From: Maylandia zebra
Taxonomy: Eukaryota > Chordata > Actinopteri > Cichliformes > Cichlidae
Direction of reading: 5' to 3'
Assembly (NCBI RefSeq): GCF_041146795.1
Contig: NC_135170.1
Coordinates: forward strand, 27,088,033 to 27,152,032
DNA length: 64,000 nt
Position 1 is the stretch's first letter. Each line of letters opens with the position of its first letter. A model generated the notes under the pieces. The model did not search any database and had not been told where the DNA came from. It saw nothing but the letters and a program-made list of their open reading frames with translations. Shown piece by piece: positions 1-64,000 of this stretch. A program made the translations under genes and the position numbers.

Positions 1-467
1 CAATGAGATGTCCTCACTAAGATATGAAAATGTGTGTGTGTATATTAACTAAATAATATCAATAATATCAATCTGCTACAAGTAAACTCATTTACGCCAC
101 ACAATTTCTACACTCTGTGCAAATAAATTTCTTTAACTGTGGCCTTTCCTACGCTCATGTGACACACTCATGCTCATCTTTCAAAACCTGGATAAGTAAA
201 GGAGATGAATCAATTCAGCAAAGAACTAAGACCCAGGGCGTTATGTTTAACTCCACAGAGAGCCTGGGGCTTGTTGATAAGAGCACTGCATGATAGCATA
301 AAAGGACAGAACAACTTAACAGAGAAAATATTTTGTTGTTTTTTCCTCTCTTATGTGTTTGGTAATAACTTTGCATTTAAATTAAAAAACATACGTCTTT
401 GGAAAAACATCTCCAAAACACATCAAAGTACCCAAACTATAGAGGGCTGATTGGAGACATATCCTTA
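1..467. other. Gene-free flank
   Basis: This is AT-rich sequence with a short TG run near 32-41. I see no coding exon, splice-site pair or recognisable repeat before the TA at 468-469 that marks the Tc1-like insertion. Confidence 0.5.
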
Positions 468-792
468 TACAGGGAGTGCAGAATTATTAGGCAAATGAGT
501 ATTTTGTCCACATCATCCTCTTGATGCATGTTGTCTTACTCCAAGCTGTATAGGCTCAAAAGCCTACTACCAATTAAGCATATTAGGTGATGTGCATCTC
601 TGTAATGAGAAGGGGTGTGGTCTAATGACATCAACACCCTATATCAGGTGTGCATAATTATTAGGCAACGTCCTTTCCTTTGGCAAAATGGGTCGAAAGA
701 AGGACTTGACAGGCTCAGAAAAGTCAAAAATAGTGAGATATCTTGCAGAGGGATGCAGCAGTCTCAAAATTGCAAAGCTTCTGAAGCGTGAT

Positions 793-3358
793 TGATTGGT
801 AATTGGTAATTTATTTCAACATGTGAACAATATACAAGTACATTTAGAAAAGAAATGAGAGAAAAAAAATATACTATACAAATTACATACAAAAAAACCT
901 TCTGATTAATTTACATGTTGAAAGGGAGTGGGAAGAAGTATACACTTATTTAATCCCACCCCTGTCCCATAAATTATCAGTGAATATTTAGTCAGCTTCC
1001 TTACTGATATAATTTGTAATAAAAATAGTGAACAGATTTCTGATATACTATATACTATAATATCACATCATGAATTTTTTGTTTGTTTGTTTTTAAATAG
1101 AGACATTCACTTAATTTAAATATTTTCCTTTTCTTTATAGATCGAGAAGATCATATTTTTATAACTCTTTTTGAACAGTTTTATGTTTGGATATTGCTTT
1201 AATTCCATATTCAGTTTGTTCCATAGTTTCACTCCTTGAACAGAAACACAAAAGCCTTTTCTTGTAGTACGTACCTTCATTGTTTTGAAGTTACAAAAAC
1301 CCCTTAAATTATAACTTCCTTCTTTCAAAAAAAACATACTCTGAATATTACCTGGCAGTTCTTTATTTTTTGCTTTGAATAGAATTTGTGCTGTTTGGAA
1401 TTTCACTATATCGTCAATTTTCAATATTTCAGACTGCAAAAATAGTGAGTTTGTATGTTCCCTATAACCTGCATTGTGGATGATTCGAATTGCTTTTTTT
1501 TGAAGAGTAAAAAGTGAATGTAATGTGGTTTTATAGTTATTGCCCCAGACCTCTGCACAATAGCTTAAGTATGGTGAAACCAGTGAAAACAGTAGAGAAT
1601 ATGAAGTGATGTTCTGTCGAATACCTGTTTTGCCTTGTTTAGTACTGCAATGCTTCGTGATACTTTGGAATGAATATATCTTACGTGAGCTCTCCAGTTA
1701 AGTTTTTCATCTATTATTACCCCCAGAAATTTATTTTCACTGACTCTTTCAATATCAACACCATTTATTTGAATCTTTGCATTTGTATTTAAACTACTAT
1801 TTCCAAATAACATAAGTTTAGATTTATTCAAATTTAATGATAATTTGTTTTTATCAAGCCAGAACTTCACTTTACTTATTTCATTAGTCATATCCTCCAA
1901 TAAATTCTGCAGATCATCACCAGAGCAAAAAATGTTTGTATCGTCAGCAAAGAGAACCATTTTTAATACTTTGGACACTTTACAGATGTCGTTAATGTAC
2001 AAGTTGAAGAATTTTGGACCCAAAACTGACCCTTGGGGTACACCACAAGCAATGTCCATACATAAGGAGCAACCACCATTTATTTTCACAAACTGCTTTC
2101 TGTCACTTAAATAACTCCGGACCCAATCTAAAACTACCCCTCTGACACCATAACGTTCCAGTTTTCTTATTAATATATCATGATCTGTAGTGTCAAAGGC
2201 CTTTGTCAAGTCTATGAATAACCCAGCCACATATTGCTTTTTGTCTATGGAATTTGTGATGTATTCTATTGAATCTAATAGTGCCGATGATGTTGATCTG
2301 CTTGATCTGAATCCATACTGACTCTCAGTGAGTAGTTTATGTTTATCTATAAATTTTTCCAGTCTGTTTTTAAACAGTTTTTCAAGAACTTTTGAGAATT
2401 GAGGTAGTAAAGAGACAGGCCTGTAGTTTGTGAAATGGTGTTTGTTTCCAGATTTGTATAGAGGTATAACTTTTGCTATTTTCATTCTGTCTGGAAATCG
2501 ACCAGTTTGAAATGATAAATTACAGATGTATGTAAATGGTTTTATAATAGCCTCAATGACTCTTTTAACCACTATCATATCAATATCATTACAATCCAAA
2601 GATTTGTGATTTTTACATTTTTTGACAATTTCAAGAACTTCATTTTCATCAACGGCTGTGAGAAACATAGAATATGGATTTCTGTCAATCAGTGTATCGG
2701 GTTTTTCCTGTGCTTTCCCAGGATGAGTGATTGTTCTTGCTAAATTTGGTCCAGCAGTTACAAAGAATTCATTGAGACTATTTGCCACAACATCCATATT
2801 GTATTCTTCATGGTCATTACAAATGAAATACTTGGGATAGTTCTTTTGTCCAGTCCCACATTTTATAACACTGTTCAGGATTTCCCATAATCTTTTATTA
2901 TTATTTCTATTTATATCTAATTGCTTCTTATAGTATTCCTTTTTACTAAATCTAAGTATATTAGTTAACCTATTTTTATATCTTTTGTATCTGATTTCAG
3001 CATCTTTAGTTCTCGTTCTTAAGAACTCTCTGTATAGAGCATTTGTAATTCCTATCATAGATTGTAAAAATTGGAAGATGGTCACTTATGTCGTTAATCA
3101 GGAGTCCACTTACAGTCTTATTTTCAATGTCATTTGCAAAAATGTTGTCTATGAGAGTTGCACAATGTGATGTAATCCTGGTAGGTCTAGTAATTTTAGG
3201 GAATAGATTCATACAGTGCATTGTGTTTATAAATTCCTCAGTGGTTTTATGTTTATTTGGGTTTAGCAAATCAATATTGAAGTCTCCACAAATGAAAACT
3301 TTTTTGCGAGCTATTTCAATAAATGTTTCTTCTATCCAGTCTTTAAATGTCTCAATCA
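793..3358 (-). mobile_element. 5'-truncated L2-like non-LTR retrotransposon inserted in the Tc1 transposase
   Basis: The insertion is bounded by a 5-bp direct repeat GTGAT at 788-792 and 3359-3363; removing the insert and one copy restores the transposase codons K-R-D-H-R-T. The element is oriented on the minus strand. Its 3' end, at the low-coordinate side, finishes in short repeats of ATTACCA type rather than poly(A), as L2/CR1-group elements commonly do. The 5' end is truncated inside the endonuclease domain. Reverse transcriptase and C-terminal pieces follow in order. Clade assignment to L2/CR1 is by recognition of the protein motifs, not by alignment. Confidence 0.9.
1116..3358 (-). pseudogene. 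LINE ORF2 remnant (endonuclease end, reverse transcriptase, C-terminus)
   Basis: Reading from 3358 downward, the first piece has the AP-endonuclease motifs FICGDFNIDLL and SDHLPIFTI. The second frame (1565-3085) holds the reverse transcriptase: GNKHHFTNYRPVSLLPQFSK, the LFIDLTKAFDT block, GVPQGSVLGP, and the catalytic FADD box at about 1940. The third frame (1116-1439) is the C-terminal tail (KPLNIKLF-type). At least two frameshifts separate the pieces, one near 3.03-3.08 kb and one near 1.6 kb. The linker between SDHLPIF and the ALYREFLRTRTKDAEIRYKRY block looks shorter than usual, suggesting a small internal deletion. It cannot make a functional protein. Confidence 0.88.
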
Positions 3359-4600
3359 GTGATCATCGAACAATCAAGCGTTTCATTCAAAATAGTCAAC
3401 AGGGTCGCAAGAAGCGTGTGGAAAAACCAAGGCGCAAAATAACTGCCCATGAACTGAGAAAAGTCAAGCGTGCAGCTGCAAAGATGCCACTTGCCACCAG
3501 TTTGGCCATATTTCAGAGCTGCAACATCACTGGAGTGCCCAAAAGCACAAGGTGTGCAATACTCAGAGACATGGCCAAGGTAAGAAAGGCTGAAAGACGA
3601 CCACCACTGAACAAGACACACAAGCTGCTACGTCAAGACTGGGCCAAGAAATATCTCAAGACTGATTTTTCTAAGGTTTTATGGACTGATGAAATGAGAG
3701 TGAGTCTTGATGGGCCAGATGGATGGGCCCGTGGCTGGATTGGTAAAGGGCAGAGAGTTCCAGTCCGACTCAGACGCCAGTGGAGGTGGAGTACTGGTTT
3801 GGGCTGGTATCATCAAAGATGAGCTTGTGGGGCCTTATCGGGTTGAGGATGGAGTCAAGCTCAACTCCCAGTCCTACTGCCAGTTCCTGGAAGACACCTT
3901 CTTCAAGCAGTGGTACAGGAAGAAGTCTGCATCCTTCAAGAAAAACATGATTTCCATGCAGGACAATGCTCCATCACACGCGTCCAAGTACTCCACAGCG
4001 TGGCTGGCAAGAAAGGGTATAAAAGAAGAAAAACTAATGACATGGCCTCCTTGTTCACCTGATCTGAACCCCATTGAGAACCTGTGGTCCATCATCAAAT
4101 GTGAGATTTACAAGGAGGGAAAGCAGTACACCTCTCTGAACAGTGTCTGGGAGGCTGTGGTTGCTGCTGCACGCAATGTTGATGGTGAACAGATCAAAAC
4201 ACTGACAGAATCCATGGATGGCAGGCTTTTGAGTGTCCTTGCAAAGAAAGGTGGCTATATTGGTCGCTGATTTGTTTTTGTTTTGTTTTTGAATGTCAGA
4301 AATGTATATTTGTGAATGTGGAGATGTTATATTGGTTTCACTGGTAAAAATAAATAATTGAAATGGGTATGTATTTGTTTTTTGTTAAGTTGCCTAATAA
4401 TTATGCACAGTAATAGTCACCTGCACACACAGATATCCCCCTAAAATAGCTAAAACTAAAAACAAACTAAAAACTACTTCCAAAAACATTCAGCTTTGAT
4501 ATTAATGAGTTTTTTGGGTTCATTGAGAACATGGTTGTTGTTCAATAATAAAATTATTCCTCAAAAATACAACTTGCCTAATAATTCTGCACTCCCTGTA

Positions 4601-7600
4601 CACACTTACACCTCTTAATCTTTGACTTCCAGTCCCACTGTCATATATTTGATGATCAACTGTAAATGGTATTATTGCAAAGTGGAAGTGTTTAGGAACC
4701 ACAGCAGCTTGACCAGAGTTGGGGTTGTAAAGTGTGGAGGCATACATTGTGTAAAAGTCACCAACGTTCTGCTGACTCAATAGCAGGAGAGCTCTAAACC
4801 TGGGTTTAAGTGCCCCAGCATTTTAGTCCACAAAGTAAATCCTTTTGCTGTTCACTCTTCTTTTCACTTAATTCAATCCATCCTGCACAAGTTACTGTTT
4901 ACAGTTTGCATTTCTATCAAAACTTGAGTGTTAACAAGCCTCTGGGAGCTCTGTCATTTACTTGAAAATGCCAGGAGACATTTGTTAATTAGCAAATCAT
5001 GTTTCCTTCCACCAATGTGATTCCCTCTGGAAATTAAATCAGCACAATAACCTAATTCAGTCAGATAAAAGGGCACAGCTATGGTGAGAAAAAACTTCAG
5101 CAATGACATAAAAAGAAAAAAAACTGCATGCTTTTTCAAACATGAAATAATGCAACAACAGTCCATCCACAGGGGAGAAAAGTACATTTCAGTTCGAACT
5201 TGCAAACAGGCAAATGCATTGGAGTAAAAAATTAAGTATGCCAAAGGTTTTAACTCAGAGAATCATCTACAAGTCAACCACTATAACATAGTTTTATAGT
5301 TCTGCTTACACAAACCCACATGTTGGGAAGAATATCTACTTTAAAAAAAAAACATGTTGGGAAGAATTAAAATTGGGCAGCGACAGAGTTGAATAAAACC
5401 TCAAGCAGAAATACAAATAGATGCGTATGGTTTATCTTTCTTGTGGTATGCAGATAAAAGAAATGTTCAGCTTTCTTCACCGAAAAAAGTGGGTGTGAAA
5501 AACAAAATGCTTATTATCTCACATACAACTCAAATGTCATTAAGTTCAATTTATTTTAGAGGTCTTTTCTTAAATATCTGCTTAATTTTAAAGTCATTTT
5601 TTGGCATTCTCTAACTGAGAAACCAAAATAATTCACTCAATAATTCCCATCATTTTTATCAATCATTACTCATAACAGTAACAGTACACCAGCTTCTAGC
5701 TATAATCACACAGAGTAGAGTGCATATTTTCAACATGAGTGGTAACAATGTTTCAGTCCTTTACAAAAACTACTCAGCTATCAGAACTTCATCTTTTGGG
5801 CTATGTCCTCAGAGAAGTCATCAGCATCACCAAAGCCCTGGTGTTCATATCGATTTCTTTTTTGCTTTGATTGTGTAATTTAAAATACAGCTGTGCAGGC
5901 TAACTACTCTATAAGACATTCACTGAAAAACAAATCTTTGCTTCAACAGCTTCAACAGATCTTCCTCAAAACATTTTAGAAAAGTATTAGTGGAATATAA
6001 AATGACTAAAAATAAATTCATAAAGAAAATAATCCTGCATAAAAAAAGTTAGCTGTGCATTAAACACACAGTATAGTGAAACCTTTATAAATCCACTTTA
6101 ACATAATGCTGGCAATACAAGTATCCAGTGTGTTGTAGAGGAGGGGCCTTAACACATTAACATTAGAAAAATCTTGTTTTTCCCCCAATAAAATGATATT
6201 TATTTGAATTAGTTTCACTTCATATTTGTTATCTGATTTTCTAATCAAAAATCACCAGCAATGTAATAAAAAATAGATTTTTACCACTTTTAATAGGAAA
6301 GGAAAGAACAGACTCATGGCCCAAACTATATGTTGACCATGCAGCATTTTGACTTTATAGCATCCATCACCAAAATAATGAAAACCTGTTTAGGGTTAGA
6401 TTAACATCCACATGTTTTTTTTTACATATCTACTGAGGGTTAACTCAAAACAACTATGAGGCCAAATGCATGCGTGCAACTTCAGCTTTGTGTAGCACGT
6501 GACAACAACCTAACCAGAATCCTAAAAAAAGTCAGTGGCGACTCAATGAATGCATCAAAAAAGCTTATCCGATATTACTGTTCAGGATAGTGACATCAGC
6601 AGGCAACGTTCAGAATAAGTACTTTTAGACTATCTGATTAGTAACTGTTAGTATCTAAGGTCACACTAGCATATTCGCAGAATCTTGACTAAGACCCTCT
6701 TCTCATGTGATAATTTTCAACCTTATCATCAAGCTCACCAACAACAGGCTAATAGAACAGTTGACTGATGGTTTGAAACAGACTTACTCAGGTGCTCTGT
6801 GTGGCTTCAGCAGCAGACAAAAGACGCAATTATAAGAATGCAATTATACAATGAATGGATTGTGTAAGCCCTCTCTGCTTCCACACCAGTAGTGATACAA
6901 TTCTTGGGGTTCATGAAATGTGCATTGCTGGACTAAAGGGAAGTTTAACATGTCTTATTCAATTACTCAGTTGATTTGACTTCTGACTGCAGAATCGGTT
7001 CCCATAACAATTACATGCATGAGGACATACATACAGTCATACATATCTTTTATGCGCACAGTAAACAGAGAGGAACTGTGCCAGTTTTTTTCCCTTGTGA
7101 CTGCAATAAAAATAGGAGCCCAGTGAGAAGCTTCAGATGACAAGCTGTCGAGATTTCATAGTCGCTGACATGACAAAGTGAACAGGCTGCATATTCTGCT
7201 GCAGATGCATTCAATATGAGCTGATGCTTTTTAAAAAAAACAGCTGATAACTACCTTTTATGAGTCATAAAGTGAGGAAATGTGGGCGATTTCTGTATTT
7301 ACAGGAAAATGCACTTGTGGCATTTAAATGAATACAATTGGTGTTTTTTAAGCAACAGCAATACAGTGAAGGTGTTCTTTGGTTTGATGTACCTGGAGGG
7401 CTGAGGCATTTTGAAATATGCTACACTATAGTTAAGTATTTATAGGTTCAGTTTAAAGAGCATTACAATACCAGTAGATGTTTACTGGAGTATTGTTCTC
7501 ATGACAATTCCTTAATGCAAAGAAGTCATGCAGCATTTCTAATGAAAAGGCAGCTATATTAATTGAGAAAGGCCAGAAAAGATCACAACACATTCAGCTG

Positions 7601-7948
7601 TGCTGCAGCCAAGCTAGACGTTAAACGAGGAAGAAATTTCCAATTGCAAAGCAACTTAGCCTAGATTGTTGTGGAGCAAATGAAACAGCACAATCTGAGA
7701 CTTTCTGAAGGGAGGTACACAGAGATTAGGAATGTGGAGCTCCTCTGAGAGATGCCTAGACAGCAGACAGAGACACAGGGAAGTCTTTCCTCTAGCTCAA
7801 GTCAAAAGAAAGGTCATTGTGTTATTTTGGGGATAGGCACAGTTGAGATACTCTGATTACCTCAGAGAAGCAATGCAAAACCTTTGGAGTTTGTGATAAC
7901 TTGGGTTCATAGTGTTTTACCTTACTAATGAAAGTTGCTTTATTTCAG
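4601..7948. other. Gene-free AT-rich intergenic DNA
   Basis: I found no open reading frame with recognisable protein similarity, no convincing exon pair and no clear transposon ends. Small ORFs here (for example 4954-5244 and 6060-6248 on the minus strand) have no domain signature and look like chance. Confidence 0.5.
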
Positions 7949-8010
7949 CTCCTCTACCAAATTTTGGGTGTTGTATTCCTGCACACTGAAGATTTGATTC
8001 AATCATAACG
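7949..8010 (+). other. Candidate non-coding or 5'-UTR exon
   Basis: A 62-nt segment is preceded by a pyrimidine-rich acceptor (TTGCTTTATTTCAG) and followed by an optimal donor (GTGAGT at 8011). A second strong acceptor (CTTCTTCGTTTGTCCTACAG) ends at 8220, so an exon could continue from 8221. Neither segment has a meaningful reading frame. The pair could be part of a lncRNA or a distant 5'-untranslated exon of IGFALS. This rests on splice-signal quality only. Confidence 0.25.
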
Positions 8011-8220
8011 GTGAGTGCTGCTGTTTATGTTTTTTGTGCATAAAAGTAAGATAACATAATGATATCAGTGTGAACGTAATAATTGTAAATTCATTAATTT
8101 ACCTAAAAGTTAAGATTTCACTAAATATGGAATTAACTGTATTATAAATGCATACTTGTGTTGTGCTTTCATGAAGATTTAAATACAGTTTTCTATCAGC
8201 CTTCTTCGTTTGTCCTACAG

Positions 8221-11200
8221 AGATTTACAAGACTTACAAGAACCATTTTAGTTCTTTAATCCTCAAAGACCAGATTGCTTTTTCTTTACTCCAGTATTTT
8301 AGTATTCTACTCCAGTATTCTTGCTTGTCATCTACTAAGAGATTTCAGTCAATCCAAAGAAAAGCATACGTGTGACTGTGAGATAAGTACACCTGGACCT
8401 CCTGTGTTGTTTGCGTGTTGGTCCCAAGTCACATATGAAATTCTAAGGAAAGTAAGTTTAAAAATATTACAGCTTTAAGATTTATATTTGATCGTTTGTT
8501 TCCCCACCTGTCCTTCAAACCTTGCTTATCCTTGGACCCAGGAACTGCCAAACCACTCCAGGTCCTTTTGGAATCCTTTTACAGACAGATTCCTTTTATT
8601 GTAGGGTCTACCTTACAATATAAAGAACATATAATTTTTTTTATAGTTTGTTACTTCTGAGCTTGAGTTGTTCCTCAGTTTGGGTGCACTTTAAATGGGC
8701 CAAGTCATTGCTGTAAAGGTAAAAGAGACACAAAAAGAAGCTTGGACTTTAAAAGTCCCTCTATTTCTGTTCAGCCATGTCTAACAATACCCTCTTGTAC
8801 TTCAGCTGTAAGCACAGCAATTTTTAAGCATCTACAGAAACCATTTTATTTCTGAAATCTCTCCTTGAATGTACCCATGACACTTAAAAAACAAAAAACA
8901 AAATGAAGTCCTTTGGAAGCAATCTACCCTAATTGCATACTTAATAATAAATTGCAAATTATGAATCTAGCAATTATGTAAAATGAGAGTAAATGTAAAT
9001 GTACATAAACTTAGAGCACTTGAAAATGTGTCTGATCCTCTGCGGAGTGCTTAGTTAATCAAGAAATGGCACAGAGAGGGGAGTGACAACTGAGAGCAAG
9101 CTGATGAATTTCAAAGTCCTCTGCAGCTTAATAATATCAGTGACTTTGAAAATGAATGCTTGGGAACCCTTTGGTTCACAAGAAAATTAAACCGGCTCCC
9201 AAATTATTCTGCAAGCTCAATCAAGGCATTCATCGATCCATTTTCTTAACCATTATTCCAACGAGGGTTGTAGAGGGGTTGGAACCTTTTTTTTTAGCTA
9301 ACACTGAGCAAGAGGTGGAGTACACGCCATCACGAATTCTGTAAAATCAGCCAAGGCTACATGCTATTGTGTTTTATTTCATGGTTTACTTTTCCACTTG
9401 TACTAAAATTCAAACTTTCCAATAATTTGACATACTACCTTCAACACAACTCAATTCTGAATTGCACGCGGCCCATTAACATATATCTACTTACAAAGCT
9501 TTTCTGTCACCTGCAAAGACATCTTGTGTGTCTTTATGAGTTGCTCACAAAATATCATACCTCTCAAATATCTAACCTCATTAATTAAATGCCATTTCAT
9601 GTACTGTTCAATCTAATGACAATGTAAATGAATGCCTAAATGAAGCAGGTAGTTACAGTAATGCAAAAGCCACCCTTGTCATTTATGTCTAAACTGATAT
9701 ACTGCCGTCACTTTAACACACTGACAAAGCTAGCAATGATATGTACCCCATTTCTGCAAAGTCCTCTGCAGCTTAATAGTATGGACTTAAAAATGTCATA
9801 TGATGTATTAATTTAATTTCCTTCATTTCTGTGTCAGCTGATCTTTTTTCCATTTACTGGTGGCAGTTCATTCGGGTTGCAGACATGGCATATCATTTTT
9901 AGGTCCTTTTGTGCTCGGAGACAGGCTTCACCTCTTTATCTCATTTCTTTCTTTCACACCCGTTCCATGAAAGGTTTCTCACCTTTGCTTTGGCAGCCTC
10001 ACAAAAGTCCTCTGTGATGGTTAAGCAGCAAAGTCACATAATAGACCCAGCACTATAAAATTCTTGACTTTATTTTGAAATGTAGCAGGCCATCCTTAGA
10101 GCAAAATTAAAAAACAAACAAACAAAATAACATATCAGCCAACTTCTATTGATCCACACACTTAGAAAGGGAATTTATTTTGATGATAATTTATATTTTA
10201 ATTCCCTACAGTTCGCTCTAAGAGTTAAAGAAAACAAAACAAAGATATTTCACTGCATGCATATGAAATAAGAAGGAGAAAACCCGCGTCCCTACACTGC
10301 TCATTAACAATAAGTGACAGCAGCCCATTACAGTAACAATTCTCTTTCAGGAGAGAAACAAAGCTAGAAAATTACAGCCCCAATAAAACAAGACGGGAAA
10401 AAGCAGCTTTATATTTCTCCAGAGGAGCATAGCAGTTGGCAGAATTCAAAAGGCAGAAACAGAACCCATGTTGTCAGCAAAAACGAGCTCTTCTGCAGTG
10501 AAACTACTGTTGGACTAGTTAATAATTCATTTATCCACTGTCTGTAAGGAATTCTGACTGTAAAGTAAATCTGAAGAAAAAGAAGCGCATGTTGCGAGTT
10601 TTTACCAATCTAAACTGCTTTGAGATGCTCTTAGTTTTTCCCAGTAATCCCAGAATAACATCTCTTTATCCAGACATTAGGCAATTCAACTGCTGAGGCC
10701 CAGTTATTAAAGTTTTAAATAAAGTAGTAATGGATTGTTTTGGAATTAACCTCTTTATTTGATGAGGTGCCACTATTTTGGGGCCTGAAAAAAAGTTCAA
10801 ATCAATGGGCCGTTTTGGTTGCTTTGTTTCAAGAAAGACCTCAAGGATGGTCTATGGGCTTGTTAATAGTATAAAGACATACTACGTTTCCTTATATGAA
10901 GGGCATACTAAAAGTGAGTATATTCACTCTGAAATGATTAGCATGCTGCACAGCTGTATCACAACAAGAAGGTCTTTGTTTTAGCTCTGCAATGGATTGG
11001 CAAACAATGTAGAATCTTGCCTTTTACCCTTTAAAGCCCTCTCATGGCTGTATGATAAAGCCAAAGTGATATCTATGTGCTATAAGCTGTCTAAGAAAAG
11101 GAACTATTAAAATATTTCCATTGTCCCATAGGCACAGTGTTATTTTTTTTATTATTGACCTACACTTCTATCCACATTTATACACTCTACTGCCTTAAAT

Positions 11201-14200
11201 GTAGAGCAGGAGCTGCGGGCTACAGACTGCTAACACAAAACCAGTTCTATTGTCTTGCCCTGACACACATTTTTGACTTGACCTACGTACAAAGACAGGA
11301 GTAGATAGAAAAGCATCTTACGTGTTTTACCACTTCAGGAATATATATTGTTTATAAACTGTAGACGACCACTGAAGCATCTCAACATTGTTGTTGAAGA
11401 TTAAACAAAAGGCATGTCAGGAAAGTTTGCAGGACCAACTGAAAGAAGGAAACTGCCACGCGTGAAGGTTTCTTACTGTAGTGTGACAGGTCCAAAGATA
11501 TAGTAAATGTCACAATAGCGATGAGGACTTGAACGAGAGAGACAGTGCAAAGAGTTTTTGTTGTTAAGAAGTATGAAGATAAGAATGTAGAATTCTTTTC
11601 AAGGATGCAGTACAGGAAATTGTTTGATTCTGGCAGAAAGCTTTGAAAGGCGCCAATTTCACTGTCAATTGGAGAACTGATGTGACATGCACAAACACGC
11701 TGCTAAAGTTGCTGAGTAAAGGTAAAGTTTTGGCATTTTTTAGGGAAATGTCTCCTCAAAAAAATGAACATGAACTACCAGAAGACACTCTCCATTAATA
11801 ATAGCATGTAGGAAAAAAAACACAATCAAGATCGGGTCTGCGGCAACTTTTCAAAGCCAACTTTTAGGAAGCATGCCGAAATTGCAGACAAGCCGACAAC
11901 TAACATTAGACAAAGGAGATCAATGATATGTCACTATTAATGTTGCTCCACCTGCGTCTGGCCCACAGGCCTCCAAAATTGGACCACAATACAAGTGAAC
12001 CCACTGCAAATCAAATCCATACCCTTCAAACAGCATTCACCAATGCATTTGAAAGGGAGGTTATTACAAAGTCCTTATAATGTTTGATATGTAGCTTTAT
12101 TAGTAATATATAAAATAGCTAATATACCTTTATATTTCCATTTTTGGGTTACGCTGGTCACATGAAGTTGCATTTACTCATGTGAAGATAAAAAAAAGGT
12201 ATAAATGAAGAAAAAAATGAATGAGAGACCTAAATGAAGCTTCAGATTATCTGCATTTCTACAGGGATTCAGGAGCTGCTTTTCTTCCCTCCTCTCAATG
12301 AGATCCAGGTCTCTTCCCAGTTGCCTAATTCACACAGACATTAGTGTTTGGTTGTGTCTCTTTCACCTGTCTTCTTCAACTGACATTGTCTAGCTGTTTC
12401 AGTTTCATCCTGGATCCCCTGAGCATAGCTAAATGGGCAGGATGACAGTGAGGGGAAAAAAATGAGAGCGTTTCAATGGAGTTTCATTTCAATTCAGAGC
12501 TTTTTCTTTGATGATATATAAATTGACATGTGTGATAGCAGTTTACTATAAATCAATTTAATCCTGAAGTAGCCAAACTATTTTTTCACCTTGTCAGGAT
12601 TCTTGTCTATCACTGCAAAACATTTTCTTTCTTTAATAAATAGAAATAGAAGGGCATCAGGTGTAAAAAAAGCAACAAAAAAAAGCATTTAAATAAAAAT
12701 AAAAAGCATTTAAATAAAAGCTTTTGCAGCAATAAATCTTTAAGTACTCGAGGTCTGCTAGCCAAGGTTTACTGCAAGGCATTCATTATAATGTTAGATA
12801 AAATATACTTGTCGCATCTTGTACATATTGACAACAGTTCTAACCAAAAACCTCATTTGGATTCATGACTCTATCAGACCTCTTACCCCTGATTTTCAGT
12901 CTAAGCCTCGTCTAATCTGGTATACATAAACTTTTGTTTCATTTCCCTTCCTTAAGGATGGCTTCTTGACAGCCACCCTTGACATTAGATGGATCAGCTA
13001 AAGCCTGTGATTCATCTCTCACGTCATGTGTCTGGTTTCTTGCTTGATCATTTCTATTTCTATGGACATAATGTTCAGATACTGTTCATCTGCTGTACAC
13101 ATTCATTTAGGTCTGATACTTTTCAGCAAATAGCTCTTTAGAAATCACCTTGTTGGTGCAAAAATACAATTTTATATATGTCAGAGTGTGTTATCTTAAA
13201 CTAAATATATGGGAACAAAGTATATTTTTGTAACAGGCGGCATGTAAAAAAGCATAGATAGGCATTCGATTGGCTATGGCAGCATACATCCAACGGTTAC
13301 AATGTTACAATAGAAATCTAATCTGGGTCCTCAGCTGCATGATTTGGTCACATCATCACAGTCAATTACCAAAAAATGGCCAGTTCCAGCAGATTCCAGA
13401 TGTGGACACTGAGTCATTGAATTCTCTTTCCTCCTTGAAAGCAGCAAGTTGACTGTGAGCCCTGGGTGTTATTAATAGCCACTGCAGGGGTGTTGAGGGT
13501 CTTTTTACTGTCAAAGGGTGAGGTGGCAGCGCTTTCAGAGCAGTACTGAACCAAAGGCAACTGAACAATGATTTAAACTCAGATAAAACACGTTTCTCTT
13601 TTATTAATTTGTTTTTAAAATGTAAAGGGAGGAGTGCAACAATCGACCAGAGGATGGCAGTGTTGACTGTCACTCCATATGAAGCTCTTATATATGTTTA
13701 TCGTTATGTGTCGCTCCAACTTTAATCAGAGACAAATCAAACAATTTGGGTCACTAAAGTCTCTCCACTTCCCTAATAGCAGATTATAAGAATAAGAAAA
13801 GAGATCAGTTATTTAACCTTTCTTTAGTAGTAAAAAGTTATTTCCCTGTTACAGCAACAGAGCACAGAAATGAAAGTGCTCCTTTTGGCTGTTTTCCACT
13901 GTGTTATGTGCAACAGATGAGAGCAGCAGGAGGGTCCAACATTATTCATGTCCTGAGGCCCACTACAGCAGCACAGGAGGAGTAATCTTTGGTTTTACAG
14001 CTTTTTTTTTTTCTTCTTCTTTTGATAGAGCTATTTCTTCACCGAAGTTACTACATTCAGCTGGTTTTTATGTACTTCTCTTAGACTCGTTTTAGAATTC
14101 TGGTGGTTTTTGTCTGTCATTGCTTTTCTAAAATGAAGCAGTTAATACCGCACACAGTCTTTTTAGTGTTGGCTTGTCACATAGCGTTTTATGTTTGAAA

Positions 14201-16815
14201 AGACAACAAGATAAGTTGTGTGGTTTCAAAGGTGAATCAGCTTGGACTGTGAATTGAATACCAGCCAATTAAACAAAAAAACACAGAGAAAAAACAAAGT
14301 ACTAAAGTCTGAGTCATAATCACTTTAACAAGCACAGCAACAAATTTTCATCTTCACTTGCTAAATAGGCATGTTTAATTGTTTTTTACTGTGATGTTGA
14401 AAAAGTGTAGGTCATTGGATGGGATGAGAGTGACTAGATATATGTGTTTTACTGTTAATGATGTACAATAGACAGATAGATGGACAGGCAATGTAGAATA
14501 GTATATATTTCCAAAACAGTTAAACCTAATAAAAATCCCTGAAAACCCAGTTCAGTTTAAACTTGTATGATTTCTGTATCCAGATAATGACAAAAGTCTA
14601 AGTTAAACAGGCCTAACATAGCTGCAGCAGGATAAGCCTGTGTGTTCATTAGCTACAGTGTATGTGTTCTAATACTTTATCTCTCTAACTGGCAATCTCA
14701 ATTATTGGCAGAGTAGCAGAATTAATATTAGTTTTAACTCGGATCAGCATCCAGCTGCTTAATTTAGATTGACTTCTTGCTTTCTAGCCAATTTATCTGC
14801 TGCTAAACAATTAAAAAAATGTATATAGAGTTATTTGAGAAAATTATTCTTCCTTAAACAAGACAAAGCCCAGTCAAAATACTACAACCACAGCGACAGG
14901 CTTTCCCGCTCACTATTAAGATGCCTCTCCTCCACCAAGTGAGCTCATAGCAACCGACCAAGCTGGAAACCTCTGTGTATGCCACAGAAGGAGCCAATCA
15001 GAGGTGTTTGTCAGCGATGCAAAAATCAAAGAACAGCTCGCTGCAGCAGCCATTCTCCAAGTTTTTTTTTCTTTTCATGTCATTTAAAAGAAAAAAAAGA
15101 AAGAAATTGACTTCAGAACGAGAAAGCTGCTTTCCACGGTTGATCTAGTGAAGCCTAGAAAGACACAGCAAAATCCATAGATCTGCTTATCGCTGCTGCT
15201 CATACTCTATTAAGCATTAACCATTTTGGTTAGTATAGGAAAGGCTTCCACAGATGAAGACAGTGCTGTTTGACCAAGATTAAAACAGCAAACCAGCAGT
15301 GCTCTCTACTGGCAAGAGAACGTTTTAATGCTGTTTATCTCTGTACACTCTGCAGCCTTTATCAGAGTTGCAGGCATGACAAAGGTTTCAGTCAGGACAC
15401 ATGATCCTTTCATATGAGAAATATGGAGTGCATTTCTTTTCAGCGTGGGACATAAAAATATTATTATATACCTAAAAAACGATGTGTAAACTCTAACTTT
15501 GTGCCACATGTATTAATCAATACAAATGTCTATTAAAGATCATTTAAAAATGTGTATTTTAGATCAAATATAAAATAAGACTACAATACACACACCAAGC
15601 TCCATCTGATTTAGATGAATGCTGGAATAAACATAACTATCACTGATATTAACATATAAATCTGCCAGATGTAATTATCAACAACTGAAGAAGGCTGTGC
15701 TGCACATCACGTACACTTCTTAACAGATAATATTTTGCCTATTTGTGGAATGCAGCAGTGGACAATATTTAGCAAATAGTCACTATATATGTAATATAAT
15801 GTGTCTTCATATTGTTAAAAATTCAGTGTTGGAAAATCACCCAATTAAATTAAATCAAATGAATGAGTAAGCACACAGTACTATCTAGATTTGCTTGGCC
15901 TTCAGAGCTTTAGCATGGTTCTCTAAAGATCTCAGATATGAGGAAAAAGAGCAAACACAAAGTTAGTCATTACAGCCATTGATAAGGAAATTGACCTCTG
16001 GAACTGACCCCATCCTACATCATGTGAATGAAGCATTTCTGGCACTGCTGTCAGTTTCTATGTCACATGCAGCTTTTGTCAAAACACATACATCTTAATT
16101 TTTTTCAAATATAACAGCTTTGTTCCAAAAGTATTGTTCAATAACAGATGACAAAATGTTATTGCATATTTAATATGCATATGATGTATGCTTCCAAGTT
16201 TAAGTTTGGAAGTGAAATATATGTTCAGTCAGTTTATCCTTAGACAAATGTTCCTTTGATAATGGGTTACCTATAAGCAGGAAAAAAAACAAAAAAAAAC
16301 TGAAAAACGTCATAAATTCAGTCAATGGCTCAGTGCACTGTGTAATCTTATCTCTTTAACACTGTATCTCAGTTAAAATCTACAGTAAATGCACTCAGTG
16401 GCATGACTCTGCCAGCCACCTGGGCTGACAATATTTTAGAAAGCTTACAAAGAAATGAGATACATAAAAAGAGAAATTTCAGCACAGCAAAAACCGCAGA
16501 GAGGAATGGAAAGTCTAAAATATTCTCATTTTGCAGACTTTGTTATTATTATGCTATTATTATGACACTGAAATGATCAGTATTGATGCTGGGAAGAAAG
16601 GTTTAGAAAGCCCAACTGAAAATTCTAAGAAAAAGTACATGAATAAATGTACTTACTAACAACTCTGACGGAAATGAATGGGTTAATGGTGCAGAAAAAG
16701 TAGACCTGACCAAAAAAAAAAAAAAGAAGCTTGGGGGCTTGGTGGACTTTTCATTCAACATACAGTTGCACAAGGATCAGTCATTCACTATTACACAGGT
16801 TGTCTGCCTTAAATC
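8221..16815. other. Gene-free intergenic DNA upstream of IGFALS
   Basis: About 8.6 kb with no recognisable coding exon. It contains an identical 22-nt repeat at 9112-9133 and 9757-9778, a Tc1-family fragment near 12950-13130, and homopolymer-rich stretches. IGFALS distal regulatory DNA could lie here, but I see no specific site that I can defend. Confidence 0.45.
12945..13130. repeat. Fragment of the same dispersed family as 58.67-58.87 kb
   Basis: A 23-nt block, ATGGCTTCTTGACAGCCACC plus CTT, at 12958-12980 recurs at 58686-58708. Flanking sequence keeps patchy similarity (ATGGATCA, CATCTCTCA, ACTGTTCA) in the same order. The second copy lies in the degenerate Tc1-like relic, so this is probably a piece of that element. 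No ends or target duplication are visible here. Confidence 0.55.
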
Positions 16816-18713
16816 ATGACCTCTGAAACTCAAGGTAAATCTTTTCTGGCCTTTAACTATTAACAATTTTATAATTTAATGTTTATTTCTTATTTCTTAA
16901 CCATATTTTGCATTCTATAATGAATTTATGTATTACATTTTTATATTTACATGTTAATATTCTCTCCACAGCTAGTATGCAAATCATTGCTCTGATGGTA
17001 GTCTGGATATTGGGAACATCACTGGTGTTTCCACAGCCAGACACAGCAGCTACAGAGAAGGTGGCTGAAGATCCCATTCCCTGCTCTAAGGTGTGCACCT
17101 GTCAATACGATGATTTCATCTCGGAGCTCAACATGTACTGCAGTTTTCACAACTTCACACAAGTACCAACTGACATGCCACCATCCACTTATTCTCTCTG
17201 GCTGGATGGCAACCGGTTTACAACGCTCCCAGCCGCAGCTTTTCGGGATTTGACCAACCTGGACTTTTTAAATCTTCAGAATGGCCAGCTGACGACTATT
17301 GACCCTCAGGCTTTCAAGGGCCTTGGGTCACTAGCACATATGCACCTTGAGCGGAATCGCCTCCGGGTATTACCAGGTACAGTCTTCCAGAATACACCCA
17401 ACCTTGCTTCACTTAGTCTGCATAACAACCAACTCAGTCGCATTGAGGAAAGACTGTTTGCAGGACTCTCACAAATGTGGCTTCTTAACCTAGGTTGGAA
17501 CTCATTAACGGTCTTACCTGAGACAGCTTTCCATGACCTGCAAGGTCTGCGAGAGCTGATACTCGCAGGAAACAGACTTGCTTACTTGCAGCCACAGCTC
17601 TTTCAAAACCTTGGTGAGCTCAAAGAGTTAGATTTGACAGGAAATTACCTGAAGGTGATCAAAGCCAACGTGTTTCTTAAACTAACTAAACTGCAAAAGC
17701 TTTACCTGGGACAGAATCAGATTTTAACAGTGGTCCCCAGAGCTTTTGCAGGCATGAAGTCACTTAGATGGCTGGATCTGACAAACAATAAAGTGACTTC
17801 TCTACATGATGACACCTTCCTTGGCCTGCACAATCTCCATGTACTTCGCCTTTCTCACAACTCTATCACTGGAATTAGGCCTAGAACTTTCCGTGATCTG
17901 CAGTACCTAGAAGAACTAAGACTGAGTTACAACAGGATTAGAAATCTGGGGGATAGGATCTTCGAAGATCTTGGCCATTTAGAGGTCCTAGAACTAGAAC
18001 ACAATCAAGTGCAGGAAGCACACGTGGGGGCTTTCACAGGCCTCTCTCATGTGGCTGTCATTAACCTTTCTGGAAGCTGCTTCCGCACTCTTCCAGACCA
18101 AATGTTCAAAGGTCTGCCAAGGCTTCACAGCCTACATCTGGACAGAGGCTGCTTAACTAAGATAACAACTCAAGCTTTCAGAGGACTGTCTGGTTTAAGG
18201 AGGCTATTTCTGCAACGCAACAATATTTCTGTTGTGGAACACCAGAGTTTTGTGGATATGGTAGGCTTATCGGGACTTGATCTGAGTTCCAACAAGCTGG
18301 GTGCTCTCACCACCCATACATTCTCTGGCCTCAAGAATTTGGAGTACTTGCTGTTGTCCAACAATGAGTGTAGACAGTTTTTGCAAAATGGCACAAGGCA
18401 GATTCTTCCAAGGCTGCGCTACCTAGACTTGAGAGATAATGCCTTAACAAGCTTGGCCCCAGACTTCTCTGATAATATAGAAAAACTATTACTGTCTGGA
18501 AACAGGTGGAAATGTGACTGCAGCAACCTCCCACTTAGAAACTACGCGTTGAGGAAGTCACAGGTGATTCCTCGGCTAGTGGAGACCCACGCAGAAGGTG
18601 AAGAGCCTGATACGACAATCACCATATACAACAACATCACATGCACCAGCCCACCTCGCCTAGCAGGTCAGGACTTACGGGATGTGGACGGTGAACACTT
18701 CCAAAACTGCTAA
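16816..18713 (+). CDS. igfals: Insulin-like growth factor-binding protein acid labile subunit
   Basis: Two coding exons: 16816-16834 (ATG, 19 nt, donor GTAAAT) and 16972-18713, joined in frame as MTSETQAS-MQIIALMVVWILG, giving 586 residues. This matches the mammalian layout, where exon 1 encodes only the first few residues. A hydrophobic signal peptide follows, then a Cys-rich LRR N-cap (CSKVCTCQYDD), about 18-19 tandem 24-residue leucine-rich repeats and a C-cap (WKCDCSNLPLR ... ITCTSPP). Family diagnostics include LNLGWNSL, LAGNRLAYLQP, IKANVF, LSHN and LSGLRRLFL. The secreted protein holds IGF-IGFBP3/5 in a ternary serum complex and is made mainly in liver. Compared with human ALS as I remember it (605 residues), one LRR near residues 485-500 seems to be missing, and the C-cap loop lacks two cysteines. 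CPN2 is the nearest alternative but fits less well. An AATAAA lies at 19187. Confidence 0.93.
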
Positions 18714-19186
18714 GCTGCACTACAAAGACAGTTTTATGGAGCTGGTTGGTTAAAATTCTGCTATCAGCATTAGCATTTCAACATTGTAAATTACTTAAGT
18801 TTGATTTGAACATCAAAACTGCAATACTGAAATGTGTTTCATGTTCTTATATAGCTATTAACAGATAAGCTCCTGCCATCTCATGCTTTTACAGAAAATG
18901 CTATTTGTTTCTAAACATATCTGGATTCTCTTCAAAAGAAATCCCATGAAAACCAATATTCCTTTTGCTTCATTAGATATGTTAAATATGTGGTTGTGGT
19001 TGAATGTGATGACAGTTGGCAGATTGTCAACACTAGGAAAAACAAAATGTGATGCAGCAACTTCACAATGCTTTGTGACACATCAATTTATGTTAGTATT
19101 AGAGAGCATGATGGAATGTGAAGAGCTCAATTTGTAATACCTTTGCTGAAGTGCTTCATATGGATATGAGTTTGCCTGAGATATTT

Positions 19187-19192
19187 AATAAA
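19187..19192 (+). terminator. Poly(A) signal of IGFALS
   Basis: AATAAA lies 474 nt after the IGFALS stop codon and is the first canonical hexamer on this strand downstream of the gene. A 3'-UTR of roughly 0.5 kb is implied. Confidence 0.6.
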
Positions 19193-20193
19193 ACATTTCA
19201 AATGTGCAAATGTGGTTCATTGACTTTTGCTAAAATAGTTATAAAATGATCTGTAACACAGATAACTTAACTTTAGCACAGAACGTATTAAGATTATGAT
19301 AAGGCCCGACAGTACTTTAATTGCAGTAATTTCAAGCAAAGTAAAATAATAATATTAATAATTATCATCATCATCATCATCATGGGCCTTTGAAATTTGA
19401 AGAAATGTTTGAACATGAATAACTCAAAACATTTCACAGATTAAATCCTGGCATTTTCACTGGCCTGGCTTACCACAAAAATGAAACAGGATCTGTAATT
19501 TGGAACAAATGCATCAAAAATGTCTGAGTATTGGTTAGTTAAAATTAGAAAAAACATCAAGCAATCCTGTAAAATCGTATGAAGGCCTTGAAATAGTAGG
19601 TATAGTATGGCTATGCACAGCACCTGTAGGGGTGTCCAAATTCATAGCCTGCAATGCATCCACCTGAGGACCCGGCCTTCGCGGTCTACGTGGGCCGGGT
19701 CCTCCGAAGTCCCGGTAGGCCGGAAGTGAGCGGCTGTGAAATTGGACGGTCTAGCCTTCAGTTTTGCGTCATCAGATGTCTCGGTGGAGTTAAATAAACT
19801 CAGCCGTCTGCTCCTTTCTGTCTAAAATATAACAGGACACTGGCGTAAATATTCGATCATCTCAGACTTCTGTTTAATCGGTTTTCTGTTTGACGTTTAT
19901 TCAGCTGTATGAAAACTATAACTTTAAGCAATTTTAGCACGGTAGCTAGCAAACTAGGAAAATTCCTGTTTAAAAGGTCATAAAAGAGTGTTAGCCAGCA
20001 TAAAAAGAACATTTCCCTATATTTAGAAAAGTTACATCCTGGTGAGCTTACCTGCCCTAACACACACACAACGCAACTTTGGAACACTATGCCAATTTAG
20101 TACTTGTTTGCTTTCACATTTTCGCGAAACTTTCGCGTTTCAGTATGGGAATTACTGGCAGCATTTGAAGGCAACACTGTTGTGAAGCTTCTC
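19193..20193. other. Intergenic region between IGFALS and DNAAF8
   Basis: This has a short CAT/ATC repeat near 19366-19384 and a GC-rich patch at 19660-19760 with a perfect inverted repeat, otherwise AT-rich DNA. The start GGGGTGTCCAAA at about 19629 resembles hAT-family ends, but no matching second end was found. The DNAAF8 promoter is expected at its 3' edge. Confidence 0.5.
19666..19704. repeat. GC-rich inverted repeat (12-bp arms)
   Basis: GAGGACCCGGCC at 19666-19677 is matched by its exact reverse complement at 19693-19704, with a 15-nt loop. It stands out as a CpG-containing island in AT-rich DNA and probably belongs to a short transposon-derived sequence that begins near 19629. Confidence 0.6.
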
Positions 20194-20208
20194 GTTTCCA
20201 ATGGTAAC
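20194..20208 (+). promoter_or_regulatory. X-box-like RFX site upstream of DNAAF8
   Basis: GTTTCC-AAT-GGTAAC fits the X-box consensus RYYNYY-N(1-3)-RRNRAC recognised by RFX transcription factors, which drive ciliary genes together with FOXJ1. It sits 107 nt before the DNAAF8 start codon, the position typical of X-boxes in cilium genes. An additional GGCAAC half-site lies at about 20170. The site is inferred from sequence only. Confidence 0.6.
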
Positions 20209-20314
20209 CAAGAAGTACCCAGGGACTAGCAATTACACATTCAGCTCAAAGACACACCAACAACACAAAAAACGTTCTTACTTTAAATTAGTTTCTTTTT
20301 ATACATTGTTATAA

Positions 20315-23300
20315 ATGGATTTTAACCGTTCTTCGTGTTGGAATTCAATTTTGGAGAAAGTTAAACCAAATATTCCTACCATGGACTTTGACCTTTCACC
20401 TGTAAGTTGTGTTTTTAAACTTAAATCTTGCTAACGTCCGCTAATAACTATTTATTTACACAATTAATGCCGTTTTAACGTTGTATAGCCAGAGAAAGAC
20501 GAAATCATCGCCATATATGAAAGACCAGCTGCTCTTTCCCTGAAGCTTCCTGAGGACTTCAACAGTTTTTCAGTAGATGCTGAATTTGAGGTCAGTGAAT
20601 TTTTTTTTTTTATTCTTAATGATAGAAAAATCATGAAACCCAAGCAAACGAATGACTGATTATGATGACATGAATGATAATAATAAATACTCAATTTCCC
20701 TCTGTTTCTGTGATTCTGATTCTGAATGATCATTGTTATTTCTTATTTTTATTATTTTTATTTGTCTCGTTTCCCTCAATCAGGAGCTCCCAAAGCCATT
20801 ATCTGAAGAGATTTGCAAAACGATGAATGTTAGTGAAACTGTAGAAAGCAGTACATTAGCCTGTGTGGATGATGCTGAGGTGGGATATACTGGTCTGGTT
20901 AGAGCACAGCACCATAAAGCCACAGCATTTTAAATGTACTTTGTTTTCTTGTTATCATTAAAGGCGGGTGCTGGTGAGGATAATTCTGAGGTGTTGAATA
21001 AAGGAGTCAAGCTGAAGGCCTCTTTAAAACCAGACCTGGAAAATGTGAAATCCTATGATGGTTGCCCTGTTCTCTCACTTGCTGTAAGTTTGAAGAGTAG
21101 AAAAACATCATATGAAAGCAGTTATAAACAATGCAAGTAAATATTCTCTAAAAACTTACATTCAGAGCCTTGACCAGTGGGACTTGGATGATGCCCTTAA
21201 AAATCTAAAAGAGAACAAGCTGTCTTTGCAACCCCATGTAACAGTGGCACCCCTGAAAACGCATCAAGGTAAGTCATTATGAAACGATTCACTGAGGCTG
21301 TAGTGATCGATGACAGGTTTATGAACTGAATCTTTGTTTTGCAGGTGGTGGCACAGACAAGTTGCAGGAGAATATAATGGAGAAATTAGCTGCTTTCTGT
21401 AAGAATCAGACTGCGTCTGTGTTAGAACCTGTGAGTCCAGACTCCGACAAGTAAGTCATATCACTGCCCAGGATCCGTGAGCCTTTAAAGATAATATTAT
21501 TATAATAATCGACCTTTTTCTTGCAGAGAAAATAGAATGTCGAGCAGATCAGTGGAAAAGTGCGGAATAGATTTGCAGTTAAGCCACCGGGAATGTTCCA
21601 CTGTTTATATTGACCTGCGTTGCCCTGATCCCTCAGTAAAACCAGCAAGAACATCCCCAAGTCTTCCATCAGAGACGTCAGCCAAACACAACAACACTCA
21701 CCAGAAAACATCACCTGCAAAGAAAAACAATTTAAAAGTGCACTGTGGATTGCATATGGGAGGCAGGTAAATACATCCTGCGTCAGGAACGTTGGTCACA
21801 CTTCAGTTGTGCTTGTTTTCTTTATGCTCATGTTGTCATTGCTGTGCTTGCAGGGAAGAGACTGGAAAGAGTATGTTGCTTAAAAAAGTAAGGGAGATGA
21901 ATAGAAATGAGAATAAATATCCTGATAAACGTATGCGTCATCCAGAGCTCGGCGTGGAAGCAAGCACAGATGTTAAGTCAGAACATCTGTGGGTAGATAA
22001 ACAATCCGAACCTGAAGTGGAAAGCCCACAAACTGTTTTAGGAAGTTTAGTTAAAGAACCAAAACAGCAGAGGTATGGAGTTTGTTTTGTTTGCCTTTAT
22101 TTGTATTAACTCTTATAAACAAATATGTTAACCGCGATGATGACGAACTATTAGGGACCAACTGAGACGACGGGTTAAGAAGGCGTCTCACCATGAACAA
22201 GCCCAGGAAACTCTTAGGCAGCTGGAAAAACATTGTCCAACCAAATCTGTGTCCGGGAAGCAGCCAGCTGCCGAAATGACTGATGTTCTCTATGAGTTTG
22301 TAAGTGTCACTTAATTCAGAGTAAATGCACAGTGCATTTCCCTACACTTACTACTTCCCATTTTTCAGGAAGCATCTCATCAAGAGCCAATCAGCACACT
22401 ACCAGCAGGTATTGAAAGTAAGGGCTCCATGCTGCTGAAAGTCAACCTCTGCAGTCCTGGTGTGATAGAAGACAGAGGACATGGGAAGAGAAAATATCCA
22501 GCTGCAACCAAATTGCACATCTATAACACTTTAGTGGCATGGTTTCTGTCTCTGGTTAGTGGACAGTGGCTTCTATCTTCTTATGTTAGCCATACTGTAG
22601 TTTGTTTTTTTGAGTTCTTTCCCCTCTGTGTTCATGTTTTGTCAGGTCGGTTCAGAGCCACGTAGCAGTGAAGACAAGATCAGTGCAAAGGTCCCATTCT
22701 GGGTTGCAGGACTTCACCAGCTGTGGACAGAAGATGGACTGGCTTTGCATGTTTTAATTGTGGCTCGTCACTGTTATCCAGCAAGGGTACATGCAAAACA
22801 AAAGAGGAAGAAATTACACACACAAAAAAACATTTAAACTGCACAAAACTGATCTTTTAAATTCTGATTTGAGCCAATTCAGTCTGTGGCCTAAATCAGA
22901 CACAGGTCTGTATATAGTTTGCAAAGATTGTAGGTACATCATGAGTTCAGACTGAACAGTAAAATCAGAATTCATGTCACCGGTCTCTAACCTGACCTGA
23001 GAGTTGAGTGGAGATGTGCTGGCAGACACAGTTCCTTTTTTGTAATTACCCCCCTGCAACTTTTAGCTAAAACTTTCACCACCAGGATGCAAAATTTTAC
23101 CAGCGACTCTTACTGCTTTTGAGACTTCTTTGAAGCTAACTTAGTTCCTCAAGAGGCTCTACCCTTTCCCAGATTGGCATTGTAAAATGCTTGTAGAAGT
23201 TTTTTTTAATGCTTTGCCTGCTTAAATAAAGGATAAAGTGACATGGTACTTGGCATGACATGAAAGTATGGCCTGGCTCTAGTTCAGCTGCACAGGCTAT

Positions 23301-26300
23301 CGCTTCAACAAAGTGGTCTGATGTTTTGGATATAAACTCGTTGTGATTATCTTTTCACATTAAAAAAATTTTTAGCTATTTTTTTGGAAGGAATTTTATT
23401 GTCAGAGTCAAGATTCTCCTTCCTTTAACGGCATCCTGACACCTAATACAGAAGTAATAGCCACTGCATCAGAAACAGTATGTGAAAGCTTTGTTACTGA
23501 ATGGGCAAACAAACAAAGGGATGTAAACCGTGGCTCAGATTTGAGTGCTAAGGCATGCAGTGTGAATGTAGCCTTTGTCTCATGAATTTGACAGTGACGC
23601 AGATCTCATATTTGTTTTCTAGAAACGGGACACAGACGTCTATGCACCTTTCTATAATAATGTCTGCAGGTTCCTCTCTGAGACCTCACTCACTGCAATT
23701 ACCAGCTGGCTGCCTCACCTTAAAAACCTGTTGGACCAGCGACCCTGCACCTCTCCCATCCACCTCCCTTCATCTTGTTTAAATTGTTTTATCTCTGCCA
23801 CCTCCAACCAAACGGTGGGTTGCTGCAGGAAGGTTGCTTTAAGACTCCCAACATCAGAGCACTCAGATGTTTTTCCTTCCTGCTCACTGTATTTTGTTTT
23901 TTGTTTTTTGTTTTTTAGGTCATAGAGAGGACATTTGGTCTAAGTCCAGGTTTTTACTGGCAGACAGTGGAAACTCGGGATCGTGCTTTTAAGGGGAAAG
24001 AGACCACACAGGAGGTGCACACAGAGGTGAGCGGGGTGTCTTTAAAAGTGCTATCTGCAGGAGTAATTGTGCTTTCTTTAACGGCTTTCTTTTGATTGCA
24101 GGAAGCACAGAGTCAGAGGAACAGCAGGGACTAAATTTATTTTTACTCGACTTTGTTGTAGGTGTCAGTTGTTCTGGGGTGCAGTGGCTTCTTTCAACAT
24201 CCTCTTCTAACACACTACACCCTCCAGCTGGTCCTAGACTCAGGACTCGATGTGTGTGGTCTCCGGCTGCTTTATCCACCACAGGAGCTTCTGAGTGAGC
24301 GCTTTGGTAGGACATAACTAATACCATCTGTGCTTAAAGTTACTCCACTTGGCCTGGATGCTTGTTTTTTTACTGATTAAAAAAAGCCTTTGAAAACGTC
24401 TCCTCTCATTCAGGTAGAACAGCGGGTAGTCTGAGAGACCATGAGCCCTGTCATCCCGTTGTTACTCTAGCAGTCCGAGGTCCTTATGCCCACTCCTTGT
24501 TGAAGGACATAACTAGCTCCTTAGATTCTCTGCGGCCCAAAAAGGCAGAAACCACTTCCAGCGATGGTCTACACTGCAGAGATCAAGAACCACCATTCAT
24601 CTATTCACCCCAACTGGCCAGTCAGGTCCACAGTGAGCTGTGCCTGTGGTTTTCAGGAAGACTGCAGGGAGGAAGTGCACAGGATCACAACAGGTGTGTG
24701 GAAAATGTTCTTGAACTATGTCCATGAAGTTTTTTTTTTTTATCAAATAACTGATTATTGCACATTTTCCACCACCCTGGACAAATTCCAGGGTATTTAT
24801 TACATTTAATTGATGCCATTAACTGATGGGTGTTGGTGTAATCCTGTGGGGATGACTGGAGCTTATTTTAAAGTGTTACAGTGTGATGTTTTTAGAATCA
24901 GCTACCTAACATTTTCTTTTTAGAAGTGTGCCTTCAGATGACAGAGCTGGAGCCATCCTGTCCAATCCAAGCAGATCATCTTCTTTCCTGTGTGCCACAA
25001 CTAAAGGTATGATAATTCAGCAAGTCCAAACTGTCACAGTAGGGAAAATTTGTCAGTGCTTACCTTTCATTTTTAACTTTTATCATCCTGAGTCAAAGTC
25101 CTTGTTTGTATCAAGGATAAAAACATTTTACTTGAGTGGAGCTCCTCTTCTTTCTCTCCCTAATTTGTGTAGCTGATTTCCTCCTCTTGGTGTCACCTGT
25201 TGTTCCTCCATGCCGCTATGGCCAAGTGCTGGCTGTATGTGAACGCAGAGGCTTCAGTCTTAGAGGGCTGCAGAGACTGCAGGTTCATAGCCACGGGGCC
25301 TCCCTCCTGGGCTTCAGCAGCTTCCAGGTAGAAGAACCAAGACACTCGCTCAGTACACAGAGTCTTAGAGAGAGAAGCTCTAATCAATCAAATCTAAGCA
25401 AAAAAGGTTTTGAAAGTGATTGTCTTAGGTCTCAAGAATTATTCCTTCTATCTGTCTCAAAGGTTCATACTGAATTTGGAAAAAGAGCATTCAAATGCAG
25501 CTCTTTCCTGCTGGAATCAAATGAATTTAAGGCAGTTCAGGTTTCAAATGTTTTGCTTGAATAACCTGAATAATTAGTCATTATTATTGTACTGCTGTCC
25601 TTTGAGTTATTCTTTTTCGTGGTTAAATAAGGGTTAATAATAATAATAAAAATGCTAACAATAATAATAGAAGAGAAATATAATATGACTTTATTTTTAC
25701 TCATAGGTACAAGTTAATCAGTAAAACATATAATAATATATAATTTGTTGGTAGGCATCTGTGTTCTGCAGTCCACCTGCTTCCACTCCAGATCAAAAAG
25801 AGCTAGAGCTGCCCTCTCACTGTCTCGTGTTACTGCTGAGAAAAGAAAATGCATCGCGTCACAGTGTCGGTCTACCATCAGGTCTCAAAATCTGTCTCAA
25901 CCCTATAACATAATTCATCTCTGTAACGTGAAATGTCAAAATGTGTGTCTTATAATGCTGGAAGTCTTTGCTGTCAACATAATCTCGTCCAACTGTCATA
26001 TGTTTCAGTGCTAATGAAAGAATTCAAAGCTCAAAAGCTTCTGGGTTACATTCACTCAGGAAAGGATGGTGTTCACACATCAGAGCCAAGCTTGTGTTTC
26101 CACACTGTACCGATCAACAAGAACTTATTCCAAAACTTTGGTAAGCAGTTTATGGTCAGTACAGATACGAGAAGACGATCCCGTGCTGTAACTCTCTACT
26201 TATATATGTTTTCTTTGTAGTTAGTTGCATGTGGGCAGTGCCAAATCCCTCCAGTGTGATCCTGTCTCATCACAGGTGTTCATTCAGACCTGACATGGAG

Positions 26301-28655
26301 CAGGTAGTAGTTTTGACTCTGTGTGGGAAGGACTTGACCCAAGGCCTCAGCCTCCTAAACAGAGTGCTGATAGAAGAAGGTAGAAGTATCTGAGAGCACA
26401 ACTAGCTAAACAAACCTCATTCTGAGTGATTTTTTTTGGCCTCATCACAATTCTTTTAATTACCTTTATTGTTTCTAATTGATTGCAATACTTTTTTTTA
26501 ATGTTATAGGTGATGAACAACATGCTAGATTTAGGCTCCTCAGCCTGAAGTGGCTTCCTGTGCTGACTCGACTTCAAGCCCAGGAGCTGAGCCCGTATGA
26601 GGTGGGAGATCCGCTCTGCTACACCAGCATGGAAACGCTGATGTCTTCTCCAGCTCTAGTGTGTGCTTTGAGAGGATTTGCTGATTTTTCTTCGTTGAGG
26701 AAGCTCCTACCGCATGACTGTCCTCAAAGCCTGAGTGTCCTCATGTCTCCCACACCTGAAGTGGCCCTCAGACAAGCCTCCCTTTTTTTCTTCGAGCATG
26801 AAATGATTCCCGGTAAGTTTGTTGTTCTCTATGAAAGGTGCTCTCAGTGATACATCAGAGCTGCTAACTTTCTGTTCAGACCCACAGATGCTGCTCACCG
26901 TGTGCCTGTTGAAACCACGAGCTTGGAATCACAGTCTCACTAAAATAGTCAGCAAACTTCAGCAGAGTGGCCTCACGTTGGTGGGCATACAGGTAGTGAC
27001 CCATGACAAAAGTGGTGCTACTTCACTGCTGCGTGCAGAAAGTGGGCACAACCTGTGCTCTGGCCCCTCGCTGGCTCTCTGCCTTCAGGGAGAAAATGCT
27101 GTGAAGAGGCTGCTGGACATGCTGAGCCAAGAGGACTCTTCAATGTGGATGACCTGTCACGGTACGACCTACTTATAAGCTTCTGTGATCACTACCCTGT
27201 ATACTCGTACACGAGAACAGGATTACCATGTAAGTATTATGTTTAAAATGTCAGTAACCAACGTTACAGGATCAGGATCGTATCAGCAAGCAATTATGGA
27301 TGTAAGGAGGTTTTTTCCTGAGGGGCTCTGCTGTACTGAGACCAACACAATGAGACAGGAGCAGGTATGCTTGTTAAACACGGGACATGGGTAACCAGAC
27401 TTCAAAGCCATCCTATGTTGAATACAAGGGTTGTAATTTTGGCTAAAAAACAGATGATTTGTTTTCCCCAGATACTCAGCTTATGTTCAGACCCATTAGC
27501 CTCCGTAGAGCGTCAGCGGAGCTGCACACTGACTCAAGCAGCTCAGGAAAGTCTTTCAGTCTCCTCTGAGTCACGACCAAATGGAGGTTCTGGTGTTTTC
27601 TTTAATATTTTATTTAATTATACGGTATTGTTGCTGACAAAACAGAGCTATGAGCACCTATGCCTTTTAATCATAACGCATTAGCCATGTACTCATATTA
27701 ATGAATCCACATCTCCCCATTATTAAATATGACTCAGTTTAATTGACAACAGTGAACATTGCAGGGTTCACTAGTTATTTTTAAGCAAATATGTCCCTTT
27801 AAATGATTTATCTTTTTGGCAGAGGTTCTCTTGGAAAGGATGTTGAAATATGACTCAGTTCCAGGTAACCTTTGTAAGCTGTATGCAAACAAATGTTCTG
27901 TTTTGCTTGTTTGTTGGTACTAGGGTCCCTGAAGCACAGGCAAACAACCTGTCTGCTGATACCCTTGAACGCTACACCAGGCAGCCAAGTGCCTTCCCAA
28001 CTGGAGATAGTGGAGCAGGTGCTGGGATCAGACTGCCATCTAATGGCAGGAAGGATGAGCATCCTAGATGATGAGCAGCAAAAACATATATCAGAGACAC
28101 TTAAAGCGTCAAGCATAAGGGAGAAGGTGAGGAATGGGACCTTGATACAGGTTTATTTGGACCATAAATTCATGCAGACAGTGCAGTCAGATGCTGACTT
28201 TGGCTGTTTTCTTATGCTCTCAAAAGATCAACTCAACTCCTTGTCTCATCGTGGCTCTCCGAAGAGAAAATATCGCAACTGAGTTTGGCCTGATTCTTAA
28301 AAGGTATGGAGGAAAAACAAACTTGATAAACGTAGACTTTGTTTATTTATTTTTTTAAATTCTGCATTATTGCAACAGGATTTACAAGGAAAGGCCAGAC
28401 CTGGAGCAAGTAGGGAAAAGCATTGTCTTCCCAGAAAATGAAAAAGAGGTACACCTGAAAAAATATCAACTTTTGATTCTTTTTTATTCTTAATATATTT
28501 AAATAAACCACATCCTCAGCAGCTTAATAACCCTAACAATGTGTTAATATACATTTGAAGTTTGTTCATTTTATATTGTTTTCCAGGCTATGCTGCTGAT
28601 ATGCTACCTATTTGATACCTTGTCTTCTGAGAGCTGTGATGTCACTGTGCCATAA
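20315..28655 (+). CDS. dnaaf8: Dynein axonemal assembly factor 8 (long form with NDK-like C-terminus)
   Basis: I reconstruct 30 exons whose GT-AG junctions all keep phase: 20315-20401, 20489-20590, 20784-20879, 20964-21083, 21166-21268, 21345-21450, 21527-21766, 21854-22072, 22155-22299, 22369-22554, 22646-22786, 23406-23477, 23623-23814, 23919-24026, 24162-24306, 24414-24693, 24924-25006, 25173-25327, 25755-25881, 26009-26140, 26221-26379, 26510-26812, 26880-27161, 27270-27364, 27472-27586, 27823-27864, 27924-28126, 28227-28303, 28379-28448, 28587-28655 (1417 aa). The N-terminal 400 residues match human C16orf71/DNAAF8: CWNSILEKVKPNIPTMDFD, LDQWDLDDALKNL, IMEKLAAFCKNQT and STVYIDLR. DNAAF8 acts in cytoplasmic DynAP condensates in axonemal dynein preassembly. 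Residues about 600-1400 hold several degenerate NDK-like modules; the one at 1104-1220 keeps LLKP and CHGSGS...FFPEG. Exon 12 and the last donor choice of exon 25 are the least certain. Confidence 0.88.
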
Positions 28656-28757
28656 ACATTCAAATGTGTGCACGTATAAGCATATTTTCCAAAGGTTGCT
28701 CCAAAAAGTGCATAGAAATTTATAGCTTTCACTTGTTTTACTTTTTAGATATTGTTC

Positions 28758-28763
28758 AATAAA
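28758..28763 (+). terminator. Poly(A) signal of DNAAF8
   Basis: AATAAA lies 103 nt after the DNAAF8 stop codon, implying a short 3'-UTR. A TTTATT (AATAAA on the minus strand) follows at 28766-28771, so the signals of the convergent genes could sit back to back. Confidence 0.6.
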
Positions 28764-28771
28764 TATTTATT

Positions 28772-29365
28772 CAAAAACAGCATTTTGCCTCCTCTGCTAG
28801 TCCACTTCCTCTTTAAGGCGCAAAATCTTTTTCTGTCAGTTGTGTTTGAGACAAAAATTAGTCACACTTTTCAGATGAAAAATTATTTTAATTCTCAAGA
28901 TGATAAAAATAATTTTGTGAACTCTGTAAACCATTGCATAACTGTAGTGTAACAATTTAACAAGTGTTAACAAACTAGTAATACACTACAGTAAATATGC
29001 GGTACACAATCCTCAATGTAGAAAAGAAACATCTAGTATTCTAAGACTTGCACCTGTTTTTGTGTTCACAACACAAAAATATCAATATATACCAACAGAA
29101 TAATTTCTACAATTATCAGTATAGAATTTCCTACATATCCATACAGCTCATCACAAAATAAGGGACATATGTTTTAATCTATAATGTCTAAACCCACTTA
29201 CATTAAGTAAATAGATCCATGAAATGCAGTTTCCTCAGATTTAACATTCTCTAACAAATCACTGTTTTACCCTGAGAAAAATACATTTCTTTCTTTATAG
29301 TTATTTTATGATTATGCTAACAAATAGAAACTTGAAAACTTGCATTTGTTTAAGTTCTAATAAAT
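28772..29365. other. Spacer between convergent gene ends
   Basis: AT-rich DNA without a coding exon, between the DNAAF8 poly(A) signal and the first good minus-strand AATAAA (29366-29371). Depending on poly(A) choice it may belong to the UNKL 3'-UTR. Confidence 0.4.
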
Positions 29366-32300
29366 TTTATTGAATAGAAGTTCACAACTAGATGCTACAT
29401 CATAATCAATTAACTGCGCTCCATAATATCCAGTGACCTATTCATTGAAATTCTAATTTAGAGCAATACATTCAATATTTCAGGGTTTCAATGTTAAAAT
29501 AACATTTTTACTGAAATTTTCTAAAGTACATGGAACAACCGGCTCCACATTAAGATCATTTACTTTTGACTTTACACTAATATTTCTTTTTTTACTTAAT
29601 TTGAACAGCTCCATACATGTACAAGATTGCATAAATCTTCTGGCTCCATTTTTATAATGTTAAAAACAAACAAACAAACAAACAAAAAAACAACAAAGAA
29701 GACACAACAACTAACAATAATGCAAAATAGATTAAACTATTCCAATGCAGAGCATAATGATACATCTATTACAGTTCATATACAAGATTCTCCCTGTTTG
29801 GTGCTTTTCTTTGCAAACTGTTGGGTTTCTGATATCAAATGACAAATCCACATCAGATCTGTGTGTTCAGTGGTCGGGCGTTGCTGTGTTTTCTTGAAGT
29901 GCATGGCAAATACAGACGATTATCAGTCAGTTAAAAAAAAAAAATCTGCTTCATCCTCTTAAACTGGTGAAGCAAACCTCATTAGATTAGCCTTTTTCCT
30001 TTCAGCTGAAGTAGGCTGAATGTATGAGACATTTAGCGATCACATTATGGTCCACAAAATACTGTAAGGCACTGAACTTTTGATTCCAATTGAGCAAGTT
30101 ATATTTTGTCTCTTCAATTAATCCACATTACAGAATTATTAAAAGGCACAGACACATTTGAAAGCGTAATTGGTCCGAGAGAAACAATTAAAGAAATCTG
30201 AAGAAATGTAAAGAAAAACCAAGCTGTGCTTCCAAAGAGAACGTTTCATTTCTTCTAGAAATTTTTGGCAGGTAGACTAGTCTCTAGAGAGACTGAGGGT
30301 CAGCAACAAATTAAGTGGAATTATGTCTGTATCTGCAATTGATGCGTCACAATTGTCATCTGTCCCCGGGAAAACAACAACTAATTTGGACCACGGCTTT
30401 AAGAAACAGAAAACAAGAGTCGGATAAAAAGAAAGCACCTTACAGGCCTAGCATAACAGTACACAATGCTATTCATTTCCAAACTGATTTTTATGTAGAT
30501 AAGCAAAAATCAACAAACAAAATTGACTTCACAACAGTAGTGAAGTTTATATGGCCACTTCAGAAGCACAAATGTCATTCACCTTTGACATTCCTTCACT
30601 GTAGACAACAATTAAACTTACACTGAATCCGCGCTTAAGGTCAGCATGTGCTTGCCAGTACTGCACAATGTGCCATAAACGTCAATGTATACTTAATACA
30701 AAAATCAAATGTACGAATACACATTTTGTAAGGATCTGACCCATGCATTTATAATCATCTGCCACTCACTATGACAAGCTTTAGATAGAAAAAAGAAAAA
30801 AAAAAAAGATTACTGTTAATGAACATTAACTATTTAAGGTACTAGGTGATTTACTTTTTAAAATCAATTTCACTTTTCATTAATGAAGACAAATGATGAA
30901 ATGTAGTAGAAAAGAAATAACAATACAGGTCTTTGGTAAAACTACAAAACATGGGCTCAAGTCTGTTACTGTTGTAAGCGAAAGCCACTGGCAAAGTCCT
31001 GTTATTGACTCAGGATATACTGAATGAAATATTAATGCAAAACAAATTACAATAAATCCATCTAAAAATAGAATTCCTGCCACTCACAACGCTGTCTCAC
31101 CTAGAGATTCGGGAAAAACCGAGCTATGCTGACAGCTACAGGGTGATCTGCCCAATACTCGAGTACTTGTCTGAATTCTGTTCAAGGGTAAATTTTCCCC
31201 TCACAATACATAATTGGACAGCTACTAGACCACCGCTTTGGTTCATTTTTAGATTTTCCCCACTAGACATCATTAATTTTGTTGGCTTCACAGGCAAAAC
31301 AAAACAGAACAAAAGGATACTGTGAATTAGCTGCACTGTACACTGCTATCCAGTGTATAGGGGGGTGAGGAAACAAAGCCAACCTTCAATCAATTCAAAT
31401 AAAAATAAACAAAAAAGGGACCATCTACTGTAGTGCAGGTCCTTGACATCATTTTAAGGATTTACAAAAGTACTGAAACTTAGACTGAAATGAATTTACA
31501 AATGAAGAATTCAATTTGAAACAAGAAAAAAAGATTAAGTCAAGTTAGATGCAGAAGACATTATTCCAGGATCTGAAATCTGAGCTGTGGATGCACAACA
31601 ACATTCAAACATCTAAATGTTTACAAGAAACTACATTAATACCTTTTCCAGTAGCAGCGAAGCTTGCAGAAGTTATTAAGCCTTAACTACACTAAAATAA
31701 GTACAAATATTCTGGCAGTGTGACAGTGCGAACATTTTTTTTTTTCTTTTTTCTCCTTTTGTGTAGCTGGTTAATATATCGCATAACATGCAATACATGA
31801 AATGTTTAGCCTGCCTTTTATGCTTTAATATAATCTTGAAAATCCTAAAATACCATTAACCTTTCTTGATATTTTTCCTCTGAGTTTCTTAATTGTCATC
31901 TGTGTAAATGTAAACAATGCATTTTCCCATTTATAAGTAGCAAAAAGTGTACCTGGAGATGCATGACTTTCTACTGGTTTTAAAGCAAGAATAAAAAGGG
32001 TTTTTTTTGTTTGTTTTTTTTAAACACAGTAGAAGGTCATCTGAATTACGGGAATCTAAGCACAAACCCAACGCAGAAAATTACTGTGGAAATCTTCATT
32101 CACTGCAGAATCATTACAACAAACCCTACTGAACTGTTTAAAAAAAGCATTTTGTATGTTGCCGTATAAATTCATGTGGCCTAACTTTGCATACTCCCAA
32201 ATCTTAAACTGGAAATCTAAATTCAAAGACTGAAGCTGCACCAAAAGAGCACCACAACCAAGGAATGAGTGGGTGAGTGGGTAGGTGGAGGGGAAGGTTC

Positions 32301-34236
32301 ATTTCTAAGGGCAAAGTCAGGACACAGGCACTGACAATTTTCATATTCAATCATCTTCTGCAGAAATACTTAATGGAATTTGGCCAAATACACTGGCATA
32401 TATTTATATTTACACACATATAGTCATAAACATGTCAATGCCTCTGCAGAATTAAAATACACATTTTGCAGAAAACGCGTGCACAAGCTTTGACTACTTG
32501 TGTTTGCGTTGACAATTCTACACATAACCTTTTGAACTAAGGCAAGGCACTTTAGAGTTAGAGGCCGATATGTTCTAGACAAGGTCAAGAGGCTAGATTC
32601 CTACAAAAAATAAGAGGAAAAAAAAAATAAAAAGTGGGAAAAAAGGAAAGAAAAAAAAAAATCCCAGTTTCAGGCTTATAGCAAATACAATACATGCTTC
32701 TCTAATGGATAGGCTATATAAATTTCTACAAAACAAAACTGATTGAAAAACAGCCTTAACATGTAGCATGTGCCTTACTGATATTACAGCTGCTGGTTAT
32801 GCCTAAAGTGCAGTTTAAATTTGCACTTATTTGATTGAAATTTTTATAAATCTAGTTATGAAAGTAGAAACTATTAAGTACTTTTTTTTTTAATGAAATC
32901 TTAATATGTAGAACCATGCTATGATCTAACAATAGGAAACATGAAATATTCAATTATGTTTCACAGTACACACAAAAGCTTCAGACATTGTGTAGCTTAT
33001 TATGTAGAAAACAAATGTATAAATCTAAAAAATAAAGACACAAAAGAATACCTACAAAGCAGCTTAAAGCAAATTTCTATATTTATATATATTTATATAT
33101 ACCCTTGAATAAAGTCCCAGGTCAACAAAGTGCTTTTAATAAGAAAAACTTCTTCAGAAAGTTGGTCAAAATAATGATGCTTGACTGTTTTGCATTTAAA
33201 AAAGAAAGTTGGTGAAATTTTATTTTGGAGGGTTTAAAGAAAATATGACTTTAATTAAAGAGGACTGCTTTAAATGGTGTTTTGAGATTTTCTCTTGATT
33301 TAAAGATGACAAACCTTACTGGATCTTTAGTATTTTATGAATCTGTTTTTTTACTACAATGAAAATGTGGTTTTCATCACATAAACAGTTCTCGTAGCGC
33401 TGTGTTTAATAATGAAATGTATACTAATTCAGCTTGACACGGACCTGCTTTGTGGTTCTCCATCACATACACCACCAGTGCACATATTGTTTTCCTGATC
33501 AGACTAATTGAGCTTAAAACAAATATGTGATTCCTGGATTAGACATCAGTCACTTGGTGCTAGGATGTCTGGTTTCTTGAATGGTTTCCAAATTGTTATT
33601 TTTTGATCCGGATGAGTTCCTCTGTAATTAAAGACATATCTGCTTTGAGTTTTGCTCACTTTAGCTTTACCATCAGCAGAATAACCTCAGCTTTGGATGG
33701 CCACCATGTTCCCAACATTTGCCAATTTTTGAGATGTCACCCTAACATCCTTATGGTTCAATGCTTTAATGTTTATTCACATTAAAGCAGTTCATAATTG
33801 TAAGTTATAAGCATTGCATTTAGATACAAACTCAGTCCTTATGTACGGAATTTTTAAGTAAGCTTAGTAGCAGACTTCTAATGTATAATTTTGTATGTAC
33901 TCTTGCCTAGGTGGGATAGTAGACAGGTGGCTGTGTGCTAGGAGGACCTGATTTTATGTCCTGTACAATGTTTTAATCATGATTCCATATTATTCATTAA
34001 CTAAGTGCCTGGTTTTCATATAGAAAGTGCTTGGCTATTTGATGTCAAGTGAACATAAAATGAGCAAAAACCACAACGATTGAATCCCCTGTATGCAATC
34101 TGATTGATAATACTATTTGTTTGGTCAGTCAAACACCATTTCATCCTAACAGACACTGCTGTGTAGAAAATTGTAATATTTATTAGTAGTTTTTCAAAGG
34201 GCTAATTGATTAAATAGTACCTTAAGTAACTGTACA
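29366..34236 (-). other. Probable long 3'-UTR of UNKL
   Basis: 4.9 kb of AT-rich DNA downstream of the UNKL stop codon, with no protein-coding signature on either strand. A minus-strand AATAAA at 29366-29371 would end a 4.87-kb 3'-UTR, and other minus-strand AATAAA matches occur closer to the stop. The plus strand carries TATTTACA at about 32407, a Pumilio-type TGTAAATA on the UNKL sense strand. I infer a UTR from position and lack of other genes; transcript data would decide. Confidence 0.4.
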
Positions 34237-37200
34237 TCACCACTTCAATATTTTTGTTCTACAGTAGGGACATTCTGTTTTACTAGGTGCACAGTTCTCA
34301 CAGAGTACATAATGTTGGCAAGGCTGCAGAACAATGCAACGATCATGCTTTTGGCAAACTATACATTTCTTTGACTGAAGCTGATATATTACCTGTTGGG
34401 GGAAGAAGAGAATTGAGATCAGCTGCAACTTAGGGAAATGCAGTTCATGCAGACTTTTCAAATAAACATGCTTGATGACAAACATGGATCTGAATGACAG
34501 TCTGACAAACTGTTTTAAAACTAAACCGATGCTACAAATGAAATGCTGTGTGTGCTCTGGGCTTTCTTACCCCATCTATAAGGTCTAGGTCATTACGCAG
34601 CTGACTCTGGATGGAGTGAAGCTTAGACAAGGGAAGCTGGTCCAGCTCTCCATAGCTACGTAGAAGAGGTGTTCCAGGGGTGCGACAAAGCGCATCAAAG
34701 TCCCCCTGGAGCTCTTTCAGCTTGCGCTCCGTTTCTTCCCATTTCTGTTCTGCCAGCTGCCGCTCTGCCTCTGCTGTCTTTGCTTGCTCCTTTGCTTCAT
34801 GAGCGTCTTTCTGGCAAGCTTCACAGGCCTGGAACAAAGGTGAGGGTTGAATTTAAAAAAAAAGTATAAAAAGGGAAATAACTGGCACACAGTCAGTGTG
34901 TATACTTACTTGCTTCACCTGATGCCAGGCCTCCTCAAATTGTTTGATCTTCCTCTTGGCCTCATCCAGCTCTCTGAAAAGGCGGGCCACATCAGCACTG
35001 GTGGTTGTGGAGGTTAGGCTGCTGAAAACTGGAGATGGACTGGGTGAAAAGCTGCCACTTACAAAGTCCCAAATGCTGCTAGCTCCTCCGTTCAAGCCTA
35101 GGTGAGCGACGTGTTAAGATAAGAGCGATTTAGATTAAACAAAATCTTGGTTGCACTAACTTGTGTCACTTTTTACACGATCCATCTCTATTAGTCATAC
35201 TTTCAGCTTCACTACTGCACACAGAACTAGATTAAACACCGAAGGGAAGCTGAAGGAAGGGGCTGATGAAAGCAAATGCTTTCCAGCTTGCTCGGGGGAA
35301 AATGCGATCAGCTTACCCAGAGAGTTCTGGGAAGAGGAGGTGGGTGTTCCCAGAAGGCCGTGCTCTTGCTTGGCTAGCATGTTTGAAGGTTGATTTTGCT
35401 GAGATACTGTCCCAGACAGCAGGGACTGTGACAGCGACTGGGAGAGAGAACTTAGAGGGGAGGTGGAGAGCGATGATGAAGAATTAAAAGAAGATGATCG
35501 TGCCAATGAGCCAGGAATGTTGACAGGAGCAGATCCACTTAGCACCCTTTGACCTGAAGGACAAAGCATATACAGGTGTTCTTTAGAAACACACAAATCC
35601 TAATGGAAGGATTTGTGATGAATAAGTGCTTGAAACATATGAAGTGACCTTACCTGCCATTCCCACACTGTTATCTTGATCCTCTAACTCCTTATCAAGC
35701 GATGCAACATTAATGTCACTAAAGTTGAGGTCCAGTGCGGATCCTGACGGGAAACAAAACAAATCTGACTGAAATTTGACAACAAACTGCAGAGTGACAG
35801 TCAGTTCAAGCTGTTTTCCCTTTGTTTTGCATACACTTACCAATGACAGACTCCACTGTGTTGCTCCCTGGATAGAAAGGAGTGGCTTTTGCATTCATCG
35901 TTGATAAGGTGGTGGGTGAAGAACTGTCTGAACCAATACTAGAGGCCAAGCTTGATGTTATACTGGAGGTAAAGCTTGATGCCAATGGGTTCACCACAGA
36001 GAATACAGTATTTTGTGTCTAAAAGCAAAGCACAGTAAAGCGTTTAATTCCTATGTTCTCAATTACAAGTTTCATAATAAAATAAACACATTATCTAAAT
36101 GACTCACTAAAAACAAACCTGTTTTTCTTGGTCCATCATTTTTTGATCCACCTGTCCCTTGTTCTTAATCTGGAAATGATCAAATGGCAAAGACAGTCTA
36201 TTTCAGTGCCATATCCTTTACATCAAGCCAGTATTAATCAAAATAGTTTTATTGCACCTGCCCTGGAATAACACATTTTATCTTAACCATTTTTCACCGT
36301 CCCTGCACTTAGGCTTCGCAGCGCTCACGGCTCTTGTCATTCTGATGATTAACATTTATGGAGCACCTTTCTTCAGACTGACTGCAGACTGTAATTAAAC
36401 CGATCACGTTACTTCATTCTGCCTTCATCTTGTAGCACTAGCAAATCGTGAGTGCAGGAGACAGTAACATTTTACTGTGAGTGGAAGTCTTCAATAAAGC
36501 CAGAAAACATTTAAAAATTCCCTTTAGGGGAATTCTTAGCAAGGAACTATAAAACCACAAATGCAGTTTAAGAACCGAAACTATTTGCTGGTCAGCTTGA
36601 TCATAAGACAATGCTACACTTCAGAAGATTTGACATTTCTTTAGACGAACAGAAATGCCATAAAGTGAGCATATTATGTTCATTTTAAAGTCCAGGATGT
36701 GGTTTGTGGCTCAGCTGCAGGGGAGCGGTGGAGACCATTTTTATGCCATATTTTTATTCTAGGGCTCTAATAAAGCAGCTTTCCATTATTCACAGTTCTA
36801 GTTATTTCATCTTATACCGGGCCTTAGTGTAGTGTCTCAAAAACAAAATTTTAGCTCTTTTAAAGTCATTTTAAAGCAATTGAAAAGTGTCCTGTAATAT
36901 TCGACAGGTGTTTAACATTTAACAAGTCATCATCACATACATATAGTGCATGTACGTAATGGGATATTTTAAAGAAATCAATGACATGACAAGCAAACAA
37001 TGAAATACGAGGAAAAGGGCTTGAAGTGGTCAAATTAAAATGGCATGGCAAACAATAAACGAGTGACAAATGGCTGCGATAAAAGTGTAAAGCCCTAAGC
37101 TGTGTGTGGGGTTTGGTTTTCCCGAGGTTAGAGAGAGCAGTCTGTGTACCTGATCTTCACGTTCAAAGCCCGGAGCTTTGGGATAGTTAGACGTCAGAGA

Positions 37201-40200
37201 TGAGACACTGGATGTGGTGGACTCTGAACATGAATTATTATTATTTAAGGATTTGAGCCTGCTGCTGATGGATCCCATTGGGGATAACAAAGTGTCGCTT
37301 CCTGAGCTTGACGTTACAGTTGAGCTATTAGAACATGAAACCTGAGAAAGACAAGTGCACATGGTCTTATAAAAACGATGAATACAAAAAAATGACACGA
37401 AATAAAAACATCACAATGGATGAGCTATGAAAGTGATGACAGAGTTCTCAGACGTTTGAAATCAAACTGTTTAAAATTGTGTCTCGTGTGAGTGAGAAAT
37501 GGAGACAACCTACACTTCCTATTTGTCCATTGCTACTGGCTGTGCTGTTGGTGGAGTTTCCTCCACTGTTCCACTCAGTGACTGGACACTCTGAATACTG
37601 CTGAGAGCTCAGCTGGGACTGAGAACTCGACTGTATCGCTGTTAGCAATGAGCTCATGGTCTCTTCTGTAGAAGGAATTCCTAAAAACATATAAACATAA
37701 CATATGTATATGTTAAGTCTCAAAACACCCTCAAATCCTTTTCACTGTACTCAGATAGTATTAAGGCAAACATGCACTTACTTTCTACATGTGCAAATGC
37801 ACAAAACGGTCCTCTGGGACAGTATCCAGTCTGGCGCATGTCATTGCATTTGGTGGATCTGTAGATCTTGGGAGACAGAAAATCAGGATTATAAAGAAAT
37901 AAGATGAAAATGTGTCTCACTATAGAAAACTAACCACAGCGTCAGTCTCATCAACAAAACAATATTATGGTTCATACATTAGAGACCGAGGAGATGAGTG
38001 ATGTAGTCACAGTAATATGACTGTAATACATGAAATCTGTCTGTTCAGGTGACCCTGAACCAGCCAATGGTTATGCTACAGGCTTAGGCTCCTGGGGGGG
38101 CCTCTCATTCTATACCACTGATATTGTAGGCTTTTTACTTACAATAAACAAAATAAATATAAAGCATCTTGAGGTGGCCGTTGTTATAAACTACTGCTAG
38201 ATAAATAAAACTGAATTGAATCTATATCCACAGAAGTTGAATTACGCAGGATCTAATGCCATCATGTTGCCTGGAAACCACCTATCAATGGGTGACAATC
38301 CATTTTTAGCCTTTCCTTCAGCACCTTATGAAAGCTTCCTATTGTTTTAATTTCACAACAACAACTTCCATCACAAAAATTTAACTGTACATGCCTAGTA
38401 ACAAGGCTAAAATTACTCTGTTTTTCCATATAAACAACATCCACCGAGCACTTGTAATTTTTCTCAATGATACATGTATCTGTCTGGCAAGAAGATGAAC
38501 AGGACAAGAAATACAGTACCATGGACATGTACTAGTAATGAAAATGTGCAATAATCTTTATTATTATAATCTTAATTTTAAAATTAAGATTATAATAATA
38601 ATCTTATTTTTTAAAATAATCTTACTATTACAAATTTTTATTTTTTTTTTAAATGTAGCATTAACACAAAATGGTTATAATTATGTGAGTGAAAGAGTTT
38701 TTTGCTTATAAGCATCTCTATGAACATTTTGTTGACATTTCACACTACTTCTAGGCACAACTAATGCTCAAAAATACATCATATTATGCATTATGGCCAT
38801 TGTATTTTCACTCTAAGCTTGAAAAACTCGCATCGTGACTAAAACAAACTTAACTCACCTCTGGATGAAACTGCTGTTCGGTACGAGAATGGCAATACTG
38901 GCAACTGTCTCCACTTTCACACTTTGAGGGCTCGCCCCATTCATCACCGTGCTTCACATTAGGGCAAGGAGTTGACCTGCATTCAGAAGAGGCAGCTTTA
39001 ACATTTTAGAATTAGAAGCCTTCATATTTTAACTTATACAGAATGAAAACTCACCTGTACTTGAACTTTCGAGGATTTCTCCTCCGATCTCTACTGTTGT
39101 GGTAGTGGGGGCAAGCATAGCCCTGTCTGCATAGTCTGGGTGGCTTAGTACACTGATCTGTTTTATAATTGGCTAAAACAAAAGTGGTATCTGCAAAAAG
39201 AGGCATCGCAGTTTACTTTCTTATCCCTATTACAATGAAAAATAAATAAATAAACAAAACGAATAAATAAAGAACATTGATTTGATTAGCATTCAATACA
39301 ACAAACGGCATGCAAGTTGGAGTTTCTAACCTTGCCACCGGGGATCTTCTGTCAGAGTTTTTTCAATCATAGCTTGGCTGGCTAGCACACCAGGCTGCAA
39401 ATCAGGAATCCCTTCCCCAGATCCCAACTGTCCATTTTGGAGGGCCTCTTGTGCTTGGATTTCTCTGTGCATAAAGAGTTAAAAACATTTTTAACTCAGT
39501 GTACCTTAAAAAAAACAAAAAAACAAAAACAAAAACAAAGCAACAACAACAACAACACCAAAAAACACTTTTAAAGGAAACTGAAAAACACTCTGAAGGG
39601 GAAATCTCCAAGCCTACTCTCATAACCAGTCAAAAACAAGTTTCAATCTAATGATATTTGCTTACTTTGAAACTCAAAATACTACACAAATAAATATAAA
39701 GAGACACCATATCATGGATTAGATGTATATAGTACATCCAAAGGAAACTGCAAACCTACGGCCTGTGGGCTGGAATTGGACCACTAAAGGATCCAACAGG
39801 GCCCACTGTAATGGTTTTTGAGAGTAAAACTTTTAAGGGATTTTGGAGAAGTTACAGCAGAAACACTGACAATGATGTCATTAAAGTAGTAGTGTGAGCT
39901 GGTAATTTCATCTGAGTCTGAACCATTGTCACTTTCACAAAGACAGACAGCGTGAAAACCAAGACCCTGTGCCCACACCCTTCTTTCATCTTCAATAGTA
40001 GCATTTCTTTGTAATGTGAGTGTAGTCCATGCTGGAAAAACCAAGACATGATGTCTTCTTTTTCTTAATTTGGCTGTAACTTGTTTTATAAATGACTAGC
40101 TAATTGTTAATGTTGTCAGACTGTCTTGAGACATGAGAAATAAAGACAAATTTGGAGGCGTTTCTTTTTAACAGGTTGTCATTGATGTGTTTTACTTGTC

Positions 40201-43200
40201 CAGCTCACATGAAAGTCAGCAGAGCAGTACATGACCATTACTTATGAGTGTATGCACTGATTTAAACAGACTCCTTAAGCTCATTAAAACATATTTATAT
40301 ATTATAACTTGTTCAGAAAAAAAAAGTCTCTATAAACCATATCCACACATACAAAATAGCTACTCTGCACTGCAGGGGTTTAATGTAGCTCATTTGCTAA
40401 ATGCATTGTAAGCTCTGAGTGAAAAGTCTGGCAGGCATAAAAGAGGCCACTATTTGCTTTGCATGTCACCTGATATCATAGACTGGAGGTCGGAGATCAT
40501 GTGGCCCATGAGCAAAAGCACAGTGGAGGCCATTCTTCACACAATGCCCTCGAGCATCTGTCTCATGGATACAAGTGCCAGTCTTGTAATATCGTAGATG
40601 GTACTTGCGCTCTGTGTCACCAGTGGTCCGGTGTAAATAAGGACAGCTAAGAAAAACAAAGAAAACATTCACAACTTTCACCAGTTGATCCAAATAGGAT
40701 ATCTGAACAGAAACAATCTGACAAGGCAATGAAATAATATGCAACATAAAATGTCCAAAAACTAAACATATAGCACAAGTACAATTATTTTAAAATGCTT
40801 CATCCTTCTTCGATTATTAATGTTAATGCTATAACAATTCACTATAAATCCATAAGGACTATAAAGGAATTCTTATAGCTGTACATATTTTAAGATTCTG
40901 CTGTAAGTGCAGGACTCTGGAAATCTAGAGTTTTAAAATGGTAACTTTGCAGGCCAGTGATTGACACTTTTAACCTTGATGTAAATGTTGCAATCTGTGT
41001 ACCAACCACACAAGTTGCAACACACTCTTCCGAGCAAATGTTTTCAAACTTAAAAGCAGCTCTGCAGTTATCAGTGCTCAGTTCAAAAGCCTGCATCTCT
41101 GACCCGTATGATATGGGGTATAACGGGTGCATTAGTACCTATGGATTTGCAAGATTGCAAAGGCAGAATCAAAGCTAAAAAGATATACTGGCTTCAGAGC
41201 AACATATATTCTGATCCAAATCACAAACTTTTTCAGGGAAGGGATTGAATATTTCTGTAGGGCATACTAAACCCCAAACTTCATCTGTTACAGCAGCATG
41301 GTTTCTCATCCAAAGAGCCCAAGGTGCTGAACTGGCCTGCTGGTAATTCAGACCTTTCACCATCTCAAAACATTTGTTGCACCGTGAAATAAAAAAGTAC
41401 AACAAGGAAGACACAGGAATGTTGAACATAATCCTATATCAGACAATAATATCTCTTATATTTATTGATTTTTTATTTTAAAAAAGACCCTAACCTAATA
41501 ATATCAAAGAATGTTTAATTAATATGATTTTCCCCGTGGTTCCAAAATATGTGTATTTTTTTCTTTTTATGATTTCAGAGCATTTTTTTAATAGTTTACA
41601 CCATTTTATTTGGATGACATATCCCTTTGAAAGCACTTTTTCTTTTTGTGAAAAGCATTTACATGCATACGTCATTTTATTTACCCACTGTACTTTTCTT
41701 CCTGTTGTTTTAAAGTGCCCCTTGTAGTGGATATGTGTGTGATACTAGATGGGGATTTCTTTTTTTAAATAACCCCAGTTATTTACACTCTTCCTGTCTA
41801 AGTGCCACATTAAGTACCACCCTGGTTTTCTATTGGGCACACCCCATTTTCAGGGACAATGATTGGCTTTAAGCCACATGACCATACACCCAGCCATCTG
41901 TGCTGTTGCCTCTTTCATGGATATGTATGTTGGCCATATAGAAATGTTTTTACTTATTTAGTCTGCACACATTAAAATGTTGCCTGCAGCACGTTTTATA
42001 ATGATCCTGAAGGCCACAAGCTGAATCAGTTAAACTTGTTCTTTATATGCATGTTGCTTGAGCTTTAATTGCTTCAGACTTTGTTTTCCTCCATACATGT
42101 TGGAAATAGGTGAAGTTGCGCTAAAACGCTTTATTCTGTTACCACAATGCAGGGCTAACACACTACCAATGCCTCAAGATATGTAGAGCAAATAAGCCTC
42201 TTGAATAAACCAAATTTTCCTTTCTTGAGCAGTTGCTATAGCAACACATAAGGTCATACAAAAATAGCATCCATTAGTAGAGGAGGAATTGTAAGGATTG
42301 AATACTTTAATCATTTCATTTTTTTTAAATCATTTCTATCAGGCACTCGATTAAATGCGCCATCACAATTTCCTGTCACACCGAGAGGCTGCTGTCTGTA
42401 TATACTACTCGGCGCAAATTATTGCATTAGTATTAGGAATGTCACTGCAACCCTTTAGCAGCTCGATAATTAAACTTCCACCTCACCGAGAAGCGCAGCC
42501 CTTTAGCGAAACCATTTCCCCCCAGGGACAGCCCACAAAATACCCAACACACAAAACTACAGATGTTCCATAATCAGTAATCACATATTAAACTATAAAT
42601 GGGGCACTGTGGTAAATGGATATTTCGAAAATATGACGCCTGGAATATAAATAAATGGTTGTGTGTCAAATTACACAGCCTTTAGACAGAGGTAATAGCA
42701 GAAGCAGTAAATATAATGCTGGGGGGCAGAGTCAGCCTCTCAAAGGCTACATTCACACTGCAGGCGAAAGCGCATCAAATCCAACTTTTTTGACCCTATG
42801 CGACCCATGTCCGATCATGGTATGACAGTGTGAACGGCACAAATCCGATAATTTTCAAATCCGATCTGGGTCACTTTCGTATGTGGTACTGAATCCGATA
42901 CATATCTGATGTTTTAGAAAGCGACTGCTGTTTGAACGGTCATGTCGCATTAAATCCGTCTTTTACGTCACTGACACAAGACAGACGGCAATTATCAGCG
43001 CCGGTGAAGCGCCAGATAAGACATCGCGAACACTTCCTGGCCATCCAGTGAAACTGTTGGGAAGACAACGTTGAAGAAACGTGAATATTTTATTTGTACT
43101 GTATAATCTGCAGATTCTGACAGAAATCTGCAACTATCCTTTGAAGCACCGCTCCTCTCTAAAACAGCAATAAGGATCATTGTTAGGCCATATGTAAATA

Positions 43201-46200
43201 ACAAAATAACTTTACAACTTAAAGAAAAATTGGGAAACGTAAAGTCCGACACAAGTCTTTATATTAAGGGCCATCAGTCAAACAATATTGTTTGGTCTGG
43301 GTCTAAACAGAGCGCGTTGTGTGTGACGTCTTCTTTTGCGCATGCGGGCCGCTTTGAGGGTTCACACTAGAGCGTGTTTGCTGTCACACTTTATTTGTAG
43401 TGTGAACAAGCAGAGAAAAAAAAATCGGATTTGATCAAAAAATTGGAATTGAACATTAAGACCTGCAGTGTGAACGTAGCCAAATAGCCCACTTCAAGGA
43501 CAAGAGGGTTTGCTCTCATACTACACATAAAGGGCAAATCCTGTCAAAAAAAATGGTGATTTCAGACTTGTAGATTTTTATCAACATCAGTAAATGAAGA
43601 TGTGGCCAATATTTGATTTATCTGTTGTGTCCCATGATTTTGCAGTAGCTACATTTTCAGACAGTCATAAAGAGCTAAAAGTCTCTGAAATAGCTCCATT
43701 ATTTATTCATAAGAAAGAACTCACACTGTTCCAGTGAACATCAACAGTAGACCACAATTCCAGCATCAGTGTATCTCTAAATATTACATTAATTGCATAT
43801 TTTTTATATTATACGTAGTAAGTGTATGAGACACCAAAAGGCAAGGTGATACATCGCCAGTGCAATGCTACATCTGTAATGTGCTGACAACATCTGTGGC
43901 AAAATTTCTCCTTTACAAAAGGGATCTAAATGGTAGATGCAGCCAATTTATGAGTTAATAATGGCGCAGTAAAGATATGCAGGAATGTTTATGTCTGACC
44001 TGCACCTATCTGCACAATGCATGCAACACTGGTGTGAAGTCATGCAATGCCTTCATACAAAATTGTTAAAAAGATTGTTAAAAAAAACAAACAACAACAA
44101 CAAAACATACATACATACATACATACATAATGGAAATGTCCCCCCCCCTATTATCACTATCAAACTTGAACTGTACAATTATGGCCAAAATGCTTATCAC
44201 AGTTGCTTGGTTCTATACTGGGATTGTGAATATTTAACAAAATGATTGATTCATTTTTGTGATTTAAAAAAAAAAACTAACAAAAAAGATATAAAGCTGT
44301 TTTTATATTCATATTGCATGACAAAACTATGTAAAAAAATTTGTATTCAAATAAAACTGGTCCTCATTCAGTGAAGCTTTTAGAAGAAAAATATTGGGGG
44401 AAAAAAGCCCCAAAATAAGTACAGCTTTTACTCTTACATTGTGCTCCATTGCTATTCATTTAAAAATTCTGAGGTGTTGTGATATACACCAGACCGAAGT
44501 GCACCTTTTGAAGCACAATATAAAGCCTTTCATGCAATTCATTGTACCTGCATGATGAACCTGAAGTCCATTTTCATGGAGGCACATCGTTGGCCAAAAA
44601 GAATGTGATTGCTTTGTAAAGCGGATGGAACACTGAGTAGTTGTGCTGTTTTGTGGCGCAACACATCTAGAAAAAATGCTGCAGGCTTGTTGCATTTATT
44701 AACATCACCTGCCCTAAATCCAAAGCATTTCTAAACAACAAATGATGATGATCCAACTTCTAGGAATGAGCTCTTCACTTTCTGCTGCGCTGACAGACTT
44801 TTTAACGGTTTGTTATCTACAGTATGTCATCACTGCGGTCCAGTGCATTTAGGAGCCCTGAGGCTGTGTAGTGTGCTGCAGGTAACAGCTATGATTGGCA
44901 CAGGCAGGCATGTCGTCAGGGAGTGTCTGATTTGCTCTTGCTTTATGTTCTATTGGCGAAGGACGGATTTACAATATCAATTAATCATCATCATTTTATT
45001 GTGGAAAATCAAAATCACGATTGAGATTAATATTCGATTAAATGTGCAGCCGTATATCAGAAACACAAAACACTGAGTCATTTTTTGATGGACATTTCTA
45101 AGCAATACTGATGTTAAAATTAAACACAAAATATGTTACCTAATGCTGGCATCATTTTTTTCTTATTTGCTTTTTTACTTGCTATTAATTTCATTTTATG
45201 TGCGAGACAAAGACATGTTCATTATACATAAACAACTAAAATTCTTTAAAACCTTTCAGGAAAGCTATTTTGGTCATACAGCCTGAAAAATGTAAAACAT
45301 GACATGAAAAGAGTAAACTGAGATCAAACAAACATGCTTCAAACGTCAACAGCTGCCAGGACGCAGTGACACACTCATGTAGCTGCCCTGACTGAAGTTG
45401 CGGGACTTACTCATCGCCATCTGGGCAGATGCCTGTGGTCTCGTCGTACTTGGTGCAGTAAACGTCGGGGCTGTAGTTGAAAGTCCCGTCCCTTCTTCGT
45501 ATGGGTCGCCTTCGTCGCTGGTTGAGAAAATGCCAGTGAAAGCACGTAAAGGGTCTGTGCTGCGTACACTTGTGCTGGAGGAACAACGGGCACTGCTCTG
45601 TCCTGAACTCCTTCAAGTATCTGAAACAAGCAGGGCAAACACGAAGCGGGATTTAAACGGCTATCCGCTAGCAAGTAAGAGCTTAGCCAAGGGAAAAGTT
45701 TAGCAGGGAGTCGTGTTGTAGCCTACTATACATTTTGGGTCAGTAGAGTTAGCTTGCTATGCTGAGTGAAGACTACGTATGTTTTTCGTCGTAAAGCTCG
45801 TACAGAGCACCTGAGCGTACGTCTATAAATGTGCGTAGCAAGAGGGAACTCAAAATAAGGCCGAGCTATTTACAAGCGGACTGGTTAGCGAGTTCCTGGC
45901 TAATCATTTAGCGAACCAAGTTGACGGTGTAATATTAACCAGACCCATCAAAACCCTTTCATCAACAGCACGAAACACTTCAAAACGATCCCGCTAACGG
46001 TTGGCTAACCAGTTTGGTGATTTAAGATCCTAGAGTTTCCTGTATTGACGCAGATGTCTTTAGCGTACAGTCGCTGTCTGCTATGTAACGTTAGGTAGTC
46101 ACAAAGCCAGGAAAAGCACCATGTTTTTAACGCACGCACAGGAGTTGAGGAATGCTGGAAATGCACGCGAGCAAAGGTGCGCGTTCAAAAGAGCATTTTC

Positions 46201-46309
46201 AGCAGCGAACGATTTTGTTGTTTCTTTGCAGCAGCTTTACTCACGTATAGTGGGTAGGTTTCTCGGTTTGAGGAGACGCATTGGCCGCCGTTTTCGAAAC
46301 CGACGGCAT
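34237..46309 (-). CDS. unkl: Unkempt-family zinc finger protein (UNKL), CCCH plus RING
   Basis: Sixteen exons, listed 5' to 3': 46309-46245, 45620-45411, 40646-40470, 39464-39331, 39190-39055, 38976-38859, 37866-37782, 37680-37514, 37341-37150, 36169-36119, 36018-35841, 35743-35654, 35553-35317, 35097-34910, 34828-34571, 34392-34237. Junction phases agree and give 813 residues (UNK is about 810). The start MPSVSKTAANASPQTEKPTH leads into HYT-YLKEFRTEQCPLF, the family hallmark. Residues 20-310 hold six CCCH fingers (for example CPLFLQHKCTQHRPFTCFHWH, CNDMRQTGYCPRGPFCAFAH). A Ser-rich linker follows, then a coiled coil (about 645-745) and a C-terminal RING (CIVCQKHDRC ... CENC ... CPYC, from residue 772). 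Unkempt proteins bind UAG-containing mRNA through the CCCH clusters and repress translation. I call UNKL rather than UNK from the 16p13.3-like neighbours and the CPYCRTKILKW end. Confidence 0.9.
38032..38225. repeat. Teleost interspersed repeat with GAATTGAAT tail
   Basis: The sequence runs from GACCCTGAACC through the stretch TTGAGGTGGCCGTTGTTATA to a tail AATAAAACTGAATTGAAT. I recognise this as the 3' part of a common teleost SINE/LINE-derived repeat ending in a TATAAATAAAATTGAATTGAA-like tail. It lies in UNKL intron 6. A related tail recurs at 58108-58168. Confidence 0.6.
38558..38601. repeat. Perfect 44-bp AT-rich palindrome
   Basis: The left arm 38558-38579 is exactly complementary to the right arm 38580-38601 with no spacer. 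All but four bases are A or T. It lies in UNKL intron 6, about 260 bp from exon 6, and could extrude as a hairpin or be a fold-back artefact. Confidence 0.85.
39757..40100. repeat. Possible hAT-derived relic in UNKL intron 3
   Basis: The segment begins CTACGGCCTGTGGGCTGGAA and continues ACTAAAGGATCCAACAGGGCCC, which resembles the GGCCCGCGGGCC...GGATCCAATCTGGCCC termini of hAT-Charlie-like fish elements. The right end and a target duplication could not be located, so this is tentative. Confidence 0.35.
42745..43481. mobile_element. Non-autonomous inverted-repeat DNA transposon (737 bp)
   Basis: The ends are 20-bp inverted repeats GGCTACATTCACACTGCAGG (42745-42764) and its complement with one mismatch (43462-43481). 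Possible AAA duplications flank it (42742-42744, 43482-43484). Several AATCCGAT-like subterminal repeats occur, for example around 42843 and 42858, and inverted near 43423. No coding capacity was seen. The 3-bp duplication would suit a PIF/Harbinger relative, but the superfamily is not settled. Confidence 0.8.
44995..45053. repeat. hAT-family terminal fragment
   Basis: The string AATCACGATTGAGATTAATA, then TTCGATTAAATGTGCAGCCG, closely parallels the right end of the hAT unit at 57841-57876 (AATCGTGATT...AATTCGATTAATTGAGCAGC). No left end was found, so this is a solo end or decayed copy. Confidence 0.6.
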
Positions 46310-46329
46310 TTTCAGTCAAAACAATGAAT

Positions 46330-46341
46330 TGCGCATGCGCT
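46330..46341. promoter_or_regulatory. NRF1-type site in the UNKL promoter
   Basis: TGCGCATGCGCT is a full match to the NRF1 consensus (YGCGCAYGCGCR-like, last base differing) about 21 nt 5' of the UNKL start codon. The surrounding 46100-46430 is CpG-richer than the rest of the window and has no TATA box, as in housekeeping-type promoters. Confidence 0.6.
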
Positions 46342-47671
46342 CGGATCTGTTGCTCCCGTGAATGCATGTTCGCCTGCACGCCAGCGCACTGCAAACACCA
46401 AACGCGACCGCACGGGGGGAGTATGGGGGCACTGTAATCACGGAACGATGACTCACTTCACACACTGTTTATATCTTATTCACATGCCTTTGTTACGCCT
46501 CATACCAATATACCTGTATTTGTTTGTATTGTACTTAGATTTTCATTCGTTTAGAGATTTCATGATATTTCAGTCATTCTTTTTGTAGTTTTTACCTATG
46601 GATATGGCGTTCTTTCTTTTTCTTTTGTATTTATTTTTAATAGTCTGAATAGCTGTTTTGCTATAGGTTGTGTTTAATATTTGGCTTAAACACAAAAGTA
46701 AAAAAAAAAAGCTTTTGTGTTAAATAATTTCTCTGCCTTTATTTACCTTTTTCTGTCTGTTTGTTTTTAAATAGTTGCAATCATTAAGCTTGTCGTGTTA
46801 AAACCTGTAAAACCCTCAGTGTTACTTGAAAAAAGTGACTTTGTTTAGTCAAATGCACCTTACTGCTTGTGAGTAGTATAAATAAATGGTCTCTCATCCA
46901 ATTAAACCTTTTAAAGGATTATCAAGCCATCACTGAGCAACAAGTGGAGTTTAAAGCTCCAGTCAGAGAGGGCCAGAAAACCAAGCTTCATCTTAGAATC
47001 AGTTGTTTTTCATGTTATGTGCTGAGTGTTCATTAAATCTAACCGATTTCAGGCCAACTTTCTGTTATGTCACAGGATTTAAAAAAATATGCTTGAATGA
47101 TGAATTATCTGGAATGACAGATAAAAATCAATGTGATGTAGTTTGTAGTAAGTAAGCTTTGATGTAGTAAGTTATGTTATGAGATGGTGATATATCAGAT
47201 TGTTTTTTCTGTTTCTTTATTGTTGAAAAATCTAAAGGAGTAGTTGTTTTGCTTTTTGCATCTTTCTCAGCTTACCAGAATTCCACATTAAATTGACATC
47301 AGGTAGTTTCAGGGGTCTTTACTCCTGTATCTGGGAATATAATCTGCACTGTTCAAGTTCTTTTTTTCCTGGGATTTTAATGTACAAATGCAATTATACA
47401 GCTCATCCATTATTCAGCTGCTCAGGTGCACCGAGTGCACTGCCTTATATTTATGCATAAGCTCCAGAGCATCCCGTTGTAATTACATTGACATGCCCTA
47501 CCTATGCTAAGCTTACAGTTAGACAATGTTGGGAATGTTTGTTATGTAAAAATAACATTTAAGGAGCGGAATCATATTTTTCAAGCATTATTTTTGGTAT
47601 GCTTTAAGCAGCTCATGTTCATAGCAGAGGATAGATTCTTTTTAGATTTCAGCAATACGAATCCTTCAACA
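46342..47671. other. Gene-free region upstream of UNKL
   Basis: The first 100 bp belong to the CpG-rich UNKL promoter side. The rest is AT-rich without recognisable exons or repeats until the Tc1-like end at 47674. Confidence 0.5.
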
Positions 47672-48379
47672 TACAGTAATGTGCAAAAGTCTTGAGCCAC
47701 CCAACCTTTCTTTTATATTTTATTAGGAAAATGAGAAATAGGTGCACAGTAGGGCTGCTCGATTATGGCAAAAATGATAATCACGATTATTTTCACTGAA
47801 ATTGAGATCTCGATTATTTGACGATATTTATTTAACCCTTTAAGACCTACCATAGAACCAAGTCCGCCAGAGCTTATATTATTTTTTTACATGTTGTAGT
47901 GCCATTTGTGGGAGCATTTCAAGTTGCTATACAACTGTTATAGCCCATATTTTAATAATATGTATGCATTATGTCCATAGTAACTACATAAATTGCAAAA
48001 AAGTTGCAATAAACTACAAAAAAATTGAAAATCGGTTTTGTTTTTTTACATATATTTCTACTTGGAGAAATTTAAGAGGTTTATCCCTCAAAACTTAAAT
48101 ACAAAAAAGTTGCAAAAAATAGTTTACAACAACAGGAAATTTATTTTGAGTGTCTTCATAGTTTTATTTTGGAGATACACCAATTTTTATATACACTGCA
48201 GGAAAAACGAAAAAACAATCCTATGATGCAAATTTGCAAAGAAAACAGCATGTGCATCAAAATAAACGATTTCCAGCAGTGCAATTCGAGTTCTAAGCAT
48301 CCCAGAAACTATTCAGAAAAGTGAAACATGACCAGTATAGGCTTTTAAGGCCTACAAGTAAAAAACTACATTTCCGCGA

Positions 48380-48480
48380 AAATGACGTCACTTCCGGTTT
48401 CGGGGAGGAAATGGCCGACATGTGATAGTTCGTGCTGACGTCTGATTCACTGTGGGAAGTGTTACGAACAGCTGATCGGA
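48380..48480 (+). promoter_or_regulatory. CRE/ETS-type promoter-like patch inside the island
   Basis: TGACGTCA (palindromic CRE) at about 48384 is followed directly by CTTCCGG (ETS) and GGAAATGGCCGAC (YY1/ETS-like). Together they look like a compact CpG promoter, but no good gene follows. A 93-codon ORF starts downstream at 48432 with no recognisable domain. It is probably the promoter of a decayed transposon. Confidence 0.35.
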
Positions 48481-48869
48481 TCGGCAAAGCGTGTTTCTGG
48501 AATATTATGTTTTTGTTCCTGAATGCGCTTTCTATGCAGTTTTTGCAAAGCTTTATGTGGAAGGAAACCGTGACAGAGGACAAGCTGATGGCATCAGATG
48601 TAAGTACAACTCCTCCGGTTTCATATGCAAAAAAAATTATTGCGCTAGCTTACACGGTTCAGGTTCTACAGGGATTTAAAAATAGTTACACAAAACGGAG
48701 CGTGCTGCTCTGACCGGCTTCAATGACTTTAAAAAATAATATAAAATAGTGTGCAACACCACTGAAGTTTTTTTTTTTTTTAACCTCTCTTTTCAACCAA
48801 CAGCAGTCACTCTCTCCTCTCCAAATAACTTCTGCTTAGCTTTCCGAGCTTCCCTCGGGTCCTCTTAAT

Positions 48870-48960
48870 CAGCGGTCTCCAACCTTTTTTGCGCCACGGA
48901 CCGGTTTATGCCCGACAATATTTTCACGGACTGGCCTTTAAGGTGTCGCGGATAAATGAG
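48870..48960. repeat. Second hAT-type terminal fragment
   Basis: CAGCGGTCTCCAACC... GCGCCACGGACCGGTTT is a typical hAT terminal sequence in vertebrate genomes. Only about 90 bp are present and no partner end was found before the CCCAGT element starts at 49010. Confidence 0.55.
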
Positions 48961-49449
48961 GGAGGGGCTAATAATCGGCTCAGTCATTTTTAATGATCGT
49001 TGAAAGCCCCCCAGTAAACACCAGTATGTGGGCCCCACATGGGCTATGGGGGTTCCAAGTGGGGATGGGCTTACAATGGGCATCCAATCTGGGACCCACC
49101 TGGGTTAGCCAGGTAGGACCCACCTGAGCCAGCCCAGATGGGCTATGTTCTATGGGCACCATATGGGTAACATATGGGAAGTTGCATGAACAGGCAACTG
49201 AGTTTAATGACCTTAGTTAAGTATAATTATTAGTCATGTGTAAGTATAAACATGAATTAAGATGAAATAACTGATAATAAATTATGCCACAGGCAGCATA
49301 TGTATATTTAATTAATAACAAAATATACATATAAAATATATTAATATAAGTGAAACACAAAGAACAGATATGACTTAAAATTGTAAGACGCTTAATAAAA
49401 TAAAATAAATGGTTTTACATTTGAGTGGGAAAAAAATTTCACTCCATGT

Positions 49450-49637
49450 AGGAGGGTTAGGGTTAACCCTTTTTGAAATCTCGCGTTATTTCATGAAATA
49501 TCACGAGGTTTTCTTGAACCCGGCCCCCCCCCATTCTGGAACATTCTTCATTTCGCGCCCTTGGACAAAGCTGACAGTTAAGCTGACAATTTTTGGATTA
49601 AGTGCATCTTTGAGCTACGAACTTATCTGCAGTAAGG
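49450..49637 (+). promoter_or_regulatory. Possible promoter and first exon of the two-gene element
   Basis: A CpG-containing patch (CTCGCG, CACGAGG, CCCGGCCCCCCCCC, TTTCGCGCCC) is followed by a donor-like GGTAAGAAC at about 49637. A 5'-untranslated exon ending there could splice to the acceptor at 52024 in front of the transposase. This is inferred from composition and one splice motif. Confidence 0.3.
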
Positions 49638-51295
49638 GTAAGAACTTTTTTGACTTAATTTGAATCCCTAAGTATAAATGAAATGTTTACAAAGTTATGA
49701 TGCTGCAAAGTAATGAATGGCACAAGTGCTGGCAAACTTTTTCCTAGCACTCAAGCAATGCTAAGCTAGTTGAAATTTTTACGTAATGTTGGATTTAGCC
49801 AATTTTCACAGTTTGAAAGCATTTTCTGGTGTCCTGTATACTGCTTAACTAGCACCAAAATTAATTACTGCGTGTACTTAACATCAAGTTGTACTTAAAC
49901 GTTATCTTGGTTTTCTCTATGATTAGTATTAATAAAGGACTGTATTAGACCAATTTAACGAAGTTCTAATTTTTTAAGAGGAATATGGGAGGGTATTTTC
50001 ACTATCAGAGCAACCAAAATTGCTTTGGTGTTGTCTTTATCAGCTTCATTCCTCACGGCTAAGTGATGAGGGTAGGCCATGGCCATGAGCAACTAGTCCC
50101 CAGCTTTTGCCCCTGTGTCAGGAGCATGCACAGCAGTCAGAGAGGCAGATCAGTGAGCACTCTATTTCTGTAGAAGACATCATCATTTTTCTTGCCATTG
50201 TTTTCATTTTTCCAGAAAAAGCAAATAAAATATAGGTGTTCTTGATTTGTTTGGGTTTTTTTTTTCATACACATTTCATACACATTCATGTAACTTTATG
50301 TGTGTAGTTGTTTTAGTGAGAACTTAATCAGAAATAGTGTACTGACTCTAGAATCTGCCTCTCACTGTTGTGCAAGCTCTGTACATGAGGGAAACTGATT
50401 ATTTAAGCAGAACTGATCGGTCTTGTTAGGGCCACAGTGCCAACTCCTTTTACTATGATTGCTGTGGCCCTCCTTTTTTCCTTTTGTAATGTATATTTGG
50501 CTAGAATCTACACATTTATTTATTTATAAAAAAGAAAAGCAATTGCTCTTTGGATGTGGTTCTAAAGATCTGTGATCTTTAAGTGTTTGTCTGGTGCCTG
50601 ATTTGTGCATGTGCACTGTTATTTTAATTTGTTTCATTATGGCTTAAATTTGTTTGAATTTTGTGCATGCTCCTTTATCAACCTTCCTTCATGGACAGCT
50701 TGTGTGATTATTGGCCAGGAGGGTTTGCAATGATCTCAAAACTTGAGATGTTTGTTGTTTTGATTATGACTTGGCTGACTATGGCTACTTATAAATTGCA
50801 TAGTCACACTATTACATTAATATGTTATTAATATCTGTATATTGGTTTGATTTTGCTGTTGGACAGTGGAGTGAATAGTAGCAAGGGTTATGTGTGGTTT
50901 ATCTCTTTCTTTATTTTTACAGACTTTGACATAAGAAGCAGTGTATATTTCAAAATTCATTTATATTCAAAATTTGATTCATGGCAGAAATATACTAGTA
51001 GGAATCTTTTTTTGAGTTTGTAACAATTAGAATTGTTACTTTATAAAGCGATGTCAGGGTCTTTTATTGTAATACAACAGCTTTTAAGGCTGGTGTAAGC
51101 ATCACAGCAGATGTCTTTATGCCAAAGTAACTGAGGATAAAACACAGAAAAACATGAAGGAGATTTTCCTGGAGTGGCTTTTTAAATCAGATAACCTTAG
51201 AAATATTCTGCAGTTGAACAAAAACTGAAGAAAACCATGAATCAATATATGAACATTACCTGATGCTGCTGAAGTAAAGCAGAGCAAAGTTACAG

Positions 51296-51331
51296 AGGTT
51301 TTATTAGAGGTTTTATTAGAGGTTTTATTAG
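51296..51331. repeat. 12-bp tandem repeat, three copies
   Basis: The unit AGGTTTTATTAG is repeated three times exactly, inside the element's presumed 5' intron. Confidence 0.8.
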
Positions 51332-52030
51332 AGAACAAGCTGAGTTTTTTGCAATTTGGCATAATTTGGCACAAAAAAACAACTGACAACAGCGCTAAGC
51401 ACAACCGTACACTGATGTATAATAAGCAAGGGAATAATGTGGAAAACAGATTTCAGATGGGGAAACTTTTCTCGAAGTACACTACGAGAGAGCTGTGCAG
51501 GAAGTGTGATTTTTCTTTTTTTTTTCTTTTTTTTTTTTAAATTGTGGTGAAAACAAGATGGCAAGAGGGAATTAATGACAGTATTTATCAAATATGAAGC
51601 GTAGTTTGGATCTTCTTTTGCTGCTGGTTCAGTTAATTTTGGTTGGAGAGTGATGAAACCTGCATCATCAGAATTAGTGAGCTGTCGGCTTTCAGCCCTG
51701 ACGGAGTGTCAGTGTACCTGCCCTCGGCGAAAAAGCTGACATCTCACACATTTTGATGCATCGGTTCCGCGCTTTGTGTTTACATCTTTGTTCCTATATT
51801 TCTAATACACAAGTGACAGCCAAATGCTAAAGTGAATGAAATTTAAGAAAATGGCTTTATTAACCACGATTAATAACATGTAAATGTGCTTTGGATAGTT
51901 GTCAGGCCCCAATAATATTTCTGAGTAAGGACCTGTTGATGTAGTTAGTGTAACCTATCCAAGCTGTTACCCAGGTGACTGAAAAATACTACATTTTATC
52001 ATTTTTATACATTTTATCTTTCAGAAAGCA

Positions 52031-54088
52031 ATGGAGCAATCTGAGAGGACAAAGAGAAGAAAAATAGCTGCGAAAGTTGTTGAACATTTACGTCTCGTTT
52101 CACAGCAGAATGAGTTAGATCATCATCAGGACTTAATTTTTTTCTCAGATTCTTTTGAGAATAAACCCCTTGTGGAAGAGTACCATGATTGCGATGAACA
52201 TGCTGGAGTCAGTTCACAAAATGAACAATCTGCAGACATTTTTTATGATGCTTTGGACTTTGACGTGTTTCCTGAAGACTCTGAAAGTGGGGTGTCTGAG
52301 TTTAATGAATTTGATCTGGACGATGACTGTTTCGATTCTGATGCTTTTTCAGACACACCAGATGATACAAAAGGACTTGCAGAGTGGGCTGCAGAATACA
52401 ATGTGTCACATAATGCTTTGTCTGCCCTTCTTAAAATTCTTAGACAGAAAGGTCTTAATGTACCACTAGATGCTCGAACATTGATGTCAACTGCCCGCAA
52501 ATGTAATGTGATAAATGTGGCTGGGGGATCATACTATCATTTTGGTTTAAAGAATTCAATTGTTGCAGCATTGGAGCTTTTAGATTTTGATTTAAAGAAA
52601 CTAACAAACAATCTAACACTTAGAATTAATGTTGATGGTCTACCTTTATTCCGCAGCAACAATGTTAGTCTGTGGCCTATTCTGGGTAGAATCAAGGAGA
52701 TCCCAAATTGTGATGTTTTTGTGATCGGGTTATACTCAGGTACAACCAAACCTTCTAATGTACAGGAGTACTTGAATGACTTTGTACAAGATGTAAGGGC
52801 AATTATACAAGATGGAGTTCAGTATAATGGTGTCCATTTCAGTGTTGCTGCTCCAGATGCATTCATTTGTGATGCACCTGCTCGTGCTTTTCTTAAATGT
52901 GTGAAGGGACACACTGGCTATTATGCGTGTGAGCGGTGCACTCAAAAGGGCATGTATGTGAATAGGAGATTGTGTTTTCCTGAAATTTCTGCTGAGAAAA
53001 GGACTGATGAGACTTTTCGTGCTATGGCCTACAAAGAGCATCAGGTTGGGGTGTCACCTCTGAATGAGTTGGGTGTGGGACTAGTCTCAGGTTTTGTGCT
53101 GGACTATATGCACCTTGTGTGTCTGGGGGTAATGCGAAAACTTATTTATCTTTGGTTAAAAGGTCCCCGAAAATGCAGACAGTCTATGCAAATTCTAACC
53201 GTGATTTCAGCATTCATGGTTTCTGTCAGGCAACATTTGCCTAAAAGTTTTGCAAGGAAACCAAGATCTCTCCTTGAAATTAGCATGTGGAAAGCAACTG
53301 AATTGAGACAATTTTTGCTTTACACAGGCCCAGTTGTTTTATTTAATAATATACCAAGCCAAATGTATAGACACTTTATACTTTCATCTGTATCTATAAG
53401 AATTCTTCTTAGTCCTGATTTGTGTATTGAGAACTGTGATTATGCAGAGGATGTTTTAAAGCAGTTTGTGAAAGATTTTGGTTCGATTTATGGTCTTGAA
53501 TTTGTTGGTTATAATGTACATAATTTAATACACCTAGCTGAAGATGCGAAAAAGTTTGGACCTTTGGACAGTATTTCCTGCTTCCCATTTGAAACCTTCC
53601 TGGGTAAACTGAAAAAGATTGTGCGGAGGCCTCATAAACCTGTGGAACAAATTGTCAAGCGCGTCTATGAGACGCAAAGTATTCAGAAGAAAAGAAAAGA
53701 GAGGATGTCTGTTCCCTCTCCTCTTAAACAGCCTCATAACTCTGGACCAATAACAAGTGATCTTGGAACTTTTAAGCAGTACAGAAAATACACTGATGGA
53801 CAGACATATGTTTCTTGCGCCATGGGAGATAACTGTTTCAATGTAGGGGGAAAAATTCTTATTGTGGCAAACATTTTACAGGATTGCCAAGTTGTCAAAG
53901 CACTGTGTCAGGTCTTTGAAAACTGTAATGCCTTTTTCAGCTATCCATTGGACTCAACATGCCTTGGAATTTACTTTGTTTCAAATCTGTCTAAACAAAT
54001 GAATCTTGTATTACTTGATGAACTAAAACAGAAAATGGTGCTTTTGCCACTGAAGTCTGGATATGTGGCATTGCCACTGCTGTACTAG
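52031..54088 (+). CDS. TNP2-like (Transposase_21/CACTA-related) transposase
   Basis: An intact 685-residue frame, preceded by a strong acceptor (TTTATCTTTCAG ending 52024), so a 5' untranslated exon is likely. The N-terminus is acidic (residues 75-115, rich in D/E/S). The RNase H-like core shows INVDGLPLF (D202), FICDAPARAFLKCVKGHTGY (D281), a CERC knuckle, VLDYMHLVCLGVMRKL (D358, H361) and FPFETFLGKLKK (E521), the pattern of TNP2-type transposases that cut transposon ends. Basic KKRKERM lies near 557-563. No stops or frameshifts, unlike the other transposases here, which suggests recent activity. The next gene starts 27 nt after the stop. Family placement is from motifs; a domesticated host gene is possible but its position between element ends argues against that. 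Confidence 0.8.
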   Translation: MEQSERTKRRKIAAKVVEHLRLVSQQNELDHHQDLIFFSDSFENKPLVEEYHDCDEHAGVSSQNEQSADIFYDALDFDVFPEDSESGVSEFNEFDLDDDCFDSDAFSDTPDDTKGLAEWAAEYNVSHNALSALLKILRQKGLNVPLDARTLMSTARKCNVINVAGGSYYHFGLKNSIVAALELLDFDLKKLTNNLTLRINVDGLPLFRSNNVSLWPILGRIKEIPNCDVFVIGLYSGTTKPSNVQEYLNDFVQDVRAIIQDGVQYNGVHFSVAAPDAFICDAPARAFLKCVKGHTGYYACERCTQKGMYVNRRLCFPEISAEKRTDETFRAMAYKEHQVGVSPLNELGVGLVSGFVLDYMHLVCLGVMRKLIYLWLKGPRKCRQSMQILTVISAFMVSVRQHLPKSFARKPRSLLEISMWKATELRQFLLYTGPVVLFNNIPSQMYRHFILSSVSIRILLSPDLCIENCDYAEDVLKQFVKDFGSIYGLEFVGYNVHNLIHLAEDAKKFGPLDSISCFPFETFLGKLKKIVRRPHKPVEQIVKRVYETQSIQKKRKERMSVPSPLKQPHNSGPITSDLGTFKQYRKYTDGQTYVSCAMGDNCFNVGGKILIVANILQDCQVVKALCQVFENCNAFFSYPLDSTCLGIYFVSNLSKQMNLVLLDELKQKMVLLPLKSGYVALPLLY

Positions 54089-54115
54089 TTGGCTTCTTTT
54101 TGCTTTCTCACCAGC

Positions 54116-56918
54116 ATGCATCCATTTGCAGTTGTTGATTTTCTGGATGGTGGAGGTGTATCCATAATTCCTTGCAAGTGGTTTACAGGACCAGCGGAAG
54201 ATTCTTGTTTCTGGCCACCAGGGAGAGTCAATATCAATAAGGCTGTAAAGGATGGAGTTACTCCAGATGCAAACTGGTCACAGTACAGAGTTCGCATCTT
54301 GGGGAAAGCTGGTAAGAAGCATTTTTGTTTATTGCTACCAAATATTCTGTCATTAAAGACAGAACAAAAAATTTCCCTGTAATTTCACTAACAACATTTT
54401 GTTGATGTATGTCAAAAATTTACAGAAAACTGAAAATGCCAGGGTGAAACTGCGGAGGTCTGAAGCAACCTCTGATCTGCAGACTGAGTCAGATTCTGGA
54501 AGCAGATTGGGAAAAGGGAAGCGGAAAAGGAGGTAATTATGTTTCTTTAAAACGCCTTAAAAGCAACAATTTATTGTGGTGATTATAAGAAAAACAAAAA
54601 CAAGCTGACAGTATCTTTAGCAGACCATTACTGCTCACCAGATTTAGATATGATCTTAAAATAGCACTTTGTAACTTTTTGACTTTTAAAAATCAGTTTT
54701 AGACTCCTTTTGATGCCGGACTATACATTAATGTTTTTAGTTTGTAGGACTAACCAGTAACTAAATTGTTTGTGGGGTTTTTTTAATATTTTTTTAAATT
54801 CATTTTAAGGCCAGTGATCCAGTCAAGCTCGGATGAGGATTGGGACAACGCTGCGGAACAGCCAGAGACCTCATCAACATCAGCAATGGAGAATAGACAT
54901 TCAAGTGAAACTCCCCACCAGAACGTCACTCATCCATTTGTTCAGCTACCACCACCCTCAACTCCTTCACCTGTGGTTTCACAACCAGTTCCAAGACAAC
55001 TTGTACAAGCCACCAATACCAGCATGTTTGTACGTGTTCTAACCCTCCTGGAAGACATTAAGGAGACTCAGAGGATCCACAGTCGAATGCTACAGTCTCT
55101 CCTCAAACAACGTGATGGACCAGTTGCTGCAGTATTACCCGAGGGTGCTGTTTTTCCTCTCCGGACAGTCGCAGACGTGGAAGCACTGGAACAAAAACTG
55201 ATAGACCCTGTCTTCCTGAAAGAAGTGGTAAATAATAATGATGTAATGACAATAATTGATTAATGCCTCAATCTGCGTTTTATGCTAGCAGTTATGATTA
55301 AGGAAAGTTGGTGTTTGTTCAAACATGGTCAGTGCAATGAAGTGGCGGAAGGTGAGCTCCACAAAAGTTGCTGTTTTTGAAAATAAAATAAGTTGTACTT
55401 TACAAGTTGTGCCACGCCAAACCTTAAGAAATTACTTTTGGTGGATCAGTCATTTAGCTCTTTGCATTTACATCAGACAGTGTTTGACTTTGATACTTAA
55501 CTCTTTCTCAATCAAATAGCATCAAAATTATTAAGCCTAATTACTGTGTAGCTGTGCAGGTTTTCTTTTAGGTGTGACTGATGGTACTACTGTCGGTAAA
55601 ATTATTGTCCTTGTGTGTCCTAAGGTTGCTGTTGTGGCAGAGATCGGAGGGAGCACTGTTGATGAAGCCACCAGAAGAATGATGGCCTTCATTATGGACA
55701 ATGCTCTTTCCAGGCAATATAACTTCGTTGGGCGCCATGGAAAGCGGGAATTTCGAGGGCTTAAGATTTTTGAAGTGCTATATGGTAAGCTCATTAGTTG
55801 TAAGATATTTTGTTGATGTTTGAATAACAGATGCTCATTTCAGCTGTAGTCAGTCTTCCAATCAATTTATCAGAATCAGAATCAGAATACTTTATTGATC
55901 CCTGGGGGAAATTATATTTTGTTACAGTGCTCCATTTTAAACCAACATTAAGACAAGACAGACAATACGCTAACTAAGAATAGTACAATATATACATATA
56001 TATACATACATACATACATAAGTCACTTATAAATAAATATTTGGAAAAGAAACATGTGTAGCTGTAGCAGCAAACAGTGTGTTAAGTGGATGCGTTGTAC
56101 AGGGAGATGGCCACAGGCAGGAATGATTTCCTGTGTCGTTCAGTGGTGCTTTTCGGTAATCTCAGTCTCTCACTGAACGAGCTCACTGATTTAAGGTTTT
56201 AATACTTTGGTTCTACATTTATGTGAGATCTTATGCCGTGTCACAGTATAAATATAAGTATGTAACAAAAAAAGAGAATTACAGCTGTGTCTTTAGATTC
56301 AGTAATATAGTCTCACTTTCTTGTGGTCAATATCTGTGCTTTACAGGCAGCTTGAAAAAAAATGCTCTTACAAGCCAGATTACCAGAAAAGAGGCAGAAA
56401 AGGCAGCATCCAAGTGGTTTATTGGTGCAAGAGATAGAGGAGGAAATCGCATGGCAAGGGCACAGTGTCGCGTGCAGGAGAGGTATACCTTAGTGACTCG
56501 GTTTAGATAGACTGTGGAGATTAAATTAATTACAAATACTGTATTATTGAGGGAAATTATGTTTGGGTTTTTTATTTGGGGGGGGGGGGGCGGCATCAGC
56601 TCATGTTGTTCTGGAGGGTGATGGCTGCTGCCAGGAATGACCACATATTTCTCTCTGGTTTGCAGCATACTTGAAGACAGCTCTCACGAAACCGTTTTTT
56701 GGTTCCTCACTGTGTTACGGTATGTGAACAATTTCCAGTTATGTTTAGCAGTTTGTGCAATATTCTTCTTTGCACAATCAGCTCCAGGAACTCCAGCCAG
56801 TCAAACAACTTGATCAGCACAACTTTCAAAACAACTCCAGTAGTATTGCAAATCTGATGTTAGTTGTGAAAAAATGCACTTTTTTTTTTTCAGGACCAAT
56901 GGATCACTGAATGAGTGA
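54116..56918 (+). CDS. DUF4806-domain protein of the transposon
   Basis: Exons: 54116-54311 (after acceptor CTTTCTCACCAG), 54426-54532, 54810-55227, 55625-55784, 56347-56482, optional 56666-56719, and 56894-56918. Product about 365 residues. The N-terminal module (FAVVDFLDGGGVSIIPCKWF ... CFWPPG ... VRILGKA) and ARVKLRRSEATSDLQTESDS precede a basic KGKRKRR patch, a Pro/Ser linker, a short coiled segment (VLTLLEDIKETQRIHSRML) and the DUF4806 domain (FPLRTVADVEALEQKL ... RRMMAFIMDNALS ... GRHGKREFRGLKIF). It is likely the accessory DNA-binding partner of the transposase. Oddity: the first join is one nucleotide out of phase unless a 20-nt microexon (54360-54379) is used or this copy carries an indel. 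Confidence 0.68.
55862..56190. repeat. L2-type LINE 3' fragment
   Basis: CAGAATACTTTATTGATCCC followed by TGGGGGAAATTA is the familiar 3' end of teleost L2/Maui LINEs in antisense. The GGAATGATTTCCTGTGTCGT...CTCAGTCTCTCACTGAACGA block belongs to the same family. It lies in an intron of the DUF4806 gene, so the two-gene element has accumulated at least one later insertion. ACAT/ATAC simple repeats sit at about 55990-56020. Confidence 0.7.
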
Positions 56919-57101
56919 GAAGCTGTGTTTCAGTGCATTTCTTTTTCGTTTAAACTGTATAACATTGATTTGTTATTGTTTTGTGTATACTGGGGACCTT
57001 TTTTGTCAACATGTTCTCTAAACAAAAAAAATATTTGTATAGTATATAAAAAATTACTGTTATACTGCATACTGTTTTAAAATGTCATATTAATCAGTAT
57101 T

Positions 57102-57107
57102 AATAAA
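57102..57107 (+). terminator. Poly(A) signal of the DUF4806 gene
   Basis: AATAAA lies 184 nt after the proposed stop codon and just before the 174-bp repeat array, fitting transcription of the element's genes ending inside its right end. Confidence 0.5.
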
Positions 57108-57169
57108 AAAGATAAACTGACTTTGTTGTACAGGTGATTTAAATTTTAGCTTACTGTAGTATCCAAAAT

Positions 57170-57831
57170 CCCATCTGGGCAAGCACACTTGGGGCCACCA
57201 TGGAAACTGAGGACAAAAGTAGCTGGGTCCCAGGTGGGTAACCCAGGTGGGCCCCAAATATCAGACCCGCTTCTACCCATCTTGGTCCCACACTTGTTTA
57301 TTGGCTGGGCCTGATTTGGGGCCCATCCAGAGCCCGTCATTAACCCATCTGGGCAAACACACTTGGGGCCACCATGAAAACTGAGGACAAAAGTAGCTGG
57401 GTCCCAGGTGGGTAACCCAAGTGGGCCCCAACTATCAGACCCACTTCTACCCATCTGGGTCCCACACTTGTTTATTGGCTGGGCCTGATTTGGGGCCCAT
57501 CCAGGGCCCGTCATTAGCCCATCTGGGCAAACACACTTGGGGCCACCATGAAAACTGAGGACAAAAGTAGCTGGGTCCCAGGTGGGTAACCCAAGTGGGC
57601 CCCAACTATCAGACCCACTTCTACCCATCTGGGTCCCACACTTGTTTATTGGCTGGGCCTGATTTGGGGCCCATCCAGGGTCCGTCATTAACCTATGTGG
57701 GCAAACACATTTGGGGCCACCATGGAAACTGAGGACAAAATTAGCTGGACCCCAGTTGGGTTTCCCAAGTGGGCCCCAAATATTAGCCCTGATGCTCCCT
57801 ATTTGGGCCCCACGTATGTGTGTTGACTGGG
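57170..57831. repeat. 174-bp tandem repeats, about 3.8 copies
   Basis: Unit starts CCCATCTGGGCAA at 57170, 57344 and 57518, and a diverged start at 57692, give an exact 174-bp period. Units are rich in GGGCCC and CCCA..TGGG short inverted motifs. As 174 is divisible by three, the minus strand stays open across copies and shows a repeating 58-residue reading frame that is best seen as a by-product. The array is probably the subterminal repeat zone of the two-gene transposon. Confidence 0.9.
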
Positions 57832-58107
57832 CCAGATCGTAATCGTGATTAAAATTCGATTAATTGAGCAGCCCTAGTGCACAGCTTTATTGAAATGTGC
57901 AAACACGCATGGAAATACTGTACATAAAGCTAAAATGGAGTTAATAGAAATATTTTGAGCTTAAAAGTCAGTGTCTGGTATGACCACCTTTATTCTTCAA
58001 CATAGCTGGAACTTTCTTAGACAAGCTTTCTTGTAGTTTCTTTAAGCAGTCTTCAGAAATAGGTCTCCAGGCTTCTTGAAGGACATTGTTATTATGCGTT
58101 ACAATAT

Positions 58108-58168
58108 AACGTACCTTGAGGAGACTGCTTTTGTGGTATATAAATAAAATTCAATTGAGTTGAATTGA
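58108..58168. repeat. Tail of a teleost interspersed repeat
   Basis: TTGAGGAGACTGCTTTTGTG then TATATAAATAAAATTCAATT...GAATTGAAT matches the tail of the repeat at 38032-38225. It interrupts the Tc1-like relic between two transposase fragments. Confidence 0.6.
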
Positions 58169-58920
58169 ATGTAATGCTCTTCTTTAGATGTTGGCTGCCC
58201 TTTGTTCTCTTTTCTGTCAAGATGATCCCACACTGCTTCAGTGTTGTAGTCTGCACTCTGGAGGCCAATCCATGACTGATATTGTTCAATCGTTCCATGC
58301 TTTTACTGGATTATCAGTATGTTTGGGATCATTGTCATCCTTGAAAAATAAAGCCATTGCAAGTCAGATATTTTCTAGATGGCATTGCATGGTTGATCAA
58401 ACTCTGACTGTACCTTTCTGTGTTCATATTTCCATCACTTTTGGCACAATGTCAAACACCAATGGCTAGAATTCAGCCTCAAACCATGACAGAGCCTCCA
58501 CTGTGCTTTACAGATGGCTGTCAACACCTCTTTCTCAATCTTCTCCATACATGCTGATGAAAAAAACAAACATTTTGAATTTGGAATTATCATTCCATGA
58601 GACCTGTTGCCACTATTTTTCAGTTCAGTTCTTGTGTAATACCTGGCATACCTCAGCCTTTTCTATCTGTTTCTCTTCCTTGATAATGGCTTCTTGACAG
58701 CCACCCTTACTTGTCTGAGGCTTTGGCAAACAACAGATGGATCAACTGAAGGGTCAGATGCATCTCTCAGGTCCTCTGTCAGGTGTCTGCTGAATTTCCT
58801 CTTAATTCTTAAGGACAATACTTTGAGAGACTGTTCAGACTGAAGACACATAATTGGTTCATCCCTTCAGTTAGCTAACTTTTGAATTAGCTGCTTTGAA
58901 TGATTCACAAGTCTATGTTA

Positions 58921-59104
58921 TGGTAAATGGCCTGTATTTGTATAGCACTTTACTAGTCCCTAAGGACCCCAAAGCGGTTTACACATCCAGTCATCCACCC
59001 ATTCACACACATTCACACACTGGTGATGGCAAGCTACATTGTAGCCACAGCCACCCTGGGGCGCACTGACAGAGGCGAGGCTGCCGGACACTGGCGCCAC
59101 CGAG
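58921..59104. repeat. Abundant teleost interspersed repeat
   Basis: TGTATTTGTATAGCACTTTA...CCCCAAAGCGGTTTACA and GGTGATGGCAAGCTACATTG...CTGGCGCCACCGAGCCCTCT are the recognised blocks of a very common percomorph repeat. It is well preserved, so fairly young. Confidence 0.75.
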
Positions 59105-60085
59105 CCCTCTGACAAACAAAAACATTGTTCTGAAAATGGTCCGGTAAAAGCACTGGATTCAAATGACGTGGGAAAGAAGAAGAACTGTTAAAACCCTCCA
59201 GAAAGAGCGAAGAACTGTTGCTGAAGACCACTTTAAACAATTACAATCGATTGTTTTTCCTTGGAAGCAAACTATGAAGAAATAAAGCAGATCTCCGTCT
59301 TAAGGAATGACCAAAAATTCAAACATTGGATAAGTCAATAGTATTTCATTTTGTGCTTTTATCAAATGGTTCTTGCTTATTGTGCAAGTCAGAATTATCA
59401 AGAGGAAGGACTGAATTTAGGCAGTGGAAAAGTCGCACCCTTTTCCCTTCTGTGACGTCAGCCACCACAACCCTTTAACCTTCCTCAGTAGTCTCAGCTG
59501 TTCACATAGTTCACTGAAAAGCTCTTCTCACAGTTGTGTGTGTTTATATGTGTACAGATGGGGGTTTTTGCCTCTCCTTCAGGGCTTAACAAAGAGGGTC
59601 TTGCCTCTGGAGTCTAGGTGTTGCTTGTTTATATCAATGAACTTGACAGTCCTCATTGCATTATTACTTGCCTGTCTTCCTGTTTCTGTGCCCTCACGGC
59701 ACTGTTATAGCCGTGTGCCGTTTACAGAACATTATAAATCTTCAGATAATGTCTACGTTCATATAAATTTTCCAAATATACAATCTGTGCGTAATCTTTG
59801 TTAAGATTAACAGATTTATGGACAGGTGTGAAAAGCAGAGCTTGTTGAATGGGGAAAGTGCAAAACAAAAAACCAAAATTAGCGTAATGGAAACACTAGT
59901 CGAGAGAATTTTTAGCATCGTGCACTGCAAAAAGTTTAGCATTTTTTGCGGATGTCTAATAAACAATCACTGAAGCAATACTGAGAGTAGCTTTCCCAGG
60001 CTGAGGGCCCGTTACAGCTGGAATAACAGTTTGTGGTTTGGACTCCTGTTTTTCCCAGTTACGCCATTATCTTTGGTCGCCTAAT

Positions 60086-60129
<44 letters not shown>

Positions 60130-61129
60130 CCTGCAGGCTGGCAATACACAGATTGTGTATAAAGATAACCTGGTTGTGATGGCAATTCCTGTATCCAGTA
60201 TTCATAATGCATGATACTGTAAAATGTTTGCTTTTGTAAAAATGTAAATAACACTGTTAATATGCTTTGAACCATGTTATAATAAATGATAAAATATATG
60301 ACTAGAAGCACTTGTGAAATTAAGAAGGAAGTGCAGTACTACACAAGAATTTACGACGTTGATTACAGATCAACAAACAAATTATGACAGGTTTCATGCA
60401 ACGCCTCAGGGACCATACAGTTGAAAATTTGTACACTGCACCTGCTCATTTGAATTAAATTAACCTTTGTGGTCATTATCTTAATGTTTATAATGTTCTG
60501 TCAAAATCATTTTGTCAATTTACAGGCAGCTATATCGCAGTGATGGCCTCTGGGAACACAGTGAATCTGGAACAAACACATGTCTGACTGGCCAAATTGT
60601 GTTACTGTCATTAGTTGTTTGATTCTACCTAAAAAAGAGAAGTTTTTACCTTGTAAATAAAATATGTGGATGCAGTATGAGAAGATGAAATGTTGTCTGT
60701 CAAAGCCTCGTACTTAGAAATTAAGAATATATGTTAAAGAAAGCCTGAATGAAGCAGCAGCTTTATGTTGTTAGCATTGCTCTTCTGGCAAAAACAACAC
60801 CTGCCTCTTTGCTTTACCGTCATGCTAACAGGAACTGACAAGTGAGGTAATAACTGCAGCCATCTTTAAACTGAGCCCTGATCCCGATTCTGACATTGGA
60901 TTCAATATAAATATGAGCACAAATGTTCTGCTTATCAATTAAGAAATAGAGATTGTGTGTTAACTTCTATTTCCTGAAAGATCTACAAAATAATCTCAAT
61001 ATTTAAAACAGGTTTATTGATGCTATCAATAACTTTGACTTTCAGTTCATGGAAAAGTGGGACATCTTCTTTATTTATAACAATAAAGTAAGTTTGTGAA
61101 CATGTGTTTGCATGCTCCAGTGAATGTTT
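59105..61129. other. Gene-free stretch with CA microsatellite
   Basis: No exon or ORF with recognisable similarity. A CA repeat of about 20 units lies at 60087-60127. The 126-codon ORF at 59424-59804 has no domain signature; its hydrophobic middle is probably chance. Confidence 0.5.
60087..60127. repeat. (CA)n microsatellite
   Basis: About 20 uninterrupted CA units. Confidence 0.97.
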
Positions 61130-61483
61130 AAAGTGGACCTATTATGCTTTTCTTTGTTTTCTGTCATGTTAAACATGGCCAACATTTCAGGTTGCTAAAT
61201 CCATGTAAAAGAAATGTAGATTTTCATCCACTTATAGCTCTTTATGAGGCTGGTTATACCAAATATGGCTGTCAGAGATAGATCTGCAAATCTTTTGCTT
61301 GCGAGGGGCAGCTAATAAAGAAGGAGCTACGTCTTTTTTTGCAGGGAGCTGAACTGAGGGGCTGAATGACCCCCAGTATGAGATAAATATGGATTATTTG
61401 GAGCTGTGAATCATGCAAAGTCACTCCAGTAGAGTAAAAACATAAAAATCTGGAGTTTTAAATAAGTTTAATAGGTCCACTTT
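61130..61483. mobile_element. Short inverted-repeat element (MITE, 354 bp)
   Basis: AAAGTGGACCT at 61130-61140 is matched by its exact complement at 61473-61483. The body begins AAAGTGGACCTATTATGCTT, a sequence I recognise as a widespread fish MITE end. No coding capacity. Target duplication could not be settled. Confidence 0.75.
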
Positions 61484-61641
61484 CACTAAACATGGCAACA
61501 TTTCAACAAAAGTAAAGAAAAAACTTAAAAGCAGAAATAAATAGGCACTGCATTGTCTTAGACAGGAAGAGAGCAAAGACGGTTGCTAATTTAGTTCCAA
61601 ATGAGGCCACATGATGGTGTGGATGTGTAGGCGTCCTTATG

Positions 61642-61642
<1 letters not shown>

Positions 61643-61721
<79 letters not shown>
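61643..61721. repeat. (TA)n microsatellite
   Basis: About 39 uninterrupted TA units. It is followed at 61753-61779 by a TTA trinucleotide run. Confidence 0.97.
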
Positions 61722-61724
<3 letters not shown>

Positions 61725-62108
61725 ACAGGGTGATATATTTATTATATATATTTTATTATTATTATTATTATTATTATTAATCTCACTTTGCCAGACTTTA
61801 AATAGCACATACCAACATCTTGCTTGTCATTCATTTTCTGATGCCACACAGAGAACTTAAGGAAAAGTAAATTTGGAGATTAGCATGAAATAGATTTTAT
61901 ATACTGTATTTGTGTGTTTGATATTTACTAAACACCTTGTTTTCCTTCTCATGGTGTAAATCCTTAATTTTTTTGTTCAGAAAGTGAGCAGATTAACTGA
62001 GACACTGGCACAGCTACTGTATGAGGCAAAGCTAAATAACAGTTGAAGAAAACTGATACGTAACTTTGATTTGACGCAAGTTTGTGTAACTTTAGTAACT
62101 GTCTCTCT

Positions 62109-63173
62109 TCACACCTCTGACACCTCACCCCTGACAGGGAGGTGTAAATCAAGACCATGGTGGCAAAAGCGGTTCACGGCCGACCAGCTGGCCTTCTGCT
62201 TAATGAAGAGACGCAGCTTGTCCCTGAAGGTCTCTCCTAGAAAGCTGTAGATAATGGGGTTGAGGCAGCTGTTGGAGAAAGCTGCCAGATTAACAATGTG
62301 GCCTGTGAGCGGGTAGTCGTGCCACAGGGTGGTAGCAGTCCTCTGCGATGGGTCAGCTGTGCCCTGCAGTAGCTGAATGCTGATGAAGACGTTCTCTGGC
62401 AGCCAGCAGATGAAGAATACCAGAACCACCACCACAATCATGCGCAGAGCCTTCTGCCGCCGTGGCCACAGTCCACGGTGCTTCTGGGCCCTCATGAGAA
62501 TTCGCCCAATCAGAGAGTAGCATAGACCAATGATGGAGAAGGGCACCAAAAAGCCAATGGTTACCTCCAGCCACTGAATCTCAAAGACATTGGCGAAACA
62601 GAAGTGCACCTCACCTCTGTGCTGGGTCTGCACAATGGTGAAGGGGAGAAGCGTGGCCAGGATGGAGGCCATCCAAATGAGGCCACAGCTGAGCTTGGCG
62701 TGCTGCATAGTCCTCAGTGGGTTGCTGCTCATGGAGCTAGCCAAGGCGATGTACCTGTCAAAGCTCATCCACGTGAGAAAAAAGATGCTGCTGTACATAT
62801 TGACCTGCAGGAAAAGTGACATGAAGGTGCAGAGGACGGCGTAGTCGTAATACTTTTCATTCAGATTAAAGACCTCAATGAGGGAATCTGCCACCAGGAT
62901 GAGGTCAGCTACAGCCAGGTTAACAAAGTAAAGATCGGGGATGGTCATCTTCTCTCTGTGGTTCAGGTTCACCACCAGGATTAAGATGTTACCAATAAAT
63001 CCAATAGGAAAAAGGAGGATGGTATACAGGCAGGAAAGGAAGAGACCAACGATGTATGACTGGTATTTGTCTGAGTTTTCGCTTAAGTCTGTAGCATTGT
63101 ATGGATATGAAGTGTTCAGTTGTTCCGTACTGTTTACATATATCCAGACCCAAGAGATTGTCTGCCCTTCCAT
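62109..63173 (-). CDS. gper1: G protein-coupled estrogen receptor 1
   Basis: A single uninterrupted 354-residue frame. The N-terminus carries three N-glycosylation sequons (N14, N20, N26) before seven membrane helices. Diagnostic segments: [20 protein letters not shown] (TM1), [20 protein letters not shown] (TM2), [20 protein letters not shown] with DRY (TM3), FCWLPENVF-type [14 protein letters not shown] (TM6) and [20 protein letters not shown] with NPIIY (TM7). Length and sequence are as expected for fish GPER1, and the start [18 protein letters not shown] parallels zebrafish as I recall it. The receptor signals through Gs and EGFR transactivation in response to estrogens; in fish it is known for maintaining oocyte meiotic arrest. 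Intact, no anomalies. Confidence 0.97.
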
Positions 63174-64000
63174 ACTGTCTGTGGTCGGCCTGTCCTAAAT
63201 CATAAGCCAAGTGTAAGTCACCTGTAGCTGCTACATCATTACACCACAGTAGTTCCCAGCTTCGCCTCTTCAAAGGGTGAATCATCTATGCTGTGACGGC
63301 ATGCTGGCAGAAGTCAGGTGAGTGGAGAGAATCTTTTATGGCTTCTTTGACCCCATGCTTACATCAAGTTTCATCTACCAAAAGATTTTTGAAGCCGAAC
63401 AGGAGCGCCTCCATGTCTTAAAATGGCCATTGGCCCTCAGCTTCTCCAATTCACATCACAACTGCAGTCCTGAGATTAAAGGGTGGCTTTTTTTTCTCCT
63501 CTTTTGAGTCATCTGATCTGAGTCCTGATTTGTCTCTTCAAGTCCACGTGTATCTCTATTCAGCAGGCTTTGACCCAAGATGTTATTGCTGTGACACCTG
63601 AGCTGTCTGAACAAAAACGCCCCTCCAAAAACAACAACATGAAAGACAATTAGGGGTAAAATCTTGGAAAAACAACACAAATCATTATAATCATGATACA
63701 AATGAGATATATCAGGTACATAACAGTTACTTAAAAATACTATCAAAGATAAAACATGAAAATTATACACCTTAAACAGAACATTTAGGGGAATAAATGA
63801 ATAGCAACAACCAAATGTGCACATTAACATTCAAGCTTTAGACTTAAACAGATGCATTGAAATCCTTCTTTAAAATCCTCAACCAATCCGAACACCCTCC
63901 CTGGTGAAACGCAGAGTGTATTCTGTATGGCAAACTTGACCTTTAACAAAAATTCTCAGCTCCCAGGGTTTTATTCCCATCAGAGTAAACCCCTCTGCAA
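63174..64000 (-). other. Upstream region of GPER1
   Basis: No second coding exon is recognisable. 5'-untranslated exons may lie here or beyond the window. Plus-strand ORF 63322-63507 and minus-strand ORF 63456-63830 have no domain signature. Confidence 0.45.

Follow-up and report, generated by a model that had tools for sequence, protein, structure and literature searches.

In maize En/Spm, alternative splicing yields tnpA and tnpD as overlapping transcripts, and the subterminal repeats are bound by TnpA, as set out in one part of PMC8195511. The wider CMCT (EnSpm/CACTA-Mirage-Chapaev-Transib) clade is characterised, in an excerpt of PMC12730594, by D, D and E residues together with C(2)C and H(3-4)H motifs (two cysteines and three histidines), by target-site duplications (TSDs) of 2-5 bp and by termini CA..TG “in most cases,” that is, usual rather than universal; this excerpt makes no mention of a DUF4806 partner. 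The same source describes in part the Nuwa lineage of PIF/Harbinger, in which a transposase is accompanied by a separate DNA-binding protein of the Myb/SANT type and the TSD is 3 bp. DUF4806 (PF16064), in turn, has been reported in partial accounts as a subtype of the BEN DNA-binding domain, and DUF4806 genes reportedly occur in large numbers in Hydra, show enrichment in a beetle and are also found in a block of zebrafish chromosome 4.

Here, we describe a transposon of the cichlid Maylandia zebra that joins a transposase to a DUF4806 gene, found in a stretch of 64,000 nucleotides (the window) in which the initial annotation had proposed a single mobile unit with two genes. Its features are given below; the exon model of the second gene is predicted from its splice sites.

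49008..49009, no strand: left target-site duplication CC, equal to 57832-57833
49010..57831, + strand: complete transposon, 8,822 bp, delimited by the copy L043 and by sharp ends in other copies
49010..49036, + strand: left terminal inverted repeat, CCCAGTAAACACC..GTGGG, imperfect, about 27 bp
49010..49180, no strand: left subterminal region, dense in TGGG/CCCA (17 in 170 bp)
52031..54088, + strand: transposase gene, 685 aa, one open frame with no stop
54089..54115, + strand: 27-nt spacer, a candidate 3' splice site by its pyrimidine tract and by an AG that lies one base upstream of the second ATG
54116..54311, + strand: second gene, exon 1, conserved N-terminal region
54426..54532, + strand: second gene, exon 2, lysine/arginine-rich patch, frame not continuous in the window copy
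54810..55227, + strand: second gene, exon 3, in which the DUF4806 domain begins
55625..55784, + strand: second gene, exon 4, DUF4806 domain core
56347..56510, + strand: second gene, exon 5 and stop codon
57165..57831, no strand: right subterminal region, dense in TGGG/CCCA (56 in 666 bp)
57170-57783, right end: tandem array, 174-bp unit, 3.5 copies
57805..57831, - strand: right terminal inverted repeat, reading inward CCCAGTCAACAC..GTGGGG
57832..57833, no strand: right target-site duplication CC, equal to 49008-49009

The proposed ends, 49010 and 57831, proved exact to the base. Left ends start with CCCAGT after unrelated flanks in 11 of the 12 examined (the window copy, L043 and 10 others, from at least 14 matches), the sole exception being the C33 copy, which lacks its first ~51 nt, and right ends stop at ACTGGG in all 15 places examined (the window copy, L043 and 13 others, three of which share one flank, from at least 62 matches at 20 or more places). 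These genome-search counts are lower bounds, since the best candidates alone were scored. A disagreement of boundaries among copies, which had been named as one observation that would speak against the unit, was not encountered apart from this truncated copy. The sister copy L043, on another chromosome, is 8,815 bp long and differs by 28 substitutions and 7 indels (99.7% identity at aligned bases), and such near-identical copies suggest that this DNA transposon moved recently. Further copies with sharp ends and short duplications, as anticipated, do exist: the TSD is 2 bp in all eight complete copies of family A, and the family-B copy at C2:25.8 Mb likewise has a 2-bp TSD with a matching empty site. 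Together with the association of the two genes considered below, these ends and copies bear out the single mobile unit.

The transposase frame is uninterrupted, as originally described; the label “TNP2-like,” instead, has no direct support, because DUF4218 is the single Pfam family found (27.5 bits, cut-off 27) and the transposase ORF is absent from the Transposase_21 (TNP2) matches of the genome. L008, a 26%-identical relative at the L002 locus, does have a Transposase_21 match. By the alignment made in this analysis, the roles of the hallmark residues are assigned to D202, D281, C300-x2-C303, H361, H497-x3-H501 and E519; the aspartates, cysteines and histidines are invariant in the five aligned transposases, and E519 is conserved in four and replaced by Q in L032. 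Comparison of families A and B indicates coding selection (pS 0.76, pN 0.36; 668 codons). The search of the transposase profile against solved structures gave a best E of 0.56, and the AlphaFold model of the transposase alone had a mean pLDDT of 39.9 and no usable fold.

In its D, D, E with two cysteines and three histidines, so aligned, and in its 2-bp TSD (families A and B), the element is like the CMCT clade as partly described in PMC12730594, whereas its termini, CCCAG..CTGGG in both families, are CC..GG rather than the usual CA..TG. The element is no canonical CACTA: it has neither CACTA..TAGTG nor CAC..GTG termini, a 3-bp TSD occurs in none of the eight complete copies, the transposase has no Transposase_21 and the second protein is not of the TNPA type (Transposase_24). 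With maize En/Spm and plant CACTA elements (TNPD/TNPA) it shares two proteins, repeat-dense subterminal regions and deletion derivatives without the transposase (plant side from a part of PMC8195511). Unlike En/Spm, its ends are CCCAGT/CCCAGC instead of CACTA, its TSD is 2 bp instead of 3 bp, its transposase is one open frame with DUF4218 and its second protein carries DUF4806; given the CCCAG termini, the 2-bp TSD and the lack of a Transposase_24 match, it is a functional analogue of En/Spm at most. It also resembles the Nuwa lineage, as far as PMC12730594 outlines it, in pairing a transposase with a separate protein, here a candidate for DNA binding, but superfamily, partner domain and TSD all differ.

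The second gene had been called nearly intact, and rightly so. DUF4806 is the sole family above its own cut-off (25) in the second protein, with 29.1 bits for the joined exons 3-5 of family A, and 29.9 and 39.7 bits for the joined exons of families B and C19; Transposase_24 gave no match up to E 1. The BEN link is taken from partial literature accounts and the likeness here is a sequence match; unlike the BEN proteins described there, which are host chromatin or transcription factors, this gene lies inside a transposon. In the window copy the frame breaks in exon 2, where L043 differs by a 2-nt indel, and in L043 a 1-nt indel breaks the frame of exon 5, so that neither copy is fully intact in the exon model. 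Families A and B show coding selection also on this gene (pS 0.77, pN 0.31; 224 codons, with exon 2 and part of exon 3 excluded); family A against the C17 fragments gives dN/dS ratios above 1 (1.5 and 2.3), but from so few changes that the comparison was given no weight. Among solved structures, the two entries retrieved up to E 10 include no credible relative of the second-protein profile, and the better of them, the TRP_F43W/E39L entry (E 5.5e-5, 26.3 bits, 35 positions), was rejected, as no stretch passes alone. The whole-genome search with the DUF4806 profile yielded no match among the 39 candidates scored, which the division of the domain among several exons probably explains, and protein searches with exons 1 and 4 were used in its place.

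The GGGCCC-rich subterminal repeats of the initial annotation correspond to the 174-bp tandem array and to an excess of TGGG/CCCA at both ends. For this motif, picked after inspection of the ends, dinucleotide shuffles gave 8.1 +/- 1.8 occurrences in the left region and 25.7 +/- 3.6 in the right one, with 0 of 300 reaching the observed number on either side. Its density is high at both ends, not in the interior, in families A and B; the third family, C19, has no dense array in the stretch that reaches about 1.3 kb upstream and 5.8 kb downstream of its transposase, with at most 5 occurrences per 150 bp. Between the genes, the transposase stop (54086-54088) and the second ATG (54116) are separated by 27 nt in the same orientation, exactly as annotated, and the candidate splice acceptor directly before this ATG strengthens the TNPD/TNPA analogy; family B has an AG at the same offset and a weaker pyrimidine tract. 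The gene order matches that of En/Spm. As in maize En/Spm (PMC8195511, in part), the arrangement, read here from the gene layout, fits alternative splicing of one transcript. The parallel with TNPD/TNPA stands for the two genes, the repeat-rich ends and the candidate acceptor, and fails for the CCCAG ends, the 2-bp TSD and the missing Transposase_24.

We consider it rather probable that this is a cut-and-paste transposon of the CMCT clade using two proteins, the DUF4806 protein being the end-binding partner. A single pre-mRNA that begins near the left end would have two alternative acceptors, one ahead of the transposase ATG and one ahead of the second ATG, and use of the latter would leave out the transposase exon. 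The DUF4806 protein would coat the TGGG/CCCA-rich arrays at both ends and pull these together, and the transposase would then cut at the CCCAGT termini, in the way TNPA aids TNPD in maize En/Spm.

It could also be the transposase itself, or a host protein, that makes use of the terminal arrays. Otherwise, the second protein may be an element-encoded transcription regulator or anti-silencing factor, binding the arrays for promoter or methylation control rather than in a transposition complex. The left array sits where a promoter would be, BEN-type proteins are mostly chromatin-related (parts of PMC11472053 and PMC11075544) and plant TnpA is also termed a regulatory protein (part of PMC8195511); however, the right end is array-dense too and far from a promoter, and we regard this role, which does not exclude end binding, as unlikely.

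How the two genes travel together bears on the remaining explanations. Each of the 17 transposase matches extending to the 3' end is followed by exon 1 of the second gene, and 16 of 17 exon-1 matches adjoin a transposase, each 3' of it, the gap from one matched stretch to the other being 30 or 36 nt in 13 of the 16; all these figures hold among the matches listed, with 33 of 71 transposase entries used and the other 38, which belong to distant families or are additional fragments of derivative copies already represented, left out. The sole exon-1 match without a transposase among those listed, at C12:1.02 Mb, is an element fragment with 83% identity, and a family-A right end in the same orientation lies 3.8 kb away. 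Exon-4 matches adjoin a transposase or the element's own terminal array in 28 of the 31 listed, so the objection that the genes might occur independently does not hold; the remaining three (C3:2937767, C22:19575679 and C1:2896330), with neither neighbour assigned, may be fragments or separate genes. Pairing is seen in at least three families with 39-46% transposase identity between them, and this conserved gene order suggests a working pair, as in plant En/Spm. At 11 more distant transposase loci (23-26% identity where aligned) the second gene was not found in 0.9-4.3 kb of flank, and in the tree the transposases with a DUF4806 partner all fall to one side of a branch supported at 100/100. Weak exon-1 matches at the distant L032, L038 and L039 were discarded, as they fall within the transposase frame but are read in a different one.

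That DUF4806 is a passenger, acquired when an ancestor of the elements took up a host gene on a single occasion, and has no part in transposition, would agree with the frequent capture of host fragments by CACTA transposons (part of PMC8195511) and with the DUF4806 genes annotated in zebrafish, Hydra and a beetle, but the order held across three diverged families, the coding selection between A and B and the retention of exon 1 at every listed transposase 3' end make it highly improbable. Chance neighbourhood or a nested insertion producing a chimera, for which bare proximity is all that speaks, is ruled out by the identical ends of copies in unrelated flanks and by the consistent exon-1 adjacency and spacing.

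With the terminal arrays, the exact ends and the open transposase all in hand, the two-protein model is directly testable. Under this model animals would have their own equivalent of the En/Spm two-protein system, one whose partner is unrelated, and DUF4806 would gain its first function together with a hint at the origin of its annotated genes. More tentatively, and with a confidence that stays on the doubtful side, we suggest that DUF4806 may be mainly transposon-borne, as a BEN-type partner that binds the ends in a separate animal lineage of CMCT transposons, those with CCCAG termini and a 2-bp TSD. If so, most of the DUF4806 genes of Hydra, of the beetle and of the zebrafish chromosome-4 block would be elements of this kind or genes domesticated from them.

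The initial annotation had claimed a complete two-gene transposon at window positions 49010-57831, and this was borne out by the identical end points of a sister copy on another sequence of the genome (L043, on C2), by the sharp ends of other copies and by a 2-bp target-site duplication (TSD). The transposase frame, reported as uninterrupted, is free of stops over 685 aa, and 27 nt do lie between its stop and the ATG of the second gene (54116).

Features of the element in the window
G000:C4:27088033-27152032, the window (genome searched, 962 Mb)
52031-54088 (+), transposase gene, 685 aa, stop-free frame
54116-54311 (+), second gene, exon 1, splice-site reading
54426-54532 (+), second gene, exon 2, splice-site reading
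54810-55227 (+), second gene, exon 3, splice-site reading
55625-55784 (+), second gene, exon 4, splice-site reading
56347-56510 (+), second gene, exon 5, splice-site reading

The second gene had been described as nearly intact: its DUF4806 domain is recognized in the joined exons 3-5 (29.1 bits, cut-off 25), but in the splice-site gene model the frame of exon 2 is broken in the window copy. L043 aligns along the whole element; over 8,806 aligned bases it differs by 28 substitutions, with 7 indels besides, a near identity which argues for recent movement. The transposase frame is open in both copies (682 of 685 residues identical), and in the second gene L043 differs from the window by a 2-nt indel in exon 2 and by a 1-nt indel in exon 5, the latter its own. 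Because the second-gene frame is broken, in exon 2 of the window copy and in exon 5 of L043, full autonomy is established for neither, judging from their sequences; the product is perhaps supplied by other copies. Both copies carry in intron 4 (55868-56180) an apparent short repeat insertion, which we take to be SINE/LINE-like and which therefore predates their split.

Elsewhere in the window, a reverse-transcriptase frame at 1119-3085 (-), presumably of the non-LTR retrotransposon type, adjoins a frame-broken transposase at 3061-4267 (+), which we take to be of Tc1/mariner type. Two further open frames, at 16875-18710 (+; 612 aa) and 62112-63194 (-; 361 aa), are presumably a leucine-rich-repeat host gene and a seven-helix receptor resembling GPER1, respectively.

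Further copies with sharp ends and short duplications were indeed recovered. The left 201 bp of the element gave 14 genome matches, of which 12 were examined (10 fetched, the window and L043); CCCAGTAAACACC is the exact start in 11 of these, with unrelated flanks, the exception being a copy on C33 that misses the first ~51 nt. With the last 132 bp, 62 matches were obtained at 20 places, and ACTGGG is the stop point in all of the 15 examined (13 of 18 fetched, the window and L043; L074-L076 have a common flank). Both ends are present in eight copies (window, C2, C7, C16:27.09 Mb, C15, C11:1.19 Mb, C1 and C14:14.45 Mb), each with identical 2-bp flanks (CC, GC, AT, CT, TT, AT, CT and CA, in that order) and none with an identical 3-bp flank; at 1/16 per copy, eight matches in eight would arise by chance with a probability of ~2e-10.

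Some copies have a more complex history. Three right ends of the window's family, A (L074, C20:29.62 Mb; L075, C39:0.32 Mb; L076, C20:36.25 Mb), derive from a single insertion that was multiplied by duplication or within a larger repeat, because their flanking sequence is the same. Two relatives, L041 (G000:C16:27086660-27095256) and L042 (C15:27664555-27682880), have ends 97-99% identical to the window copy, interior pieces 82-92% identical where compared, a broken or deleted transposase and a still open second-gene exon 4; the C7, C11 and C33 copies resemble them, judged from protein matches. Such mosaics suggest that copies were mobilised in trans or that ends were exchanged. On C17 (G000:C17:2806872-2833932), four fragments that hold exon 1 and the 3' end of the transposase lie on one strand, spaced 12.6, 6.9 and 6.9 kb, and another piece of transposase is at 2813498; the pattern looks like tandem amplification of part of the element.

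Within the source genome the two genes co-occur, as had been anticipated. The transposase query gave 71 matches; 17 extend to its 3' end (at least to query position 674), and second-gene exon 1 stands behind all 17. The pairing comparison used 33 of the 71 rows, the other 38 belonging to distant families or being additional pieces of derivative copies. Sixteen of these exons are among the 17 genome matches of exon 1, and the seventeenth, at a C19 locus, was detected by tblastn (E 3e-6), ~190 nt beyond the stop of the transposase. Of the 16, 13 have a spacing of exactly 30 or 36 nt between the transposase and exon-1 matches (53, 53 and 553 in the others). The one exon-1 match without a partner is a fragment of the element (83% identity), with a family-A right end 3.8 kb away. 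The exon-4 query returned 31 matches: 14 follow a transposase match on its 3' side at no more than 8 kb, another 14 lie on the same strand within 1.5 kb of a terminal array (two of family A, 12 of family B) and three fit neither neighbourhood. One of those near arrays, L080, combines family-B-like exons 4-5 with the 186-bp array, and no transposase was found in the 5.5 kb read. Host DUF4806 genes independent of the element, more distant than the exon-4 matches, may exist.

The same gene order recurs in diverged families. Family B (loci including C3:18.66, C2:25.8, C6:5.68, C24:3.54 and C12:8.59 Mb) shares 46% transposase identity with the window element and has, in the same order, second-gene exons 1, 3, 4 and 5 with 42, 48, 55 and 64% identity; apart from part of the transposase, all that BLASTN aligns between A and B is a pair of short segments (119 and 77 bp) in opposite orientation. 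Three copies of family B show its right end, ATGTTGGCTGGG, where it carries a ~186-bp GGGCCC-rich array. The left end, CCCAGCCAACATGTATATATGGG, comes from a single copy (C2:25.8 Mb; span 19,397 bp), which is flanked by a TC duplication; the repeat that this copy interrupts occurs elsewhere with the site uninterrupted (L007, L051). No left end was found for the C3 copy, and truncation has removed that of the C6 copy. In the third family, C19, the transposase is 39% identical and the DUF4806 match is the strongest (39.7 bits). Synonymous differences between A and B have reached saturation (pS 0.77 in the second gene, 0.76 in the transposase), against a pN of 0.31 over 224 codons and 0.36 over 668 codons, respectively. 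Coding selection therefore acted on both genes, and on the second gene no less strongly. No second gene was found 3' of 11 distant transposase loci, within ~3-4.3 kb for L007-L011 and 0.9 kb for L032-L034, L036, L038 and L039; the two aligned are 26 and 23% identical. In an unrooted tree of 15 transposases, the rows with DUF4806 are set apart from the others by a branch with 100/100 support, which near-copies inflate. L007-L011 and L032-L039, with no DUF4806 gene in the flank read, represent a number of broadly similar transposase families, multi-copy and with open frames (23-26% identity where aligned), and the mutual match of L007-L010 ends at or just after CCATATGGG.

Arrays of TGGG/CCCA mark the ends of A and B, although the motif was picked after the ends had been seen and the densities are descriptive, not a pre-planned test. 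In A, the left 170 bp hold 17 (shuffles 8.1 +/- 1.8), the right 666 bp 56 (25.7 +/- 3.6) and the last 176 bp alone 12 (6.9 +/- 1.8); in B, the left 320 bp hold 20 (10.1 +/- 2.0) and the right 200 bp 14 (7.4 +/- 1.9). Only for the last 176 bp of A did a shuffle score as high (1/300, against 0/300 elsewhere). Inside A and B the motif, with 31 and 85 occurrences, is rarer than in most shuffles (20/20 and 19/20 as high or higher). End bins of A hold 9-15 per 150 bp, compared with at most 4 over 7.5 kb of L007, from a distant family without DUF4806 (left end not located). Family C19, never above 5 per 150 bp in the stretch read, departs from this end-density rule, unless its arrays are located beyond that stretch.

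The transposase had been called TNP2-like. Relatives are among the six Transposase_21 matches genome-wide, but the window ORF is not, and Pfam reports for it DUF4218 only, barely above its cut-off. D202, D281, C300-x2-C303, H361 and H497-x3-H501 are present in five of five aligned transposases of this genome, the window's included; E519 is shared by four of them, L032 having Q instead. A 2025 paper defines the EnSpm/CACTA-Mirage-Chapaev-Transib (CMCT) clade by D, D and E with two C and three H, TSDs of 2-5 bp and, in most cases, CA..TG ends (PMC12730594). Because these residues are present, with roles assigned by us, and the TSD lies within 2-5 bp, the element fits CMCT. Unlike canonical CACTA elements, with 3-bp TSDs and CACTA ends (PMC4158355, PMC8195511), it has CCCAG ends and a 2-bp duplication.

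In the portions of the DUF4806 literature consulted, no link to a transposon was found, and one table, which lists the domain among those of transposases, counts 69 and 54 DUF4806 genes in two Hydra species, where five further columns have 0-6 (PMC7642931). Among the literature matches listed, EnSpm/CACTA was not found together with a BEN domain (one match paired EnSpm with the word 'bend'), and those on animal CACTA and BEN held nothing similar. The element family itself may already be named in Repbase or Dfam.

The proposed parallel with plant TNPD/TNPA is modified by the non-canonical ends and TSD, and gains from a candidate splice acceptor before the second ATG in family A, where the 27-nt spacer finishes with a pyrimidine tract (88%) and AG one base before that ATG. 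In family B an AG stands at the matching offset behind a weaker tract (56%), and in C19 the best candidate lies 36 nt upstream. Family A also has a candidate acceptor before the transposase ATG, and we propose a single transcript whose leader would be joined by splicing to the transposase exon or, with that exon skipped, to the second gene. This layout is in line with Spm, whose tnpA and tnpD are overlapping, alternatively spliced transcripts and whose TnpA binds subterminal repeats (PMC8195511). We infer, beyond such splicing, that the transposase would need the second protein: the DUF4806 product would bind the arrays and pair the ends for the transposase.
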